From Sulfurimonas sediminis (lineage in GTDB: Bacteria > Campylobacterota > Campylobacteria > Campylobacterales > Sulfurimonadaceae): a DNA stretch of 64,000 bases. The position numbers were made by a program, and so were the translations under genes. Below, piece by piece: positions 1-64,000 of this stretch. The notes under the pieces are model-generated. The model had not been told where the DNA came from and searched no databases. It worked only from the letters and a program-made list of their open reading frames with translations. Numbering within the stretch: position 1 is the stretch's first letter; each line of letters begins with the position of its first letter. The DNA is taken from assembly GCF_014905115.1 (NCBI RefSeq), contig NZ_CP041235.1, positions 1,736,001-1,800,000 on the forward strand, in the 5' to 3' direction.

Positions 1-182
1 AGTGTTGTTTTATCAAGGAGCAGACAATATTTACAAGAGTGACTTGAAATAATAAAAAGCACAGGCTTATGCTCTTTTTGTGCCTGAGCCATCCCCTCTT
101 GATAATCTTTTGCCCAGTGTATCTCATCAGCCATCAAAGATGTTGTAAGTACAAATGCCAGTACCAATAATAATTTACCCAT
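1..182 (-). CDS. Periplasmic thioredoxin-fold protein (partial, cut by window edge)
   Basis: This is the N-terminal 60 residues of a leftward gene that runs off the left edge. It opens with a hydrophobic signal peptide (MGKLLLVLAFVLTTSLMA) whose likely cleavage point is just before DEIHWAKDY. A KPVLFIISSHSCKYC stretch follows, with a CxxC (CKYC) in the position typical of thioredoxin-like 'thioredoxin_7' proteins, so a periplasmic thiol role is likely. The ATG at 182 overlaps the aroK stop by 8 bases, so the two genes are probably co-transcribed and translationally coupled. The substrate cannot be told from this fragment. Confidence 0.75.
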   Translation of the reverse strand, partial: MGKLLLVLAFVLTTSLMADEIHWAKDYQEGMAQAQKEHKPVLFIISSHSCKYCLLLDKTT

Positions 183-690
183 GTTTTTTTACCTTTTTTA
201 AGAGTTCTTTTGCACATTCCTGTGCTGATTTTTCAGTCACATCTATGATGATATCTGCCAACTTCAGATACTGAGGTCGTCGTTCATCATAAAGTTTTTT
301 TGCTTTTTTCAAATCAGCAAGCAACGGTCTTTTTTTCAACTTTCTTTTTGCATTGGGGTGTTCTTTTAATCGTTTAATGATAGCATCAAAAGGAGAATCC
401 AATAAAACAATTGTACCTATTTTTTGTAAATTAGTCTGCTTATAAAAACCGCCGCCTGTAGAAATGAGTGTATCATGCACACTTGTTTCCAGCCATTTTG
501 CAACCCGTTTTTCCAGTTTTCTAAAATACTCTTCACCGTTTTCTTCAAATATCTTTTTAATTTTTCTGTTTTCCATACTTTCTATAATGTCGTCAGTGTC
601 TATCGTCATATACGAAGAATATTTGAGCGCTTCACGCGCTATGCTTCCTTTGCCTACACCCATGAAACCTATCAGTACAATGTTTTTCAT
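175..690 (-). CDS. aroK: Shikimate kinase
   Basis: Phosphorylates shikimate to shikimate 3-phosphate in the chorismate pathway. The protein begins MKNIVLIGFMGVGKGS, a P-loop (GxxGxGKG) placed at the extreme N-terminus as is usual for AroK. The conserved DTDD follows (substrate-binding Asp), then an FRKLE segment, STGGGF (substrate-binding Gly-rich loop) and RPLL (lid arginine). The length of about 171 residues is normal. An upstream in-frame ATG at 702 would add MGYQ, but the GGGAT stretch sits better for the ATG at 690 and family members start right at the P-loop strand. It is the first gene of a leftward unit, divergent from ctpA. Confidence 0.93.
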   Translation of the reverse strand: MKNIVLIGFMGVGKGSIAREALKYSSYMTIDTDDIIESMENRKIKKIFEENGEEYFRKLEKRVAKWLETSVHDTLISTGGGFYKQTNLQKIGTIVLLDSPFDAIIKRLKEHPNAKRKLKKRPLLADLKKAKKLYDERRPQYLKLADIIIDVTEKSAQECAKELLKKVKKHG

Positions 691-762
691 TTGATATCCC
701 ATACAAATTTAAAATGATTTTATCATATTTAGCATAAAAGTTTTCCATTTATCAACTGTTGG

Positions 763-768
763 TATAAT
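763..768 (+). promoter_or_regulatory. Probable -10 box of the ctpA-pur operon
   Basis: TATAAT lies 32 bases before the ctpA ATG in the roughly 110-base divergent gap between aroK and ctpA. No clear -35 hexamer is visible, which is usual for Campylobacterota housekeeping promoters. This is motif matching only. Confidence 0.5.
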
Positions 769-800
769 ATCTTCTTTAAAAAATCAACAGTAGGTTTATT

Positions 801-2111
801 ATGAAAAACAAAAAGTTTATCACTCTAGGGTTTGCATCGGTTGCGACATCAATAGCGCTTATGTTTTCTTCTTCTTTATTTGCAGAAAGTTCCATAAAAG
901 ATGCACAGGCTTCTAGACTTCAGGCTTTGGAAAAATTCACAAAAGTCATCAGCATAGTACAACAATATGATGTTGATGATGTGACGATAGAAGAACTTAT
1001 AGACAAAGCCCTTGACGGTATGATGAAAAATCTTGATGCCCATTCAAATTATCTGACAGAAAAAGATTACAAACGCCTAAAAGTACAAACAGAAGGTGAA
1101 TTTGGCGGTCTGGGAATTACTGTTGGCATGAAAGACGGTGCACTCACAGTTATCTCTCCTATTGACGGAACACCGGCAGACAAAGCAGGGCTTAAAGCAG
1201 GTGATATAATTTTAAAAATTGATGACAAGTCAACCATCGGCATGACTATAGATGAAGCGGTATCCCTTATGCGGGGAAAAGTCGGAGAACCTATTGATTT
1301 ACTGATAGTCAGAGAGGGAGAACTCAAGCCTCTTTCTATCCATATTGTCCGTGATATCATCAAAATAGAATCTGTACATGCAAAAGTAATTAATAATGAT
1401 ATTTTATACATACGCGTTGCCAGTTTTGACAAAAAAGTTGTAGAAGATGTTACGAAAGAGATAAACAAACGCAAAGCCTCCACGAAGGGTATTATTTTAG
1501 ACTTAAGAAACAATCCCGGCGGATTACTCGACCAGGCAGTAGGTTTGGTTGACTCTTTTGTCGACAGCGGAGTGATAGTTTCCCAAAAAGGAAGACGAAA
1601 AATTGAAAACAAAACCTACAGCGCTCATGCGTCAAACACTCTCACAAAGGTTCCTTTGGTTGTTTTAGTCAATGGGGGAAGTGCCAGTGCCAGTGAGATT
1701 GTAAGTGGTGCACTGCAAGACCACAAACGCGCTGTGCTCGTAGGAGAAAATACTTTTGGAAAAGGAAGTGTACAGGTTGTCCTGCCTATTACAAAAACTG
1801 AAGCGATAAAACTCACAATAGCAAGATACTATCTCCCAAGTGGAAGAACTATTCAAGCCGTAGGTGTGAAGCCTGACGTAGTCGTTACTCCAGGTGAGCT
1901 TAAAACACATAAAAACGAATTTGCCATAAAAGAAGCTGACCTGAAAAAACACCTGCAAGAAGAACTTGAAAAAGTTGACGGAAAAAAAGAAGAGACTAAA
2001 GAAGATAAAAAAGATAAAAAAGATATAATTACGCCAGAAATGCTCAACAAAGACATTCAACTCAAAGAAGCCGTTGACATCATAAAAGCTCTTGTAATAA
2101 TGAAAGGATAA
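801..2111 (+). CDS. ctpA: C-terminal processing peptidase, S41 family, PDZ domain
   Basis: A periplasmic serine protease that trims or degrades proteins from their C-terminus. Residues 1-30 form a signal peptide or membrane anchor. A PDZ domain follows at about 95-180 ([19 protein letters not shown], then [13 protein letters not shown]). The peptidase core is at about 195-360: [15 protein letters not shown], then [14 protein letters not shown] with the nucleophile serine, and [11 protein letters not shown] with the general-base lysine. A Lys/Glu-rich linker (about 380-410) precedes a short C-terminal helix. At 436 residues it is normal for the family. It is the first gene of a rightward cluster; purC starts 5 bases after its stop. 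Confidence 0.93.
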
Positions 2112-2116
2112 AAAAC

Positions 2117-2830
2117 GTGGAAAAAAAAGAATTACTTTACGAAGGTAAAGCAAAAAAACTATACGCGACAGAAGATGAGAATTTAGTCATTTCTGAATTT
2201 AAAGATGACTTAACAGCATTTAATGGCGAAAAAAAATCCAGCGAAGTCGGAAAAGGAGCACTGAACAATAAAATTTCTACAGAATTGTTCAAACTCTTAG
2301 AAAAAAATGGTATTCCTACCCATTTTGTGAAAATGCTCGATGATAATCATATGCTTCATAAAAAAGTTGATGTTATTCTCATAGAGGTCATTGTTCGCAA
2401 TATTGCAACAGGAAGTCTTACTCGTAATCTTGGTATTGAAGACGGTACAGTTCTACCTTTTACTCTTGTAGAGTTTGACTACAAAAATGATGAGCTTGGT
2501 GATCCTAAACTCAATGACCAGCATGCACTGATTCTTGGACTGGTTGATTTTCAGGATGAGCTTGACAAACTTCGCCGTATGGCTCGACAGGTAAATGATA
2601 TTTTAAAGCCTTATTTTGCCCAAAAAGGTTTAAATCTAGTCGATTTTAAACTTGAATTTGGAAAAGACAAAGAGGGAAATATCATTCTCATTGATGAAAT
2701 TTCACCGGACAACTGCCGTTTTTGGGATATGAAAAGTGGTGAAAAAATGGATAAAGACAGATTCCGTCAAGGACTTGGTGGCGTTACAGTAGCTTACGAG
2801 CAAGTATTAAACAGAATATTAGGAAAGTAA
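2117..2830 (+). CDS. purC: Phosphoribosylaminoimidazole-succinocarboxamide synthase (SAICAR synthetase)
   Basis: Catalyses ATP-dependent ligation of aspartate to CAIR in purine biosynthesis. Family landmarks are the N-terminal [24 protein letters not shown], then [11 protein letters not shown] and [12 protein letters not shown] near the C-terminus. The length of 237 residues is typical for the short bacterial form. The start is GTG at 2117, which leaves a 5-base gap after ctpA and keeps the conserved N-terminus intact. It is followed directly by purS and purQ, giving a local purine operon. Confidence 0.95.
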
Positions 2831-2833
2831 TAA

Positions 2834-3073
2834 ATGAAAGCAATAGTAAATGTATTTTTAAAAGCAGGCGTATTGGACTCACAGGGAAAAGCTGTACACC
2901 ATGCCCTTAACTCTCTACAATTTAGCAATGTTGAAGATGTTCGTGTAGGCAAACAGATCATACTCAAACTGAATGAAACAGACAAAGAAAAAGCAATGTC
3001 TGATGTGACAAAAATGTGTGAAGATCTTTTGGCAAACACCGTAATTGAAGACTATACTATAGAGCTTGTATAA
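2834..3073 (+). CDS. purS: Phosphoribosylformylglycinamidine synthase, PurS subunit
   Basis: The small subunit of the three-part FGAM synthase (PurS-PurQ-PurL), which bridges the glutaminase and the synthetase. The 79-residue protein shows the family pattern: KAIVNVFLKAGVLDSQGKAV at the N-terminus, FSNVEDVRVGKQIIL in the middle, and LLANTVIEDYTIELV at the end. Its last base is shared with the first base of purQ, an arrangement that supports coupled translation and equal output. PurL is not in the window. Confidence 0.93.
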   Translation: MKAIVNVFLKAGVLDSQGKAVHHALNSLQFSNVEDVRVGKQIILKLNETDKEKAMSDVTKMCEDLLANTVIEDYTIELV

Positions 3074-3747
3074 TGAAAGTTTCTATTTTACAATTTCCGG
3101 GAACGAACTGTGAATATGATACACAGTATGCTTTTGAAAAACTTGGTGCACAGACACAGATAGTATGGCACAAATCTACAACAATACCCGAAGACACCGA
3201 TTTGCTTGTAGTAGCAGGAGGATTTTCCTATGGTGATTATCTCAGAAGCGGCGCTATTGCGAAATTCAGCCCTGTTATGTCTGCGGTAAAAGAGTATGCA
3301 GACAATGGCGGCAAAATTTTAGGTATCTGTAACGGTTTTCAGGTTTTGACAGAAGCGAGACTTCTTCCCGGCGCACTGAAGCGTAACGAAGGATTGCACT
3401 TTATTTCAAAACATCATTACCTAAAAGTAGAAAATAATGACAATGTGTTTTTAGAAAAACTAAACACTGGAGATATTGTAAATATTCCAATTGCTCACCA
3501 TGATGGAAATTACTATATTGATGATGAAGGTTTGGCAGAGCTTGAATCTAATGGACAGATTCTTCTCAAATACACCGATGCAAATGGCGAAATACAAAAT
3601 CCCAACGGAAGTGTTGCCGGCATTGCAGGTGTTTGCAATAAAGAAAAGAATATTTTTGGCCTTATGCCACATCCAGAACGCGCTATGGAATCTCTCTTGG
3701 GAAGCGATGACGGAATAAAAATGCTAGAAGGATTTTTAGCGTCGTGA
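3073..3747 (+). CDS. purQ: Phosphoribosylformylglycinamidine synthase, PurQ glutaminase subunit
   Basis: A class I glutamine amidotransferase that supplies ammonia to PurL. The catalytic Cys sits in KILGICNGFQVLTE, and the His/Glu pair in LMPHPERAME near the C-terminus. PGTNCEYDT at the N-terminus and GGFSYGDYLRSGAIA are further PurQ hallmarks. The length of 224 residues is normal. Its TGA overlaps the GTG of the next gene (GTGA), so the membrane protein behind it is probably translated from the same message. Confidence 0.95.
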   Translation: MKVSILQFPGTNCEYDTQYAFEKLGAQTQIVWHKSTTIPEDTDLLVVAGGFSYGDYLRSGAIAKFSPVMSAVKEYADNGGKILGICNGFQVLTEARLLPGALKRNEGLHFISKHHYLKVENNDNVFLEKLNTGDIVNIPIAHHDGNYYIDDEGLAELESNGQILLKYTDANGEIQNPNGSVAGIAGVCNKEKNIFGLMPHPERAMESLLGSDDGIKMLEGFLAS

Positions 3748-4790
3748 TCAAAGCACTTTTAATTGCTCTCATTTTCATCACATCACTTTTTGCAAATAAA
3801 GTGATTTATCTCAGCTATGATGAAATTCCGACAAGAGTTATTAAAGGTGAAATATTTCCCGTAACATACAAAACACTCTCAACAGTAAAAAACTTTGATG
3901 ATGTTTTGTATGAGTTTTCAAATCATCAAGGTGTCAAAATCCTTGATGAAGCACCCCAGAGAGTGCAAAAAGGAAAGTATTATTTTGATACTTTCCATAT
4001 GCAGGCAACACAAAAGCAGGCAAAACTGCCCGATATTGAAGCTTTTTTAATGGCACCCCATGATTACAACTCTACAACACTACAAGGTCTAAACCTTAAT
4101 GTAATTACACTCAATCCCGGGGAAAACTTCTCCAATGTCATAGCAAATAGTTTTACTATTCAAGAGTATAAAACAACGGTCTATGACGATACACACAACA
4201 TTGTTATATTTGTTGCCTCGGCACAAAATGCTGATCTGAATGAAATCCGTTTTAAACATGTATACAAGCAGGGGCTTGAATCAATCTCCGGTAATTATAA
4301 GGAAGGGAAGATTATATATTTTGTTATTATTGACAAAAAAATAGAAAATTTTTCTTTTTCCTATTTTAATTTGCTTAAAAATGATTATGCTTTAGTCACA
4401 ATCCCGATTATAGTCAATGATGACAGTGTTACCACACAAAGTGACTTGCGACCGCGAGACCAGTCACATGATACAATCAAGATGTATACAGCAGCTGCTG
4501 TGGCATTCCTAGGTTTTATTTTAGTTCTTGTGCGTCGTAAATATTTCTATCTGATTTTTATTGTCATACCATTAATTTACATAATTTATCTGGCAATACC
4601 CCAGAAAAAAGTATGTATCAAAGAGGGAACACCTCTTTATCTGCTGCCGGTAGAGAACTCTACTGTATTTGAAACAACACAAACACAATACCATTTAACA
4701 AAAGAAGGACAGGTGCGAAACTTTATAAAAGTAAAACTGAAAAACAATAAAATAGGCTGGGTGAAAAATGAAGATACTTGCTCATATTAG
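3744..4790 (+). CDS. Membrane-anchored exported protein with C-terminal SH3-like domain, function unknown
   Basis: I do not recognise a named family. The 348-residue protein has a signal peptide (about 1-17), a long exported region with beta-rich segments (about 18-235) that recalls BatD-like domains, two adjacent membrane helices separated by an RRK loop (about 248-285), and a final segment of about 60 residues resembling a bacterial SH3 domain (KEGTPLYLLPVENSTVF, then VKLKNNKIGWVKNED). The start is GTG at 3744, overlapping purQ by 4 bases. The end overlaps plsC by 23 bases. A cell-envelope role is an inference from topology only. Confidence 0.6.
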   Translation: MIKALLIALIFITSLFANKVIYLSYDEIPTRVIKGEIFPVTYKTLSTVKNFDDVLYEFSNHQGVKILDEAPQRVQKGKYYFDTFHMQATQKQAKLPDIEAFLMAPHDYNSTTLQGLNLNVITLNPGENFSNVIANSFTIQEYKTTVYDDTHNIVIFVASAQNADLNEIRFKHVYKQGLESISGNYKEGKIIYFVIIDKKIENFSFSYFNLLKNDYALVTIPIIVNDDSVTTQSDLRPRDQSHDTIKMYTAAAVAFLGFILVLVRRKYFYLIFIVIPLIYIIYLAIPQKKVCIKEGTPLYLLPVENSTVFETTQTQYHLTKEGQVRNFIKVKLKNNKIGWVKNEDTCSY

Positions 4791-5466
4791 TTGGGCTTAT
4801 GCCACGTTCATTATCTTTACAGGGCTGACTTTTTCCATAATTTTATATCCGATTTTACCTCGTCCCTATGCAAGAAAAGCAGTAGCATGGTTTATCAGAC
4901 TCACTACATTTTTCTCTACAACAGTCAAAGGAAAAGAGGATCCCGATGCACAGATGTTTTTAGTAAACCACCAAAGTGATTTGGATATCGGTATTTTGGA
5001 GACTGTTACAAATAAAGATATAACATGGGTTGCAAAAAAGTCTCTTTTTGATGTACCGTTTTTTGGTTTGGCAATGAGTATGCCGGAAGATATAGAAGTA
5101 GAAAGAGAAAGCAAAACATCTTTAATCAAACTGCTTCGTGCTGCCAAAGACAGGCTGAAGAAGAAAAGAGTCATTACAATGTTTCCCGAAGGCACACGTT
5201 CAAAAGGCAGCAAAATGCTCCCTTTTAAATCAGGAGCCAAAGTCATAGCAGATCAATACAAACTCAAAGTGCAGCCAATAGTTCTCGTAGAGACTGCAAA
5301 ATGCTATGATTTGAAGCGTTTTTATTATGTTCCCCGAAATATAAAAGTAGTTTTTTTAGACTCTTTTGTCGCTGATAAAAATGATCCGGACTGGTTAAAC
5401 AGACTAAGACAAAAAATGCAAAAGGTGTATGATGATGAGTTGGCAGACAATACTCGCAATAGGTAG
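4768..5466 (+). CDS. plsC: 1-acyl-sn-glycerol-3-phosphate acyltransferase
   Basis: Adds the second acyl chain to make phosphatidate for membrane phospholipids. The acyltransferase block I motif is NHQSDLD (HX4D catalytic pair), and block III is MFPEGTRSKGS, which binds the glycerol-phosphate. An N-terminal hydrophobic helix (about 8-30) anchors the protein in the inner membrane. Its 232 residues are standard. It begins inside the end of the upstream membrane-protein gene (23-base overlap) and its own end overlaps crcB by 38 bases. Confidence 0.92.
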   Translation: MKILAHISWAYATFIIFTGLTFSIILYPILPRPYARKAVAWFIRLTTFFSTTVKGKEDPDAQMFLVNHQSDLDIGILETVTNKDITWVAKKSLFDVPFFGLAMSMPEDIEVERESKTSLIKLLRAAKDRLKKKRVITMFPEGTRSKGSKMLPFKSGAKVIADQYKLKVQPIVLVETAKCYDLKRFYYVPRNIKVVFLDSFVADKNDPDWLNRLRQKMQKVYDDELADNTRNR

Positions 5467-5824
5467 CGGCGGATTTATCGGAGCAGTATTGCGCTCCTAC
5501 ATTAATGGGCTGATTTCCCACAGAGTACCACATGAACTCCCCTTTGGTACACTTGGAGTCAACCTTATAGGAAGTTTTATTATGGGTGCTCTTTTGGCAT
5601 ACTTCATGTATTCAACTTTTTTAACACCCCATATGAAATCTTTTCTCTCAACAGGAATTTTAGGCGCATTGACCACCTATTCCACTTTTGCCATTGAAAG
5701 TTTTTTGCTTTTAGAGGGAGGAAGTATCGCGCTTGGGCTTTTAAATATGGCACTGAATGTTTTTGGAACAGTATTTATGGCGGGAAGCGGATACTACCTT
5801 ATCAACCATTTTTTCAAATCCTGA
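5429..5824 (+). CDS. crcB: Fluoride exporter CrcB/Fluc
   Basis: A small four-helix membrane channel that expels fluoride. Diagnostic segments are GSGGFIGAVLRS at the N-terminus, GTLGVNLIGSFIMG (conserved Asn that lines the pore) and GILGALTTYSTFAIES (the Phe/Thr-rich TTYSTF motif). The length of 131 residues is typical. Three consecutive ATGs (5429, 5432, 5435) could serve as start; the first is used here because an AGG lies just upstream. The 38-base overlap with plsC is long. No fluoride riboswitch is possible here because the start lies inside plsC. Confidence 0.92.
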   Translation: MMMSWQTILAIGSGGFIGAVLRSYINGLISHRVPHELPFGTLGVNLIGSFIMGALLAYFMYSTFLTPHMKSFLSTGILGALTTYSTFAIESFLLLEGGSIALGLLNMALNVFGTVFMAGSGYYLINHFFKS

Positions 5825-6386
5825 TAACCTCATCTGCACACCAGGATGCCAAGTCCATGTCATGGGTAATCAAAAGCATTCCCATTGAGTCGAGATTTTT
5901 TATAAGCATTTTCATCACTTCAAGCTGAATCACATTATCAAGTGCCGATGTCGGTTCATCCAGTAACAGAAGTTGCGGTTGCATAAGCATAGCTCTTATG
6001 ATAGATGCACGCTGAAGCTGTCCGCCTGAGAGTTCATGCGGCAGTTTTAAAAGCAGATCATACTCAAAACTCATATTTTCCATCAAACTGTTGAGATTAT
6101 CCAAGGACGCCACATCTTTTATTTGGTGTAATAATGTATAGCTCGGATGAAAGGAACTGTAAGGGTCTTGAAAAATTTCAGATACCCTTGAGACTTTAAT
6201 CGTACCGTTTTGTGGTTTGAGATTTCCAAGTATAAGTTCAAAAAGTGTACTTTTACCGGCTCCGCTCTCTCCGACTATAGCCTTTAACTCTCCCTGTTTT
6301 AAACGCAGTGAAAAGTTTTCAAAAAGGGGTTTTTTCTTTGTATAGCCAAAGCTTAGATTTTTTATCTCTAAAACAGTATTTTGCAA
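5814..6386 (-). CDS. ABC transporter ATP-binding protein (short, peptide/nickel-type)
   Basis: A 190-residue ATPase with Walker A GESGAGKST, Q-loop IFQDPYSSFHP, signature LSGGQLQR, Walker B LLLLDEPTSALD and H-loop LLITHDMD. The Q-loop and signature region resemble DppF/NikE-type ATPases, but it is shorter than their usual 250 or more residues and lacks the C-terminal oligopeptide extension. No permease gene is adjacent, so the substrate is unknown. It converges with crcB, the two 3' ends overlapping by 11 bases, and its start is 4 bases from the dUTPase stop. Confidence 0.85.
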   Translation of the reverse strand: MQNTVLEIKNLSFGYTKKKPLFENFSLRLKQGELKAIVGESGAGKSTLFELILGNLKPQNGTIKVSRVSEIFQDPYSSFHPSYTLLHQIKDVASLDNLNSLMENMSFEYDLLLKLPHELSGGQLQRASIIRAMLMQPQLLLLDEPTSALDNVIQLEVMKMLIKNLDSMGMLLITHDMDLASWCADEVIRI

Positions 6387-6389
6387 AAA

Positions 6390-7085
6390 TCAGCTCTCAC
6401 TTTCTGCAGGATAGGCCTGTTCAAGTTTTTTATACAGCTCATCAGGCGTCACATCAGCGTGCTCTTCCCATATTCTTTTCATTACAACGTTATCTTCTTC
6501 ACCCTTCCATATTTTTATATAACTGCCCTCTTTGTATCCGTGATCCTGACGGAACTGGTTAAGTATGTTTTTTCCTACATAAAGACGATAAAGCGTCTCT
6601 AGATTCAGACCGCTCATACTGACCAAATCAAAAAATTCTGATACCAGCTCTTCTAAATCAATGCTCTCTTTTGAGACAGCAATGCGTATAAGATTTTCAA
6701 TTTTCTGCATCACATCCTCCTGCGATGCAAATGCTGCAGCATCGGATTCTATACCACTGAGTGCTTTCAAAGCTGATATGTCTATCGCTATATCTTCGAT
6801 GCCGCCTTTTAAATTTTTACTGTACTCTTCTATTGCCAGGCTCATAATAAAATGCCAGACATCTATAACTTCAATCTGGTGATTTTGCCAGTCAGGCTCG
6901 ACATCTATACTTTTCCAATGCTTCCAGCCAAAACTGTCCACCATCTCTGCGCACTCCATATATATACAGCGTTTCCAGTTAATAGACTTGCCGTTTTTTG
7001 TTATGCCTTTTGTCCACTCTTCACCATTGGTTGCATCGTTGAGCTGATTTTGCAGTTGCAGCATCAAAAAAATTTTATTATTCAT
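6390..7085 (-). CDS. dut: Dimeric dUTPase (all-alpha NTP pyrophosphatase)
   Basis: Hydrolyses dUTP to dUMP, keeping uracil out of DNA. The 231-residue all-helical protein carries the metal-binding helices of the dimeric dUTPase family: YMECAEMVDSFGWKHWK (ExxE/D type) followed by IEVIDVWHFIMSL. The C-terminal IKIWKGEEDNVVMKRIWEEH is also typical of Campylobacter-type dUTPase. It is not the trimeric beta-fold Dut. It lies directly upstream of the ABC ATPase gene with 3 bases between them. Confidence 0.85.
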   Translation of the reverse strand: MNNKIFLMLQLQNQLNDATNGEEWTKGITKNGKSINWKRCIYMECAEMVDSFGWKHWKSIDVEPDWQNHQIEVIDVWHFIMSLAIEEYSKNLKGGIEDIAIDISALKALSGIESDAAAFASQEDVMQKIENLIRIAVSKESIDLEELVSEFFDLVSMSGLNLETLYRLYVGKNILNQFRQDHGYKEGSYIKIWKGEEDNVVMKRIWEEHADVTPDELYKKLEQAYPAESES

Positions 7086-7166
7086 CTGTTTCCTTTTAAT
7101 CTGGAAGAAATTTATTTCTTTATTTTATCTAATATGCTAGAATTAGTTACTTAAAAAGAGAGATTT

Positions 7167-7340
7167 ATGAAAAGAATTAATTGTAGAAAATGTGAATATT
7201 ATTATGTAACATGGGAGGCATCAAAACCACATGGATGCAAAGCGTACGGATTTAAATCCGTACAGATTCCCTCTATGGTGGTTTTAAACAGCAGTGGGGC
7301 TGAATGTTCTTTGTTTAAAGAAAAACAGGTTCGTAAATAG
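7167..7340 (+). CDS. Small cysteine-rich protein, probable zinc binder (57 aa)
   Basis: A 57-residue ORF starting MKRINCRKCEYYYVTWEA, preceded by a good Shine-Dalgarno (AAGAGAG) 5 bases upstream. Four cysteines are arranged CxxC, then a Cys in PHGCKAYGF, and one in GAECSLF, suggesting a small metal-binding fold. I recall very similar small proteins across Campylobacterota and other bacteria, sometimes mislabelled as uracil-DNA glycosylase; no function is known to me. A TAGAAT box about 25 bases upstream is a plausible -10. Its 3' end overlaps the opposite-strand gene by 26 bases. Confidence 0.8.
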   Translation: MKRINCRKCEYYYVTWEASKPHGCKAYGFKSVQIPSMVVLNSSGAECSLFKEKQVRK

Positions 7341-7740
7341 TCTTTTTCCCAAAACCCAATTTATTTTCAGTTAATTTAAAATAGCTCACTTTAATCTGCC
7401 AAAGTTTTGGCATCATAGCCAAAGCATAGGGAAAGTGCTTAAAATAGAGTTTTTTTAAAGAGCTCTCCTGCAGCTCCTGCATCTCTCCTTGAAACTGCAA
7501 ACCCTCAATTTTTCCGACTTCTTGTGTCTCCAGTAAAATATTGCCTGCAATTTTTGGATTTTGTAAAATATGCTTTACATGTAAAGTATCTTCACTACTT
7601 GCTACAACAAAAGAGAACTTCTCTGCATCATAAGCATAAAAAAGGCTACAAGCACTCACTTGTTTACCATTACATGTAGCTAGACTCATAACATGATGTT
7701 TCTCTATAAAAGTAGTAATTTTTTTCAGCTCTTGGCTCAT
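7315..7740 (-). CDS. Pyridoxamine 5'-phosphate oxidase-like flavin/heme-binding fold protein
   Basis: A 141-residue split-barrel protein: KHHVMSLATCNGKQVSACSLFYAYD gives the first strands of the PNPOx-like fold, followed by FSFVVASSEDTLHVKHILQNPKIAGNI. Family members bind FMN or similar cofactors, but this short form resembles the YhbP-like group without known substrate. It is the last gene of the leftward ovothiol operon, starting one base from the end of the 82-codon ORF upstream. Its 3' end runs 26 bases into the small Cys-rich gene on the other strand. Whether it takes part in ovothiol redox chemistry is only a guess from position. Confidence 0.7.
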   Translation of the reverse strand: MSQELKKITTFIEKHHVMSLATCNGKQVSACSLFYAYDAEKFSFVVASSEDTLHVKHILQNPKIAGNILLETQEVGKIEGLQFQGEMQELQESSLKKLYFKHFPYALAMMPKLWQIKVSYFKLTENKLGFGKKTIYEPVFL

Positions 7741-7961
7741 TAGTGTCTCAATATGAAATTTTCTAGCTTTTGCGCATCTGTAATCTTACGCTTGTCTAGC
7801 ATCATTTTGGCAGTTTCATCATTACTCAACATCTCAAAAACTTCAAAAACATTGCTGATATTATAATAACTTTTTATAAAGTCTAAAAGTATTTCAAAGT
7901 TATCTTGTTTTGTTGTATATTTTTTATGCTCTTTATATTCCGCCCAATTTATCTCAGCCAA
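7740..7961 (-). CDS. Small hypothetical protein
   Basis: About 73 residues (LAEINWAEYKEHKKYTTKQ onward), mostly helical and charged; no family recognised. The reading frame can be extended to a TTG at 7988, but the AAAGGAGAG stretch lies just before the TTG at 7961, so that start is preferred. This gives an 8-base overlap with the end of the upstream PLP-enzyme gene and a single-base overlap with the downstream PNPOx-like gene, so it sits tightly inside the operon and is likely real. Confidence 0.6.
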   Translation of the reverse strand: MAEINWAEYKEHKKYTTKQDNFEILLDFIKSYYNISNVFEVFEMLSNDETAKMMLDKRKITDAQKLENFILRH

Positions 7962-9153
7962 TCTCTCTCCTTTGCAATGCCCTCTCAAGGCGCTGAACTA
8001 TCTCTCTCATTTTAGCAGAGCTTACAGCAAAATTCAAGCGCATATAGCCACTCCCTTCCCTGCCAAAACTGATACCTGCGTTAAGTCCGAGCTTTGCTTC
8101 ATTGATAAAAAAGGCTCGTAGTTCTTTGTCTTTTATGCCCATTCCACGACAATCTAACCATGCCAAATAGGTTGCTTCAATCGGTGTAACTTTTATATAT
8201 TTTGAATACTTTTTGGCAATTTCATTAAGCATCAAATAATTGTAATACAAATGTATTTTAAGTGCTTCTAACCACTCTTTTGCCTCTCTATAAGCAGTCT
8301 CAAATGCCACATGAGACAAAACACACCCTTGTGCAAAATGTACTTTTTCATATGCCTTTTTAAACTGCTTACGTAACTCTTCATTTGCAATAGCCACCGT
8401 GCTCATGGCAAATCCGGCCATATTAAATGTTTTTCCAACACCCAGCGCCGTTACTGTAATATCTTTCGCTCTTTCATCCAAAGAGGCAAAAACAGTATGC
8501 TTAAATGGTTTATAAACTAAATCAGAATGTATCTCATCTGCAAAAACAACAATATTATGTTCTATACAAACTTCTAAAATCTCTTTGAGTTCCTTTTTTT
8601 TCCATACTCTGCCTACCGGATTATGAGGAGAGCACAAGAGTAACAGTTTTGTATTTTCATCAATTTTTGCTTTAAAATCTTCAATATCAAAGCTATATTC
8701 CCCGTATTTGTCTACATGTAAAGAGTTTTTTATCAACTTTCGGTTGAGTTGTAATACACTGTGGAAAAAAGGAGGATAGACAGGTGTTTGCACTATAACC
8801 CCATCGCCCTCTTTTGTAAAGGCTTCTATTGCTGTATGCATTGATGCTACAACTGAATGTGAATACAACATATCGTCTAAATAAAACTCCATACCATGCT
8901 CATGTTTCACCCAATCAATTTGTGCTTGGTAAGCGGATGCAGGTACTTCTTCATAACCGATTATGGGATGCTGCAGCCTTTTTTTAACAGCATCCAAAAC
9001 ACATGATGGGGTATCTATATCCATATCAGCTACCCAGACAGGTAAAACATCATCCGTTCCAAAAAGCTGTTTTCTCAGCACATACTTTTCTGCATTGGTG
9101 CCTTCACGCTCACTGGCTGTTTCAAAACTGTACTTCTTCAACGCTTTTTCCAT
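7954..9153 (-). CDS. ovoB: PLP-dependent C-S lyase, MalY/PatB type; probable ovothiol sulfoxide lyase OvoB
   Basis: A fold-type I PLP enzyme of 399 residues. VWVADMDIDTP at the N-terminus, SPHNPVGRVW, FADEIHSDLVY and TALGVGKTFNMAGF (the PLP-binding lysine) are typical of MalY/PatB cystathionine beta-lyases. In ovothiol synthesis OvoB, a PLP lyase of this kind, cleaves the histidyl-cysteine sulfoxide made by OvoA. This gene begins 16 bases inside the end of ovoA, a tight coupling that favours the OvoB role over general cystathionine beta-lyase. Sequence alone cannot separate the two activities. Confidence 0.75.
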   Translation of the reverse strand: MEKALKKYSFETASEREGTNAEKYVLRKQLFGTDDVLPVWVADMDIDTPSCVLDAVKKRLQHPIIGYEEVPASAYQAQIDWVKHEHGMEFYLDDMLYSHSVVASMHTAIEAFTKEGDGVIVQTPVYPPFFHSVLQLNRKLIKNSLHVDKYGEYSFDIEDFKAKIDENTKLLLLCSPHNPVGRVWKKKELKEILEVCIEHNIVVFADEIHSDLVYKPFKHTVFASLDERAKDITVTALGVGKTFNMAGFAMSTVAIANEELRKQFKKAYEKVHFAQGCVLSHVAFETAYREAKEWLEALKIHLYYNYLMLNEIAKKYSKYIKVTPIEATYLAWLDCRGMGIKDKELRAFFINEAKLGLNAGISFGREGSGYMRLNFAVSSAKMREIVQRLERALQRREIG

Positions 9154-11237
9154 ACACTCACCTGTGAAACAGTATGTTGGTATTTTCTGGCTGTCTCTTT
9201 TATGACAAACTCCAAATCTTCTACATGTAAAAGCTCAAATTTATCATGAAGAATATCTTTGAGCCGCTCTATTGTTCTGACTGCATTGCCGTTTTCGTCT
9301 TTGTATCCGCCAAGCCAAAACTCTTTTTTTGTAGAGCTTTCCTGCCATGTATAGGGAGAGGTAAGCATCAGTATACCGTCTGCATTGAGTCTTTTGTCTA
9401 CCGTGTCCAAAAAGAGTCTTGGGTTGTAGAGTCTGTCTATCAGGTTCGTCGCCATTATCAAATCATACGCGGTGAAACTGGGCTTCAGGTTACAGGCATC
9501 TCCCTGCCAAAAAGAGACTTTTTGCGCAAGTTCTTCATATCCCAAATCCTGCAGAGTCACTTTTTTATTGATGCTGAGTTCACCCTCTTCTTTACATGTA
9601 AACGCGACATAGCCTGCTTCTTGTAATTTGGAACCGACCTGAATGAAACGTACAGAAAAATCTATACCCTCAACTCTGTCAAATCTCTTTGCAAGCTCGA
9701 AACTGGCTCTTCCTGTTGCGCAGCCTAAATCCAGTGCTTTTGTTGTGTTTATTGCATATTTTGCAGCAATTTTTGCACAGGCTATGGCAAAATTTTCAAC
9801 ACCAAAATGCGTGTCACCATACTGAAATTCACAATACTGCGAAACAAGTTCATCACTCTCATAGACATCACCACTCTCATCTTTGCTGTTTTGTGTAATA
9901 ACATAGCGAAAACCGGCATTTTGAAAAAAGTGTTTTCTAAATGCATACCGAGAATGTTTCATGATTAGATTTCCACTGCTGGCCCATGAAGAACCAAGTA
10001 TCAAAGCATGCTTGTCATCAAAAGTAGGTACGGAAAAGTCGTCATAGGCCGCATGCACTTCAAAACCTTTAAAAGGGCGTATCGGTGTTCTGCTCCACTG
10101 CCATACATTTCCTATAACATCATAAATCCCGTTAAAACCGAATTCATCAACAGGACAGGAGGAAGCATAATGATAAAAATTGATATTTGCACGACTCTCA
10201 TGCAGGGCAGGAACATCTTTAAGATTCGCTCTCTTGTATATCAATTCATATTCTGCCTCACTTGGAAGGAGGTACTCTTTGTTCTCTTTTTTACTTTTGT
10301 ATCTGCAAAATGCTTCGGCCTCAAGAGCATTCACATCCACAGGCCAATCTTGCGGCATATCTATAATCTTGCTCAGGGCTCTGTACTTAAAAACTCCATT
10401 TTCTTTGACCCAAAAATGGGGATGCTTTGCATTTGATTTTTGTAAAAACGCCAACCCTTCTTCGTCCCAGTACTCTTTTGTTTCATACCCGCCGTCATTG
10501 ACAAACTCCATAAATTCGCCATTGCTGACAAGGAATTGAGAAACCTGAAAATCTTTAACAACTTCTTCATAGCTGCCATATTCATTATCCCATCCATACA
10601 GATGATGATTCTTGGATTTTCCCAGAGCAACTCTGTCACCTCTGACTGTTACCATCTCATTTTGAGGCGCCTCTGCAGAGTGTGTACAGATATTGAATTC
10701 AGGGACATCTTTGATATACTCCAGAGGCATTTGACGATGCAGCACCAAAGATGTCTCTATGTGAATACGCTCATGCTCTATCCCCATCAGTATAATCCAC
10801 ATAGCAGAATCCTCTCGAATCGGCAGTGTAAAATCCAGGCGCATAATCAACTCATCCACAAGTTTGCGTACAGCATTTCGATAATTTCTTACTGCTGAGA
10901 CTTCAGGCCATCTGTAGCGTGACTCTTCCAGATCATCCCAGCGCATTTCATCCACACCTACAGCGAACAGAGACTCAAATTCAGGATTTATTCTTTCATA
11001 AATTATTTGCATACTCATGAGTCTGTTTACAAAAAAAGTCGCTGTATGTCCAAAATAAAATATCATCGGATGACGGGTCGGTTCGCTCTTCTTGTAAAAT
11101 ACAGACTCATCTTGCAGCAATTCAAAAACTTTTTCAAACAGATCAAAGGTATTATGGAAGTAATCACGTATCTCTTTACGTTTTTGTTCAATACTTTGAC
11201 CCTCAAGTGTAACCGGGTACATACTTATCTTACTCAA
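9138..11237 (-). CDS. ovoA: 5-histidylcysteine sulfoxide synthase with C-terminal methyltransferase (OvoA)
   Basis: Joins cysteine to C5 of histidine with oxygen, then N-methylates the mercaptohistidine, the committed and last steps of ovothiol A synthesis. The 699 residues comprise three parts: a DinB-like domain (about 25-190) with iron ligands His64 and HX3HXE (His155, His159, Glu161 in IEHERIHIE); an FGE-sulfatase-like domain (about 200-460, containing NGIYDVIGNVWQWSRTP and HSRYAFRKHFFQNAGFRY); and an SAM methyltransferase (about 480-699, starting ALDLGCATGRASFELAKRF). The full domain set identifies OvoA rather than EgtB. It is divergent from pgeF with only 31 bases between start codons. 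Confidence 0.92.
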   Translation of the reverse strand: MSKISMYPVTLEGQSIEQKRKEIRDYFHNTFDLFEKVFELLQDESVFYKKSEPTRHPMIFYFGHTATFFVNRLMSMQIIYERINPEFESLFAVGVDEMRWDDLEESRYRWPEVSAVRNYRNAVRKLVDELIMRLDFTLPIREDSAMWIILMGIEHERIHIETSLVLHRQMPLEYIKDVPEFNICTHSAEAPQNEMVTVRGDRVALGKSKNHHLYGWDNEYGSYEEVVKDFQVSQFLVSNGEFMEFVNDGGYETKEYWDEEGLAFLQKSNAKHPHFWVKENGVFKYRALSKIIDMPQDWPVDVNALEAEAFCRYKSKKENKEYLLPSEAEYELIYKRANLKDVPALHESRANINFYHYASSCPVDEFGFNGIYDVIGNVWQWSRTPIRPFKGFEVHAAYDDFSVPTFDDKHALILGSSWASSGNLIMKHSRYAFRKHFFQNAGFRYVITQNSKDESGDVYESDELVSQYCEFQYGDTHFGVENFAIACAKIAAKYAINTTKALDLGCATGRASFELAKRFDRVEGIDFSVRFIQVGSKLQEAGYVAFTCKEEGELSINKKVTLQDLGYEELAQKVSFWQGDACNLKPSFTAYDLIMATNLIDRLYNPRLFLDTVDKRLNADGILMLTSPYTWQESSTKKEFWLGGYKDENGNAVRTIERLKDILHDKFELLHVEDLEFVIKETARKYQHTVSQVSVWKKR

Positions 11238-11256
11238 TATTTTTCCTCTTTTTAGT

Positions 11257-11262
11257 TATAAT
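11257..11262 (+). promoter_or_regulatory. -10 box immediately before pgeF (possible leaderless transcript)
   Basis: TATAAT ends 6 bases before the pgeF ATG. Transcription from this box would start at or next to the A of the ATG, and no Shine-Dalgarno is visible. The same short gap also has to hold the ovoA promoter on the other strand. Confidence 0.45.
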
Positions 11263-11268
11263 CATTAT

Positions 11269-11991
11269 ATGAAATTTTATCAAAGTAAATTATTAAACAA
11301 CTTTGCAAAACTCACACATCTCTTTACATGTAAGGAAAGCGGGAATTTAGCCTTTCATGTTCAGGATAATCCAAAAGATGTACTGAAAAACCATAAATCT
11401 TTGGCAAAAGAACTCCATTATGATTATAAAACACTTGTACATATGGAACAGTTTCACTCAAATATTGTCAAAAGAGTTGATGAAAACGACAACTTTTACA
11501 ATCCTCCAGCCTGTGACGCAGTAATTACAAACAAAAAAAGCACACCTCTTCTGGTAATGGTAGCTGACTGTTCTCCTGTCCTTTTTTATGATCCCAGACA
11601 AAATGTCATTGCTGCAGCACATGCCGGCAGAGCAGGAGCCTTTGAAAATATTGTTCAAAATGTAATTAGGTGTTTTGTCAGTGATTTTTCATCTGATGTT
11701 AAGGATTTGCTTGTCACCGTCGGACCTGCAATATGTCAGAAGTGTTATGAAATAAATGAGCAAATTTACCAAGAGGCAAGAGAGAGAAAAGTCAGTTATG
11801 CGGTTGAGAAAAAAGGAAAGAAATTCTACCTGGATATCCGAGCAATACTCAAAGAACAGTTCCGTACAGCAGGTGTTTTAGCCAAGAATATTGAGATATC
11901 AGATATTTGCAACCGTTGTAACAATGATACTTTTTATTCCTACAGACATACCCGTAAAACAGGGCGCTATGGAGGCATTATCATGCTTTAG
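11269..11991 (+). CDS. pgeF: Peptidoglycan editing factor / purine nucleoside phosphorylase, laccase-domain family
   Basis: A 240-residue YfiH/YlmD-family protein. Family members act on purine nucleosides and, in E. coli, edit misincorporated residues in peptidoglycan precursors. Metal-site residues are seen in VADCSPVLF, the AAHAGRAGAFENI loop (His; the usual HAGWRG is HAGRAG here), VGPAICQKCYEI (Cys) and the C-terminal CNRCNNDTFYSYRHT. The start at 11269 has no ribosome-binding site and lies just after a -10 box. Its stop overlaps the end of the opposite-strand Rrf2 gene by 4 bases. Confidence 0.85.
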   Translation: MKFYQSKLLNNFAKLTHLFTCKESGNLAFHVQDNPKDVLKNHKSLAKELHYDYKTLVHMEQFHSNIVKRVDENDNFYNPPACDAVITNKKSTPLLVMVADCSPVLFYDPRQNVIAAAHAGRAGAFENIVQNVIRCFVSDFSSDVKDLLVTVGPAICQKCYEINEQIYQEARERKVSYAVEKKGKKFYLDIRAILKEQFRTAGVLAKNIEISDICNRCNNDTFYSYRHTRKTGRYGGIIML

Positions 11992-12392
11992 ATCTCATAA
12001 AAATATGTTGCATAGGCCTTGTCAAGTTCAGAGAGCTTTACATGAAAAACAGCACGGACTTTCTCCTGAATATCTTTCCAAAAAGAGTCCAGCACAACAC
12101 TTGCTCCAACATTTTGCCCTACTGCGAAAAGTTCTCCTTCCAAGGCTTCTATAATATCAAGAACGATAATATTAGAAGCATCTCTGGCCAGTTTATAACC
12201 ACCGTTGGCACCTCTTATACTTACAACAAAGCCGTGCTTTTTCAAGTTTGAAAGAATTTGTTCAAGGTAACCGTGCGAAATTTGCGTCATAGCAGCTATC
12301 TCTTTTATCTGCATCAGCTTGTTTCTGGGAGAGTTGTACAACGCATGCATTGCTGCAACGCCATACAGGCTTTTTGTAGATACTCCTACCAT
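11988..12392 (-). CDS. Rrf2-family transcriptional regulator
   Basis: A 134-residue protein with an N-terminal winged helix: STKSLYGVAAMHAL, IKEIAAMTQISHGYLEQILSNL (recognition region) and GANGGYKLARD (wing). It lacks all three cysteines that hold the Fe-S cluster in IscR or NsrR, so it is nearer to CymR-like Rrf2 proteins that sense through other means or partners. The target is unknown. It overlaps by one base the DUF4395 gene upstream, so the two are probably co-transcribed. Confidence 0.85.
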   Translation of the reverse strand: MVGVSTKSLYGVAAMHALYNSPRNKLMQIKEIAAMTQISHGYLEQILSNLKKHGFVVSIRGANGGYKLARDASNIIVLDIIEALEGELFAVGQNVGASVVLDSFWKDIQEKVRAVFHVKLSELDKAYATYFYEI

Positions 12393-12823
12393 TACACAAA
12401 TCTTTTATATAAATAGTACATTTTGCATCCCAGACAGTAGTTAAAAGCAACTTCTAAAAACAAACATACAAGAAGAACACCACTCATAATATAAAACAGC
12501 ACTTCTGCATGCAAGAGATCAAATAATAATATGAATACTAAAAATATCAACCCAAAATATGTAGCCAGCCTTTTAGCCGCAGCATCTTCAAATTTACTCT
12601 TTACATGTAACAGTTCTTTGGTTCTTGCAGACAGGAAATACAAAGGGCTGTAGTTTTTATTGAAAAAAAGCCGTATCATAAAATCGGCTATTAAAAAAAG
12701 CAAAATAAACTTATTGAATGTATTGAGATACAGACCAAAAAGTAAAAGAATATAAGATGCATTAATTCTGACAATATTAGCATCAACTTTGATAAATGAT
12801 ATAGGACAGGACTTTTGACTCAT
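12392..12823 (-). CDS. DUF4395 family membrane protein
   Basis: A 143-residue inner-membrane protein with four predicted hydrophobic helices. The pattern SCPISFIKVDANIVRINAS near the start and FNYCLGCKMY near the C-terminus (CxxC) matches my memory of DUF4395. Family members are often near thiol or sulfur-transfer proteins, but the biochemical role is not known. The neighbouring Rrf2 regulator may control it. Confidence 0.75.
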   Translation of the reverse strand: MSQKSCPISFIKVDANIVRINASYILLLFGLYLNTFNKFILLFLIADFMIRLFFNKNYSPLYFLSARTKELLHVKSKFEDAAAKRLATYFGLIFLVFILLFDLLHAEVLFYIMSGVLLVCLFLEVAFNYCLGCKMYYLYKRFV

Positions 12824-12895
12824 GCCGACTCCTTGTATTGATTGTTGGAATAATAATAAAGAAGTCGTTTAAAGTCAAGTAAACATAGTAGTTTG

Positions 12896-14728
12896 CTAGG
12901 GATTGTGATTTATGACTTTTTCTGCAAGTTGTTCAGGCAAGAGTTCTAAAGACTCTTCTACGACTCTGGTATTGCCGTGTGTGATAAATGCATCTTCGTA
13001 TTCAAAGGAAACAACAGATATATTTAAAATATTTTCCTTCGCTAAAAACTCTAAAATTGCAGAACCTACACCGCCATGCTTAGCTGTATCTGAAAAAACA
13101 AACCATTTGTTGTACTTGTCTGACAAATCTCTAAGCATCTCTCCATCAAGCGGTTTTACAAAACGAAGATCGAGAATACTTACATCTTCTTTCATACATT
13201 TTGCTGTTTGATATGCCCGTCCGACACCATTTCCGTAGCCGATAAAAAGAATATTACTCTTTGCCGTTTGTAAAAGCTGAGATTTTCCAAGTTCAAATGG
13301 TGCAGATTCAGGCAAATCTGTTGTTATAAAAGAGCCCCTCGGATAACGCAAAGAACACGGATGCTCATATTTTGCGGCAAAACCCATTGCCTGATGAAAA
13401 CTCTTCTCATCTCTAGGTGCAAACAGTGTCATATTTGGAATGGCCCGTAAATAACTGACATCAAATACACCCTGGTGGGTTTCTCCGTCTTCTCCGACAA
13501 TTCCGGCACGGTCAAGCGCAAATACAACCGGCAGATCCATCAAACAGGTATCGTGAATTACCTGATCATAGGCACGCTGCAAAAATGTAGAATAAATACT
13601 GCAAAAAGGCTTAAATCCCTCTTTTGCCATTGCTGCCATAGAGGTCACGGCATGCTGTTCTGCAATAGCCACATCCCAAAAACGTGTCGGATACTTTTCT
13701 ATCAAAGTGCTTAAACCTGTGCCACTGGGCATTGCTGCTGTAACACCGACAATCTTTTCATTTTTTTCACATAAAGAAAGAAGAGACTCGGTATATATCT
13801 GTGTAGCGCTTTTTGTTGCGGTTTTTTTGGCGGAACTTCCACTTGAAAGGTCAAACGGACCGACACCATGCCATTTTTCCTCTTTGCCTTCTGCGATTTC
13901 ATACCCTTTTCCTTTAAGAGTCTGTGCATGAATTATAACCGGTTCATTGAGTTTTCTGGCTGTTTTCATAATATCTACAAGTTGTGCGATATTATGCCCG
14001 TCTACAGGACCGATGTAATTAATTCCCATCTCTTCAAAAAGTATACCCGGGGTAATAAGCTTCAAAGATTCTTCCATGCGCTTTGCGATATATCTGGCAC
14101 CGTCACCAAAGTTATCTACAAAACTCTCCGTATTTTTTTTAAATCTTTGATAAAAAGGAGAGGCCATGGCAGAGCTGAGCATTCTGCTGATTGCACCAAT
14201 AGGTTTTGCTATGCTCATCTCATTATCATTTAAAATAATAATCATCGGGTACTTTCTCTCGCCCAACTCATTTAATGCCTCATACACCATGCCTGCCGTC
14301 ATAGAACCGTCACCGATAAGCACCACGGGAATGCGTTCATTTTGCTCACCCTTGAGTGCTATGGCTTTTGCAGCCCCTACACCTAAAGATATTGAAGTGG
14401 AGCTGTGTCCTGCCACAAAATAATCATCGCTGCTTTCGCTTGGTTTTGTATAACCGCATATTCCGTTAAACTGTCTGAGTGTGTCAAACTCTTCCCATCT
14501 TCCTGTAAGCAGCTTGTGGGCATACGCCTGGTGTGATACATCAAAAATAAAAGGGTCTTTTTGAGAATCAAATACTTTATGCATAGCCACAATTATCTCT
14601 GTAGCACCGAGAGTGGAACTTAAATGTCCGCCGTTTTTACTGACAACCTCTAAAATTCTTTTTCTGATATCTTCACTGAGAGCCTCAAGCTCTTTAACAT
14701 TTTTCTCTTTTATATTCATTCTACTCAC
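12896..14728 (-). CDS. dxs: 1-deoxy-D-xylulose-5-phosphate synthase
   Basis: Condenses pyruvate and glyceraldehyde 3-phosphate, the entry step of the MEP isoprenoid pathway, with thiamine diphosphate. Landmarks are HLSSTLGATEIIVAMHKVF, DVSHQAYAHKLLTGR, GDGSMTAGMVYEALN...NDNEMSI (ThDP/Mg motif), and transketolase central and C-terminal domains with GEDGETHQGVFDVSYLR and LRYPRGS. The length of 610 residues is normal. It overlaps the end of fliH by 8 bases; the fliF-fliG-fliH-dxs order is conserved in Campylobacterota, so isoprenoid and flagellar genes share a transcript. Confidence 0.96.
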   Translation of the reverse strand: MSRMNIKEKNVKELEALSEDIRKRILEVVSKNGGHLSSTLGATEIIVAMHKVFDSQKDPFIFDVSHQAYAHKLLTGRWEEFDTLRQFNGICGYTKPSESSDDYFVAGHSSTSISLGVGAAKAIALKGEQNERIPVVLIGDGSMTAGMVYEALNELGERKYPMIIILNDNEMSIAKPIGAISRMLSSAMASPFYQRFKKNTESFVDNFGDGARYIAKRMEESLKLITPGILFEEMGINYIGPVDGHNIAQLVDIMKTARKLNEPVIIHAQTLKGKGYEIAEGKEEKWHGVGPFDLSSGSSAKKTATKSATQIYTESLLSLCEKNEKIVGVTAAMPSGTGLSTLIEKYPTRFWDVAIAEQHAVTSMAAMAKEGFKPFCSIYSTFLQRAYDQVIHDTCLMDLPVVFALDRAGIVGEDGETHQGVFDVSYLRAIPNMTLFAPRDEKSFHQAMGFAAKYEHPCSLRYPRGSFITTDLPESAPFELGKSQLLQTAKSNILFIGYGNGVGRAYQTAKCMKEDVSILDLRFVKPLDGEMLRDLSDKYNKWFVFSDTAKHGGVGSAILEFLAKENILNISVVSFEYEDAFITHGNTRVVEESLELLPEQLAEKVINHNP

Positions 14729-15500
14729 TTAAAGCTGCCTTTTTTACTCTCTCAAATCTTTTTGATATTTGTGCATCAATATTGCCTGCATCACTCAAAA
14801 CTATAACACCGCCTTCACTTACTGCACTTTCAGGTACAACTTTTACATGCTCAAGTTTGCTAAAATGTTCTGCGATAGCGCTGTAATCTTTTGGATTGAC
14901 CTTCAGTGTTATTTTAGAAGCACTTTGTAGTTCCTCTATTAATTCATCACTGAGTTTTTGAGCAATCTGTGAGGAATTTTCACTTACTTCAATCTGTACA
15001 ACCTCTTTTGCAATGTCTATGGCCGCATGCAGCAGTTCGTTTTTTATACCTTCTAAAGCTTTTTCAAATTCACTCGCACTCTCTTCAAGTTTTTGTATGG
15101 AGTTTGTCAAAAGCTCGAGTTTGCTGCGCAGTGTTTTGTCAATCTCTTCTCTTGCTTTTGCCTCTCCGGCCTTCAAGCCTTCGGCAAAAGCCTCTTCCTT
15201 GGCTTTTTTCAGTTCTTCTTGAAACTCTTCTTCTTTGGCTTCGAGTCTCATTTGCAGTTTTATAAAGTTTGATGACATTTCATCTGTTTTTTTCATTAAA
15301 GACTCTATAAGTGAATCTTTTGAACTCGTACTCAGAGCACTCGAATCAACATCCGAAGCTCTCGCTTTTGGATTGTCTTCCTGTGTAAATACCTTATTTT
15401 CTTTTTTTTGCTCTTCTTTTGAGCCCATTGCGATAACTTTAAAACTGTATTTTTGCACATTATGCTCATTAATTTCATTTTCAGATATTATACTTGCCAT
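14721..15500 (-). CDS. fliH: Flagellar assembly protein FliH
   Basis: Binds and restrains the export ATPase FliI and links it to the C-ring. The 259-residue protein has a variable N-terminus, a long charged coiled coil (about 85-160) and a C-terminal domain: LLHAAIDIAKEVVQIEVSE, then LKVNPKDYSAIAEHF and SEGGVIVLSDAGNIDAQISKRFERVK, which is the FliH/V-ATPase-E-like end. The Gly/Ala-rich GxxxG repeat seen in some FliH proteins is limited to AEGLKAGEAKA. It lies 3 bases after the fliG stop. Confidence 0.9.
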   Translation of the reverse strand: MASIISENEINEHNVQKYSFKVIAMGSKEEQKKENKVFTQEDNPKARASDVDSSALSTSSKDSLIESLMKKTDEMSSNFIKLQMRLEAKEEEFQEELKKAKEEAFAEGLKAGEAKAREEIDKTLRSKLELLTNSIQKLEESASEFEKALEGIKNELLHAAIDIAKEVVQIEVSENSSQIAQKLSDELIEELQSASKITLKVNPKDYSAIAEHFSKLEHVKVVPESAVSEGGVIVLSDAGNIDAQISKRFERVKKAALSE

Positions 15501-15503
15501 TTT

Positions 15504-16532
15504 TTACTCTATCATCTCTTCGCTCGATCCCATTTGGATAGTTCCCGCTTCAGCCAACTGATTGACCACTTCAACAATTTTTCTCTGAGCCGCCTCAACA
15601 TCTTTCATTTTAACAGCTCCCAGGAACTGCATCTCTTCTTCAAAGGCTTCACGGGCCCGTTCACTCATTGCAGAGAAAAACTTCTCTTTTAACTCTTCGG
15701 GAGCAGATTTGAGTGCCAGCATCAGTTCTGCTTTGTCTACAGCCTTTAAAACCTCTGCAATAGAATTCTTGTCCAAAGTCACAATATCTTCAAAAGTAAA
15801 CATCATCTCTTTAATCTGTGTTGCCAACTCTTCATCGACCTGCTCAATATTTGCCAAAGTTGCTTTAGAGCTTTTTGCACCAAGGCGGTTAAAGATATCT
15901 GCAACCGCACGCGTTCCGCCAACTTCTACTTTGTAAGAAGCAAGAGATTCAAGTTTTGATTCAAGAACAGCAGAAACCCGTTTAATCACAGAAGGAGAGA
16001 TATCTCCGAGTTTTGCCATACGCATCGCAACTTCACTTCGCAAATCATCCGGAAAATACTGCAATGTGTCAGCAGCCTCTGTAGGGTCCATGTGTGCCAA
16101 AATCAAAGCAATGGTCTGTGGATGTTCATTGATAATAAAATCGGAAAGCTGTTGCGGCTTGATTTTTGACAGGTAGGCAAAATTTTGTGTGTTTTGCATG
16201 CTTTTTGAGAGTTTGTCCAGAATCTTTTTTGCCTCTTCCGGACCGAGTGTTCTATACAGTAACTCTCTTGCATACTCCATACCGCCTGAAGTCATATACT
16301 GACCTGACTGAAATATTGCATGAAACTCTTCTAAAACAGCAGTTGCTATTGCCTTGTCAATGGTTTTGTTTGCTGCAATATATTTTGATATTTCAGTAAT
16401 AGCCTCAACACCCATATTTGAAAATATTGCCGCCGTTGCGTCTTCGCCCAACTGCAGCAGAAGTATGGCAATTTTTTCTGCCATACTCATTTCATCAAGT
16501 GCGGCCTGTTGCTGCTGTGTTAAAGTAGACAT
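15504..16532 (-). CDS. fliG: Flagellar motor switch protein FliG
   Basis: Forms the torque-generating part of the rotor and sits on the MS ring. The 342-residue protein shows the N-terminal domain, the central domain with the conserved EHPQTIALILAHMDP (EHPQ motif), the GG-linker region and the C-terminal torque helix containing LDKNSIAEVLKAVDKAELMLALKSAPEELKEKFFSAMSERA, where charged residues contact the stator. It lies 2 bases downstream of fliF. Confidence 0.96.
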   Translation of the reverse strand: MSTLTQQQQAALDEMSMAEKIAILLLQLGEDATAAIFSNMGVEAITEISKYIAANKTIDKAIATAVLEEFHAIFQSGQYMTSGGMEYARELLYRTLGPEEAKKILDKLSKSMQNTQNFAYLSKIKPQQLSDFIINEHPQTIALILAHMDPTEAADTLQYFPDDLRSEVAMRMAKLGDISPSVIKRVSAVLESKLESLASYKVEVGGTRAVADIFNRLGAKSSKATLANIEQVDEELATQIKEMMFTFEDIVTLDKNSIAEVLKAVDKAELMLALKSAPEELKEKFFSAMSERAREAFEEEMQFLGAVKMKDVEAAQRKIVEVVNQLAEAGTIQMGSSEEMIE

Positions 16533-16534
16533 AC

Positions 16535-18247
16535 TTACTTCCTCTCTTTTGCGGGGACTTCAGACTCTTCACTCAAAAGAGCCTCCAGCAAAGAAGCCAC
16601 CTCTTCGGGTGTATCTTCCGCCATAGTTTTTACTTTTTCCAAGATAACCTCATGTTTGAGGTCATCTTCATTAAAATTACTTCCCATACCAAGTTGCTCT
16701 TCAACTTTTTTACGCATTTTTTGTACTTTTTCTACCAAATCATCGCCCTCTTCTTCATCCAGCTCCAGTGAAGGGGCAACAAGCTCTTCTTCTTCTTTTG
16801 ACACTTCGAGCATCTTGTCCGCAAAGGGAGCAATGACTTTTTTGTACAAAACAAACAACAGAATAAACACAAACAGATATTTCAGCAAACCGGAAAATGG
16901 CGCCAGATATGTTTCACTGAATGCGATGGCTTTATTGACGCCCTGAGCACCTCTGCTTGCAGACGCTCTTTCAAACTGCAAATTTTGTACACTGATTTGA
17001 TCGCCTCTGTTTTGATCAATACCGATAGAACGGCTGGCAAGAGAGGTTAAGGCATTTATGTCCGCAGCATCCAAAGGCACATACTCCATCTCATCAGTCG
17101 GATTCCCCTCTTTGTCCAGTTTTGGTTTGTATTTTCCGTCAACGACAACTGCAGCCGTTATCCTTTTGATTCTTGCAAACTGGCTCTTTGTGGTGCTGAC
17201 GGTTTTTCCGACTTCATAATTCGTTGTACCGGAGTTTTTTGAATATTTCTCTACCATTTTATTTGAGGCAAGCCCCTGTACCGGGCCGATGTTACTCACA
17301 GTTCCCGGAACTCCTCCGACTTCTTTTGGTGCGCTTCCTTCCCTTTTTTCTTCATTAACCTGTTCGCTTCGTACAACATTTTCAGGATCATATTTTTCGG
17401 AAGTAGAGTTTTTTTGCGAAAAATCAAATTCTATGGTTACCTGTGCCACAACCTTGTCACTGCCGCCTACAAAAGGTGCAATAACATCAATGATTTTTTC
17501 CTGCTTTTTTTTCTCTTCTTTTATTTTATATTTTTGCTGGGCAATGGAGAGTTCACTCATCTGTGCCATTTCATCATCATCACCAAGTGTTACGCCGTCA
17601 CTGTCAATCAGCATTACATTAGAAGGTTTTAATTTTGGCACAGCTGCTGCGACAAGATTTTTAATTCCCCTTATTTGCTTGGAAGTAAGCATCCTTCCCT
17701 CAACCAACTGCACCATTACAGAGGCTGTCGGATCAACCTGTTTGGATACAAAGAGCGTCTCTTTCGGCAAAGCAAGACTCACTGTTGCTTTTTCTACAGG
17801 GGAAAGTGCACTGATAGTACGGGAAAGTTCGCCTTCCAATGCACGCAGATGCTTGATTTTTTGATCAAAGCTTGTAGCACCGAATTCCTGTTTGTCAAAA
17901 AGTTCAAATCCTACACCTCTGTTTTTTGGAATACCCAAAGAGGCAATGGAAATCCTCTCTTTATACACAATGTCACGAGGCACTTTGATAACATTGTTTG
18001 CTTCGATCTTATAAGGAATATTGTCTTTTTCAAGCTGTTCTACAACTTTTGCAGCTTCTGAGGGTGTCAAAGAATCAAAAAGTACTTCATATCTGTCAAG
18101 TGAAGTTTTTTTGGCAGTAAAAACAACTAAAAAAATCAAAAAAGCAACAATACCTATTACAGCAGCTGCTATAATCATTTTTTGCTGTTTTGTAAGTTTT
18201 GCATACAAAACTGATAATTGCGAAAAAAGTACTTTAAAATCCATCAA
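16535..18247 (-). CDS. fliF: Flagellar MS-ring protein FliF
   Basis: The inner-membrane ring on which the flagellar basal body is built. The 570-residue protein has an N-terminal membrane helix (about 24-45), ring-building motifs (LFDSLTPSEAAKVVEQLEKDNIPYKI; VALPKETLFVSKQVDPTASVMVQL), a periplasmic beta-collar region, a second membrane helix (about 465-485) and a cytoplasmic tail ending with the FliG-binding segment (LLSEESEVPAKERK at the end). Two Mets open the ORF; either could start. It follows hisC with a 16-base gap. Confidence 0.96.
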   Translation of the reverse strand: MMDFKVLFSQLSVLYAKLTKQQKMIIAAAVIGIVAFLIFLVVFTAKKTSLDRYEVLFDSLTPSEAAKVVEQLEKDNIPYKIEANNVIKVPRDIVYKERISIASLGIPKNRGVGFELFDKQEFGATSFDQKIKHLRALEGELSRTISALSPVEKATVSLALPKETLFVSKQVDPTASVMVQLVEGRMLTSKQIRGIKNLVAAAVPKLKPSNVMLIDSDGVTLGDDDEMAQMSELSIAQQKYKIKEEKKKQEKIIDVIAPFVGGSDKVVAQVTIEFDFSQKNSTSEKYDPENVVRSEQVNEEKREGSAPKEVGGVPGTVSNIGPVQGLASNKMVEKYSKNSGTTNYEVGKTVSTTKSQFARIKRITAAVVVDGKYKPKLDKEGNPTDEMEYVPLDAADINALTSLASRSIGIDQNRGDQISVQNLQFERASASRGAQGVNKAIAFSETYLAPFSGLLKYLFVFILLFVLYKKVIAPFADKMLEVSKEEEELVAPSLELDEEEGDDLVEKVQKMRKKVEEQLGMGSNFNEDDLKHEVILEKVKTMAEDTPEEVASLLEALLSEESEVPAKERK

Positions 18248-18263
18248 CTTCCCATCTTAAATT

Positions 18264-19358
18264 TTATAATAACAGTGATGCAAGTTCAAAAAAACGGCTG
18301 TTTTGCTCTTTTGTTCCGACAGTTACACGAATTGCATTCATTCCATAACCACTTAAATCCCGTACTATCATTCCTTTACGCAATAAAGCATTAGAAATTT
18401 CTGTCGAATTTTGTGTGTTATTCAGACATAAAGTAACAAAGTTTGTATAACTCTCTATTATATCTATTTTTTGCTCATTTGCAAACTCTTCATAGCGTTT
18501 CATCTCCTGGAAATTTAAAGCGATACAATTATTTACAAATTCCTCATCTTCAAGTGCAACACTCGCAGCTTCAAGTGACAATGTCGTTATGTTAAAAGGC
18601 GGTCTCAGTTTATAAAGTTCTTTTATAATATTTTCTGACGAAATACCATACCCGACACGCATGCCTCCAAGTCCGTAGGCTTTTGAAAAAGTACCCAGAT
18701 AAATGACATTTTCAAATTTTTCAACCAACTCTTGAGGCATGATTTTTTTACTTTCATCTTTATATGCGGCATATTCCATATAGGCACCGTCTACAACAAC
18801 CAACGTGTCATTGTCGATCTTTTCTATAAACTCCATCAATTTGTCTGTATCTATCGCATCCCCTGTCGGGTTATTCGGTGTACACAAAAAAATTATCGCA
18901 GGATTTGTCGCTTTATAAAGCCCGTAAAACTCATCCAAATCATGCTCCTGTGATGCAGTTCTCACAATCTCTGCCCCGACATGTTTTGCATAAATCTCAT
19001 ACATTGCGAAGGTCACACTGTTCATCAGTATTTTGGAATTTTCATCAGCTTTTGCATGCATAATAAATTCTATAACCTGATCACTGCCACTGCCGATAAT
19101 AAGATTTTTGTGTTCCAGTGCATATTTTTTTGTTAATGCATTTTTAAGTTTAAGCATACTGTCATCAGGATAAAGTGCCATATTCGGTATAATTTTTGCC
19201 ACGGCGCTTTGCACTTTGGGGGAGCATCCGTACGGATTTTCATTTGAAGCAAGTTTTACAATATCTTTTGGTTCTATGCCGAATTCACGTACGACAAGTT
19301 CTATAGGCTTGCCCGCCTCATAAGTCTTGATATTTTGCAGTTTTTTATTAAATTTCAC
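18264..19358 (-). CDS. hisC: Histidinol-phosphate aminotransferase
   Basis: A PLP enzyme that transaminates imidazole acetol phosphate in histidine biosynthesis and often also aromatic keto acids, which fits its pairing with pheA. Motifs are [43 protein letters not shown] and [18 protein letters not shown] (PLP lysine). The 364 residues are normal. The start overlaps pheA by 4 bases, supporting translational coupling. Confidence 0.94.
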
Positions 19359-20437
19359 TCTTCACCCTTTACGTAACTTCCAAGCCAAGTGACTTCGTCT
19401 TTATGTTTTTGTATAACTTTTTGAATCTTTTCCTCATCTATGTGACCATAAAAGTCTATATAAAACCAGTAGCCAAAACCACCTTTGTCTCTTGAGGGAC
19501 GAGACTCAATTTTTGAAAGATTTATCTTCTCTTCTTCAAAATCCTGTAAAAAACGCACCAGAGAACCAGCTTCAACAGCGTCTTTTAATCGTACCAGTAT
19601 CGAAGTTTTATCATTTTCACTGACAGCATTTTTAAAATCACTTAAAATGACGAAACGCGTTGTATTGTCTATGGCATCTTCAATGTTTTCAAACAGAGTA
19701 GGCAGTCCATACAGTTTTGCTGCAATATGAGAGCATATTGCAGCTGAATTTGGCTCACGTGCCGCCAAAATGGCTGCTTTTGCCGTCGATTCTACCGGAA
19801 TCAGTTCAACATTGATCAAACCGTGTTCATTTAAAAATTCCCGACACTGTCCAAACCCTTTGTCTTTTGAGTAGATTTTTGTAATATCCTCAAGTTTTTC
19901 TGCCTTTGTTGCAAAAGACATATGAATCGGCATATAAAGTTCTGCAACAATTTTCATAGAACTTTTTGCCAGCAGATCAAGTGTCTCTCCGACAATTCCG
20001 TCACGGGAATTTTCAATAGGCACAACGGCAAACTTGGCACGGCCAGATTCAAGTGTTTTAAATACAGAAGCGATAGAGTTTAAAGAAAGATAGTCACTCA
20101 TAGCCCCAAAACGGCTCTCAGCCGCCTGATGCGTAAAACTCCCTTCAGGCCCCAAATAGGCTATACGTTCCGGCAGTTCCAAGTTTCTTGCCACAGCAAA
20201 AATTTCTAGAAATATCGCTTCTATCGCTTTGTAATTTAACAGTCCGCCCTCTTTTTCATTCAAAGAAACCAGTCTGTCAATAATTGCTTTTTCACGTTCG
20301 GGTCTATAGATTGCGCCACCGGTCTCTTTTTTAATTTCTCCGACTCTCTGGACAACTTTCATACGCTTATTCAGCAGTGTAAGCATCTCATTGTCTATTT
20401 CATCTATCGCTTCTCTACAGTCATCTAAAGTTTTCAT
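19355..20437 (-). CDS. pheA: Bifunctional chorismate mutase / prephenate dehydratase (P-protein)
   Basis: Converts chorismate to prephenate and then phenylpyruvate for phenylalanine synthesis. Residues 1-85 form the chorismate mutase helix bundle ([22 protein letters not shown]). Residues about 90-270 form the dehydratase domain ([18 protein letters not shown]; the catalytic Thr-Arg-Phe in DNTTRFVIL). Residues about 280-360 are an ACT domain with the phenylalanine-binding KIESRPSR, so feedback inhibition is likely. It overlaps the upstream HAD gene by one base and hisC by 4. Confidence 0.95.
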
Positions 20438-21225
20438 TATTGCTCCATCTTGTGGCGGATTAAAATATCCTGCATATTTTTATATATAAAATCGGGGATG
20501 TTTGCTTCTTTTAAAAAAGGGACAATTTCCTCGGCACTTTTATATTTTCCGCTTGTTACAAAGAGTGTTTTCATACCAAGCTCTTTTGCTCCGCCCAGGT
20601 CACCTTTGACATCATCACTGATGATAGTTATGTTTTGAAAATCTGCGGCAGGATTTTGTCTTTTAATTCTTTTGAGGGCTTCATTGTAAAATGCCTGACT
20701 CGGTTTGCCTACAACATCATAAGAACAGCTTGTCGCAAATTCAAGCATCTTCAAAATAGCACCTACTCCAGGGTAGCGCCTGTTGTTTTTTGCATAAATA
20801 GATGTCTCATGCATACCGACAAGTTTCGCACCATCAAGTAAAAAATCTATCATTTGCGCATATTCATCCGCAGAAAAATTCTCTTTTATGGCAATCAGTA
20901 CTGTTTTGGGATTTGTGTAGTCAAGTTTGTATCCCATACTTTGCAGTGTCTGCAAAAACTCTTGTGCCCCATATGCGGCTACAGCCTCTTTTTCTACACG
21001 GGATTCCAGAAGCATTAAAGGGTCAAGGTACTTTGTCGCGTCAAACTCAAAACCCAGTCTGTTCAGATATGCCAAAAAATCCTGTGATGCTTTTTTTGTA
21101 TTATTCGTTATAATCATATAAGGGATATGCTCACGGTTGAGCATTTGTATAAACTCCCTGCTTCCGTCTATTGGAGATTTGTCTTCATCACTGATAAGCG
21201 TTCCCTGCACATCTATAAAATACAT
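20437..21225 (-). CDS. HAD-superfamily hydrolase, subfamily IIA (NagD-like)
   Basis: A 262-residue phosphatase-like protein: motif I is degenerate, YFIDVQGTLI, where the usual DxDGT reads DVQGT, so the second Asp is replaced by Gln. Motif II is YMIITNNTKKAS; the IIA cap follows, then VVGKPSQAFYNEALKR (Lys) and IISDDVKGDLGGAKELGM (metal-binding Asp residues). The Asp-to-Gln change may weaken or abolish classic phosphatase activity. The gene keeps this place beside pheA in Campylobacter too, but its role is unknown. Confidence 0.85.
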   Translation of the reverse strand: MYFIDVQGTLISDEDKSPIDGSREFIQMLNREHIPYMIITNNTKKASQDFLAYLNRLGFEFDATKYLDPLMLLESRVEKEAVAAYGAQEFLQTLQSMGYKLDYTNPKTVLIAIKENFSADEYAQMIDFLLDGAKLVGMHETSIYAKNNRRYPGVGAILKMLEFATSCSYDVVGKPSQAFYNEALKRIKRQNPAADFQNITIISDDVKGDLGGAKELGMKTLFVTSGKYKSAEEIVPFLKEANIPDFIYKNMQDILIRHKMEQ

Positions 21226-21226
21226 T

Positions 21227-22438
21227 TTAATCTACTAAAAATTCTTGTTCTAGACAGATAAGATCTTCAAAGCACTCTCTTTTTCTGATAAGTCTTGCTT
21301 TGGAGTTTTCAACAGCGACTTCCGCACTTCGTCCACGTGTATTGTAATTGCTTCCCATGCCAAAGCCATAGGCACCTGCACTGTGAATCACAAGCAGATC
21401 ATTTCTCTTTAGCTCCGGCAGAGGATAGTTTTTCGCAAAAAAGTCACCGCTTTCACACACCGGACCGACTATGTCTACTTCTCTCACCGGATCTTTGTTC
21501 TCTGTAATCGCTTCTATCTTATGATATGCATTGTAGAGTGCTGGCCGAAGCAGATCATTCATCGCACCGTCAACAACAACAAATTTTTTGTCACCGTTTT
21601 GTTTTTCATAAAGAACTCTCGTCACAAAGTACCCTGCATTTGCCGTCAAAAACCTGCCAGGTTCACAAAGAATCGTCAAATCCAGTGCCGTAAGTGTTCC
21701 TAAAATTGCCTGTGCATAATCATATGGATTTATTGTCTCTTCATTGTCATATTTTATGCCAAGTCCCCCACCGATATCAAAAAACTTCAACTCTATATCA
21801 ATAGCCTGCAGTGAACGTACCAAATCTGCAACTATTTCGGCAGCTTCTCTTATCGGCTGCAGCTGTGTCAGTTGTGAACCTATATGAAAATGAATACCGA
21901 CAGGATCCAGATACTGGGAATTTTTAGCCTTGATATACATACGTTTGGCACTTGAGAGATCTACACCAAATTTATTGTCATGCAGTCCTGTAGAAATATA
22001 AGGATGTGTCTGCGGGTCAATATTGGGATTTACTCTGATACTTATGCGTGAAGGCTTGTCCAGTCTCTTTGCAATAGCCTCAACCCGCTCAAGTTCCGCT
22101 TCGCTTTCAACATTGATATATAAAATGTCTTTTTCTAGCGCTTCACGTATCTCTTCATCACTTTTGCCGACACCGGAAAATATAATTTTATAAGCGGGGA
22201 TTCCTGCCAAAAGAGCACGACGCACTTCTCCGATAGAAACACAGTCAGCACCACTGCCCATTTTTGCAAAATGACGCACAACGCTTAAATTTGAATTTGC
22301 TTTTACTGCATAGGCAATAATAGACTTACGTCCTCTGAATGCCTCTTTTAACTCTGTATACTGTGCGGACATATAATCAAAATCATATACGTACAAGGGT
22401 GTTCCATACTCATCTGCCAATGCTTTAAAATCAATCAT
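21227..22438 (-). CDS. lysA: Diaminopimelate decarboxylase
   Basis: Removes CO2 from meso-diaminopimelate to give lysine, using PLP. The PLP lysine is in IIAYAVKANSN near the N-terminus. FHIGSQLTQLQP, FFDIGGGLGIKYD (phosphate-binding Gly-rich loop), EPGRFL and VGPVCESGDFFAK (active-site Cys-Glu-Ser) complete the fold-type III decarboxylase signature. The length of 403 residues is normal. It heads the lysA-HAD-pheA-hisC-fli-dxs run, 53 bases downstream of the Lpt permease. Confidence 0.95.
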   Translation of the reverse strand: MIDFKALADEYGTPLYVYDFDYMSAQYTELKEAFRGRKSIIAYAVKANSNLSVVRHFAKMGSGADCVSIGEVRRALLAGIPAYKIIFSGVGKSDEEIREALEKDILYINVESEAELERVEAIAKRLDKPSRISIRVNPNIDPQTHPYISTGLHDNKFGVDLSSAKRMYIKAKNSQYLDPVGIHFHIGSQLTQLQPIREAAEIVADLVRSLQAIDIELKFFDIGGGLGIKYDNEETINPYDYAQAILGTLTALDLTILCEPGRFLTANAGYFVTRVLYEKQNGDKKFVVVDGAMNDLLRPALYNAYHKIEAITENKDPVREVDIVGPVCESGDFFAKNYPLPELKRNDLLVIHSAGAYGFGMGSNYNTRGRSAEVAVENSKARLIRKRECFEDLICLEQEFLVD

Positions 22439-22491
22439 AAAAATTCCAAATATTTTTTAGATGATTTTATCTAAAATGTGCTTAGAAGTGC

Positions 22492-23568
22492 CTAAGACAG
22501 TAGTGCTCTGTGTCTATACCACTGAAAAAAGGCCAACAGAGCCAATATTGCAACAGGAAGGACTATCCCGATTTCACTCGGTATCACTTTATTATTTGCA
22601 AGCTTTATCAGAAAAAAGAGAATCCCCCAGGTGAGCAAAGTTGCCAGGATTGCACCAAATGTAAAAAGCGAAACATTCAAAAACCGTACACTCATTGGGA
22701 CAAAGAAAAATATTATAACAATCAGACAGGGAACAAAAAAAGGATAGATAAATATTTTATAAAGTGCTGATTTGATATTATCCGTATTAATGTTTTGTTT
22801 ATTGAGTAAAAGCATAGCATCAACGGCATCTATAATTGTAAAATTCACTTTTCCCTCATAAACCTGGTCAAGCATTTTAGGACGAAACCCTTCTAAAATT
22901 TTCAAATCTTTTGCTTTTGTGACTTGAATACCGGGTGAGGCAAGAGATAAATCATCAGGCTTTGTAATAATGTCAGCCTGTCTGATAAACCAGTAGTTGT
23001 CTGTGTATCTGGCTGACTTGGCAACAACGACCTCTTTTAAAGACTCATTGGTAACACTAAACACACGAATATTCTTCGCAGTTTCCTGCAGAGGAAGCAG
23101 TTTTGAAAAATATATGTACTTTCCCCTGTAGGCAAAAAAAAGATCGCGTGTGGGACTTAAATATTGTGAATTCTTTTTAATATTTCTGGAAAACTCTTCT
23201 GCTCTGGCAAAATTCGACCAGGCATGCAGCGCTATAAAAAGCACGATAACAGCGGTAGAAACAAGAACAAAGGGACGCAAAACATCTACTCTTGAATATC
23301 CCAAAGAAAAGAATGAAACAAGTGCATTGGAGCGGATAAGATATATTTTTGTAGATATCATCCCAAATACCAGTGCGATTGGCAGTAAAATATCTATGGC
23401 AGAAAATGATTTGTACACCAGATAAATCAAAATAAGATTTGCCGATGACTTGGATAAATCCTGGGCACTGCCCATATAGTCAAATCCGACAACAAACAGG
23501 ACCAAAGCTGTCAGTATAATCAAAAAATATTTTATATAGTGCCATGAAATATATCTGAATGCTAACAT
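22492..23568 (-). CDS. LPS export permease, LptF/LptG (YjgP/YjgQ) family
   Basis: An inner-membrane permease that, with LptB, drives lipopolysaccharide toward the outer membrane. It has three hydrophobic helices at the N-terminus (about 8-30, 50-75, 90-115), a periplasmic domain (about 130-260) and three C-terminal helices (about 270-345), the usual LptF/G topology. The open frame reaches 23595, but MLAFRYISWHYIKYF at 23568 fits the family N-terminus and overlaps pth by 7 bases. LptF and LptG cannot be told apart safely here; no second copy is in the window. Confidence 0.85.
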   Translation of the reverse strand: MLAFRYISWHYIKYFLIILTALVLFVVGFDYMGSAQDLSKSSANLILIYLVYKSFSAIDILLPIALVFGMISTKIYLIRSNALVSFFSLGYSRVDVLRPFVLVSTAVIVLFIALHAWSNFARAEEFSRNIKKNSQYLSPTRDLFFAYRGKYIYFSKLLPLQETAKNIRVFSVTNESLKEVVVAKSARYTDNYWFIRQADIITKPDDLSLASPGIQVTKAKDLKILEGFRPKMLDQVYEGKVNFTIIDAVDAMLLLNKQNINTDNIKSALYKIFIYPFFVPCLIVIIFFFVPMSVRFLNVSLFTFGAILATLLTWGILFFLIKLANNKVIPSEIGIVLPVAILALLAFFQWYRHRALLS

Positions 23569-24116
23569 TCCATTGCCTTTTGGGAGTATTTGCATCGTGT
23601 CTCTTCCAATGAATGTGTCAGTAAAAACTCCACTGCATCACAACATTTATCTATCCATTCCGGCAGACATTTTTGTTCTGTTGCACTAAAAGGACTCAAT
23701 ACATAAGAGGCGACTTCTCCCTTATTCGCTGGTTTTGCTATGCCCATTCTTACTCTGACATATTCACGGGATATTTTTGAATCTATTGATTTGAGACCGT
23801 TATGCCCGCCATGTCCTCCGCCTTTTTTAAAACGCAAGGCACCAAAGGGAAGATCCAAATCATCATGTATCACAACAACATCTTCAATTTTGTAAAACTG
23901 CTTTACTTTTACAACAGATTCTCCGGAAAGATTCATATATGTCAACGGTTTTAATAAAAAATGATTTTGAAATTTATAGAGTTCACCTTGAAATGATGAG
24001 GAGGAGATTTTGCTGGCATTATGACGACGAATCAGTTCATCTATAACCATAAAGCCGATATTATGGCGTGTAGCTTTATAGTCGGATCCAGGGTTTCCCA
24101 GCCCAACTATAAGCAT
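23562..24116 (-). CDS. pth: Peptidyl-tRNA hydrolase
   Basis: Frees tRNA from prematurely released peptidyl-tRNA. Motifs are LIVGLGNPGSDYKATRHNIGFM (catalytic His in TRHNIGF), KPLTYMNLSGESV, VVIHDDLDLPFGALRFKKGGGHGGHNGLKSI and YVRVRMGIAKP. The 184 residues are standard. It lies 7 bases after rplY, and this rplY-pth pairing is widely conserved. Confidence 0.96.
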   Translation of the reverse strand: MLIVGLGNPGSDYKATRHNIGFMVIDELIRRHNASKISSSSFQGELYKFQNHFLLKPLTYMNLSGESVVKVKQFYKIEDVVVIHDDLDLPFGALRFKKGGGHGGHNGLKSIDSKISREYVRVRMGIAKPANKGEVASYVLSPFSATEQKCLPEWIDKCCDAVEFLLTHSLEETRCKYSQKAMEC

Positions 24117-24123
24117 ATTGCTA

Positions 24124-24660
24124 CTACTTAGCTTTGATAATACTTAGTACGGCAACACGGTCAGCATCTGTAAATTGTACATTTTCAGTTACTTCGATGT
24201 CACGAATAAGCTTAGCGTCACCAATATCCATATCTGTTACATCAATTGTAATTGCTTTTGGTAAATCTTCAATCTTGGCTTTGACTCTTAAACGTCTTTT
24301 TGAAATATTTACAAGTCCTTTGTTTTTCACACCGATTGAATCACCGACCGCTTCAACAGGAACCATATAATGTGTTACAACACCTGGCTGTGCCACCATT
24401 AAATCTACATGTAAAAGTTTTCCTGTTACCGGATGAGACTCATATGCCTGAACAACAACCTGCATCTCTTTTCCATCAATTGAAACCGGAAATGCCAATG
24501 TGTTTTTATTACGAACAGTACGGATATACTCATTTTCTTTAAATGCGGCATTGATATTTTCAAGCCCTTTTCCGTAAATATTCGCAATTAGATAACCATC
24601 ACGGCGAAGCGCTTTTGTGCCCTTTTTGCCAATACTCTCTCTAACTATACCTTCTAACAT
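24124..24660 (-). CDS. rplY: 50S ribosomal protein L25/general stress protein Ctc
   Basis: Binds 5S rRNA on the large subunit. The 178-residue protein has the N-terminal L25 fold ([32 protein letters not shown]) and the C-terminal TL5/Ctc beta domain (about 95-178; [33 protein letters not shown]), so it is the long form rather than the short E. coli form. A Shine-Dalgarno AAAGGAC precedes the ATG by 5 bases. Confidence 0.94.
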
Positions 24661-24691
24661 ATGAAGTCCTTTGTCTTTTAAAATAGGCGCA

Positions 24692-24697
24692 ATTATA
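24692..24697 (-). promoter_or_regulatory. -10 box of the rplY-pth operon
   Basis: On the minus strand TGTATAATTG lies 31 bases before the rplY ATG, in the 56-base gap after pilT. It gives the rplY-pth-lpt-lysA group its own promoter in addition to read-through from pilT. Confidence 0.5.
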
Positions 24698-24716
24698 CAG
24701 TTTTATGGATTAAACT

Positions 24717-25907
24717 TTACTTTAAATCAAAAATATCATCATCGTCAGAAGATATTTCAACTTTTGGCAGTTCATTTTCTTCAGCCATATCTGCCATTGT
24801 TCCGCTTATAAGTCCGTTCATTTTCAGCTCTACATCAGAAGCACTCGTCGCATTGTTAAGCGCTTCTTCCTTGGAAATGACACCTTCATTGTAAAGATCC
24901 AGGATAGCCTGATCAAAACTTTGTGATTTGTAATGCTCTTTTCCTGCTTCAATTGCATCACGAATTTCGTAATCTCTGTTTTCCAAAATGAGTTTTTCAA
25001 TTGTCGGAGTGCGTACTAATACTTCAAGAGCAGCACGACGCCCTTCATTAAGTGCAGGGATAAGCCTCTGGGATACGACTCCCTGCAAAACACCTGCAAG
25101 TGAAAGACGCACACGGTTTTGTTCCTCTGTCGGAAACTGCGCAATGATACGGTTAACAGTTTCTTTTGCATCAACAGTATGCAGTGTTGAAAAAACAAGG
25201 TGACCGGTGTCTGCCGCATGCAGTGCAAGGTTTATCGTCTCCTGATCCCGCATTTCCCCTACCAGAATAATATCAGGATCTTCACGAAGTGCTGCACGCA
25301 GAGCCGTTCCAAAAGAGAGTGTATCCTGTCCTACAGAACGCTGATTGATGATACAGTTTCTGTCCTTGTGTACAAATTCAATCGGATCTTCAATGGTAAT
25401 GATGTGCTTTTTCTTCGTAAGATTAATCTCATTGATAAGTGCTGCAAGTGTTGTAGACTTACCGCTTCCGGTAACACCCGTCACAAGAACCAGGCCTCTT
25501 TCTCTTTGTGTAAAACTTTTGACAATATCCGGCAAATGAAGTTCTTCAAATGAAGGAATTTTGATAGGAATCACACGAAATACTGCCGATACTCCGTCCA
25601 TCTGAAAAAATATATTGACACGGAAACGATTGTTTTCATCATAAGGATATACCAAATCGAGCTCTTTTTTTGCAACAAACTCAGCAAAACGCCCTTTTAA
25701 AAGTTCTTTTGCAAATATCAGAGCATCCTCTTTTGTTAAAATACCACCGGAAAACTGAACAATATTTCCATTAATCCTGGCCCGAATTACAGCATTGGCC
25801 TTTACATGTAAGTCACTGCCTCCTACCTCTATCATCTTTTTAAGGTGCAGGCGTATTTTTTTTAACTGCTCAAATGTTAACTTACTGACATCAACCTCTG
25901 TATTCAT
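24717..25907 (-). CDS. pilT: PilT-type twitching/retraction ATPase
   Basis: A hexameric ATPase that depolymerises type IV pili. The 396-residue protein has the N-terminal PAS-like domain (GGSDLHVKANAVIRARINGNI), Walker A GVTGSGKST, Asp box (IITIEDPIEFVH), Walker B region ALREDPDIILVGEMRD and His box (ADTGHLVFSTLHT). The C-terminal tail is unusually acidic (EISSDDDDIFDLK) and extends beyond typical PilT. No pilin genes are in the window. The start overlaps tal by 4 bases. Confidence 0.9.
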   Translation of the reverse strand: MNTEVDVSKLTFEQLKKIRLHLKKMIEVGGSDLHVKANAVIRARINGNIVQFSGGILTKEDALIFAKELLKGRFAEFVAKKELDLVYPYDENNRFRVNIFFQMDGVSAVFRVIPIKIPSFEELHLPDIVKSFTQRERGLVLVTGVTGSGKSTTLAALINEINLTKKKHIITIEDPIEFVHKDRNCIINQRSVGQDTLSFGTALRAALREDPDIILVGEMRDQETINLALHAADTGHLVFSTLHTVDAKETVNRIIAQFPTEEQNRVRLSLAGVLQGVVSQRLIPALNEGRRAALEVLVRTPTIEKLILENRDYEIRDAIEAGKEHYKSQSFDQAILDLYNEGVISKEEALNNATSASDVELKMNGLISGTMADMAEENELPKVEISSDDDDIFDLK

Positions 25908-26887
25908 AATGCCTCCAATATCTCTTGGAATGCTTTTTTAAATGCTTCAAGACCATCATCTATTTGCTTTTGCAGCACTTCATCCATTTTAACGCCGGTA
26001 TCTTCTATCTGTGTAAAATGTCTGTTAATGATTTTTTTATCAATCGGCAAAGCTGCTTTTTTAGAACCATTATGTGCATGGAAAGCTTTAATGGTATCTA
26101 CAGGGGCTGTATTGACACTGTTATACGCCAACAGTTTTTCGATGTAATAATAAGGCGGCAGGGAGTCGTCTTTTACTCCGGTACTGGCAAAAAGAGCTCG
26201 GCATCCCTCTACATTCATACTCTGAATCTCTTCATAGATGACAGAAGTATTGTATATGCCAGTCAATCCTGTTTCTATACCGTTTTCTTTTAAGAGTGTA
26301 TCAAGTGCCCGGTCGATTCTGCTGACAAAAATACTGATAACAGTAGGCACACTTTTGCCATATGTTTCACTCCCTTTTTCAAAAGCCTGTGCACAGTATA
26401 TAGCCTGAGATTTTTTAAAAATCAATGTTGCATTGACAGGAATTCCCACAGATGTCAATACCTGCATCGCTTCATACCCAGCTTCTGTGGCAGGAACTTT
26501 TATCATAACATTTTCTCTGTTGATTGCCTTAAAAAGCCTTTTTCCCTCTGCAGCAGTTGCCTGTGCATCATCACACAAAAAAGGATCAACTTCTATACTG
26601 ACATAGCCGTCATCCCCTTTCTCATACAAAGGTTTTAAAATATCTGCTGCTTTTCGTATGTCATATATTGCCACTGCTTCATATTTTTCTTTTGGAGAGA
26701 GCGCATCAAGTGATGCAAGTTGCTCTTTGTACGCAGGAGAACTTAAAATTGCATTCTTAAATATAGCCGGATTTGAAGTGGCTCCGTTGATTATTTTTTT
26801 GTCTATAAGTTCTTTAAACTCTTTGTCCAGGTAATCTCTTTCTATAAAATCAGCCCATAATGAAAACTTCAAATCTTCTATATACAT
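25904..26887 (-). CDS. tal: Transaldolase
   Basis: Exchanges three-carbon units in the non-oxidative pentose phosphate pathway, via a Schiff base on the lysine in NVMIKVPATEAGYEAM. LWADFIERDYL, NGATSNPAIFKNAI and YNTSVIYEEI are consistent with the long bacterial transaldolase form seen in actinobacteria and Campylobacterota (327 residues). GGAG lies just before the ATG. The upstream region carries a large palindrome and an IS copy, so its promoter may be affected. Confidence 0.92.
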   Translation of the reverse strand: MYIEDLKFSLWADFIERDYLDKEFKELIDKKIINGATSNPAIFKNAILSSPAYKEQLASLDALSPKEKYEAVAIYDIRKAADILKPLYEKGDDGYVSIEVDPFLCDDAQATAAEGKRLFKAINRENVMIKVPATEAGYEAMQVLTSVGIPVNATLIFKKSQAIYCAQAFEKGSETYGKSVPTVISIFVSRIDRALDTLLKENGIETGLTGIYNTSVIYEEIQSMNVEGCRALFASTGVKDDSLPPYYYIEKLLAYNSVNTAPVDTIKAFHAHNGSKKAALPIDKKIINRHFTQIEDTGVKMDEVLQKQIDDGLEAFKKAFQEILEAL

Positions 26888-26921
26888 TTTATCTCCGCTC
26901 TTTTGTAATTTTTTTCAAAAA

Positions 26922-27067
26922 CACCTTCACTGCCCCATTAGGTTAAGAAAATTAATGCTTTCTCGGAACCGGTACTTCAGTGCCGGCTGAGAGTGGCAAG
27001 ACTATTGCAATAGCCGGCACTGAAGTACCGGTTCCAGTAAATACTTAACCTAATGGCAGTGAAGGTG
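26922..27067. repeat. Large nested palindrome between tal and IS-A copy 1
   Basis: Two nested inverted repeats. The inner arms, 26965-26988 and 27012-27035, are perfect complements over 24 bases with a 23-base loop, and each arm is itself a near-palindrome (CCGGTACTTCAGTGCCGG). The outer arms, 26922-26947 and 27044-27067, match over 24 bases except for two extra C in the left arm. This looks like a small palindromic element of REP-doublet or MITE type. It lies upstream of tal and downstream of the original stop of the histidine kinase gene. No T-tract follows, so a simple terminator is unlikely. Confidence 0.8.
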
Positions 27068-27134
27068 CCATTCATCTATTATAACCCAATCAATCTAAAA
27101 TTAAGCTAGTTTCTTTGGTACTTTAAAATGAAAG

Positions 27135-28389
27135 CACCACAATCCTCTAAAAACTCAATTTTAATATTTGAGCGATAGAGTCATCCAAATCCCATCTATT
27201 GTTGATGAGTTGTTCTTGTATAGATTTTGCACCATTAAGGTGTAAAATATTCAAAATCATACTTCTAAGAATAGTCATTAAAAATGGATTTAAATGACAA
27301 TTATGAGCATCTTCTAAAAGTGAATTATCTTTGTATTGATGCATGGTTTCCACTTTCCAATGGTGTAAAATTTTATTGTGAAAGAATTCTGCACTTTCAT
27401 GAAAATTTGCAATACAGAATTGAATTCTAGTGCTATTAGTAATCTCGCCAGTTTTATGATTTGTTGACTCTACTTTTTTTATAACTTTTATTATTGAGCG
27501 AATATGAGTTATGCCATTATGATAAAAAGTAGTTGGTTGATATACAAACACCTTCCTATTAATCCATTCATTAGATTGTTGGACAGGTTTAGCCTTGTAA
27601 ATATTTGTCGGTTTTATATCTCTTGAAATTTCATCTATTTTATCAAGTAAGGTTTTTTGATTATCTTTTACCTTGGCAATATATTTTGAACCACTATTTT
27701 CGATAGCATCAAGAGTTTTTTTGGGTATTCATTGCATCAAAAGTAAAGATAAATTCATCTCCCAATTCCCCTATCATAGCCTGAAGGGCAGGTATTTCAT
27801 TCGACTTCTCTGCTATTTGTTGATGAGCAATTATTACCCCTATCTCAGATAAAACAGCACCAACTACTTCTATTGATCTCTTATCTTTGTATTTGCTGCC
27901 ATTCATAACCTTGCCATCTACGCTCAGGTGCTTTCCTCTTGTATCGACATAGGTTCTTATCCATTTCCTAAAAACAACTTCAACTTCTTGGCTATCAACT
28001 TTCGCTAACACATCAGAAACCAAACTTTTCTTTGGTGTTAATATAAACTCTACACCTAATAATCTTTTAACTTGTTCTTTTTGAATATGCTTCTCTATCC
28101 AAATAGATATTTGCTTATAGTCAGTTGCTCCCATCAATCCAGCCAATACTGAAAGATATAAAATATGTTCTAGTCGGTGTCTTTTACCTTGAGGTTTCCG
28201 ATAGTCTGTCACCTCTGAAAACAATTTTAAAAGTTGATTTGATTGGGCTTGATCTGCATACCCTCTTATAGAACGCTTTTTCGCTAATTTTTCTCTTGTT
28301 TTTGTTGCCATATGTAATCACTTTAGTTTTTTAGAGTTTAAGCAATTATTGTTCTTCTTTTAAATTCCTGTTTTTTTAGGATTGGGGTG
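27135..28389 (-). mobile_element. ISAs1-type insertion sequence IS-A, copy 1 (1255 bp)
   Basis: The boundaries come from comparison with copy 2 at 55008-56262: both are 1255 bases and differ at only two bases that I could find. The ends are imperfect inverted repeats (CACCACAATCCT at the left, CACCCCAATCCT read inward from the right; 17 of 20 match). A 9-base target duplication flanks it: AAATGAAAG at 27126-27134 and AAATGAAAT at 28390-28398, one mismatch. It inserted into the last codons of the histidine kinase gene. Confidence 0.93.
27147..28311 (-). pseudogene. ISAs1-family DDE transposase, frame broken at an A7 run (copy 1)
   Basis: Frame 1 (28311 to 27709) encodes 200 residues, ending TFDAMNTQKNS at a stop just after A7 (27716-27722). 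The second frame continues TLDAIENSGSKYIAKVKDNQ and stays open to 27147. Removing one A would give one 387-residue protein, normal for the family. Catalytic residues are present on both sides: Asp in LSVDGKVMNGS, Asp in FTFDAMN and Glu in HHWKVETMH. Copy 2 has the same break, so this may be slippage-dependent expression of an active enzyme rather than decay. Confidence 0.85.
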
Positions 28390-29681
28390 AAATGAAATAC
28401 AGTACTGTTTTTTTCACTCTTCACCTCAATTGTTGTATGAAACTGTTTTTGCATTATCATTTGTGACATGTAAAGGCCAAGTCCTGTACCATTCTTGCCT
28501 TTTGTGCTGAAATAAGGTTCAAAAATAGCATCAATATGCTCCTTTTTTATCCCTCCCGCATTATCTTCAATTTCTAACTGCAAAGCATCTCCCAGGTTTT
28601 GAACACGAATAATTATTTTCGGATCTTTGATCTCTCTTGCAATAAGTTCATCAACGGCGTTATTTAAAATATTCAGCAGTACCTGAATAAGTTCATTGGT
28701 ATATGTATTGATAACTGCACTGTTTTTTTGCATATATACAATTTTTATATATGTTTCTTTGAGTCTCGGTTTAGTAAAATTAATCGCTTTTTGTATCAAC
28801 TCGTTTATCTCTATGGTACTGATCTCTTTTTTTGGATGAAAATAGGTCTGAAAATCATCAATCGTGGCCGAGAGATAAGCAATAGTATTGTTGATATCTT
28901 CAAAAGTGGTTTCATACTCTTTTTCTCTGATCTCTTTTCTCAACAGACGTTTTACCTGTAAATTTGATATATTGAGAGTAACAGTTGAGAGTGGCTGACG
29001 CCATTGGTGGGCTATCATGCTTATCATCTCGCCCATAACCGCCTGCTTGGACTGCACAGACAATATTTTATCTTTTTTCGTCAGTTCATCCAGCTGCTTT
29101 TTCAGCATATTTTTCTGCTCAATGATTAAACTTGCCGCTTCATTCATACGCTTTTGATAAAAATAGATAATGATACTTACAAGAATAAGCACAAAAGAGA
29201 TATACGTCACCTGAAACAGAGAATATGATACATGTACAAAAGGCTGTAGTGGTGCAATGAGCAAGAAAAACACCATTGCCGTAACCCAAAAAAACACATG
29301 TCTGTCATTTCCAAAATAGAGCAGAACAATAGGATAGGTAAAAATCCATATATGTTTTAATTCTTCAGGCTTGCTCATATAGACCAGGAGTAAAAACAGT
29401 ATACTGTACTGCAGAGTCATCATAAAAGATATGACTTTAAAATACTTTTTATTGATACGTAAAGCCAACATGAGTGCAACAGCACTCAACAATAAAACAG
29501 TTTCTACAGGAATAAGTGTCGGTGTTGCTCTGAGAATATTTGCACTGATTCCAAAAATCAATCCGGCAAAGGAGAGTAAAAAAACAATATTCACCATTTG
29601 AAATTTATTTTTCAATTCACTTTCATCTTCTTTAAAATCCCAGCCACTGGTAAAAAAGTTGTCTAACAGTTTGTTTTTCAT
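28338..29681 (-). CDS. Membrane sensor histidine kinase, C-terminus altered by IS-A
   Basis: 447 residues as now encoded. Residues about 28-195 hold about six membrane helices. A coiled coil follows, then the dimerisation/phosphoacceptor helix MIAHQWRQPLSTVTL (His) and an ATPase domain with EDNAGGIKKEH and GKNGTGLGLYMSQ. After STVFHF the reading frame runs into the IS and ends TPILKKQEFKRRTIIA. Across the IS, at 27101-27125, the original ending can be read as KVPKKLA and stop. The catalytic core is complete, so it may still function. The gene overlaps pabB by 4 bases. No response regulator is adjacent. Confidence 0.88.
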   Translation of the reverse strand: MKNKLLDNFFTSGWDFKEDESELKNKFQMVNIVFLLSFAGLIFGISANILRATPTLIPVETVLLLSAVALMLALRINKKYFKVISFMMTLQYSILFLLLVYMSKPEELKHIWIFTYPIVLLYFGNDRHVFFWVTAMVFFLLIAPLQPFVHVSYSLFQVTYISFVLILVSIIIYFYQKRMNEAASLIIEQKNMLKKQLDELTKKDKILSVQSKQAVMGEMISMIAHQWRQPLSTVTLNISNLQVKRLLRKEIREKEYETTFEDINNTIAYLSATIDDFQTYFHPKKEISTIEINELIQKAINFTKPRLKETYIKIVYMQKNSAVINTYTNELIQVLLNILNNAVDELIAREIKDPKIIIRVQNLGDALQLEIEDNAGGIKKEHIDAIFEPYFSTKGKNGTGLGLYMSQMIMQKQFHTTIEVKSEKNSTVFHFTPILKKQEFKRRTIIA

Positions 29682-30616
29682 GGTAAATATATCTTATCCT
29701 GTAGTTCTTTATACTCACTTTGCACATCGCTGTCCAAAGTAATTCCACCACCGCTTTTATAAAGATACCCCTCGGCACTCTTTTGTATAAAACGTATCAT
29801 CACACCGCTGTCCAGGCTGTTCCCGTCAAACACACCAAAAACTCCACTGAAAAATCCGCGGGCATACCCTTCAATATCTTCAATAATATTGACGGTACTT
29901 TTTTTGGGTGCACCGCTGATACTCCCTGCCGGAAGAAGTGTTTGTAATATTGTACCGAGTTCTTCCTGCCAGTTTACATGTAAAGAACCGCTTATATGGG
30001 AGCTTATCTGTAAAAGTTTCTTCTCCCCGGCTTCTATGGTCTGTATATAACGAAATCTCTCTACTCTAACATCAGAAGCGACCATGGAAAGATCATTTCT
30101 GAGTAAATCCACTATCATAATATGCTCAGCCATCTCTTTTTCATCGGCTAATATTTTTTTCTCGGCATTGACTTTGGCAGCGTCAATAGTGCCTTTCATC
30201 GGAAAGGTATGAATCGTATTGTCGACAATCTGTATAAATTTTTCAGGAGAAAAGCAGAGAAATTCATCTTTATAACGCAGTTTATAATGCGCATTTGCCA
30301 TCTTGAACATCTCTTTTAAAGTAAGATCTGTTTTTACAGGTGTCTGTTGGGTTAGGTTGAGGATATAGGTCTCGCCTGATTTAATCTTTTCAATAACAGC
30401 ATCAAATTTTTTTTTATACTCTGAAAACTTTATGGGATCAGCTTCAAGGGTATGCAAATGTTTTTTGAAACTGTACTTTTCGTTAATACAAAATTCTATA
30501 TCTTCTTTTTCCAGATCTTCAAGAAGAACTACCTCAACATTTTCCCCTTTGAAGTCGCTTATAAACAAAAACGGCTTTTTCTGTTTTGCCAAAACATTTA
30601 TTTTCTCAAAACTCAT
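29678..30616 (-). CDS. pabB: Aminodeoxychorismate synthase component I
   Basis: Makes 4-amino-4-deoxychorismate for folate synthesis, using ammonia from PabA. The 312-residue chorismate-binding domain contains [20 protein letters not shown]-like [59 protein letters not shown] and [10 protein letters not shown]. The lysine in PMKGTI is typical of PabB, where anthranilate synthase TrpE differs. It is shorter than E. coli PabB because the N-terminal domain is reduced, as in other Campylobacterota. It overlaps both pyrB and the kinase gene by 4 bases. Confidence 0.88.
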
Positions 30617-31482
30617 GCAATCAGTTTTTTGAGTATAGCCATTCGTATATTAACCCCGTTACTCACCTGCTCCAAGACCTTGCAACGCTTGTCTTCAAGC
30701 ATTGCATCACTGATATCGATATTTCGATGAACCGGCCCAGGGTGCAGGAGTATAATATCTCTGTCACCGACCAACTCTTCTGTAATACAAAAATCACTTG
30801 CATAATCTTTGAGTGAGGCATAACTTTGCGAGGAGTGTCTCTCTGTCTGTGTACGCAGACTCATAACAGCATCAACCTCATCAATAATTTCCTGCAGATA
30901 ATGTGTCGTTCTCAACTGTGTTTTTGGTAAAAAATGCGGCGGTGCCACCAAAATCACCTCCATTCCAAAACGTGTTAGGAGTTCTATGTTTGAATTGGCT
31001 ACGCGGGAGTTTTTAATATCTCCGACAATCGCGATTTTTTTTCCTTCAAGTGAACCAAAATGCTCCATCAGTGTATACAAATCCAAAAACGCCTGAGAAG
31101 GATGTGCATGGGCGCCGTCACCGGCATTGACAATGCTTGCCTTGGTATGCTTTGAAAGGATCTGGGGCACACCCGCATTTTCATGACGGACTATGATGGC
31201 ATGCGGTCCCATAGCATCAAGATTCATTGCAGTATCTACAAGTGTCTCCCCTTTTTTTGTAGAACTTTTTGCAACATCAAGATGCACTATTTCAGCACCG
31301 AGTCTTTTTGCGGCTATTTCAAACGAACTTTTTGTTCGTGTCGAATTTTCAAAAAAAAGTGTAATAATAATTTTATCTTCTAAAATTCTTTCAAAACGGC
31401 CGTCACTGAATTTTTTTGCATCTGCCAACAACTCTTGTATCTCTTCTTTTGTAAAATCATCAGTGCGTATTAAATGCTGCAT
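30613..31482 (-). CDS. pyrB: Aspartate carbamoyltransferase catalytic subunit
   Basis: Condenses carbamoyl phosphate and aspartate in pyrimidine synthesis. Motifs are [21 protein letters not shown] (carbamoyl phosphate binding), [45 protein letters not shown] and [14 protein letters not shown]. The length of 289 residues is short but normal for the class without PyrI. It lies 21 bases downstream of bioD on the same strand. Confidence 0.95.
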
Positions 31483-31503
31483 TTTTATCCTAAATCATAT
31501 AAT

Positions 31504-32151
31504 TTACAAATTATACAAGAGTTGGCTTATAGTGTCAATATCCTCTTGAATTTTCAACACACCAAATCCGCTTTTGTCAAAATAAGGCCGACTGATTTTA
31601 TCAAAACCGGCCTCTTGATCCCTGCAGTTAAATCCAACGACATGCGCAATATTTTTATCTTCCAAAGCTTTTTTACTCAGCAGGGTATCATTTATGCAGC
31701 CCAAAGAGCAGTGTGTTACCAGGAGTGCGGGTGCTTCAAACTCTGCTATCAGGTCAATAATCATATATTTTTCATCCACAGGCACATACAGTCCGCCCGC
31801 CCCCTCAATTATTAATACATCACACAGTTTTTCAAGTTTTTGTACAGTTACATGTAATCTGCTCATATCAAGTGCCGTACCGCCTGATGCGACAAAAGGA
31901 GCAGCCGGAAGCTCATAAGATACAGGCACTATATCTTCTACATGTAAACCCAAAAATTCAGGATTCAATTCCTGCACTGTTTTTAACAATTCACTGCCAT
32001 CAGGGTAAAAGCCATCAACAACACCCGTTTCTATCGGCTTCATCACACCAACACGCAAACCGCGTGAAGCAAATGACTCCAATAATAGTTTTGTAGTGTA
32101 TGTTTTGCCTATATCGGTATTGGTGGCTGTCACAAAAATACGTTTTGCCAA
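31504..32151 (-). CDS. bioD: ATP-dependent dethiobiotin synthetase
   Basis: Forms the ureido ring of dethiobiotin from diaminopelargonic acid, the penultimate step of biotin synthesis. The N-terminal P-loop is RIFVTATNTDIGKTYTTKLL, followed by MKPIETGV (carbamate/CO2 site lysine) and IIEGAGGLYVPVDEKYMIIDL. The length of 215 residues is standard. Other bio genes are not nearby. It heads the leftward bioD-pyrB-pabB-kinase run and is divergent from the Fur-box promoter region. Confidence 0.93.
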   Translation of the reverse strand: MAKRIFVTATNTDIGKTYTTKLLLESFASRGLRVGVMKPIETGVVDGFYPDGSELLKTVQELNPEFLGLHVEDIVPVSYELPAAPFVASGGTALDMSRLHVTVQKLEKLCDVLIIEGAGGLYVPVDEKYMIIDLIAEFEAPALLVTHCSLGCINDTLLSKKALEDKNIAHVVGFNCRDQEAGFDKISRPYFDKSGFGVLKIQEDIDTISQLLYNL

Positions 32152-32199
32152 ATGTATCTCCTTTTTTCAAATTATATCATAGAAAACAAAACTCTATAT

Positions 32200-32274
32200 T
32201 GATAACAACTATCAATATTAATATATATTTAAGAAAAAGCATGCTACAATTTCAAAAATTGATACTTATTATCA
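32200..32274 (+). promoter_or_regulatory. Two Fur-like boxes around a -10 element
   Basis: Box 1, TGATAACAACTATCA (32200-32214), matches the 7-1-7 Fur consensus (TGATAATnATTATCA) at 12 of 14 positions. Box 2, TGATACTTATTATCA (32260-32274), matches at 13 of 14. Between them is an extended -10, TGCTACAAT (TACAAT 32245-32250). Box 2 lies just downstream of the expected start site, a position where bound Fur would block transcription. The controlled unit would be the 53-residue ORF and the EAL gene, possibly also divergent bioD. Confidence 0.65.
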
Positions 32275-32289
32275 TTAAAAAGGTTTCTT

Positions 32290-32451
32290 ATGTCAGATAC
32301 AATACTAAAATCAAAAATACAGGCCCTGCTGCATCAATCTGCTTATGACAAAAGTGTTAAACTCATTTGTCCTATTGTTAAAATACTTTCCATGAGATAT
32401 CCATATCTTTCAAAAAATAAAATTTATACACTCACAAAGTCTCTTGTATAA
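32290..32451 (+). CDS. Small hypothetical protein under a Fur-like promoter (53 aa)
   Basis: The ORF begins MSDTILKSKIQALLHQSAYD and ends YTLTKSLV. An AAGG lies 6 bases before the ATG at 32290. It is basic and probably helical; no membrane segment and no family recognised. It ends one base before the EAL gene's ATG, so the two are probably translated from the same message. Support for it as a real gene comes from the ribosome-binding site, the promoter and the tight spacing. Confidence 0.6.
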   Translation: MSDTILKSKIQALLHQSAYDKSVKLICPIVKILSMRYPYLSKNKIYTLTKSLV

Positions 32452-32452
32452 C

Positions 32453-33181
32453 ATGAAGATAAAAGAATATATAGGTTCTATTATAGCAAATGAAAGGTAT
32501 GGTGTCTGTTATGAGCCGATAATAGAGCTAAAAAATATGGAAATATTTGCTTATGAGGCATTAAGCCGATTTAAATACGGAAATACTATTATATCTCCCT
32601 GTGAATTTTTTAAGAGTATTCATCAAAATATTGAACTTTTTTTTTATGTTGAAACAGTTTTGAAAAAATTTCAGTTGCACCATCAACCTCTTGGGAAAAA
32701 ACTGTTTTTAAATCTGGACCCTGATGTTGCAATCAGTGATCATCATGTTGCATTTTGGATTGATTTTTTTCAAAATACCAACAATATTGTTGTGGAAATT
32801 ATTGAAAATTCTGACGAAGAAAATGCTCAGGATGTTGAAAATTTTATGGACTGGATGAATGAATATGAAATATCCTATGCCTATGATGACTTTGCCAAAC
32901 CAAACAGTATATATTTTACCTCTCTGTTATGCAGAGCGGATGTTATTAAACTGGATATAGACGTTTTAAAGAGAATCAAACAGCATCCCGCATATATAGA
33001 AGTGATGAAAGGTGTTGTCAACTATGCAAAAATTTCATCCAAAAAAACGATTTTGGAAGGTATTGAAAACAACAACGATTTAAAAATAGCACAGGAGATG
33101 GGTGTTGACTATATACAGGGATATCTTTTTAAAGAGAAGTTTATAAATATTTGGAAAAATGACGAAAACAGCTGTAAATAA
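32453..33181 (+). CDS. EAL-domain protein (cyclic-di-GMP phosphodiesterase-like), stand-alone
   Basis: A 242-residue protein that is essentially one EAL domain. Catalytic-motif residues are mostly kept: YEALSRF (EAL), FLNLDPD (Asn), VEIIENSDEE (Glu), YDDFAKP (DDF), IKLDIDVLKR (Lys) and LEGIENN (Glu), ending with DYIQGYLFKE. The loop-6 DDFG glycine is replaced by Ala. Activity is likely but not certain. The frame extends to TTG 32444, but the ATG at 32453, one base after the previous stop, is the natural start. Context suggests control by iron through the Fur boxes. Confidence 0.85.
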   Translation: MKIKEYIGSIIANERYGVCYEPIIELKNMEIFAYEALSRFKYGNTIISPCEFFKSIHQNIELFFYVETVLKKFQLHHQPLGKKLFLNLDPDVAISDHHVAFWIDFFQNTNNIVVEIIENSDEENAQDVENFMDWMNEYEISYAYDDFAKPNSIYFTSLLCRADVIKLDIDVLKRIKQHPAYIEVMKGVVNYAKISSKKTILEGIENNNDLKIAQEMGVDYIQGYLFKEKFINIWKNDENSCK

Positions 33182-33361
33182 TTAGAACTTCACCCAAAGA
33201 GAAGATTTAAAAGTTTTCACTGAATAGAGTCTTAAAAAACTCTCATAAAAACTAAAGATTTTTGTTTAATGTGCTTTAGATTTGAATGTTTTTGTAAAAG
33301 AGTCTACTGAAGTAGCTGACTGCACAAATCATTCAAAGATGAAGTGCAGTAAGCAAAAAGA

Positions 33362-34408
<1,047 letters not shown>

Positions 34409-34431
34409 TTATCCCTTGAAAAATTTGTCGC

Positions 34432-34437
34432 ATTATA
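34432..34437 (-). promoter_or_regulatory. -10 box of ilvC
   Basis: On the minus strand GAGTATAATGCG lies about 48 bases before the ilvC start, leaving a short leader of about 40 bases. No attenuator or T-box-like structure is evident in the leader. Confidence 0.45.
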
Positions 34438-34513
34438 CTCTATAAATAGTAAAACTTTTATTATACTAAACTTATAACTTCTGTTAAATTATCTGAGTTA
34501 ATCTCATACTCTG

Positions 34514-34519
34514 TATAAT
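34514..34519 (+). promoter_or_regulatory. -10 box that fixes the start of the 34541 gene
   Basis: TATAAT abuts an in-frame ATG at 34520. Because transcription would begin after that ATG, it cannot be the start; the next ATG at 34541, with GGAG 6 bases before it, is therefore chosen. Confidence 0.5.
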
Positions 34520-34540
34520 ATGAAAAAATTTGGAGAAAAA

Positions 34541-35191
34541 ATGAAAAAATTCAACCTTTTTAATGAGATTATTACAGTTGACAAAACGGAACTCCTACAA
34601 GCAATAAATTCTGCTAAAGAGTATGGCATCAATATAAGAGGAGCAATCAAATATGCGCCTTTTGACGAAAAAGAGATTCTTATTTATCAAGGAAAATACA
34701 CACCACAGCCTGCAAACGCCCTTGTCAAAGCACAAGCACCAACACTTGCAGAGATATTTGGAAGAAATTATCAAATTATAGAAAATAAAAACAAAGTTCT
34801 TATTAAGGCATTTTCCAATTGGCAGGAGTTGATTAGAGTTAATACACCCCGTGCCTCTTATGATGATACCACAGGCGACGGTGTTGACAAGTTTGCTGAT
34901 GAAGCACTTGAAGAGATAGGCTGGAATGCAACAGAATTTGACATAAACTACAGAACGCTTGTTGATGTCCTTGAAAAAGAGTGTGAGGGAACACTGCTGT
35001 GTATAGAGCAGGAAGATCCGTATAAATTTAGCGGACTGGGTTTTTTGGATGATGACACACATGCAAAAGAAGTGCTTTTTTCCTACTGTCAAAATGAGAT
35101 TAAAAAATTAATGCGCGAAGATCCTTTATACACAACAGAAAAACTTACTGACGATGAAAAAGAAGCAGCTGAGTATTTCAAATGTCTTTAA
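34541..35191 (+). CDS. Conserved hypothetical protein, probably cytoplasmic
   Basis: A 216-residue protein beginning MKKFNLFNEIITVDKTELL. No signal peptide, membrane helix or catalytic motif is seen; I do not recognise the family. The centre has an acidic stretch (YDDTTGDGVDKFADEALEEIGW) and the C-terminus is helical and charged. It overlaps the next gene by 10 bases, so the two may act together. The upstream ATG at 34520 is excluded by the -10 box position. Confidence 0.65.
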   Translation: MKKFNLFNEIITVDKTELLQAINSAKEYGINIRGAIKYAPFDEKEILIYQGKYTPQPANALVKAQAPTLAEIFGRNYQIIENKNKVLIKAFSNWQELIRVNTPRASYDDTTGDGVDKFADEALEEIGWNATEFDINYRTLVDVLEKECEGTLLCIEQEDPYKFSGLGFLDDDTHAKEVLFSYCQNEIKKLMREDPLYTTEKLTDDEKEAAEYFKCL

Positions 35192-35919
35192 ACAAACAAA
35201 AGATTACTATAGAGTATAAATACAGAGGATCGATAGAGTTCCCCGATACTCCTGAAGCAAAAGATATTTTTTTTAAAACAAAGCAGGCCTATGCAAATCA
35301 TGAAAAGATGAGTATAAACCTTCTGTTTTGTGATGCAAAGCTGGCAAAACTAAAAAAGTATCAAAAAGGCGGCGCAGAAAAAGAGCTGCTGAACCTGGAT
35401 TTTTATATACACCTGGGGGAAATTCTGGGTTTTTTCACAAATGACGCCCAACAGTTAAAAAAGCGTATTCAAATTATCAACGATACGGCACATTCAAGTT
35501 TCAATATTACAAAAAGGCTCAAACTTATCAACAAAAAACAAAAATCACAGGCCGAACAAAGTTATCTTTTTTGGGATATAGAAAACTTTTCAAGTATTGC
35601 CTCGATTTTCAATGATATTATCGAGCCTTACAAAATTTCTGATACCAATGTTTTTTTAGCAGCAAACCCTGATTCCCTCTATCTTAAAAGAGCAGAGTGG
35701 GAGGCAAATTTATACGATTACGGCAAAACACTCAACTCATTTAATTTTATAAAGTGTGATCATGGAAAAAATGTGGCAGATGATGTTTTACTGCAGAATT
35801 TTCAAGATGCCGGATTAAGAAATACAAATGTCTTTATTTTGACTTTTGACAGAGAACTAAAAGAACGTTTCAGCGAAATAGCCCATCCAAGCAATAATCT
35901 TTTCATAATGGCTCAATAA
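35182..35919 (+). CDS. Hypothetical protein with possible NYN/PIN-like nuclease domain
   Basis: A 245-residue protein in two parts. Residues 1-125 are unrecognised and helical. From about 128 the sequence SYLFWDIENFSSI recalls the first Asp motif of NYN domains (DxEN), KNVADDVLLQNFQDAG the middle acidic motif, and VFILTFDRELKERF the third. If right, it would be a metal-dependent RNase. The match is by motif spacing only. It overlaps the preceding gene by 10 bases and converges with the FIST-GGDEF-EAL gene, with 17 bases shared at the 3' ends. Confidence 0.5.
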   Translation: MSLNKQKITIEYKYRGSIEFPDTPEAKDIFFKTKQAYANHEKMSINLLFCDAKLAKLKKYQKGGAEKELLNLDFYIHLGEILGFFTNDAQQLKKRIQIINDTAHSSFNITKRLKLINKKQKSQAEQSYLFWDIENFSSIASIFNDIIEPYKISDTNVFLAANPDSLYLKRAEWEANLYDYGKTLNSFNFIKCDHGKNVADDVLLQNFQDAGLRNTNVFILTFDRELKERFSEIAHPSNNLFIMAQ

Positions 35920-38404
35920 GCTTTTCCTGTGGTTCACCAAGGTAGTACCCCTGCGCATACTCTATACCGATTTCTCTGACAACATCCAACACCTCGGCAG
36001 AGTGCACAAACTCTGCTATGACTTTTTTCCCAAGTTTTTTTGCAAATACAACAATTGTTTCGACAATCAATCGCGAATTTTGATCCTGATGGATATTTTT
36101 AATCAGTGAACCGTCTATTTTCATATAATCACATGAAATATTTGTCATGTATTGAAAATTGGCAAATCCGCTTCCAAAATCATCAATGGCAATGGATGCG
36201 CCTGATGCATAGACTTCTTTTGTAAAATCGTTTACGATATTTTCGTTCGTATACTCCTGTGTTTCCAGAATTTCTATTGTTAACTGCTTTGCTATATCAT
36301 ACTCTTTGATTTTTTCAAAAAGAAAATTTCGCATTTTTTCGCTGAATATGTCACTGAAAGAGAGGTTGATGCTAAAGTCCAAACCGTTGCCGGCAAAAAA
36401 AGAAAATGTTTTTTCTATCATAATTTCGGTTATTCGAGGATAGAGTCGTATTTTTTCACTGATTTCAAGGAAAAAATAGGGAGAAAGAATTTTTCCGTCA
36501 GCTTTTCTCAGACGCACAAGTGCTTCATATTTTTCAATTTTTCCTGTTGCTATATTAAAAATAGGCTGATAGTACGGAATAATGTCATCATTCTCTATCG
36601 CTCTTTTAATCTCATTTGCCATTTGCAGATTTGACTCATATTTTTTTGCAAGTTCTAAAGATTTATTGAAAATCAGATAGGGTTTATGTGCTTTTTTTGC
36701 AGCTTTGAGCACCATATCGGCATTGGCAAGACCCGTTTTTTTCTCATTGATATATGCTGCAGAAACAGTCACCGAGACATGAATAACCTGATCTTTTACC
36801 AAAAACTCTTTTTTTTCTATAGTGCTTATAAGCTGTTGAATTGTATTTTCTATAACGCTGTAGGTTTGCTCCTGATTTGAAATAATCGCAAATTCATCCG
36901 AAGGCAACTTAAACAACTCCATTCCTGCATTTTGGGTAAATTCATGTAAATACTGCGACATTTTTACCAATACAGCGTCGCCTACAGCATGCCCGTAAAA
37001 ATCATTTATAGTAGTAAAATCATCAATATTTACCAAAAAAACTGTTTCACCCACACACTCATCTATCCTGTGAAGCAGACTCAATCTGTTTGGCATCTCT
37101 GTCAATTTGTCAAAATATGCCTGTTTGTAGATAAACTCCGCACTTCTTTGCACTCTTTTTTCAAGTTCGGCATTTAACTCAGCCAACTCCTGTGATACGC
37201 TGTTTGCCAGGTTTGCAAGGGCATATTCTGTACTCACTGCAAAATCTTTTTTGTGTATAACACTTTTTCTGTGGACACTCTCAAGTGTTTTATTGCTTTC
37301 GCTGAGACCAAGCAGCGTAATGGATTCATTAAGCAAATCACTTTTTTGATTAGAAAAAAATTCTCCATAGGTAAAAAAACCACTTATGCCACCAAGCGTA
37401 GAGAGCCCTTCTAATTCATACTCTATATATTTTTCCATAAAACGTCTTCTTGCCATACAGGAGTAAATAAATACAGCTTCGGGCTGGAATTGAAGTCTGT
37501 CAAATATTTTATCCAGCTGATATTCACCGCTTTTTAGCAGATTGTCAACATTGCCTACACCAAAACGGACCTTCTCACCCTCTTGCAGATTGCCGGCAAA
37601 GGTTAATGAACCGTCTTCATGTTTAAAGAGTACTGCCCTGCCTATGTTCACCCCGTCTTTTTCAAATATAAGTGGAAATTCTATACCGATTTGAGGAAGG
37701 TTTTGAGCCAGTTCTTTGCCCATATATTTTGCATACATATCTACGGCACTTATACCGTCTATCTCATATACTCTGTTTTTTACCGCTTTTGTAATTGTAA
37801 GCTTCTTGCCTATAGGTGTCCAGTCAAAACTGTAGTGGGTAAAAACATTCAATACATCAGAATTCAAAGTAACACCGACTGCTCCATTCTCGGTAATATG
37901 AGTATTGTTAAATACAAAAGTTTTTTTGAGTTCTCCGTTGTCACCGGCCAACCCGCCTGAAACCACGATGTCTGGATTAATACTGTTGATGCCTTTTAAA
38001 AACTCTTCCCCGTTTGTGTGGAGTCCGTCAGCAAAACTGATGAGTGCTTTTGTATTGGGGCGAAGAATTTTTCTTAATAATTTTTTACCGCAGATATAGC
38101 TCATTTGTGTAGAATCGGTATGTTCTACAATGGTAGAGTGCAACTCTGTCTTTTCAAATTTTGTAAAGGTTGCGACATGCTTTGATGCAATGTAAATATC
38201 TGTATTGTGCAAGGCACCGTCTGTTGTTGTCCCGATAATTGTAGCCTGGGGATAAGTTGCTGTAAAATAGTTTTGTATCTCTTTTATCTCTTGAAGATTA
38301 TTATCTGCACAAAATATCTGTATAAGTGTTTGGGAGTCTGAAGCAAAAGGCTTCATTTTTTTTAATTCTGATATATTTTTAAAAGTTATAGTTTTATTTA
38401 TCAT
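35903..38404 (-). CDS. FIST sensor - degenerate GGDEF - EAL protein
   Basis: An 833-residue cytoplasmic signalling protein. Residues about 25-200 are a FIST_N domain (IGTTTDGALHNTD, SFADGLHTNGEEFLKG, VSGGLAGDNG), about 215-370 FIST_C (FIYSCMARRRFM), followed by a coiled coil (AELNAELEKRVQ). The GGDEF domain keeps VNIDDFTTINDFYGHAVGDAVL but its signature loop is LPSDEF, so cyclase activity is doubtful. The EAL domain has YEALVRLR, FSINLSFSD, TIEILETQE, AIDDFGSGF, KIDGSLIK and AEFVHSAE, all consistent with active c-di-GMP hydrolysis. FIST domains are thought to bind small ligands such as amino acids. Confidence 0.9.
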   Translation of the reverse strand: MINKTITFKNISELKKMKPFASDSQTLIQIFCADNNLQEIKEIQNYFTATYPQATIIGTTTDGALHNTDIYIASKHVATFTKFEKTELHSTIVEHTDSTQMSYICGKKLLRKILRPNTKALISFADGLHTNGEEFLKGINSINPDIVVSGGLAGDNGELKKTFVFNNTHITENGAVGVTLNSDVLNVFTHYSFDWTPIGKKLTITKAVKNRVYEIDGISAVDMYAKYMGKELAQNLPQIGIEFPLIFEKDGVNIGRAVLFKHEDGSLTFAGNLQEGEKVRFGVGNVDNLLKSGEYQLDKIFDRLQFQPEAVFIYSCMARRRFMEKYIEYELEGLSTLGGISGFFTYGEFFSNQKSDLLNESITLLGLSESNKTLESVHRKSVIHKKDFAVSTEYALANLANSVSQELAELNAELEKRVQRSAEFIYKQAYFDKLTEMPNRLSLLHRIDECVGETVFLVNIDDFTTINDFYGHAVGDAVLVKMSQYLHEFTQNAGMELFKLPSDEFAIISNQEQTYSVIENTIQQLISTIEKKEFLVKDQVIHVSVTVSAAYINEKKTGLANADMVLKAAKKAHKPYLIFNKSLELAKKYESNLQMANEIKRAIENDDIIPYYQPIFNIATGKIEKYEALVRLRKADGKILSPYFFLEISEKIRLYPRITEIMIEKTFSFFAGNGLDFSINLSFSDIFSEKMRNFLFEKIKEYDIAKQLTIEILETQEYTNENIVNDFTKEVYASGASIAIDDFGSGFANFQYMTNISCDYMKIDGSLIKNIHQDQNSRLIVETIVVFAKKLGKKVIAEFVHSAEVLDVVREIGIEYAQGYYLGEPQEKLIEPL

Positions 38405-38480
38405 TCTTATATTTTAGTGAACTGAAGCTTTAATATCATTGATACCATAGCAAAGCAGTAGGAATATTGCTGTTTCAGGC

Positions 38481-38894
38481 TTACTTTGTGTTAAGTTGTA
38501 AAAATCTTTGTAAAATAATCATTGCTGAAAGAGAGTCCACCCGACCATCACGAATATATTTTATTTTACCTTTCATCATTTGCTCCGCTTCAAGTGAGCT
38601 GCCGGCTTCATCCTGATAAAAGATTTCTCCCTCAAAATCAACCAGATTCATAAAATGCTCAATCCGTCTGCGCATCTCATCTTCACTGCTTCCGCCAAGA
38701 GGAATGCCTATGACAACCGCATCAACTTCCCACTCTTTTATGGCTTTTTTCACTTCTAAAGAAGCCTGGTTGCGGTTTTTTCTTATAATGGCGGGAAGAG
38801 GCGTAACGATCTCTTTATGTGCTGAATATGCCAACCCGATACGTTTGAGCCCCAAATCTATTGCAATATATTTCAAAACTATTTTCCAAGACAA
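38481..38894 (-). CDS. ruvX: Putative pre-16S rRNA nuclease / Holliday junction resolvase-like YqgF
   Basis: A 137-residue RNase H-fold protein. Motifs are YIAIDLGLKRIGLAYS (first Asp), VVIGIPLGGSSEDE (usual GxPxxxxG), a DEAGSSLEAE segment (normally DER[LF][TS][ST]) and RDGRVDSLSAMIIL (last Asp). Family members process the 5' end of 16S rRNA. It overlaps the end of mnmE by 16 bases, the last gene of the rpmH-rnpA-yidD-yidC-jag-mnmE block. Confidence 0.85.
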   Translation of the reverse strand: MSWKIVLKYIAIDLGLKRIGLAYSAHKEIVTPLPAIIRKNRNQASLEVKKAIKEWEVDAVVIGIPLGGSSEDEMRRRIEHFMNLVDFEGEIFYQDEAGSSLEAEQMMKGKIKYIRDGRVDSLSAMIILQRFLQLNTK

Positions 38895-40216
38895 AAAGAG
38901 CCGAACATTTTATCAAGCATTTCATCATTTTCAAACGGACGGGTAATGCCTGCCATTGCTTTTACAGCTTCATTGAGATGAAAAGAAAATATTTCCAATT
39001 CCTGATCTTTGAGCGGTTCAAAAGCCTCTTGTATATTTTGCATTGTCGTTTCAACTGCAGAAATTTGACGCTCAGAGATAAGCATAATCTCATCACTTAC
39101 ATTGTTTCTGTCCATAATTTCTTCAAGTTTTTTGACCAAAGCCGTCACATCACTCTTGGAATTCAGTGCCAAATCAAAAGTCAAACCCGGCAAGTCAAAT
39201 TTTTCTTCCAGATCTATTTTATTTTTAACAACAAGTATCTCTTTTTTTTCTTTGTTTGACGCAATAAGTTTTACTATCTCTTTGTCCTGTGCATCTGCAA
39301 CGCGCGAAGCATCAAACAAAGCTATAACAATATCACTTTCATGAATTGCCTCAAGACTACGCTGTATTCCGATACGCTCTATTTCATCGTTTGATTCACG
39401 TATACCGGCAGTATCTACAATGCGTATAAGATGTGTGCCTATTCTGACCTGCTCTTCGATTGTGTCACGCGTTGTACCAGCTATATCACTGACTATCGCA
39501 CGATTGTAATTGAGCAGGGCATTTAAAAGTGAACTTTTTCCGACATTTGGCTTGCCTATAATAGCCACCTTAAATCCTTGCATCAATCCCTCTCTTGACT
39601 TTGAAGCTATAAGGGTTTTTTCGAGCAGTGCATAGAGTTGCTTAAGTTTTGACTCTATCTGTACTACCAAATCCTGAGGCAAATCTTCTTCTGCATAATC
39701 TATAGTAACCTCACTGTATGCCAGTATATGGATAATCTCATCTCTGACCTGTTCTATAAATTCTTTCAAAGAACCTTTCATCTGAGAAGCAAGAATTTTT
39801 GCCGCGTCTTCACTTTTGGCCTCTATAAGCTGTGCTATGGCTTCTGCTTCACTCAAGTCAATTCTTCCGTTTAGAAAAGCCCGTTTTGAAAATTCACCGG
39901 CATTGGCAAGACGAGCTCCTGCTTTGAGTGCTGCTCTGAGAATACTCTGTGCAACTATAAAACCACCGTGACACTGAATCTCTACAACATCTTCAGCAGT
40001 AAAAGAGTATGGTCCCTGAAAGTAAATAACTATCGCTTCATCAATAAGCTCATTTTCGTTATTGTAAATATTTGTGAGTGTGGCATATCTGGGGGTGAAA
40101 TTTTCTTTACATGTAAGCTGTTTTGCTATACTCAGAGCTTTTTCACCACTCAGACGAATAATAGCGATAGAGCCTATGCCATTGGCTGTTGCAATGGCAG
40201 CTATAGTCTCATTCAT
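38879..40216 (-). CDS. mnmE: tRNA modification GTPase MnmE (TrmE)
   Basis: With MnmG, modifies U34 of several tRNAs. The N-terminal formyl-THF-binding domain (IAAIATANGIGSIAIIRLSG), the helical region (FSKRAFLNGRIDLSEAEAIAQLI), and an inserted G domain (GKPNVGKSSLLNALLN, DTAGIRES, VVKNKIDL) lead to the C-terminal catalytic motif CLGK (FCLGK). Its 445 residues are standard. It follows jag with a 3-base gap. Confidence 0.95.
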   Translation of the reverse strand: MNETIAAIATANGIGSIAIIRLSGEKALSIAKQLTCKENFTPRYATLTNIYNNENELIDEAIVIYFQGPYSFTAEDVVEIQCHGGFIVAQSILRAALKAGARLANAGEFSKRAFLNGRIDLSEAEAIAQLIEAKSEDAAKILASQMKGSLKEFIEQVRDEIIHILAYSEVTIDYAEEDLPQDLVVQIESKLKQLYALLEKTLIASKSREGLMQGFKVAIIGKPNVGKSSLLNALLNYNRAIVSDIAGTTRDTIEEQVRIGTHLIRIVDTAGIRESNDEIERIGIQRSLEAIHESDIVIALFDASRVADAQDKEIVKLIASNKEKKEILVVKNKIDLEEKFDLPGLTFDLALNSKSDVTALVKKLEEIMDRNNVSDEIMLISERQISAVETTMQNIQEAFEPLKDQELEIFSFHLNEAVKAMAGITRPFENDEMLDKMFGSFCLGK

Positions 40217-40219
40217 GGT

Positions 40220-41092
40220 CTAGTTGTTGTGGTAGTCATTAATGATTATGTATTTCAGACCGTCTTTTGTGGAACGGATGACTACGTATTTGTCCGGATA
40301 GCGTTCACGCAACTCTTTGAGTGCAATTTGTACCAGCACACCGTCAAGTATTTTTGTCTGTGCCCGTCCGTCTCTGTCAATATTTTCATAAACATTCGTT
40401 AAGTATCTGCCAACTGATTCTTCCTGGTTTTTTAAAAACTCTGCTATCTCAAGACGTATCTGCAAACCATATTTTGTATTAATCCAATTAAACAGCATAT
40501 AAGAGAGTGCCTTGTACCTGTAACCCTCTTTCCCTATAAGAAGCGCGGCATCTTCACCCTTAAACTCAATCAAAAGTGTTTCTTTGTCATAGGCGGAAAC
40601 TTCAATTTTTTCTATATCAAAACAGATAAGAGCAAAGAGTTGGTTAATATCTTTTTCAATCTCTGTAACAATTGTTTCTATGTTTGGTGTCTCACTCACT
40701 TCTTCTATTGCTATGTCATCATATTCATCATCATAGTCTGCCGTATATGCAAGCCCACTCGCCAGATCTTCTTCAAGTTCATCTTCATCCTGATCACTCA
40801 CAAACGACGCGGGCATAATTGTATCGTTGAGCATTGTATGCTGCTGTATATCATCATTTTTATCTGGCAAAATCTCCTGAGCCTTTTGAGAAGTCTTTTG
40901 TGGTTCTTTTTCTTCTTTGGAAATCTCATTTTTTATCGTCGCAACAATTATGGCTTTCTTTTTAAAAAAGCCTAAAAAGCCACTGCTTGGAGCCTGTACA
41001 ACTTCAACAGCCAACTGCGTCACAGAGCAGTCCAGCGCAGTAGCGGCATCTTTGAATGCACCTTCCAGGGTTACTGCCTCAATCTTAATCAT
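40220..41092 (-). CDS. jag: Jag family RNA-binding protein (Jag_N, KH, R3H)
   Basis: A 290-residue protein encoded next to yidC, as in most bacteria. The Jag_N domain (about 1-52) ends SSGFLGFFKKKAIIVA. A long acidic linker follows (about 60-145, DQDEDELEEDLASG). The KH domain contains AALLIGKEGYRYKALSYMLF, and the C-terminal R3H-like region contains LKELRERYPDKYVVIRST. The exact function is unclear; links to membrane-protein biogenesis and cell shape are known in Gram-positives. Its ATG shares a base with the yidC stop. Confidence 0.88.
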   Translation of the reverse strand: MIKIEAVTLEGAFKDAATALDCSVTQLAVEVVQAPSSGFLGFFKKKAIIVATIKNEISKEEKEPQKTSQKAQEILPDKNDDIQQHTMLNDTIMPASFVSDQDEDELEEDLASGLAYTADYDDEYDDIAIEEVSETPNIETIVTEIEKDINQLFALICFDIEKIEVSAYDKETLLIEFKGEDAALLIGKEGYRYKALSYMLFNWINTKYGLQIRLEIAEFLKNQEESVGRYLTNVYENIDRDGRAQTKILDGVLVQIALKELRERYPDKYVVIRSTKDGLKYIIINDYHNN

Positions 41093-42702
41093 TATTTTTT
41101 CTCACTGCTTTTTTCAATTGCCGCTTTTGCATCTTTGGCATTTTTGAACTGCTGATTTACAATATACTGCTGTGCAATTGAGAACAGGTTGTTTGTAAAC
41201 CAGTACAGCACCAGTCCCGAAGGAAAAGTTACAAAGAAAAATGTAAATATGACAGGAAGATATTTAAATACTTTTTCCTGCATAGGGTCTGTAAAGTTGT
41301 TTGGTGTCATTCGTTGCTGTAAAAACATAGACGCACCCATTAAAATCGGCAGCACATAGTACGGATCCATACGGGAGAGATCGTTAATCCACAGAATCCA
41401 TGGCGCACCCTGTAACTCAACAGCATTCAAAAGTGTTCTGTAGAGCGCGAAAAACACAGGAATCTGCAATATCATAGGAAGACATCCGCCCAATGGATTG
41501 GCACCGTGTTTCTTGTACATTTCCATCGTAGCCGCATTGAGACGCTGCGGATCTTTTTTGTATTTTTCTTTGAGCTCTTTGAGTTTCGGTGCCAGTTCTT
41601 TCATTTTTTGCATAGAAACCATACCTTTGTATGTCAAAGGATAGAGTACAATTCTGATAATAGCCGTCAATGCAATAATAGCCCATCCCCAGTTGCCAAA
41701 AATTCCGTGCAGCCATGAAAGCAGTGCAAAAAGAGGTTTGGCAGCAAAAGTAAACCAGCCATACTCTATAGCATTTGTCAGCATCGGATCAATTGATTTG
41801 AGGACTTTATGCTCTTTAGGCCCTATGTATCCATGAATATTTTCATCTTTGTCTGCTTCAAAGTAGACAACAGGATTATCATCTTTTCCGCGTTCAACAA
41901 TTACATTGGTCTCTTTTTTAAATCCATAGAGTATAATCGCAGTGTACTGGTCAAACGCAGAGGCAAGTTTCACACCCTGAAATACTTTTCTGCCCTCGGC
42001 ATCACCGTCTTCGATAATATGCACCACATCATCATCTGTATATATCAGTGCTCCGGCAACTGCCATAAGTTTTTTAGAAACCTGCGGTCTGTCTCCGAGA
42101 TAAACATAATGTCTGATATCCTTCGATGTAGATATTTTTGCATCATAATGCCCATCTGCATAAAATGTCAATACTTTGGTAACAGTAAGATTTGACAACT
42201 TTTGTGTCAGCGTAACAGTAACCGGCTTATTAGACAGTTCCACACTGCTTACATTTGCACTGTATGCCACTTTTGTAGCTTCATCATTAAGAGCATCATC
42301 ACTGAAACGGATATAGAGCGGTTTTGTTCCAAATTCCGGAATAACCTGTGCGTGAAGATTGTCATCATTTCTGAATTTCTCTTCAAGCAACTCTTTTGAA
42401 GATATACGTCCGAGCGTATCAATCTTTAAAATAAAATTTTTGTTTGTAATTGTAACAATAGTATTTGAGGTACCGTTGTTGACTTTTTCCTGCTGAGAAA
42501 CAGCATGTCCCGAAGCCTCTTCTACGCGTGATGCAACATCTTTGTTCTGTGTATCTGTTAAAGATGCAGCATTCTCTGTTTTAGCATTTTCTGCTACCTT
42601 TTGTTCTTTTGGCGGAAATATCGCAGTATAGCCTACGAAAAAAATTATTGACAATAGTACGGCGACTATCAGTCTTTGGTTTGGTGACATTTTGTCTAAC
42701 AC
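41092..42702 (-). CDS. yidC: Membrane protein insertase YidC
   Basis: Inserts and folds inner-membrane proteins, alone or with Sec. The 536-residue Gram-negative form has an N-terminal helix (about 8-27), a periplasmic beta domain (about 75-310) and the conserved insertase core: WGWAIIALTAIIRIVLYPLTYKGMVSMQKM (with the groove Arg), GGCLPMILQIPVFFALYRTL, and two last helices ending QQYIVNQQ. It lies 3 bases after yidD. Confidence 0.95.
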   Translation of the reverse strand: MLDKMSPNQRLIVAVLLSIIFFVGYTAIFPPKEQKVAENAKTENAASLTDTQNKDVASRVEEASGHAVSQQEKVNNGTSNTIVTITNKNFILKIDTLGRISSKELLEEKFRNDDNLHAQVIPEFGTKPLYIRFSDDALNDEATKVAYSANVSSVELSNKPVTVTLTQKLSNLTVTKVLTFYADGHYDAKISTSKDIRHYVYLGDRPQVSKKLMAVAGALIYTDDDVVHIIEDGDAEGRKVFQGVKLASAFDQYTAIILYGFKKETNVIVERGKDDNPVVYFEADKDENIHGYIGPKEHKVLKSIDPMLTNAIEYGWFTFAAKPLFALLSWLHGIFGNWGWAIIALTAIIRIVLYPLTYKGMVSMQKMKELAPKLKELKEKYKKDPQRLNAATMEMYKKHGANPLGGCLPMILQIPVFFALYRTLLNAVELQGAPWILWINDLSRMDPYYVLPILMGASMFLQQRMTPNNFTDPMQEKVFKYLPVIFTFFFVTFPSGLVLYWFTNNLFSIAQQYIVNQQFKNAKDAKAAIEKSSEKK

Positions 42703-42705
42703 AAA

Positions 42706-43029
42706 TTACCCTTTATATAAAAAATTTTTTATGATGTAATAGCGGTTTTTTTTATTTGGAACCAACCAATATTTTACAGTACCAATTTCAAGTTTAGCGG
42801 GGTCTAAAGAAAGCTTGTCCAGGAGTGGATACTCTATTCCGCCATCAAAAAATTGATTGCAACGTAGTATTCTAGTAAAAGAGTGGTAAAAAGCACTTGA
42901 AATTGAATTATTTTCGAAATTTATTCGTGCATATTCGCTACATGTAGGATAATAGCGGCATGATCCATAGCCGATAAGTGTAAAAAATTTCTGATAGAGC
43001 CATAAAAGCTTAAGTAAAAGTTTTCGCAC
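42706..43029 (-). CDS. yidD: Membrane protein insertion efficiency factor YidD
   Basis: A 107-residue protein with the family core YQKFFTLIGYGSCRYYPTCSEYA, which contains the conserved cysteines, and RILRCNQFFDGGIEYP. It helps YidC and sits between rnpA and yidC as usual. The start is GTG at 43029, 20 bases inside rnpA. The C-terminal part is longer than in many homologues (about 70-85 residues). Confidence 0.9.
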   Translation of the reverse strand: MRKLLLKLLWLYQKFFTLIGYGSCRYYPTCSEYARINFENNSISSAFYHSFTRILRCNQFFDGGIEYPLLDKLSLDPAKLEIGTVKYWLVPNKKNRYYIIKNFLYKG

Positions 43030-43339
43030 GGGTTAATACTTTATGGAAATCACTGGTGAGTTTTTCAAATGGTGCATCAAAGATTGCCGCTTTTGCAACA
43101 AAAACATAGATACCGTCTTTTAGAGAATGGGAGTATTCACAAAAAAGCGCACGAAGACGACGCTTCGCCCGATTACGTTTTACTGCATTGCCAAGTTTTT
43201 TGGTAGCAGTAAAACCTACTTTGCGTACTCCTGGTTGAGGAAGGAAAAAGAGGACAACACTCTGAGAGTGTTGGTTTTTTCCTTTGTTGTAAACATATTG
43301 AAACTCTTTATGGAGTTTTAATGTGTTGAATCCGCCTAT
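43010..43339 (-). CDS. rnpA: Ribonuclease P protein component, non-canonical start (ATA or ATT)
   Basis: The protein subunit of RNase P, which matures tRNA 5' ends. The frame reads [20 protein letters not shown], then [26 protein letters not shown], the RnpA RNA-binding signature, and ends at 43010. No ATG, GTG or TTG exists in this frame from the upstream stop to the end. The likely start is ATA at 43339-43337, sharing ATAG with the rpmH stop; ATT at 43348 is the other choice. The length would be 109 or 112 residues, normal. The 3' end overlaps yidD by 20 bases. Confidence 0.88.
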
Positions 43340-43470
43340 ACTGTCAATTTTTTACGACCTTTTGCACGACGACGGTTAATGATATTACGACCATTTTTAG
43401 TAGCCATTCTGGCTCTAAACCCGTGTGTTCGCTTTCTAGGTGTATTATGTGGCTGGTATGTTCTTTTCAT
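43336..43470 (-). CDS. rpmH: 50S ribosomal protein L34
   Basis: 44 residues: [20 protein letters not shown] at the start and [15 protein letters not shown] at the end, an unmistakable L34. A Shine-Dalgarno (AAGGAT) lies before the ATG. Its TAG overlaps the probable ATA start of rnpA. dnaA, often next to rpmH elsewhere, is absent; clpB lies upstream instead. Confidence 0.97.
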
Positions 43471-43510
43471 TCGACATATCCTTATCTGATTTAAGTTCGG
43501 AAGTTTACAA

Positions 43511-43553
43511 AAACTTTACTTAAAGCGTGGTTAAGGTTCCTAGGAAACCTTAA
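43511..43553 (-). terminator. Probable terminator at the end of clpB
   Basis: A 9-base stem (GTTAAGGTT / AACCTTAAC) spans the clpB stop codon, followed on the minus strand by a second small stem (CTTTA/TAAAG) and a run of five T. It separates clpB from rpmH. Confidence 0.45.
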
Positions 43554-46116
43554 CTTCCACCTCTCCATTGACGACAGTAAATTCAACGTGAGATCCCTCT
43601 TTCACTGTACCTTCAAGAATCAAGTCAGCCAAACGGTCTTCAACAATTTCGTATAATGCACGTTTTAGCGGACGTGCTCCGTATACAGGATCAAATCCGG
43701 CTTCTGCAATATACTCTTTTGCCTCTTCACTAAGAACAAGCTCAATATTTCTCTCTTTGACTTTGTTCACAATTTCATTAAAGAATATGTCAACAATGCC
43801 TTTAATCTCTTCTTTGCCAAGTGCATTAAATATAACAACTTCATCCAGTCTGTTTAAGAACTCAGGTTTAAAAGCCTTTCTGAGTTCAGACATAACCATA
43901 CCTTCAAGTTCAGGACTTCCTGCATGTGTCATAATCTTGTCACTTGCAATATTTGATGTCAAGATGATAATAGTATTGCTAAAATCAACTGTAACACCCT
44001 TGTTATCTGTCAAACGACCATCATCAAGTACTTGAAGCAGCATGTTAAAGACATCCGGGTGTGCCTTTTCTACTTCATCAAAAAGTACAACAGAATACGG
44101 TTTTCTTCGCACTGCCTCTGTAAGCTGTCCGCCCTCTTCGTAACCTACATACCCTGGTGCTGCCCCGACAAGACGTGAAACAGCATGTTTTTCCATGTAC
44201 TCACTCATATCAATTCTGATGAGTGCATCTTCAGAGTCAAACAAAAACTTCGCCAAAGTTTTTGCAGTCTGTGTTTTACCGACCCCTGTAGGTCCAAGGA
44301 ACATAAAACTGCCTATCGGTCTGTTCTTATCACTCAGACCCGCTTTGTTACGCTTGATGGCACGCGCTACTGCATGTGTAGCCTGTGATTGTCCTACAAC
44401 AGTTTCATTGAGCACATCTTCTACATGTAAGATCTTGTCTTTCTCACTTTGAAGCATTTTGTTTACAGGAATACCTGTCCATCTGCTGACAATAGAAGCA
44501 ATTGATTCTTCATCAACAGAATTTTTCAAGAGAGTACCCTCTGCCTGCATTCTGTTCCACTGCTCATTCAGGGCTTTTTCTTCTTCTATGAGTTTTGGAA
44601 TTTCTCCATACTCAATTTCTGCAGCACGGTTAAATTCGGAACGGCTTTTTGCAAGTTCTGCTTCACGGCGTTTTGCTTCTATTTCTGCTTTTATTGCGGA
44701 AATTTTCTCAAACACCTCTTTTTCCGTTTGGAACTGAGACTCAAGCTTTCTTACTTTTTCTTCAATGTCAGCCAACTCTTTTTCTATCTCTTCAAGTCGC
44801 TTTTTATTTGCCGGTGTCTCTTCCATTTTCAGTGCTTCTTTTTCAACCATCAGCTCTGAAAGTTTGCGTTTTGCCGCACTGAGTTCATTTGGCTCAGACT
44901 CTATTTGCATTTTAAGTTCCGCTGCCGCTTCATCAATAAGGTCAATCGCTTTATCCGGCAAGAATCTGTCTGCAATATATCTGTCAGAGAGTTTTGCCGC
45001 AGCCACCAAGGCACTGTCTGCAATACTCACATTATGGTGTGCTTCAAGTCTCTCTTTGATTCCGCGAAGAATTTGCAGTGATTGATTCACACTCGGCTCA
45101 TCCACAGAAATCGGCAGGAAACGACGTTGCAGTGCAGCATCTTTTTCAAAATATTTTCTGTACTCTTTGAGCGTCGTTGCACCGATTGTATGCAGTTCTC
45201 CACGGGCAAGCGCAGGTTTTAGGATGTTTGCCGCATCCATTGAACCTTCAGATGCTCCGGCGCCGACAATAGTATGAATTTCATCAATAAACAGAATAAT
45301 ATTTCCGTTTTCTTTGACTTCATCTATAACCGCTTTGAGTCTGTCTTCAAACTCACCACGGTATTTTGCACCGGCTATCAATGCCGACATATCAAGCGCA
45401 ACCACACGCTTGTTTTGTAAAGAAGTTGGAACATTGCCACTTTGAATTCTCTGTGCAAGTCCTTCAACCAGTGCTGTTTTACCAACACCAGGCTCCCCTA
45501 AAAGCATTGGGTTGTTTTTCGTTTTACGAATCAGAATCTGCATTGTACGCGCTATCTCTTCATCACGCCCAATTACAGGTGCCAATTTTCCCTCGGCTGC
45601 TTCTTTTGTTAAGTCAATACCATACTTCGAAAGTGCTTCTAATGTTTCATCCGCTGTTTGCGAATCAATTTTAGCACCTCCTCGTGCAGCTTCAAGCTCT
45701 TTGCTCAACTGCATGACATCAACATATTTTGGCAGTATTGTTGAAAACGGCTCTGTATTCAAGTTTGCCAATATATATGTATCTACGGCAAGATAAGAAT
45801 CTCCGTTTTTTGTCATCAGACCTATACCGTTTTCAAGTGTTCGTACAAAATCCTGGGAAAGCTTGATATTCTCTTTTGTCACACTTGAAGATTTTGGCAG
45901 TTTTTCTGCCATACTTTTAATGTCTAATTCCATTGCAACTTTATCTATACCCAACTTGTTGAACATTTGGTTCAGTACAGAATCCGAATTTGTTAAAAGT
46001 GCCCACAAAAAGTGTACCGGTGTCACTTCCTGATTTTTGTTATGTAAAGCTAAAGACAACGCACTCTCAATCGCCTCTGTCATATTATGTGTTAATTTCT
46101 CAAAAATGTTATTCAT
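43540..46116 (-). CDS. clpB: ATP-dependent disaggregase ClpB
   Basis: An AAA+ chaperone that extracts proteins from heat-induced aggregates together with DnaK. The 858 residues comprise the N domain (about 1-145), first ATPase domain with [13 protein letters not shown] and [16 protein letters not shown], the middle coiled coil (about 400-525) that marks ClpB rather than ClpA or ClpC, second ATPase domain with [30 protein letters not shown], and the D2 small domain ([18 protein letters not shown]). The upstream gap carries a TATAAT box and a 34-base inverted repeat that may be its stress operator. Confidence 0.96.
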
Positions 46117-46147
46117 CTCTCAATCCTTTTTTTTTATTTATGCTGGA

Positions 46148-46199
46148 ATTATATACTTATCATGAAATTAATTTTGCTACTTAAGTTGCAAAATCAATT
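46148..46199 (-). promoter_or_regulatory. clpB promoter with 12-base inverted repeat
   Basis: On the minus strand TATAAT (46153-46148) lies about 32 bases before the clpB ATG. Upstream of it, at about -35 to -60, AATTGATTTTGC and GCAAAATTAATT form an inverted repeat with one mismatch and a 10-base spacer (46166-46199). This is neither a CIRCE element nor a clear HAIR box. Confidence 0.5.
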
Positions 46200-46222
46200 A
46201 TACCTACCTGAGTCTCTGTTTG

Positions 46223-47104
46223 TCAAGAAATCTTAGCACAATCACTCACAAATCTTTTTTTTCTATAACGTTTCAGCATACTTTCATTGCCGCTTACTCC
46301 GCCACTGTGAATATAGATCATCTTTTCACTTGTCTGTTCAAGCAGTGCCTGCCACATTGCAGGAGCATACAAAAGATCAAACTCAATCCCCTTTACATGT
46401 AAAGCCTTGTATATCTCATAAAACTCTTTATAGGGTTTTGCAAAATGGTACTTTCTTTTTGGTTCCAGGATAACAAGATTGTTCGGAATTTCCGCCAAAG
46501 CACGCATTTGCGTTTTGAGATAGCTGCTGTCTCCTATGCAGGGTGTTGTATAAACTCTGTACTCAGGTAAAGCAAGTGCTAAAAAAAGTGCTGTTGTTCC
46601 TGTACCAGAAGGTGTTGCGACTGCCTTTACATGTAAGCCTCTGCTTTGTTCTTGTATCTCCTGCGCTAAAACTTTCAATCCTGCTTTTGCTTCTTGTACT
46701 GCGCCACCCTGATCAACAAAACAGGTTTTTGCATTTACATGTAAGCGCAAAGAAGCAATAAACTCTTTATAAAAATCATTTTCTATCTCTATGTGCTGCA
46801 TACCTAATTTCAGGGCATGCGCATAGTTTCCGCTACCTCGTTCTTTTTGTGTTGCAGAGAGTTTTTTTGTATAGTAAAGAAATTTCCATTTTTTTTTCTG
46901 ACATAAGGCGGCCAATGCCAGCATAGCATTAGACTGTGTTCCACCGTAGGATATCAGCGTGTCATAAATATTGTCTGGAGTATTTAGGAGTGTGTAGAGT
47001 TTTCTGTATTTGTTCCCCGCCAAACAGGGATCAATAAGGTCATCGCGTTTGACAAAAAACTCTCTCTCTTCTAAAATAATCTTAGAAAGAGGAGAGTTTT
47101 GCAT
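46223..47104 (-). CDS. D-cysteine desulfhydrase / 1-aminocyclopropane-1-carboxylate deaminase-like PLP enzyme
   Basis: A 293-residue fold-type II PLP protein. The PLP lysine is in KRDDLIDPCLAGNKYRKLYTLL, followed by YGGTQSNAMLALAALC, the Gly-rich ATPSGTGTTALFLALAL that holds the phosphate, and YIHSGGVSGNESM near the end. It is shorter than characterised ACC deaminases (about 330-340) and the substrate cannot be fixed from sequence; D-cysteine or another small amino acid is likely. The gene contains three TACATGTA palindromes. It follows the parvulin gene with a 6-base gap. Confidence 0.8.
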   Translation of the reverse strand: MQNSPLSKIILEEREFFVKRDDLIDPCLAGNKYRKLYTLLNTPDNIYDTLISYGGTQSNAMLALAALCQKKKWKFLYYTKKLSATQKERGSGNYAHALKLGMQHIEIENDFYKEFIASLRLHVNAKTCFVDQGGAVQEAKAGLKVLAQEIQEQSRGLHVKAVATPSGTGTTALFLALALPEYRVYTTPCIGDSSYLKTQMRALAEIPNNLVILEPKRKYHFAKPYKEFYEIYKALHVKGIEFDLLYAPAMWQALLEQTSEKMIYIHSGGVSGNESMLKRYRKKRFVSDCAKIS

Positions 47105-47110
47105 GCATAA

Positions 47111-47941
47111 CTACTTAATAGATGCTTTTTTCTGCAGTTCATCCATTTTTTTCTTCATAACAGTTTTGAATTTTTCCATTTTCAGACGCTGTTCTATAAA
47201 TGCTTTGACCTCATCAAAACTTCTTGTCATTGACGGTTTTTTATCTTCCACATAAATAACATGGTATCCAAACTGTGTTTTAACCGGCTCTGATGTCACT
47301 TCGCCTTTTTTCATAGAAAAGACCTTGTCATTAAAAGCAGGGACCATTTGCCCTTTACTGAAATACCCAAGATCTCCACCTTTTGGTCCACTTGGTCCAG
47401 TAGACTCTTTTTTCGCCAATGCTATAAACTTTTCTTTGAGTTTTTCTCCGCTTAAATGTTTTAACTGCGCAATGATTTTTTCTGCTTCCTCTTTGGTTTT
47501 TACTAAAATATGACGGGCATGCACGCTCTCTTTTTCATTAAATTCTTCTTTGTTTTTGTTATAGTAATCTTTTAACTCTTTTGTTGAAATTTTAATGCCG
47601 TCGAGCAGTTTCTTCTGCCAAACCTGAATAGCAAGCTCTTTTTTCATTCTCTGTTCAAGCTTCTTGTATTCACTCTTGTACTCCGCAGAGTTGATGATAC
47701 CGGATTTTTTGGCATCATCATAAATCAACTCTTTGCCTATAAGCTGTTGTAAAACCTGTTGTCTGAATGCAGCCTGACGATCAGCCGGTACCTGATTAAA
47801 ACGCCCCTGTGTTGCCTGCATAAGCTCCTGGTCGACTTCTTCCTGGGTAATCGGTTTTCCGTTTACTGTCACTAGTGTTTTTGCACAGACGACTGAACCT
47901 GTCAACAACAGGGCAGATAATAGCATTGTAATTTTATTCAT
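47111..47941 (-). CDS. Periplasmic peptidyl-prolyl isomerase, PpiC/SurA type (PEB4-like)
   Basis: A 276-residue exported chaperone. Residues 1-20 are a signal peptide (ALLLTGSVVCAKT). A SurA-like N-terminal helical region follows with VNGKPITQEEVDQELMQ. A single parvulin domain lies at about 138-235: VHARHILVKTKEEAEKI, GPSGPKGGDLGYFSKGQMVPAFNDKVFSMKKGEVT and FGYHVIYVEDKK. This matches the PEB4/Cj0596 type of Campylobacter, which helps outer-membrane protein assembly. Confidence 0.9.
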   Translation of the reverse strand: MNKITMLLSALLLTGSVVCAKTLVTVNGKPITQEEVDQELMQATQGRFNQVPADRQAAFRQQVLQQLIGKELIYDDAKKSGIINSAEYKSEYKKLEQRMKKELAIQVWQKKLLDGIKISTKELKDYYNKNKEEFNEKESVHARHILVKTKEEAEKIIAQLKHLSGEKLKEKFIALAKKESTGPSGPKGGDLGYFSKGQMVPAFNDKVFSMKKGEVTSEPVKTQFGYHVIYVEDKKPSMTRSFDEVKAFIEQRLKMEKFKTVMKKKMDELQKKASIK

Positions 47942-47999
47942 TATAGAGTTCCTTACTAAATTGATAAAGAGAAGTTTAATAACAATATATTAATAGTTA

Positions 48000-49964
48000 T
48001 TAAACAGATTCATTTTCATAGCTTATTTTAAGGTATTTGTCTAAAATATACTCCAGCTTCTCTCTTGTGAGCGGCTTTGAAAGGTAATCATCAAGTCCCT
48101 CTTCCAAAAGCATCTCCTTGTCTCCTTCCATTGCCATTGCTGTCAGAGCAACAATCGGTGCCTGTGATTTTAAGAGCATCATATCTTTAATCTCTTTGGT
48201 TGCAACAATCCCGTTCATATACGGCATATCTATATCCATAAATATAATGTCATATTTTTTCTCTTTATACATTTTTACCGCTTCAAGCCCGTTAGAGGCG
48301 GTAGAAACATCTATGTTATACTCTTCCAGGAGTATTTTTATCAGACGCTGATTGATAAGATTGTCTTCCACAACCAAAGCCTCGGTTTTATCTTTGAGCG
48401 TAAGTTCATTTTTATCTTCATTGGTATATTTGTAGCTGTTTGCCATATACAGATGTTTGGCTATCACACTGGCTAGCAATGGTTTTTCTATCACTTCATC
48501 AACAATATGTGTCATCTTTGTTTGCAGCTTTTCATCTTCATCCAAAAGAAAAACAACAGGTGCCTGCTTTTTGTATGTCGCCAGATCCAGTATCCACGAT
48601 GAATCACCCTGATCACCTACCACATAGAGTTCATCTATATCTGTATAAATATCATCATTGAGTTCAGAAGATTTTGTCACATTAATAGCAAAAGAACGCA
48701 AATAGGTCGTTAAGAAATTGGCATCATCCACTTTTTCTTTATCCAGTAAAAGCACTTTTGCTTTTTTATTTGGCATCATTTTGTAGTTTTGCCCTCTTGA
48801 AGCTTTAAAATCCAGAACAAAATTCACATAGGTACCATTGTCTAATTCACTTTTTATACGTAATTCTGATCCCATCAACCGTACCAGACCGCTTGAGAGG
48901 CTCAATCCTATGCCGAGTCTCTCATCTGCATGACTGCCTGCGGTAAAAGGTTCATCCATAAGGGATATTTGTTCTTGAGACATCCCCTGACCATTGTCTT
49001 TGACACTAAAACCGACAGAACAGGCTCCGTTTTGGAGTCGTTTTAAAAGTTTTACTTCTATAATAACCTTACCGCCATGCGGTGTAAACTTAATGGCATT
49101 TTGAATGATAGAACGCATAACCTGCAAAATTTTGTTTGCATCACCCTCTAGTTCCTGTGGCAATTTCGGGTCTATAAAACTCATAACCTGTACCCCGTTG
49201 TTGCTTGCTTTGTCAAAACATGTATATATGAGTTTCTCCATTGCAACAAGAAGATTGAAAGGTTCTGACTCCACTGTAAGACGTCCGCTTTGTAACTGCG
49301 CCAAATCCAAGAGACTTTCAATATTATTCATCAGGTTTTTAGAAGAATAGTCAATCATATCAAGGTATTCATTCTGATGTTCGTTGAGACTGGTCTCTTT
49401 GAGCAGCTCTATAAACCCGAGAATTCCATTCATCGGAGTTCTAAATTCATGTCCTATATTGGCCAAAAATTTTGTTTTTAGCTTTTCAACCTCTTTCACC
49501 TGCAAACGTGCTTTTTCCAACTCTGTCACATCTTTTAATTCTAATATATACAGCTTCATGTTTTTTGAATACTTGTGACACTTTGCTTCAATACTGAGAA
49601 GTTGTCCCTTTGCATCGGTCATATTTACCCTGTAACCATCGCTTTTGTACTTTTTAATATAATCCAGCCAACTTTTGTCAGACTCGGTAAAGATCTCTTC
49701 ACTCTCACTCAAAAACATATCACGAATACTTTCATTGGCTCTTTTAAAATCTTTTATATCAAAATAATTCATTGTAGTGAAAAAAGTTTTATTCGCACCT
49801 ATCCACCCTTCGCCTTGTAAAAAATAGAGCATCATAGTATCACTGCTGTCTGCCGCTTCAATAAAAAAATCTTTGTCCAATTGTGAAAAAAGAGTCTCCT
49901 TTTTTTTGCCTGTATCATACACATGCGTGTTTTTTTGTTTTGAAAACAGTGAAAATATGCCCAT
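48000..49964 (-). CDS. Hybrid sensor histidine kinase with PAS-like sensor and C-terminal receiver
   Basis: A 654-residue soluble kinase. A PAS-like region (about 35-150) precedes the phosphoacceptor helix FLANIGHEFRTPMNGILGF (His172) and an ATPase domain (VKDNGQGMSQEQ; ERLGIGLSLSSGLV). A middle segment (about 395-505, KAKVLLLDKEKVDDANF) resembles a receiver that has lost its acidic pocket. The last 120 residues form a full receiver: ALVEDNLINQRLIKILLEEY, DIIFMDIDMPYMNG (phosphoacceptor Asp), VALTAMAMEG and YLSKPLTREKL. No signal peptide or membrane helix is seen. The output partner is unknown. Confidence 0.9.
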   Translation of the reverse strand: MGIFSLFSKQKNTHVYDTGKKKETLFSQLDKDFFIEAADSSDTMMLYFLQGEGWIGANKTFFTTMNYFDIKDFKRANESIRDMFLSESEEIFTESDKSWLDYIKKYKSDGYRVNMTDAKGQLLSIEAKCHKYSKNMKLYILELKDVTELEKARLQVKEVEKLKTKFLANIGHEFRTPMNGILGFIELLKETSLNEHQNEYLDMIDYSSKNLMNNIESLLDLAQLQSGRLTVESEPFNLLVAMEKLIYTCFDKASNNGVQVMSFIDPKLPQELEGDANKILQVMRSIIQNAIKFTPHGGKVIIEVKLLKRLQNGACSVGFSVKDNGQGMSQEQISLMDEPFTAGSHADERLGIGLSLSSGLVRLMGSELRIKSELDNGTYVNFVLDFKASRGQNYKMMPNKKAKVLLLDKEKVDDANFLTTYLRSFAINVTKSSELNDDIYTDIDELYVVGDQGDSSWILDLATYKKQAPVVFLLDEDEKLQTKMTHIVDEVIEKPLLASVIAKHLYMANSYKYTNEDKNELTLKDKTEALVVEDNLINQRLIKILLEEYNIDVSTASNGLEAVKMYKEKKYDIIFMDIDMPYMNGIVATKEIKDMMLLKSQAPIVALTAMAMEGDKEMLLEEGLDDYLSKPLTREKLEYILDKYLKISYENESV

Positions 49965-50014
49965 ATTTTACCCCTTTTAAAAAGTTATTGCTTTGATTAT
50001 AACATATAAGTTGC

Positions 50015-50020
50015 TAAAAT
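50015..50020 (+). promoter_or_regulatory. -10 box 6 bases before nth (possible leaderless transcript)
   Basis: The extended box TGCTAAAAT ends at 50020 and the nth ATG is at 50027. No Shine-Dalgarno lies between. Transcription would start at about the A of ATG. Confidence 0.45.
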
Positions 50021-50026
50021 ACATTT

Positions 50027-50668
50027 ATGAAAAAAGCAACAAAAAAAGAGATCCAAGAGATCCAAAAACGTTTTGTGGAGCGCTACAGTGATGCGGTCAC
50101 AGAACTGCATTATAAAAATGCCTATGAACTGGTCATTGCCGTAGCACTCTCAGCACAATGTACCGACAAACGAGTCAACCTTATTACTCCTGCCCTGTTT
50201 GAAAAATATCCCACACCTCAAGATTTGGCAGATGCTGATATAGAAGAGGTGAAAAAGCTTATTAACACCTGTTCTTTCTTTAACAACAAAGCAAAAAACC
50301 TCATAGCCATGGCAAAACGTGTAGTAGAAGTGTATGACGGTGAAATCCCGATGAATGAAAAAGAGTTGCAGACGCTGGCGGGTGTGGGGCAAAAAACGGC
50401 TAATGTTGTCATGATAGAATACACCGGTGCGAATCTTATGGCAGTAGACACCCATGTTTTTCGTGTCGCACACAGACTGGGACTGAGTGATGACAAAACG
50501 GCCAAGGCAACAGAAGCCACTTTGGTAAAAAAATTTAAAACCGACTTACATGTACTCCATCAGGCAATGGTTCTGTTTGGAAGATATATCTGCACTGCCA
50601 AAAATCCAAAGTGTGAAAAGTGCTTTTTAACAGAATTTTGTAAAACAAAAGAGAGTTTTAAAGTTTAG
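50027..50668 (+). CDS. nth: Endonuclease III (DNA glycosylase/AP lyase)
   Basis: Removes oxidised pyrimidines from DNA and nicks the abasic site. Motifs are ALSAQCTDKRVN, the helix-hairpin-helix with catalytic lysine (LAGVGQKTANVVM), the catalytic Asp in MAVDTHVFRVAHRLG, and the [4Fe-4S] cluster ligands CTAKNPKCEKCFLTEFC near the C-terminus. The length of 213 residues is normal. There is no ribosome-binding site before the ATG. Confidence 0.96.
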   Translation: MKKATKKEIQEIQKRFVERYSDAVTELHYKNAYELVIAVALSAQCTDKRVNLITPALFEKYPTPQDLADADIEEVKKLINTCSFFNNKAKNLIAMAKRVVEVYDGEIPMNEKELQTLAGVGQKTANVVMIEYTGANLMAVDTHVFRVAHRLGLSDDKTAKATEATLVKKFKTDLHVLHQAMVLFGRYICTAKNPKCEKCFLTEFCKTKESFKV

Positions 50669-50693
50669 GTATGCAAAATGCTTGGAAATCAAT

Positions 50694-50945
50694 ATGATAA
50701 AAATATATTTACTGATACTCTTTACTCTGCTTTTTAACGGCTGTGTAAACAAACACGGAATTTCCGCAAAATATTACAGTGACTGTAAAGAGTACTACGA
50801 TTTTCAGGGCTATTACCACAAAGAGTGCGGAGATGATGACATCATCACTTACGAAACAATGGACAAAGAGCTGCAAAAAGCTACAAAAAAAGTAAAAAGC
50901 CTTTTTGTCAAAGAGAAGCCGCCGGTAGAAAAAAACGTCTGGTAG
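50694..50945 (+). CDS. Small lipoprotein, function unknown
   Basis: About 83 residues starting MIKIYLLILFTLLFNGCVNK: a short signal peptide ending in a lipobox (LFNGC). The mature part is Tyr- and Cys-rich (YYSDCKEYYDFQGYYHKECGDDD) and then helical and basic. The frame extends to 50682, but the ATG at 50694 gives a proper signal peptide. It ends 3 bases from the convergent cmoA stop. Probably an envelope protein; no family recognised. Confidence 0.7.
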   Translation: MIKIYLLILFTLLFNGCVNKHGISAKYYSDCKEYYDFQGYYHKECGDDDIITYETMDKELQKATKKVKSLFVKEKPPVEKNVW

Positions 50946-50948
50946 TGC

Positions 50949-51659
50949 TTACTCTTTAACAGCTATAAAGGTGGCGAAGTTTGCCCATCGCAACAACACT
51001 TCGCAGTGAGAAAAACCTGCATTTAATGCCATTTTTATATTTTCTTCTTCACTGTAAGGCACCAGTACATTTTCCAAAGCTTCGCGTTTTTGCATAATTT
51101 CATACTCGGAATAGCCCTGCTCTTTTTTAAAATCATAATAGCATTCAATCAACTCTTTATTAAGCTTCGGATGATGCGAAATAACTTTTTCGCTAAATAT
51201 AAATACACCCTCTTTTTTGAGTGAAACGGCTATTTTTTTGACCAGCTCCTCACGAACAAGAGGACGAATAAACTGCAGAGTATAGTTACTGATAAAAACA
51301 TCTGCCTCTTTGTAATCATAACTCAGTATATCTGCATTGCAAACTTCTATGTCGGCACCATACGCTTCACATTTTTTTCTTGCACGCGTGAGCATTGCTT
51401 CAGAATTGTCAAGACCGATAAGTTCTGCCTTGTTTGAGAGTTTTCTGTGAATACTCAGCAGTGTGGATGCGGTTGAACAGCCAAGATCATAGATTCTGCC
51501 GTTTTCATTCAAATTTTTCAGTGCAAAAAACTCAGTAATTTTTTGAGCCTCTTTGTAAAAGGGAACACTGCGCTCAAGCATATCATCAAAGACTGCTGCC
51601 ACTTCTTCATCAAATTCAAACTGTTTTTTTATCGGTTTTGTAAATACTTTATCATTCAT
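50949..51659 (-). CDS. cmoA: Carboxy-S-adenosyl-L-methionine synthase
   Basis: Makes carboxy-SAM from SAM and prephenate for the CmoB-dependent cmo5U34 tRNA modification. The 236-residue SAM-dependent fold starts [24 protein letters not shown], a CmoA hallmark, followed by [16 protein letters not shown] (SAM motif I), [16 protein letters not shown] and [16 protein letters not shown]. cmoB is not in the window. It converges with the lipoprotein gene. Confidence 0.92.
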
Positions 51660-51710
51660 AACTGGAATTTTATCAAAATAAGCCTATAATTGAGCAAAAA
51701 AAGGATATTG

Positions 51711-52058
51711 ATGGAACTTTCACTCTCTTCTTGGATGATGATTGCTTTTTTAGTCGGTCTTGGTCTGAGTGCATGGAAAATGTATAAATTTATGCCGACA
51801 AAACAACTCAAAGATGATGATACAACCCCTCAGGCACAGACAGAGTTAATGGATTTGATTTTAAAAATCATAAAAGGCAGTCACGGAGAACTCACAGAAA
51901 AAGAGTTGCATGAAATGGTCACACAGCACGAAGATTTTGACAAAGAGCATTTTTGGAGATTTAACGAGAACAAACTGAGACAGCTGTTGCATATACACTA
52001 TGCAAAAAATCCTGATACAAAAAGTATCAAGGATATTCACAAGAAACTACACTCTTAG
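51711..52058 (+). CDS. Hypothetical protein with N-terminal membrane helix
   Basis: 115 residues. One membrane segment (SSWMMIAFLVGLGLSAWKMY, about 5-24) is followed by a soluble helical domain with many His and Glu (HGELTEKELHEMVTQHEDFDKEHFWRF). The frame begins upstream at a TTG (51690), but AAAGGA lies just before the ATG at 51711. TATAAT some 25 bases upstream is a likely -10. Family not recognised. It overlaps the opposite fba gene end by 4 bases. Confidence 0.65.
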   Translation: MELSLSSWMMIAFLVGLGLSAWKMYKFMPTKQLKDDDTTPQAQTELMDLILKIIKGSHGELTEKELHEMVTQHEDFDKEHFWRFNENKLRQLLHIHYAKNPDTKSIKDIHKKLHS

Positions 52059-53134
52059 TTTCTATCCATTGCATTCAAGTCTTTATAGGCTTGAATAACT
52101 CGCTCGACCAGACCTTCCTGCCCGGCGCGCAGCCATTTTCTCGGATCGTAGTATTTTTTGTTTGGTTTGTCTTCACCTTCCGGATTTCCGATTTGACTCT
52201 GGAGATAATCATGATACTTTTCAATATACTGACGCACACCGTTCCATGTTGCCCACTGTGTATCTGTATCGATATTCATTTTTATGACACCATAGCTGAT
52301 TGCTTCACTGATTTCTGAAGGCAAAGATCCCGAACCGCCGTGAAACACAAAGTTGACAGGTTTTTCTTTTGTATGCAGTTTCTCTTGAATATATTTTTGT
52401 GAATTGTCTAGTATTTTAGGCGTCAACTGTACATTTCCAGGCTTATACACACCGTGTACATTTCCAAATGAAGCGGCTATGGTAAAGTTTGGAGAAATTT
52501 CACTCAACTCTTTATAGGCAAGAGCCACCTCTTCAGGTTGAGTATATAAAAGTGCATTGTCAATGTTTGTGTTGTCTACACCGTCTTCTTCTCCGCCTGT
52601 ACACCCAAGCTCTATTTCAATGCTCATACCGATTTTGTTCATTCTTTCAAAATAGGCTTTACATGTACCGATGTTTTCATTTAAAGACTCTTCTGAGAGA
52701 TCAAGCATATGGGAAGAAAACAGCGGTTTTCCCTGTGTTTTGTAATAACTCTCCCCTGCTTCAAGCAGAGCGTTAATCCACGGAAGCAGTTTTTTTGAAG
52801 CATGGTCAGTATGTAAAATCACGGCAACACCGTAAGCCTCCGCCATCATATGGGTATGAATTGCACCGGCCACCGCACCAATAATTGCAGCTTTTTCACC
52901 ATCATTGCTTAAACCTTTGCCTGCATAGTAGGAAGCGCCCCCGTTACTGAACTGTATAATCACAGGAGAGTTGGCTTTAGCAGCAGCTTCCAATACACCG
53001 TTGACAGAGTCAGTATTTACAACATTGACAGCAGGTATGGCAAAACCATTTTCTTTTGCATATTCATAGACTTTTAAAACATCATCACCAAAAAGGACCC
53101 CGGGTTTAACAATATCCAATACACCATTACTCAT
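52055..53134 (-). CDS. fba: Class II fructose-bisphosphate aldolase
   Basis: Zinc-dependent aldol cleavage or condensation of fructose 1,6-bisphosphate. In an autotroph this serves gluconeogenesis. Zinc and catalytic residues are in AVILHTDHASKK (Asp, His), IEIELGCTGGEEDGVDN, ASFGNVHGVYKPGN (His) and NFVFHGGSGSLPSEI (His). The length of 359 residues is typical of the class IIA enzyme. GGGAATTAT precedes the ATG. Confidence 0.95.
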   Translation of the reverse strand: MSNGVLDIVKPGVLFGDDVLKVYEYAKENGFAIPAVNVVNTDSVNGVLEAAAKANSPVIIQFSNGGASYYAGKGLSNDGEKAAIIGAVAGAIHTHMMAEAYGVAVILHTDHASKKLLPWINALLEAGESYYKTQGKPLFSSHMLDLSEESLNENIGTCKAYFERMNKIGMSIEIELGCTGGEEDGVDNTNIDNALLYTQPEEVALAYKELSEISPNFTIAASFGNVHGVYKPGNVQLTPKILDNSQKYIQEKLHTKEKPVNFVFHGGSGSLPSEISEAISYGVIKMNIDTDTQWATWNGVRQYIEKYHDYLQSQIGNPEGEDKPNKKYYDPRKWLRAGQEGLVERVIQAYKDLNAMDRN

Positions 53135-53199
53135 AATAATTCCCTAAAAAATTTAATTTTGCAATTATAATATATAGTTCATTTAAAAGAACTTTATGC

Positions 53200-53205
53200 T
53201 AAAAT
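53200..53205 (+). promoter_or_regulatory. -10 box of the cyclase-like / coiled-coil / fapA operon
   Basis: TATGCTAAAAT, an extended -10, lies 23 bases before the ATG at 53229, with AAAGGA as ribosome-binding site in between. It would drive all three genes up to the interrupted fapA. Confidence 0.5.
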
Positions 53206-53228
53206 CGTAGCTCTAAAGGATACTGAAA

Positions 53229-53864
53229 ATGAGTAATGAAGCAGAAATCAATACTGACATTGTTTTGATAGATATCATTAATTTTTCAATGCTTACTATA
53301 CAGCAGCAGTATGAAATCATCAATTTTTTGACACGCAGTTACAAAAAAATCATACAACGTCTGCTTGAAAGTGCAAAACTTCCTGTAGAAGAACTTGTTT
53401 TGGGTTATATCCCGACAGGAGACGGGTTTTACTGCATACTCACACCAAAGTTCAGAGGCTACGGAACAATTTTAGGGCTGAGCTTTCATCATTTTTCGGA
53501 GCAGCTTTCAAAGAAATTTTCCTATTTCCATGGCTTGCGTATAGCAGTGCATACAGGCAAAATCAATAAATTTACAGACATTTTGGGGCATCAGAATTTT
53601 ATAGGCACCGGACTTAATGACTGTGCCCGATACCTGGAAATCAAAGACTTCAGTATTTCAACAGTAATGATCTCTGATGAAGCATATTACAATTTTAAAC
53701 GTTTCATTACTGTGCACAAAGAGTACAACCAACTCCTGCAGGAAAGGGAATTTAAAAAGTCCACCCTCTTTGCTTTTAAGGACAAGCATGGCAATGAAAA
53801 AAAAGGATACCGTGTATGGCTGAGAAAATCAGGTATAATTATTCCTCCAATTTATAAATTTTAA
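53229..53864 (+). CDS. Class III nucleotidyl cyclase-like protein, probably altered active site
   Basis: A 211-residue protein with the class III cyclase pattern: IVLIDIINFSMLT (first metal Asp), YIPTGDGFYCIL (second metal Asp in GDG), LRIAVHTGKI, and FIGTGLNDCARYLE, which keeps the Asn and Arg of the NxxxR transition-state pair. The substrate-selecting Lys normally four residues before the GDG Asp is Ile here. It may therefore make another nucleotide, or only bind one. It starts an operon with a coiled-coil protein and FapA. Confidence 0.7.
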   Translation: MSNEAEINTDIVLIDIINFSMLTIQQQYEIINFLTRSYKKIIQRLLESAKLPVEELVLGYIPTGDGFYCILTPKFRGYGTILGLSFHHFSEQLSKKFSYFHGLRIAVHTGKINKFTDILGHQNFIGTGLNDCARYLEIKDFSISTVMISDEAYYNFKRFITVHKEYNQLLQEREFKKSTLFAFKDKHGNEKKGYRVWLRKSGIIIPPIYKF

Positions 53865-53891
53865 CACCCGGTGTTTAAGAAAGGACAGTAT

Positions 53892-54530
53892 ATGAAACTT
53901 ACACTCGATGAATATTCAAAAAAATTTAAAATGTCAAAAGAGATGATCAGTTCAAAACTCCGCAGCAAAAAGTTAAATTATATCGTTGAAGATGACACTG
54001 TTTACATAATTGTTCCTGATGAAGCCTCACCACAACCGCAACAAAACACTTCGCCTGCAAAACCACGCACAACTGTTGCCATGGTTTTATCATTGTACCA
54101 AAAAGAGAACCTGCAGCTCAAAGCAAAAATTGTCCAACTCGAAGAAAAAATAGACAAACTCATCAATGACAAAGAGCAGATGCTCCGTGATGAGATGAGT
54201 AAAATAGAAAAAGTTTATGCCACCAAAGACGAGCAGTTAAAGCAGGTTTTAGAACTGCTCAACACAAAACTTCTTGCCCAAAACAGCAACACGGTCCATG
54301 ATGTCGAACCTTTGCCCCAAACACAAAAAGCCATAGAGGTGGAAAAAGAAAACCAAATTGTTGAGCTGAAAACCTATTTGAAAACACTTGATCTGGAACC
54401 CTACCAGAGAAAAATCATCAAAAAAAGATTTTTAGCCGTATATGACAGTGATATCAGAGTCATTAAGCAAAACGGTAAACTGTACCTCGATTTTGCGAAG
54501 TATGATTACAGTGATTTGCTAGAGTATTAA
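53892..54530 (+). CDS. Coiled-coil protein with N-terminal MerR-like helix-turn-helix (DUF3972-like)
   Basis: 212 residues from the ATG at 53892, preceded by AAAGGAC; the frame extends to 53871. Residues 1-45 (LDEYSKKFKMSKEMISSKLRSKKL) look like a MerR-type helix-turn-helix. A Pro/Gln linker follows, then a coiled coil (about 75-135). The C-terminus (YQRKIIKKRFLAVYDSDIRVIKQNGKLYLDF) is compact and conserved-looking. From memory it resembles DUF3972 proteins of Campylobacterota, whose function is unknown. It lies between the cyclase-like gene and fapA, 27 and 3 bases apart. Confidence 0.6.
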   Translation: MKLTLDEYSKKFKMSKEMISSKLRSKKLNYIVEDDTVYIIVPDEASPQPQQNTSPAKPRTTVAMVLSLYQKENLQLKAKIVQLEEKIDKLINDKEQMLRDEMSKIEKVYATKDEQLKQVLELLNTKLLAQNSNTVHDVEPLPQTQKAIEVEKENQIVELKTYLKTLDLEPYQRKIIKKRFLAVYDSDIRVIKQNGKLYLDFAKYDYSDLLEY

Positions 54531-54533
54531 TGA

Positions 54534-55005
54534 ATGCCAAAAAAAACAGAACACAAAATCATAAAAACCCGTCATATCAAAGAAGCATTACAAACCTTTG
54601 CACAGGAGAATTTTATTCTTCCCTCAGAGTGTGACTTTGTTATAAACAAAACACAAACATATATAAAAAGCAATACAAACGCTTCTTTTGAACTCTACAG
54701 CAAAGAGATACAGGAAAAATACAAAGATAAAGAAAAAATACTCAATGAGCATGTGGAATTTCATCAACTCTATACCATTACCCTTATGAAAAAAGAAAAA
54801 AAAGATCTTGAACTTGAATATACTATAGATTTTTCAAAATTTTTCACACATCCTTTTTTGATACTGTCGCCGGATTCAAAAATTCCCTATAAATCACACC
54901 AGCCTGTTGAGTTGTTAAAAATACTCTTTAGAGAATGCAACAAAATCAAAGCGTATCATAAAATACTTGTGAACATCTTTGATGAAGAGATGAAAAAAGC
55001 TCTGA
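54534..55005 (+). pseudogene. fapA: FapA-like (DUF342) gene, 5' fragment interrupted by two IS elements
   Basis: The first 157 codons of a 559-codon gene. It begins MPKKTEHKIIKTRHIKEALQ and reads to FDEEMKKAL, after which IS-A copy 2 enters; the present ORF ends at 55037 with IS-encoded residues. Joined to 57588-58795 it gives a continuous frame (KKAL then KILVKYIYAG). This N-terminal region is the variable part of FapA-like proteins. FapA family members influence flagellar assembly in Vibrio and may bind polysaccharide. The intact protein is certainly not made from this locus. Confidence 0.85.
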
Positions 55006-55007
55006 TA

Positions 55008-56262
55008 CACCACAATCCTCTAAAAACTCAATTTTAATATTTGAGCGATAGAGTCATCCAAATCCCATCTATTGTTGATGAGTTGTTCTTGTATAGATTT
55101 TGCACCATTAAGGTGTAAAATATTCAAAATCATACTTCTAAGAATAGTCATTAAAAATGGATTTAAATGACAATTATGAGCATCTTCTAAAAGTGAATTA
55201 TCTTTGTATTGATGCATGGTTTCCACTTTCCAATGGTGTAAAATTTTATTGTGAAAGAATTCTGCACTTTCATGAAAATTTGCAATACAGAATTGAATTC
55301 TAGTGCTATTAGTAATCTCGCCAGTTTTATGATTTGTTGACTCTACTTTTTTTATAACTTTTATTATTGAGCGAATATGAGTTATGCCATTATGATAAAA
55401 AGTAGTTGGTTGATATACAAACACCTTCCTATTAATCCATTCATTAGATTGTTGGACAGGTTTAGCCTTGTAAATATTTGTCGGTTTTATATCTCTTGAA
55501 ATTTCATCTATTTTATCAAGTAAGGTTTTTTGATTATCTTTTACCTTGGCAATATATTTTGAACCACTATTTTCGATAGCATCAAGAGTTTTTTTGGGTA
55601 TTCATTGCATCAAAAGTAAAGATAAATTCATCTCCCAATTCCCCTATCATAGCCTGAAGGGCAGGTATTTCATTCGACTTCTCTGCTATTTGTTGATGAG
55701 CAATTATTACCCCTATCTCAGATAAAACAGCACCAACTACTTCTATTGATCTCTTATCTTTGTATTTGCTGCCATTCATAACCTTGCCATCTACGCTCAG
55801 GTGCTTCCCTGTTGTATCGACATAGGTTCTTATCCATTTCCTAAAAACAACTTCAACTTCTTGGCTATCAACTTTCGCTAACACATCAGAAACCAAACTT
55901 TTCTTTGGTGTTAATATAAACTCTACACCTAATAATCTTTTAACTTGTTCTTTTTGAATATGCTTCTCTATCCAAATAGATATTTGCTTATAGTCAGTTG
56001 CTCCCATCAATCCAGCCAATACTGAAAGATATAAAATATGTTCTAGTCGGTGTCTTTTACCTTGAGGTTTCCGATAGTCTGTCACCTCTGAAAACAATTT
56101 TAAAAGTTGATTTGATTGGGCTTGATCTGCATACCCTCTTATAGAACGCTTTTTCGCTAATTTTTCTCTTGTTTTTGTTGCCATATGTAATCACTTTAGT
56201 TTTTTAGAGTTTAAGCAATTATTGTTCTTCTTTTAAATTCCTGTTTTTTTAGGATTGGGGTG
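55008..56262 (-). mobile_element. ISAs1-type insertion sequence IS-A, copy 2 (1255 bp)
   Basis: Near-identical to 27135-28389 and in the same orientation. It has a perfect 9-base target duplication, GCTCTGATA, at 54999-55007 and 56263-56271. The last two bases of this target belong to the end of IS-B, so IS-A landed on the fapA/IS-B junction after IS-B was in place. Confidence 0.93.
55020..56184 (-). pseudogene. ISAs1-family DDE transposase, frame broken at an A7 run (copy 2)
   Basis: Same arrangement as copy 1: 200 residues (56184 to 55582) ending after QKNS, then the second frame to 55020. The A7 tract has the same length. One residue differs from copy 1 (VDTTGKH here, VDTRGKH there). The identical break in two independently inserted copies argues that the frameshifted form is mobile. 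Confidence 0.85.
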
Positions 56263-56269
56263 GCTCTGA

Positions 56270-57578
56270 TAGGTAAATCCCACGAAAAATAAAACAAATC
56301 TTAATCAATATAGTTTGATTCAATCAATTGAACACTAAAATCATCACGATAAAGAGCATTTCTTTTAATATCTGCCATTGTAGTTTTACCGGTTAGGAGT
56401 ACCTTTTTATCTTTGTTCTCATTTAAAAACAACTGATAAAGATTAACAGTAAAACTTCTAAGAATAGCTATAGAGAAAGGCTCTTTATATGCTATATGGT
56501 CATCTTCTTCAGTAAGCATATCTAAGTGATAGTGATATGTTTCCACTCTCCAATGTTGCAGTATCTTTTGAAGAAACTCTTTTGCAGTTGTTTTAAAGTT
56601 AGCCATTAAATATTGAGTTGAAATTGTAACTTCACCAGTCTGTGCATTTGTTAATGTTTTCGTCACTTTAATGAGTGATTGAATATTTTGAAAGTTCTCA
56701 TGATACATAACTAAATCAGCACTTTTATTTTGAAAAACTTCTACTTTTCGAGAGACTCTTTTGTTGTTTTCAGTTAAATAGCTATCTTCATCATCAACTC
56801 TATCTGTAGGCTGATTAAACTCTTCTATGGTCTTTATAGCTTTCTCTTTGAGGTGTTTCTGGTTATCTTTGAGTTTTGCTATATATCTGTTACCTTGCTC
56901 ATCAATAGTGTTGAGAATCTCTGATTGAGTAAGCAGTGCATCAAAGGAAAATATCTGTCCTTCATTGCTAAAAATATTATCGTTTAAAACCTCTTTGAGT
57001 GCAGTAATTTCGCTACTCTTATTTTTATCTAAAAACTTGTGAGCAAACACTATTTTTATATCTTTATCCAAGATATTTAGTATTGCTTTATGTCTTTCCT
57101 GTGTGTATTGACCATTCACGTCGCTACCTCTCAGCCACTTCCCGTCAATAGCAATATTTTCTTGTGCAATGAATGGAAAAAAGAACTCTCTAAATACTTT
57201 TTCCAAAGCATTATTATCTGTGTTTATCAATAAACGATGATATGTTGATTTGGAAGGAATCGTTATCTCTTCTTTATCAAAAATCTCTTTGAGTATTGCA
57301 TTGTCTTTGTTATATATCATCCATGAAAATATATCCTTAAAAGTTGTATTTCCTTTGATAAGTGCAAAAAGTGTCATGAAAAGAACTTCGTGCAATGGAT
57401 ATTCTATCTTCCCTGTATCTACTCTATAGTCTGGGATACTTTTTAGCGATTCAAGTAAGGCTTTTGTGCGTGTTAATTTGATGGTAAACTCCTTGTTTTA
57501 GGAGTCTAAGCAATATTTCTTCCAGTTCTTTTGAATCTATTGATTAAGATTTATTTTATTTTTCGTGGGATTTACCTA
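56270..57578 (-). mobile_element. ISAs1-type insertion sequence IS-B (1309 bp), first insertion into fapA
   Basis: The ends are inverted repeats of 41 bases with one mismatch (56270-56310 and 57538-57578), starting TAGGTAAATCCCACG. The 9-base target duplication AAGCTCTGA is at 57579-57587 on the right and 54997-55005 on the left, the left copy now separated by IS-A copy 2. Its left edge is shared with the target duplication of IS-A copy 2. Confidence 0.92.
56301..57482 (-). CDS. ISAs1-family DDE transposase of IS-B, start codon apparently ATC
   Basis: The first standard start in frame is TTG at 57395, giving 364 residues (LHEVLFMTLFALIKGNT). The family N-terminus, however, continues upstream: TRTKALLESLKSIPDYRVDTGKIEYP is encoded before it. 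The frame opens after a TAA, with AAGGAG placed 6 bases before ATC at 57482, where an ATG is expected. Asp in AIDGKWLRGS, Asp in SFDALLTQ and Glu in HWRVETYHYH complete the DDE triad. The element may be silenced by an ATG-to-ATC change, or start weakly on ATC or the inner TTG. Confidence 0.85.
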   Translation of the reverse strand: MKLTRTKALLESLKSIPDYRVDTGKIEYPLHEVLFMTLFALIKGNTTFKDIFSWMIYNKDNAILKEIFDKEEITIPSKSTYHRLLINTDNNALEKVFREFFFPFIAQENIAIDGKWLRGSDVNGQYTQERHKAILNILDKDIKIVFAHKFLDKNKSSEITALKEVLNDNIFSNEGQIFSFDALLTQSEILNTIDEQGNRYIAKLKDNQKHLKEKAIKTIEEFNQPTDRVDDEDSYLTENNKRVSRKVEVFQNKSADLVMYHENFQNIQSLIKVTKTLTNAQTGEVTISTQYLMANFKTTAKEFLQKILQHWRVETYHYHLDMLTEEDDHIAYKEPFSIAILRSFTVNLYQLFLNENKDKKVLLTGKTTMADIKRNALYRDDFSVQLIESNYID

Positions 57579-57587
57579 AAGCTCTGA

Positions 57588-58795
57588 AAATTTTAGTGAA
57601 ATACATATATGCCGGCAAATTTGTCAAACGTGTCAAAATTCCTCTGTTTGAGGGAATAGAGCCTGTCCTCACACGTCCTGGTAAACTTATTTTTTGGTTT
57701 AAAGAAAAAGAACATACAGGCGAAGTTATCGAAGTCGAGGAAAACGAACTTCTTGTGGAGTATAAAAAGCCTGTATACGGACAAAACGGGCTCAATGCTT
57801 TTGGTGAATATCTAGACGCAAATTTTGCCAACAACATGGATGACCTGCAGGCAGATGTTGATGAAAAATCTATTGCAATACAGGAAAATGCAACATCAAA
57901 AAAATACATAAGCAAGATACGCGGATATGTCCATTATGACGGCAAAGAACTTCTTGTTGACAATCGCATAAAAGTCAGTGAAATCACAAAGCACAAAGAT
58001 CTTGTAGAAGATCTCGAAGACAATAATATTGAAATAGTGGTGACGCAGCATGATACGGCAAGGGATACCATCAAAGAAGGGGTGACGCTTGTTTCAGAGA
58101 GAATACATGTAAACGGTTTTGTGGGAGCAAAAAGCCGTCTTGAAGCGATAACCCTTGAAATTGAGGGAGCTACCCACCAAGACTCACTCCAGTATGCGAA
58201 ATATGCAACCATTAACAGGCATAAAGGTACATTACGATGCCATGAGGGGAAAATTTCTCTGCTTGAAGGTGGTGTGGTACACGCAACCGCTGTAGAAATT
58301 GACTCTTCCATAGGGGGTGCTGTTTATGCCCAGGATGTTACCATCAAGCATGTGAAAAACAATTTAAAAGTTTACGCTTCTAATTCTATTACTGTCCGGC
58401 TTGTATCCGGGGAAGACAACCTCTTTAAAATAAACTACCGTGATGTCCCGGTAGTGCAAAGCAAACTGCAGTTTATAGACAAAGATATCAAGGAGCTCAG
58501 ATATAAATTAGAAGGAGCAAAAAGACACAGCTTAGGTAAAGTTGAAGAGTTGGAAAAAGAGATTACACGCCTTAAAAAAGAAAAAGAGGCAATACACAAC
58601 TCCTACAAAAATGCAAAAATTACTGTCCAAGAACCTTTCAAAGGTTTAAACAACATTATCTTTACCATTGACAATGCGCATGAAATAGCCTACAAAACAG
58701 AGGCAAAATCCTATCCTCCTTTTTATCTTGAAATACAAGAAAACATCATCACCCTTCATCCTGTCGCAAAATCCATAGTTATCGAAGAAAAATAG
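57588..58795 (+). pseudogene. fapA: FapA-like (DUF342) gene, 3' fragment
   Basis: The C-terminal 402 residues of the interrupted gene. It contains the DUF342 right-handed beta region (NRIKVSEITKHKDLVEDL, VTLVSERIHVNGFVGAKSRLEA, LEGGVVHATAVEIDSSIGGAVYAQDVTI) and a following coiled coil (LRYKLEGAKRHSLGKVEELEKE), then a beta-rich tail. A GTG at 57596 could restart translation to give 399 residues without the N-terminal domain, but no clear ribosome-binding site precedes it. The sequence shows no further stop or frameshift, so the disruption looks recent. Confidence 0.85.
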
Positions 58796-58995
58796 TATTT
58801 TTTAATTTTCTTTGTCTATTCCTCAAAACTCTATACTCTTTTTATACGGAAAACCGTATATAAAATACATTAAACATATTTTTACAATATATATACAGCA
58901 TATAATACACATTATTCAATATTTACCATACGATAATTATCAATTTATATTATAAAAAATGTATATTTAAGTATTTATTCCGTATAATATTTTTT
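58796..58995 (+). promoter_or_regulatory. AT-rich intergenic region with CCGTATA repeats before the HTH gene
   Basis: A 200-base non-coding gap. At 58843-58860 TATACGG-AAAA-CCGTATA is a perfect 7-base inverted repeat. A single half-site, CCGTATA, recurs at 58980-58986 and overlaps the TATAAT (58983-58988) that lies 7 bases before the HTH gene's ATG. The pattern suggests an operator for self-regulation by the HTH protein; inferred from position. Confidence 0.45.
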
Positions 58996-59235
58996 ATGCA
59001 AATAAATGATTTATTTAACATCCTACATAACTCAATAGAGTCTCAATACAATGGGAAAAAGATTTCCCTTAAAGATATGGCTAAAAGTCTGGGGATTTCT
59101 ATGCGTACATATCAGGACTGGAAACTGGGACGTGCCAAACCGCAGGCTGCAGCAACGGTTATAAAAATGTTAGGTAAATTAGATGATGATGAAATTATCA
59201 GGGCTGTAAGAAAAATCAACAGATTAGAGGAGTAG
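58996..59235 (+). CDS. Small helix-turn-helix DNA-binding protein
   Basis: 79 residues with one helix-turn-helix, LKDMAKSLGISMRTYQDWKLGRAKPQAAATVIKML, of the XRE-like or phage-repressor type; the rest is short flanking helices. No ribosome-binding site precedes the ATG, and the -10 box ends 7 bases before it, so a leaderless message is possible. The next ORF begins 4 bases after its stop. Confidence 0.7.
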   Translation: MQINDLFNILHNSIESQYNGKKISLKDMAKSLGISMRTYQDWKLGRAKPQAAATVIKMLGKLDDDEIIRAVRKINRLEE

Positions 59236-59239
59236 CGGA

Positions 59240-59473
59240 ATGGGGATACTGACTAAAAATGAAAGAGATGGTCTTGAAGATGTGTTTTTATCAATACATA
59301 CATCAACAAATAAATACAAAAAAATTAAAGATTTATCAGCTTTAATTATGACGCATGAAACGACTCTAAATTTCAAAAAGCTCTTAAAACAGGCTAAATA
59401 TGGACTAAAAGAAACAAAAATTTCAGATTTTCTTCTTAAATTCACCAAAAAGAAGAAAAATTTAAGCAAATAA
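59240..59473 (+). CDS. Small basic hypothetical protein
   Basis: 77 residues, rich in Lys and Thr (MGILTKNERDGLEDVFLSIH at the start; LLKFTKKKKNLSK at the end). Probably helical; no recognisable domain. GAGGAG inside the end of the HTH gene provides a good ribosome-binding site, which supports translation. It is likely co-expressed with the HTH gene. Confidence 0.6.
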   Translation: MGILTKNERDGLEDVFLSIHTSTNKYKKIKDLSALIMTHETTLNFKKLLKQAKYGLKETKISDFLLKFTKKKKNLSK

Positions 59474-59532
59474 ACTATAAAGTATCTGTAGCTGAATTAT
59501 TTCAGGGCAAATCTTAATCCAAGGGTAAATTT

Positions 59533-59817
59533 ATGAATAAAGCACAATTCGTTGAGTTAGTACAAGAACACGGAAACTACAAAACTAAAGTGGAAGCTGA
59601 AAATGCAATTAAAGCTTTCACTGAAGCAGTAATCGAAGCCTTAGTAAAAGGGGAAGATGTTTCTCTCGTTGGTTTTGGTAGTTTTGCAGCAGTACTTCAA
59701 AAAGGTAAAACCGGCAAAGTTCCAGGTACAGACAAAACTTATACGACTCAAGATAAAATGGTTCCTAAGTTTAAAGCTGGTAAAGGTCTTAAAGACAGAG
59801 TGGCCGCAGGGAAATAA
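59533..59817 (+). CDS. hup: HU family DNA-binding protein
   Basis: A histone-like nucleoid protein of 94 residues. MNKAQFVELVQEHGNYKTKVEAENAIKAF gives the helical base; VSLVGFGSFAAVLQKGKTGKVPGTDKTY leads into the DNA-binding arms, where the usual GRNPxTG reads GKVPGTDK. AAGGGT precedes the ATG. It has its own terminator hairpin. Confidence 0.93.
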   Translation: MNKAQFVELVQEHGNYKTKVEAENAIKAFTEAVIEALVKGEDVSLVGFGSFAAVLQKGKTGKVPGTDKTYTTQDKMVPKFKAGKGLKDRVAAGK

Positions 59818-59850
59818 TAGTTCCTTTGCACCTTTACCTACCGGCTTTGA

Positions 59851-59880
59851 ATTGAACTATTAAACAGTTCAATTATTTTA
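59851..59880 (+). terminator. Terminator after hup
   Basis: ATTGAACT (59851-59858) pairs with AGTTCAAT (59866-59873) across a 7-base loop, followed by TATTTTA. The stem is AT-rich but well placed 34 bases after the hup stop. Confidence 0.55.
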
Positions 59881-59884
59881 GTTT

Positions 59885-59922
59885 ATTTTACACCTAAATA
59901 TTATTATTTTTAGGTGTAAAAT
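59885..59922. repeat. 14-base perfect inverted repeat at the end of the tnpC-like gene
   Basis: ATTTTACACCTAAA (59885-59898) and TTTAGGTGTAAAAT (59909-59922) with a 10-base loop. It covers the stop codon of the minus-strand gene. It may be a terminator or part of the left end of the recombinase element. Confidence 0.6.
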
Positions 59923-60382
59923 TTAGCTTCATTTTTTGTTTAAATTCCATCTCGTAAAGTGCAGTTCTCAGTTCTTCATTACTAAAAGTTAATTCATTTA
60001 CTTTATCTTTTAATTTTTTATTTCTCTCTTTTATTTTTTTCATTTCTAGCTCTTTTTTCTTTAACTCTTTTTTTATATTTAACAACTCATCTGCCATTGA
60101 ACGCTCTTGCACCGATGATGATACTGCTATAGCTTCATATTTTCCAATTCTAAGCTCAATCATTAAAGATTGAATATGTACAAGTTCTTTATTTCTAAAA
60201 GTAGCCTCGCTTATTCCTTTGCCTGTCTCATCTATCTCTTTGGTCTTTGCAGCAACAGCCTTAATGCTTTTCATTTCAAAAGTATTTTCCAGCTGTCTAA
60301 CAGCTTCTCTAATAAGATACTCTGTACGCTCTTTACGACTTTTAGCGATTTCGGAAAGTTTTGGATTGCCTACTTTTGCCAT
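59894..60382 (-). CDS. DUF6262 / Tn554 TnpC-like protein
   Basis: 162 residues. The N-terminus (SRKERTEYLIREAVRQLENT) and the helix-turn-helix-like KGISEATFRNKELVHIQSLM match the pattern of TnpC/DUF6262 proteins, followed by a long coiled coil (about 95-150) rich in Lys and Glu. In Tn554, TnpC accompanies two tyrosine recombinases and affects transposition. Its start shares one base with the end of the upstream recombinase gene, which fits the same three-gene arrangement. Confidence 0.75.
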   Translation of the reverse strand: MAKVGNPKLSEIAKSRKERTEYLIREAVRQLENTFEMKSIKAVAAKTKEIDETGKGISEATFRNKELVHIQSLMIELRIGKYEAIAVSSSVQERSMADELLNIKKELKKKELEMKKIKERNKKLKDKVNELTFSNEELRTALYEMEFKQKMKLNFTPKNNNI

Positions 60383-61914
60383 TATTCAATACTCCCATTG
60401 CTATGTAATTTATTATATAATACAGCAAACAGGGTCGCTCTATGATGAGAATCTTTAGCATTTGTATTATCACCTAGCTCATATTGTTTTTCTGTTATTT
60501 TTAAATACCTATCTACTTGCTCAAGATAATATTCTTCAAGTTCTTTGTCTGGCACAAGGTCATCACAATCTAAGCATTCATAATGATTACCGCAACCTGC
60601 TGTATTTGGACAGTATCCAAGATCTGATATCTTATGTGCCTTTGGATTTTCAAGTAATTTTTTCTCAAACGCATCATCCATACCATTCACTATTCTACCT
60701 TTGAACATATATCGTGAGGTAATATCTTTATTTTCTAATAGTATCTTACGCTGCTCTTCTATCATAAAGCTCTCTGATGGTGCAGTATATGAATCTAATG
60801 ATTCATATGTGCGATGATTTGCAAAATTCTTTAGTTGTGGTGTGCTCCATCCAGCTTCTAGTCGCATTGTAATCCCTGTCTTTTTTAAATCTCTTGGTAT
60901 GGCACGGGCTTTTTCTGGTATCTTCAATTCTTTTTGTAGCTTTCTAAAATACTTTGACAATCTTTGATTTGAAAAATATTGTATCTTTTTATTTTGCGTA
61001 TGCCTATATGTGAATAAAAAATCTTTCTTATCACTATCTTCTTGTAATTCTTGGCTTACCTCCTGCTGTTTTTTAATTAATTTATACAACATTTTTTGCA
61101 TAGGCTCTTTAAGGTTCAAATACTCTATTTTATAATCAATTCCTCTTGCACTCTTAGAATTCTTGACAATAGCATGCTTAATTGTTCCCATATCTTTTGA
61201 TAGTTTTTTTACACAGTCTAATGGATAGTTTAACGTATCAGTCGGTCTTGTAGCATACATTCTCATAATCCAGTAAGCCACTCTTATGTGAAGGGGTGAT
61301 TCATCGGTCATAAAATGTGTATCAAGTTTTTCTAAAATGTTTTCATCAATAACTTTATACTTATCACTATTATTATTTTTGCTATAGTGATTTTCTATAG
61401 ACTCAATCCCTTGTATATAGACTAAAGAAGAATGCATATTCATATAAGTATGAAATGTTAAAGCACTATCTAATAACTTATTTTTATATACAGATGCATA
61501 GCCTTCTCCATCTTCTTTTTTTTGAGAATCAAGCCAATAGCTGTAATATGAGAATATTTTCTTATTGACTTGCAAAAGGCTTATGTTTTCTTCAGATAGA
61601 AATTTAATATATCTATGCAAATATCGTATATAAACATATGAGCTATCTCTTTCAAATAAAACAATAGCAAACAATTTTATGAGTCTAACAGCTTTATCTC
61701 CCATCTTTTTAAACATATGAAATCTCACTCGATCACTATGAGATTTATTAGTTCCTCTGTTAAGTACCCATGAGTTATCAGAGAATGGCGAAGATGAATA
61801 TTTTGATAGTTTTTTTATCAACATATCCTCTGCTTTTTTTTCATTAGGCTGTTGTTCCAGCAGTCCTTGAAAAGTAACTTTTAGGGAGAATTTTGATTGC
61901 TCTAATGCTGACAT
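60382..61914 (-). CDS. Tyrosine recombinase-like protein with degenerate active site (Tn554 TnpB-like)
   Basis: 510 residues. The C-terminal recombinase domain keeps the first Arg (MYATRPTDTLNYP), a His (FANHRTYESLDSYTAP) and the Tyr in the nucleophile position of that segment, but the box II HxxR reads RDLK (RAIPRDLKKTGITMRL), so two catalytic positions differ. A Cys-rich region follows (YCPNTAGCGNHYECLDC), probably zinc-binding. It overlaps the upstream recombinase gene by 13 bases. It may act as a structural partner rather than a full recombinase. Confidence 0.8.
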   Translation of the reverse strand: MSALEQSKFSLKVTFQGLLEQQPNEKKAEDMLIKKLSKYSSSPFSDNSWVLNRGTNKSHSDRVRFHMFKKMGDKAVRLIKLFAIVLFERDSSYVYIRYLHRYIKFLSEENISLLQVNKKIFSYYSYWLDSQKKEDGEGYASVYKNKLLDSALTFHTYMNMHSSLVYIQGIESIENHYSKNNNSDKYKVIDENILEKLDTHFMTDESPLHIRVAYWIMRMYATRPTDTLNYPLDCVKKLSKDMGTIKHAIVKNSKSARGIDYKIEYLNLKEPMQKMLYKLIKKQQEVSQELQEDSDKKDFLFTYRHTQNKKIQYFSNQRLSKYFRKLQKELKIPEKARAIPRDLKKTGITMRLEAGWSTPQLKNFANHRTYESLDSYTAPSESFMIEEQRKILLENKDITSRYMFKGRIVNGMDDAFEKKLLENPKAHKISDLGYCPNTAGCGNHYECLDCDDLVPDKELEEYYLEQVDRYLKITEKQYELGDNTNAKDSHHRATLFAVLYNKLHSNGSIE

Positions 61915-64000
61915 GCACTCCCCTTTAAACTTGCTATCAAACGGTTAACTAAATTGTCATATGCGTCTAAACGGTTTTTTTGAATAATATATTCACTCCA
62001 TGTTTCATATTCATTCTTAGGGCATCCTTCGCTTTCTACTTTCTCTATGAAGGCATTTAAAATAGACTTTTGATTGTTACGTAACCTTTGCCATGAGCTA
62101 AGATATTTACTATCCGTAATAAGTCTAGCGCAATTTGCACAACTGTCTGCAGTTTGGAGCTTTCCACATTCCCCCATTATTGGATGCCTAACACATTCAC
62201 CGTACTCCATTTGACGCTTATGAATATAAAGTTCTACAAACATCTGTTCTTTGTCTTTTTTTGAATATCCACTTAGTAAATTATTATCAAACTGAACTTT
62301 AAAATGATCCCTAAAAAAATCGGTATTAAGCTCTTCAGCTTTTTTAGTTCTTACATATGCATATGCTTTTTCACTTGTGTTTAATGTAAGCCAGCCAAAA
62401 AATGATTTAATTTCTTCTGGACTATGTCCGTCTTCAACCATAGTTGTAGCTATCATCGCTCTCATCTGATATGGAGTGTAGTGCCATAGATTACTATCAA
62501 TATCAGCGCGTATATCATATTTTTCTATTAGAGCACTTATCTCTCTAATTAGCTCCTTAGATGAAACAATATGATATTTGACTTGATGTGCATAGTTGAG
62601 ACTTTTACGGACAAATATAGAGTCAATTTTAGATTCCTTTCTAATATTCTCACTAATTAGAATTTGATTTTCTATCGCTTTTATAACATCATTATCATAT
62701 AAAGGTATTTTTCTTATCGCCTTTTTCCCCTTTTTAGCATAAGCTTTAGCTTGTTTCTCTATGCTCAAAATTAAAATATGGCAATTTAATTTTTTATCAA
62801 ATATTAAAGAATTTTGATTTATTGAAGCTAACTCGGATGGTCTGCATCCTGTAGATGATATAACCAAAAAAGCATTTTTAACATCAACTGAAACTTCATC
62901 TATATGATATCTTATTTGTAAATACACTTCCTCTGGTAGGGGCAAGGTAGATTCTTCTTCATTATCTATTATAACAATTTCCGATGAAAGGGTTTTCTGT
63001 ATAACTTTTAACTTCTCTATATTTGCAGAACCGTTAAGTATCGCTCTATTTATTAGATATTTATAAAATGAGCTTATATCATTCTTTACACCTTTTAATT
63101 TTTTATCTTTTGATCTCTTATCAAACCAAGTAACTATATCGTCATATTCGATATCTGAGGCTTTTAGATTGAAACTTTTTTTTCTAGTCTTAACATATTT
63201 AAAAAATGATAAAATTTCTCCTTTTACCGATGTACCTTTAGATACACTATATATCGCGAATTCTTTAATCTCTCTTGCAATTGCATCATCACTAACAATA
63301 CCTAAGCTTATCGTGAAAGTTCTCCATATATTTTGCTTTATGTAGCCTATGATATACTTTTTAGAAACCTTTGAAATAACTATTTTATTAAATACATCAA
63401 AATGTTTCACTTGAGTTTCTTGGTATTTGAATACAATTTTTCTTAATTCCGCATAAGCTTCAAGATGGTACTTCTTTACCTTATGCAATAAATTTGTATC
63501 TTGAGCAATATGAAACTGTAATGCCTTACTAAGCGATATCTCCTCGTTGTTAAGCATTTGATTTCTTAATATTTTTTTTATAGAATTATTAAATAGTTTT
63601 GGATGTATTGCAAGGGCATACATAATTATTATACCTGTACTTACTTCAAAATCTTGAGTTATTGAAGACAATGGATTATGATTAAGCAACTGCTCTTTAA
63701 TTTTTGCGAGAAGCTTTTTTGTTTTTTTTACATTTTTTTCAAGCTTAAAATTATGTTTGCCATCTAATGAAATATTTTTCCATCCATTATTATTAATATT
63801 TATTTTTAGATCATATCTTGTTTCTGGATATATTCGCAAGGGAAGAGAATCATCTTTTACTCCAAAACCGATTATATTTAATATGTGATATTTGACATTT
63901 TCCGGCAAAGTGTCTATTCTATCTAACTTTGTTCTAAAAAAAACACCCTTTGTAATATCAAAACCATGATACTCAAAATAGGCATACCGATGTATCCAGT
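61902..64000 (-). CDS. Tyrosine recombinase, Tn554 TnpB-like (partial, start beyond window)
   Basis: At least 698 residues, with the frame open to the right edge, so the TTG at 63908 is not the true start. The recombinase domain includes STGCRPSELASIN (catalytic Arg), WHYTPYQMRAMIATTMV (box II; the usual HxxR is YxxR, Arg kept), FGWLTLNTSEKAYAYV (Trp in the His/Trp position and a Tyr nucleophile). A C-terminal cysteine cluster (CVRHPIMGECGKLQTADSCANC) is probably zinc-binding. Long, Lys- and Ile-rich N-terminal part. A further recombinase (TnpA-like) may lie beyond the edge. Confidence 0.8.
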   Translation of the reverse strand, partial: WIHRYAYFEYHGFDITKGVFFRTKLDRIDTLPENVKYHILNIIGFGVKDDSLPLRIYPETRYDLKININNNGWKNISLDGKHNFKLEKNVKKTKKLLAKIKEQLLNHNPLSSITQDFEVSTGIIIMYALAIHPKLFNNSIKKILRNQMLNNEEISLSKALQFHIAQDTNLLHKVKKYHLEAYAELRKIVFKYQETQVKHFDVFNKIVISKVSKKYIIGYIKQNIWRTFTISLGIVSDDAIAREIKEFAIYSVSKGTSVKGEILSFFKYVKTRKKSFNLKASDIEYDDIVTWFDKRSKDKKLKGVKNDISSFYKYLINRAILNGSANIEKLKVIQKTLSSEIVIIDNEEESTLPLPEEVYLQIRYHIDEVSVDVKNAFLVISSTGCRPSELASINQNSLIFDKKLNCHILILSIEKQAKAYAKKGKKAIRKIPLYDNDVIKAIENQILISENIRKESKIDSIFVRKSLNYAHQVKYHIVSSKELIREISALIEKYDIRADIDSNLWHYTPYQMRAMIATTMVEDGHSPEEIKSFFGWLTLNTSEKAYAYVRTKKAEELNTDFFRDHFKVQFDNNLLSGYSKKDKEQMFVELYIHKRQMEYGECVRHPIMGECGKLQTADSCANCARLITDSKYLSSWQRLRNNQKSILNAFIEKVESEGCPKNEYETWSEYIIQKNRLDAYDNLVNRLIASLKGSACQH

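Follow-up and report, generated by a model that had tools for sequence, protein, structure and literature searches.

The locus studied here lies in a 64,000-nucleotide stretch of Sulfurimonas sediminis DNA (NZ_CP041235.1, positions 1,736,001 to 1,800,000; hereafter, the window). It carries in immediate succession a gene for a stand-alone cyclase-like protein (CYC), a gene for a helix-turn-helix coiled-coil protein (HTHCC) and a FapA-like gene, a second fapA. Does a nucleotide signal made by the first protein feed into the third, as the initial annotation had proposed, or are these genes linked in some other way?

Layout of the locus

The features, in window coordinates, are the following.

53177..53192, no strand: conserved element GTTCATTTAAAA(G/C)AAC between fbaA and CYC, directly before the TATGCTAAAAT box; candidate shared promoter/operator
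53229..53864, + strand: CYC, class III nucleotidyl cyclase-like, stand-alone, 211 aa (from reading frame, predicted fold and residues)
53892..54530, + strand: HTHCC, 212 aa, ATG at 53892 (from translation and structure model)
54534..55005, + strand: 5′ piece of the FapA-like gene (aligns with its intact counterpart at locus L025 up to 55005; A3 profile E 2.9e-59)
55006..56269, no strand: ISAs1-family insertion A, transposase frame in two pieces (NCBIfam transpos_ISAs1, self-match)
56270..57578, no strand: ISAs1-family insertion B, with terminal inverted repeats at 56270-56310 and 57538-57578 and a transposase at 56301-57395 on the − strand
57596..58795, + strand: FapA-like gene, 3′ piece, covering the FapA_N match and the C-terminal part (Pfam FapA_N E 1.2e-6; A3 profile E 1.4e-196)

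The gene order and the gaps given in the initial annotation, 27 bases between CYC and HTHCC and 3 between HTHCC and the FapA-like gene (ATG at 54534), are correct. The third gene, however, is not intact. Two ISAs1-family elements split it into pieces (54534 to about 55005 and about 57596 to 58795) that are separated by about 2.57 kb, and a 10-base target duplication flanks the two-element block. Insertion A has a 99.8% copy at window positions 27135-28389.

A canonical full-length fapA (639-646 aa) is present elsewhere in the same genome. The 3′ piece scores 28.4 bits against FapA_N (gathering score 27), all 19 relatives of the FapA-like gene match FapA_N at E<=0.1, and homology to canonical FapA (flagellar assembly protein A, PF20250) is detected at E about 1e-70. 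Compared with canonical FapA, the FapA-like protein is shorter (about 557 versus 640 aa), has a weaker FapA_N and is encoded by a second copy, which is broken in the window.

A promoter shared by all three genes is plausible from the sequence, the candidate being the conserved upstream element. In an upstream alignment judged by eye, this element is conserved in Sulfurimonas relatives; the corresponding regular expression matches 24 of the 109 loci scanned, a set that includes loci without the region. Reading by eye against the sigma-28 and sigma-54 consensus sequences revealed neither promoter type upstream of CYC. A sigma-70 scan returned 16 sites, fewer than the 26.8 in shuffled sequences, and the conserved box was absent from its list.

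Fold and conserved residues of CYC

The AlphaFold model of CYC (pLDDT 88.6, pTM 0.86) shows the fold of a class III nucleotidyl cyclase. A Foldseek search with the model retrieved 91 PDB chains at E<=1e-3, including 5oyh (E 2.7e-7), and the top 50 of the 91 are all nucleotidyl cyclases. The best PDB match is soluble guanylate cyclase beta (VIA Z 18.0, 179 residues, rmsd 2.6). Thus, the cyclase fold suggested earlier is clearly predicted. Pfam and NCBIfam gave no match for window CYC, including at the gathering score of PF00211, which is a library model and not a biochemical criterion; among 37 CYC relatives, 8 match PF00211 at E<=1 (best 0.023).

The residues named in the initial annotation, namely the metal-binding Asp15 and Asp65, the Asn130/Arg134 pair and Ile61 at the Lys position, are all present in window CYC. 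We aligned relatives from 89 of 94 loci, dropping rows shorter than 195 aa and retaining near-duplicates, which arise because two locus sets share organisms. D15, D65, N123, N130 and R134 are each invariant (89/89), also in G210, a genome from outside the family, while position 61 is Ile in 66 and Val in 23 sequences. Asn123, which the initial annotation did not mention, occupies the second base-selecting position. The base-selecting positions were assigned through spacing relative to Ma1120, the 7-residue spacing in CYC being the same as that of D157/A164. Adenylyl cyclases have Asp at the second position, and Rv0386 has a Gln/Asn pair. The Ile/Val-Asn pair of CYC is neither the Lys/Asp pair (ATP) nor a Glu/Cys-type pair (GTP), and we found no documented class III enzyme with the same pair; the substrate is therefore not inferable from it.

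CYC is under purifying selection, with dN/dS of 0.113 between the window and L025 and 0.045-0.060 in other comparisons. Taken together, the modeled fold and the residues suggest that CYC is probably an active member of a so far unannotated class III cyclase family. In the window genome we saw no canonical cyclic-nucleotide receptor; its four PF00027 proteins, read by eye, appear to be missing the phosphate-binding-cassette Arg.

HTHCC, the FapA-like gene and flagella

The initial annotation expected the genes to stay together in relatives, and for CYC and HTHCC they do: the two adjoin in 90 of 94 loci, and a contig end truncates two of the other four. Since dN/dS of CYC is 0.05-0.11 and HTHCC is adjacent in nearly all loci, the observation as a whole goes beyond chance. 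Moreover, the distances of CYC and HTHCC correlate more than two control genes account for (partial r 0.66 over 34 loci; 0.36 for the control HU gene). HTHCC relatives occur in 109 of 347 genomes of the phylum. HTHCC has a winged-HTH-like N-terminus, a 70-residue coiled coil and a small second HTH-like unit at the C-terminal end; it is likely a DNA-binding coiled-coil protein. Its fold search gave nothing at E<=0.001, the best matches being BldC/HlyU (E about 0.5). Some resemblance to DUF3972 (PF13118) is seen in 12 of 35 HTHCC relatives, which match weakly (best E 4e-4); window HTHCC does not match PF13118 at E<=1, nor does a paralog in G000. With no HTHCC match in G210, HTHCC cannot be essential.

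CYC and the FapA-like gene, by contrast with the expectation, do not stay together. We defined FapA-like by an A3 profile E<=1e-160, canonical FapA scoring about 1e-80 at best, and excluded a 246-position fragment (3.9e-81) in G418. Among 130 FliD-positive family genomes, 27 have both genes, 47 CYC alone, 36 the FapA-like gene alone and 20 neither, an association that is negative in direction (p 0.0025). In the genus code of the window the corresponding counts are 17, 17, 33 and 14 (p 0.10, not significant), and in other genera outside g5 they are 10, 3, 3 and 6 (p 0.08, a positive lean). On these counts we reject one dedicated CYC–FapA module as the main reading; tree-based tests of independent pairs on starred branches had too few cases, 3 and 2, to decide. 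A pathway in which a cyclase-made nucleotide signal acts on the FapA-like protein via HTHCC would fit the order and tight spacing where all three genes occur, the similar partial correlations of CYC with FapA and with HTHCC (0.79 versus 0.81; 8 loci with all three genes and both controls), and the fact that where flagella markers are missing, an intact CYC and the FapA-like gene are missing too (below). It is nevertheless improbable, given the negative co-occurrence and the genus code g5, in which all 27 FliD-positive genomes have CYC yet no FapA-like gene. Furthermore, within the phylum sample, 16 genomes of the family have an operon-type HTHCC and no CYC, and in 8 of the 15 such loci fetched (G288 was left out) FapA directly follows HTHCC. 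In the window, finally, the FapA-like gene is broken while CYC and HTHCC are intact. A nucleotide signal passing directly from CYC to FapA is thus not supported; in the literature searched, which most subscription papers lie outside, no cyclase–FapA or cyclase–DUF3972 link appears, and PMC5182063 was a false lead, the matched term being DUF3426.

The part of the initial proposal that gains indirect support is a nucleotide-type protein serving flagella. Intact CYC is present in 74 of 130 FliD-positive and 4 of 17 FliD-negative genomes (p 0.018), and either CYC or the FapA-like gene in 110 of 130 and 4 of 17, respectively (p 5e-7), in Fisher tests that ignore the relatedness of the genomes. None of the 12 genomes in which both FliD and a full FapA are missing has an intact CYC or a FapA-like gene; we scored the CYC copies of G420 and G380 as broken, the latter having an in-frame internal loss. 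The four FliD-negative genomes with CYC (G358, G392, G393 and G439) are drafts of 90-370 contigs with canonical FapA, and FliD is therefore possibly missing from the assembly. As 56 of the 130 FliD-positive genomes lack intact CYC, it is not needed for flagella generally. The only clear independent losses of CYC are G303, which lacks CYC, FliD, FapA and HTHCC whereas 29 of the 30 genomes of its genus code carry CYC, and G420, one of the 12 genomes without flagella markers, where a CYC pseudogene stands next to an intact HTHCC in a genome of 1.6 Mb. In the phylum sample, G210 alone has a close CYC relative outside the family, and there CYC heads a flagellin-like/FlaG/FliD/FliS-like cluster; in this single case, the interval between CYC and the flagellin-like gene may contain a promoter. 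Three weak phylum matches, in G107, G164 and G223, have E about 5e-4, lie in 932-aa frames and span no more than profile positions 39-104; they were set aside as probably due to chance. A link between CYC and flagellar function is likely.

Could the genes simply be independent neighbors beside fbaA and the HU gene, with the flagella correlation produced by genome reduction or lineage? The small genome of G420 and the few independent losses of CYC are compatible with this, as is the mix-and-match gene content on the HTHCC tree, where 35 rows have CYC and the FapA-like gene, 50 CYC only, 8 the FapA-like gene only and 7 neither (a quick tree of 101 rows including one outgroup paralog, with 40 open forks). 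We consider it doubtful, however, because HTHCC stays beside CYC while other neighbors, such as fbaA, vary, HTHCC is intact in G420 while CYC decays, and a flagellar cluster lies behind CYC in G210. Somewhat less doubtful, though still unlikely, is that CYC has lost catalysis and that its class III fold serves HTHCC as an NTP-binding scaffold or switch. The non-canonical base pocket, the lack of a canonical receptor seen in the window genome and the constancy of HTHCC as neighbor would all suit such a role. Dead cyclases usually lose some catalytic residues, whereas the four metal and transition-state residues of CYC are invariant, G210 included.

We favor, at about an even chance, the reading that CYC represents a family of small soluble class III cyclases that has gone unannotated in Sulfurimonadaceae-like Campylobacterota, and that it is paired with HTHCC and serves flagella, the FapA-like gene being optional. 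CYC would probably work as a homodimer, in which one chain would bind the metals through Asp15 and Asp65, the other would stabilize the transition state with Asn130 and Arg134, and the Ile/Val-Asn pair would read the nucleotide base. CYC would be made together with HTHCC, its likeliest partner or target, and the pair may then serve a flagellar function. The FapA-like gene would be an optional third gene that likewise occurs only where flagella markers are present and that is inherited independently of CYC; in the window strain it is already broken. That the CYC family makes a cyclic nucleotide signal not seen before, possibly neither cAMP nor cGMP, and that this signal, with HTHCC or a different receptor outside the CRP type as its reader, controls flagella in Campylobacterota, is a speculative extension that we regard as unlikely.

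Relation to known cyclases

CYC shares with the class III catalytic domain (PF00211) the fold, the two metal Asp residues and the Asn/Arg transition-state pair; it differs in having Ile/Val and Asn in place of Lys/Asp or Glu/Cys, and its 211 residues include no sensor or membrane domain. A survey of Campylobacterota cyclases, in its accessible text, searched with PF00211 and PF01295, and every cyclase found carries CHASE2 (PMC9239204). CYC belongs to the same phylum as these CHASE2 adenylate cyclases but lacks CHASE2 and is beyond the reach of PF00211, and the family accordingly fell outside that search as described there. The same text regards CRP homologues in Campylobacterota without a cyclase as probably not cAMP-regulated (PMC9239204). 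If active, CYC would add a cyclase to 78 of 147 family genomes (intact copies) and would combine an unusual base pocket with a likely flagellar role in a sulfur-oxidising bacterial lineage. A single 211-residue soluble protein assayed with four NTPs would provide a direct and cheap test of the cyclase claim.

DUF2652 cyclase-like proteins resemble CYC in being soluble, single-domain, class III-like and recognised by computation only; the accessible part of that source gives their pairs as Lys-Glu or Glu-Lys and does not mention Campylobacter or Sulfurimonas (PMC4886424). None of 37 CYC relatives matched DUF2652. Pycsar PycC likewise combines a class III fold and a base pocket that departs from the canonical type (PMC11224242), and 8jsz is among the CYC fold matches. 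The PycC clades described in the part of that source available have Y50/D94/R97, F100/R142/Q144 or F60/K104/F109 (PMC11224242). CYC, at positions assigned by distance from the metal Asp, has Leu13, Ile61, Thr63 and Tyr68, the first three standing in place of the Tyr/Phe and Arg/Lys/Asp of these PycC enzymes. No cyclic-pyrimidine effector of the TIR or TM type (PycTIR, PycTM) lies beside CYC. A role as a defence gene or mobile element was rejected, as PADLOC gave no hit and CYC was absent from the plasmid and phage collections searched. In one genome, G044, a distant CYC relative adjoins a TIR-like gene.

Layout of the locus and the interrupted FapA-like gene

The genome carrying the window is a single contig of 2.32 Mb, and a sequence search for CYC loci placed Sulfurimonas as its nearest named relatives. 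The locus encodes a class III nucleotidyl cyclase-like protein (CYC, 211 aa), a protein with a helix-turn-helix and a coiled coil (HTHCC, 212 aa) and a second, shorter FapA-type protein (FapA-like):

53229-53864, CYC
53892-54530, HTHCC
54534, start of the FapA-like gene

The ORF coordinates reproduce the spacing originally described, 27 bases between CYC and HTHCC and 3 bases between HTHCC and the FapA-like gene. The reading frames of CYC and HTHCC are whole, unlike that of the FapA-like gene, which is interrupted: the intact gene of a close relative (L025) aligns to window position 55005 and resumes at 57578. Two ISAs1-family transposase regions lie inside the insert, and a 10-base duplication is present on both sides of the whole. 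Insertion B has 41-base terminal repeats, while insertion A, an element recently mobile in this genome, has a 99.8% identical second copy at window 27135-28389. A canonical fapA (639-646 aa) is located elsewhere in the genome, adjoining murJ/ruvA-like genes (neighbours named by eye).

Several features surround the locus. Between the upstream fbaA gene and CYC lies the partly palindromic sequence GTTCATTTAAAA(G/C)AAC (53177-53192), kept also in L135, a locus lacking CYC. A gene of about 79 aa (HTH_3-like) and one of about 77 aa (window about 58996-59500; L025:3677-4155) are conserved in many relatives between the locus and the downstream HU gene. Beyond the HU gene, the minus strand carries adjacent ORFs of 162, 510 and 668 aa (59894-63908), which we take to resemble a three-gene, Tn554-like tyrosine-recombinase element. 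The same place in L055 holds ORFs of about 162, 511 and 664 aa, and L039 and L080 have the 162-aa ORF.

Fold and predicted active site of CYC

Pfam, NCBIfam and PADLOC gave no match for the window CYC protein. PF00211 was matched at E<=1 by 8 of 37 CYC relatives scanned (best 0.023), and a CYC profile reached adenylate cyclase 9 among PDB sequences only at E 0.37. CYC was modelled with high confidence (pLDDT 88.6, pTM 0.86); with this structure, Foldseek retrieved 91 chains at E<=1e-3, the 50 matches listed being all nucleotidyl cyclases, and VIA-align superimposed CYC on soluble guanylate cyclase beta with Z 18.0 and rmsd 2.6 over 179 residues. The cyclase fold proposed for the first gene is real, and the libraries searched had no entry for the CYC family. 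An earlier example of class III-like proteins that had gone unrecognised is provided by DUF2652 proteins (PMC4886424). CYC dN/dS was 0.113 against L025 and 0.045-0.060 in two more distant pairs, which indicates purifying selection.

In an alignment of 89 CYC relatives, D15, D65, N123, N130 and R134 are invariant, and position 61 is Ile in 66 and Val in 23. In Ma1120, according to PMC4215837, K101 and D157 specify ATP and position 164 is the transition-state position. The N123-N130 spacing equals that of D157 and 164 in this account (7 residues), supporting N123 as the second base-selecting residue. The pyrimidine-reading residues described for Pycsar cyclases (PMC11224242) are absent from CYC. 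A distant relative of 384 aa in genome G044 (L152:3470-5220), which has the Ile...TGDG and Asn base-pair positions in common with CYC, adjoins a ThsB/TIR-like gene; the two may form a Pycsar- or Thoeris-like defence pair.

A Campylobacterota signalling survey using PF00211 and PF01295 reported no cyclases other than those with CHASE2, which it found in 21% of species (PMC9239204). Our PF00211 search of the S. sediminis genome returned zero cyclases. Potential receptors were represented by four PF00027 proteins (L157, L158, L159, L160). The cyclic-nucleotide cassette is marked by Glu and Arg, and reading the sequences by eye found the two together in none of the four. Since the phosphate-cassette Arg is apparently absent, these proteins may sense something else.

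Gene partnerships in relatives

A single-sequence search detected CYC in 24 of the 347 phylum genomes (22 in the window's family, G210 outside it and the distant relative in G044), and a profile search in 27, three of them weak and probably due to chance. HTHCC adjoins CYC in 90 of 94 loci; two of the other four are cut by a contig end, and the remaining two are those of G210 and G044. In 8 of 15 CYC-less HTHCC loci fetched, a FapA-like gene directly follows HTHCC. In these arrangements HTHCC is thus the constant, with CYC and FapA as separate options. On the HTHCC tree, at least 7 state changes are needed for CYC and 9 for FapA. In L135 CYC is missing and the element upstream of it persists, which indicates loss.

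CYC, FapA-like and FliD were searched over the same 147 family genomes, all at least 90% complete, and found in 80 (two broken, G420 and G380), 65 and 130, respectively.

Distribution of CYC and FapA-like genes (both; CYC only; FapA-like only; neither; p)
FliD-positive genomes, n=130: 27; 47; 36; 20; 0.0025 towards avoidance
Window's genus code alone: 17; 17; 33; 14; 0.10
Other genera without genus code g5: 10; 3; 3; 6; 0.08 towards association

Because the FliD-positive counts lean to avoidance, a dedicated CYC-FapA pathway is not supported, although the two may be loosely linked in some lineages. With the two neighbouring genes as controls, the distance correlation gave a partial r of 0.66 for CYC-HTHCC (34 loci) versus 0.36 for CYC-HU. 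In the few loci (8) with all genes, values were 0.81 for CYC-HTHCC, 0.79 for CYC-FapA and 0.42 for FBA-CYC; the CYC-FapA value is the best evidence for the three-gene module, with a nucleotide signal feeding FapA, that the initial annotation proposed. Of that module, CYC-HTHCC stands as a unit, but FapA is optional and, in the window, broken.

In the HTHCC model, a coiled coil (62-132) lies between a winged-HTH-like unit (2-40) and another, small HTH-like unit (156-200). A fold search with it gave weak matches (BldC and HlyU, at E about 0.5), and 12 of 35 HTHCC relatives weakly match DUF3972. Of the 347 phylum genomes, 109 have a profile match; many of the matches are to a second, more distant paralog. 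That of S. sediminis lies at 55.5 kb in the genome (L150:4479-5177), with a YajQ-like gene on one side and a TrkA-like gene on the other (named by eye).

Association with flagella

FapA has been tied to flagella before: HubP of Vibrio vulnificus is reported to recruit FapA to the pole, tying flagellar formation to glucose (PMC12918733), and Borrelia fapA is part of a flagellar operon (PMC11607428). A flagellar role of CYC appears likely from its distribution and from one independent neighbourhood. In tests that ignore relatedness, intact CYC occurs in 74/130 genomes with FliD and 4/17 without (p 0.018), FapA-like in 63/130 and 2/17 (p 0.004), and either one in 110/130 and 4/17 (p 5e-7). The 12 genomes without FliD and without any full FapA contain neither intact CYC nor FapA-like. 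Two of the 12 lost CYC independently and are informative: in G303, CYC is gone though 29 of the 30 genomes sharing its genus code have it, and in G420 a CYC pseudogene lies between intact fbaA and intact HTHCC. G252 is a comparable case for the FapA-like gene, as neighbouring HTHCC-tree rows carry it (7/8). Against a flagellar link, CYC is kept without a FliD match in G358, G392, G393 and G439, all fragmented drafts with canonical FapA present.

The independent neighbourhood is that of G210, where an HTHCC profile search gave no match. There, CYC is followed on one strand by a protein of 718 aa that bears flagellin motifs, then by FlaG, FliD, a FliS-like gene and a small follower (Pfam and ORFs; FliS by eye), with an 85-base gap after CYC that holds a possible promoter of its own.

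Follow-up and report, generated by a model that had tools for sequence, protein, structure and literature searches.

The window, i.e. the whole stretch of DNA that was analysed (64,000 nucleotides), corresponds to positions 1736001-1800000 of a closed chromosome of 2,320,257 bp from Sulfurimonas, a sulfur-oxidising bacterium. Between positions 54534 and 58795 of the window, a short fapA/DUF342 gene is interrupted by two distinct ISAs1-family elements, called IS-A and IS-B here (Table 1). From left to right, the site consists of the 5' part of the gene, AAGCTCTGATA, IS-A, GCTCTGATA, IS-B, AAGCTCTGA and the 3' part of the gene, and the final two bases of the left GCTCTGATA (54999-55007) are the TA end of IS-B. 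Element ends and duplications agree base for base with the two-element split of fapA described in the initial annotation; the computed chance of a perfect 9-bp duplication match is ~8e-6 per junction pair.

Table 1. Features of the interrupted gene (window coordinates) and the further stacked ISAs1 sites (chromosome coordinates).
Feature	Position	Strand	Basis
Short fapA/DUF342 paralogue, 5' part (codons 1 to ~154, upstream of the duplicated target)	54534-54996	+	sequence
Left outer target duplications: AAGCTCTGA at 54997-55005 (IS-B) overlapping GCTCTGATA at 54999-55007 (IS-A)	54997-55007	+	
IS-A, ISAs1 family, 1255 bp, ends CACCACAATCCT / AGGATTGGGGTG	55008-56262	-	
IS-A transposase ORF1, N-terminal part (DDE_Tnp_1-associated and ISAs1), 200 aa ending in ...DAMNTQKNS*	55582-56184	-	
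IS-A transposase ORF2, C-terminal part (ISAs1), open region in the +1 frame with respect to ORF1	55020-55598	-	
A7 run (mRNA CAAAAAAACTCTTGA), passage from ORF1 to ORF2, proposed slippage site	55589-55595	-	
IS-A duplication GCTCTGATA, second copy; IS-B starts with its final TA	56263-56271	+	
IS-B, ISAs1 family, 1309 bp, 41-bp inverted repeats starting TAGGTAAATCCC	56270-57578	-	
IS-B transposase, single intact frame (364 aa from TTG as listed; open frame 398 codons)	56301-57395	-	
Short fapA/DUF342 paralogue, 3' part including AAGCTCTGA at 57579-57587, open to TAG stop	57579-58795	+	
Stack 2: IS-A beside IS-B; 9-mer TACAAAAAG/CTTTTTGTA before, between and after	1694304-1696874		
Stack 3: partial IS-A (end), CAATAGTTG, full IS-A, then IS-B	1819185-1821986		
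Stack 4: two IS-B copies; CTGACTAAA(T) three times	829622-832248		
Stack 5: GGAGATTGA on the outer flanks of two truncated elements, one IS-B and one IS-A	799225-802530		

The two ISAs1 elements

Both elements belong to the ISAs1 family, with which they share the DDE transposase (NF033564), terminal inverted repeats and target duplications of 9-10 bp. The transposase of IS-B scored 150.9 bits on NF033564 (cut-off 70), and its inverted repeats are 98% complementary. Eighteen full copies of IS-B were found in the genome, 13 of them (the window copy included) identical over 1305 bp, and 16 of the 18 are flanked by duplications of 9-10 bp, that of the window copy being masked by IS-A. IS-A is present in 13 full copies, with 11 of 12 end bases matching in its terminal inverted repeats; its 9-bp duplication is perfect in ten copies, matches at 8 of 9 bases in two (L004 and L013) and is masked by IS-B in one (L012). 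The inventory, which combined genome searches with individual loci, thus comprises at least 31 full ISAs1 copies, and both elements appear to have multiplied recently within this chromosome.

Several copies carry individual changes. The IS-A copy in fapA has two substitutions that none of the other full copies shares (55807 and 55811, i.e. element positions 799 and 803, 0-based), which give DTTGKHLS in place of DTRGKHLS next to the LSVDGK motif. A second IS-A copy lies in the window at 27135-28389 (L004), with the imperfect duplication AAATGAAAG / AAATGAAAT. Single-base deletions that shift the frame occur in two full IS-B copies (L033 and L034), both located inside stacks; they may reflect genuine decay or homopolymer errors made when the repeats were assembled.

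The interrupted gene

Removal of both elements and of one copy of each duplication (joining 54534-54996 to 57579-58795) restored a frame of 559 codons plus stop, as had been proposed, which aligned collinearly and gap-free at 93.4% identity with the 559-aa orthologue of JALSKR010000003.1 (L050). The closest matches to the joined protein among the genomes were those of G011 (95%) and G073 (94%), so that the 559-aa orthologues of sister genomes are 93-95% identical and occupy the same, uninterrupted site. In G011, G073 and G002 the orthologue is intact, and the flanking DNA is continuous at this position and contains neither element. Both fragments are free of further damage, and the lineage-private changes in the broken gene (8 nonsynonymous, 14 synonymous) resemble those in relatives with intact genes (10/12 and 14/30). 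Since the branch counts give no sign of relaxed selection and the fragments are undamaged, the loss of the gene is recent, in line with the initial annotation.

The joined protein passed the FapA_N model (flagellar assembly protein A) with 33.1 bits (gathering score 27), in agreement with its designation as FapA-like, and FapA_N is the only model that this short DUF342 paralogue passed. It differs from canonical FapA in being short and divergent, sharing ~27-29% identity with the genome's own long FapA. The latter is the second fapA whose presence had been left to be checked; it is intact, at 876 kb in the same chromosome (646-aa frame, 79 bits on FapA_N), next to a gene that we take by inspection to be ruvA. 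The search covered 134 other Sulfurimonas genomes, many of them incomplete, and a hand count gave a near-full-length orthologue of the short paralogue in only ~69. Judged by these sequence comparisons, the broken gene is a short, dispensable DUF342 paralogue; it is inactivated, and as a gene disruption the case is ordinary. As the long FapA remains intact, the phenotype of the loss is uncertain, and since the short paralogue is also patchy across the genus, the altered motility or surface traits suggested earlier are possible but not indicated; with the short paralogue hit and the canonical gene spared, that suggestion was overstated. The FapA of Vibrio, which acts in flagella assembly, is a binding partner of dephosphorylated EIIAGlc (PMC6877527), and a literature search on FapA together with DUF342 gave nothing relevant. 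Another orthologue of the short gene, with an internal TAA stop, was seen in a different genome (L122, G072:C45:1331-2998).

Order of insertion

Across the whole genome, all 13 full copies of IS-A begin with CACCAC and end with GGGGTG, and all 18 full copies of IS-B begin with TAGG and end with CCTA. Because the ends of both elements are fixed by these other copies, the TA inside the IS-A duplication belongs to IS-B, and IS-A therefore arrived second. The order read earlier from the window alone, i.e. IS-B first with the duplication AAGCTCTGA and IS-A second on the left IS-B junction with a duplication, GCTCTGATA, that includes the TA of IS-B, is thus borne out. In terms of mechanism, IS-B entered the short fapA paralogue at codon ~155, duplicating AAGCTCTGA, and IS-A then entered the left junction of IS-B, duplicating GCTCTGATA by a 9-bp staggered cut that was shifted by 2 bp and straddled the boundary between element and host.

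A split transposase in IS-A

A single continuous transposase frame is usual for the ISAs1 family, without being a strict criterion. IS-A departs from this pattern: its transposase is encoded in two frames that meet at a poly-A run, and all 13 full copies are split at the identical A7. On NF033564, ORF1 alone scored 74.5 bits and the other half 33.2 bits, as compared to 136.4 bits for the fused reading obtained by dropping one A from the run. The slippery run at the frame transition is conserved, being identical (CAAAAAAACTCTTGA) in an otherwise decayed relative in G048 (76% DNA identity), and a separate ISAs1 element of G011 (eight copies) has a run of A8 on the same TQKK codons. In the ISAs1 elements of three further genomes (G060, G103 and G038; L140, L141, L151) the frame breaks in the -1 direction after a neighbouring A-rich NQK stretch. 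A stimulatory RNA structure was not found downstream of the A7 of IS-A (z -0.73).

The IS-A transposase would be made by transcriptional slippage or by ribosomal shifting at A7, with a +1 or -2 shift being needed. Conservation of the split in the 76%-identical relative and its counterpart at the TQKK codons elsewhere imply expression by poly-A slippage, the missing stimulatory fold fits slippage better than ribosomal shifting, and the direction of the required shift likewise makes slippage the likelier route. A 2016 review names the IS1, IS3, IS5 and IS630 families as users of frameshifting and states that no IS with +1 ribosomal frameshifting had been identified by then (PMC5009743). Where a transposase family has A-rich shift sites of the +1 as well as the -1 type, this has been taken to point to transcriptional realignment (Antonov et al., PMC3711429). 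The situation described here resembles this poly-A realignment in DDE_Tnp_1-type transposases in its A-rich shift site and in the occurrence of both variants in one family; it differs in that the text of that study does not mention ISAs1 and in that two different elements use the same TQKK codons, with A7 and A8. The poly-A split would add the ISAs1 family to those with transposase recoding.

Alternatively, the IS-A transposase might be dead and the element mobilised in trans by an intact copy that was lost or went undetected. An intact IS-A frame was indeed not found in the closed genome, the A7 break demands the less common +1/-2 direction, and the relative in G048 is itself decayed. We nevertheless regard trans-mobilisation as doubtful, as the same break is present in all full copies, most of them with clean 9-bp duplications, is retained in G048 and has a counterpart in the separate element of G011, where it falls on the same codons.

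Stacked insertions in the chromosome

As assembled, the chromosome contains five unrelated stacked ISAs1 sites, the window site included (Table 1). In stack 3, the 10-bp duplication of IS-B, TGCAATAGTT, includes the final TG of IS-A; going by these bases, IS-A came first and IS-B second at this site, the mirror image of the order in the window. Stack 5, the deleted middle of which is occupied by an IS3-type element, is inferred from its matching outer flanks only. In total, ~6 second insertions spread over the five sites lie 0-2 bp from an existing ISAs1 junction, and 11 of 35 traceable insertions lie in stacks. Simulations gave 0.0023 expected pile insertions with uniform targets and 0.25 if 1% of the genome is hittable, against the ~6 observed.

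Core information at solo sites was not above the null for IS-A (p 0.83) or for the 9-bp IS-B sites (p 0.69), and a clear shared motif was not found in these solo targets. The core score exceeded the null for the 10-bp IS-B duplication sites (n=5, p 0.006) and for symmetrised IS-A target sites (p 0.008), and the elements may have a weak target preference. Stacking was not seen among the ISAs1 copies of the nearest relative, G011, and in surveys of the genus and the phylum, closed genomes with multiple ISAs1 copies proved too scarce for the stacking test to be run on other relatives.

Discussion

What sets the fapA locus apart is the probable targeting of a junction: it belongs to a set of five stacks, and opposite insertion orders can be read from two of them. 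Given the same stacking at four other sites, the second hit in fapA looks guided by the first rather than coincidental, and the insertion of IS-A at the IS-B junction was probably not an independent random event. We infer, on the basis of one genome, that transposases are drawn to the junction as such: wherever an ISAs1 element has inserted in this genome, its junction would be favoured as the site of the next insertion, be it of IS-A or of IS-B. The attraction might be due, for example, to bound transposase, to end DNA that is bent or was recently repaired, or to a target-capture preference for ISAs1 ends. The account as a whole, i.e. IS-B followed by IS-A in fapA, junction-preferring ISAs1 targeting and an IS-A transposase made via a shift or slippage at A7, appears likely to us. 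On the wider proposition that ISAs1-type transposases target the host/element junctions of earlier ISAs1 insertions reciprocally between elements with different ends and without a strong host motif, thereby seeding stacks in which the second hit in a gene is a consequence of the first, our judgement is evenly balanced.

Stacks would also arise if certain host 9-10-mers were strong ISAs1 targets that are hit repeatedly, irrespective of any earlier insertion. The reused targets in the piles do coincide with the earlier duplication or overlap it by 7-8 bp, and the 10-bp IS-B sites (n=5) carry core information above the null. Such pre-existing hot sites are still a rather unlikely explanation: the 9-bp duplications have no common consensus, this many repeats would by rough reckoning need a genome with only ~100 equally hot sites, and the targets in two piles include terminal bases of an element that are absent from the empty site. 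Coincidence is less probable again. A dead fapA and IS DNA tolerate insertions, and in a genome with at least 31 full ISAs1 copies the stacked junctions could simply be where selection permits hits. Tolerance, however, predicts hits across the whole element and gene and not 0-2 bp from junctions at five sites; a tolerant 1% of the genome leaves the expectation at ~0.25, and the sole insertion resolved within the body of IS-A belongs to the IS1634 family and not to ISAs1. Finally, transposition of IS-A/IS-B pairs as a ready-made compound unit, which the adjacency of the two elements in several places might suggest, was rejected as hardly credible because each pile has its own inner spacer matching the local host flank, the order and orientation of the pairs vary and one pile is IS-B/IS-B.

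Targeting of the ends of mobile elements is known for IS231A, which inserts into Tn4430, for IS4321/IS5075, which insert into Tn21-type ends, and for IS30, which inserts into its own repeats. The proposed junction targeting by the ISAs1 elements resembles these cases in that one element inserts at the end of another that was already there. It differs from them in that the target is the host/element junction, without a clear sequence common to the sites, and in that the relation is reciprocal between two elements with different ends. A literature search on junction targeting gave nothing relevant. IS bursts, gene loss and IS islands are usually modelled with independent insertions; if an insertion makes its own junction a far likelier target, clusters and double disruptions would be self-seeding, and the junction would offer a clean assay of target choice by DDE transposases.

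Other rearrangements of ISAs1 elements

At L016/L014 (G000:C1:66511-69938), an IS1634-family element (~66984-68755) interrupts a copy of IS-A that has the duplication TTGGTAGAC; roughly 400 bp of IS-A (positions 73-472) are duplicated at the insertion. Repeats of 8-514 bp have been reported for IS1634 and IS1549, without a mechanistic model (PMC2266710). In the closest relative, G011, a tandem duplication of ~2.2 kb (99.9%) carries an ISAs1 element (L175, G011:C1:1828300-1833300).
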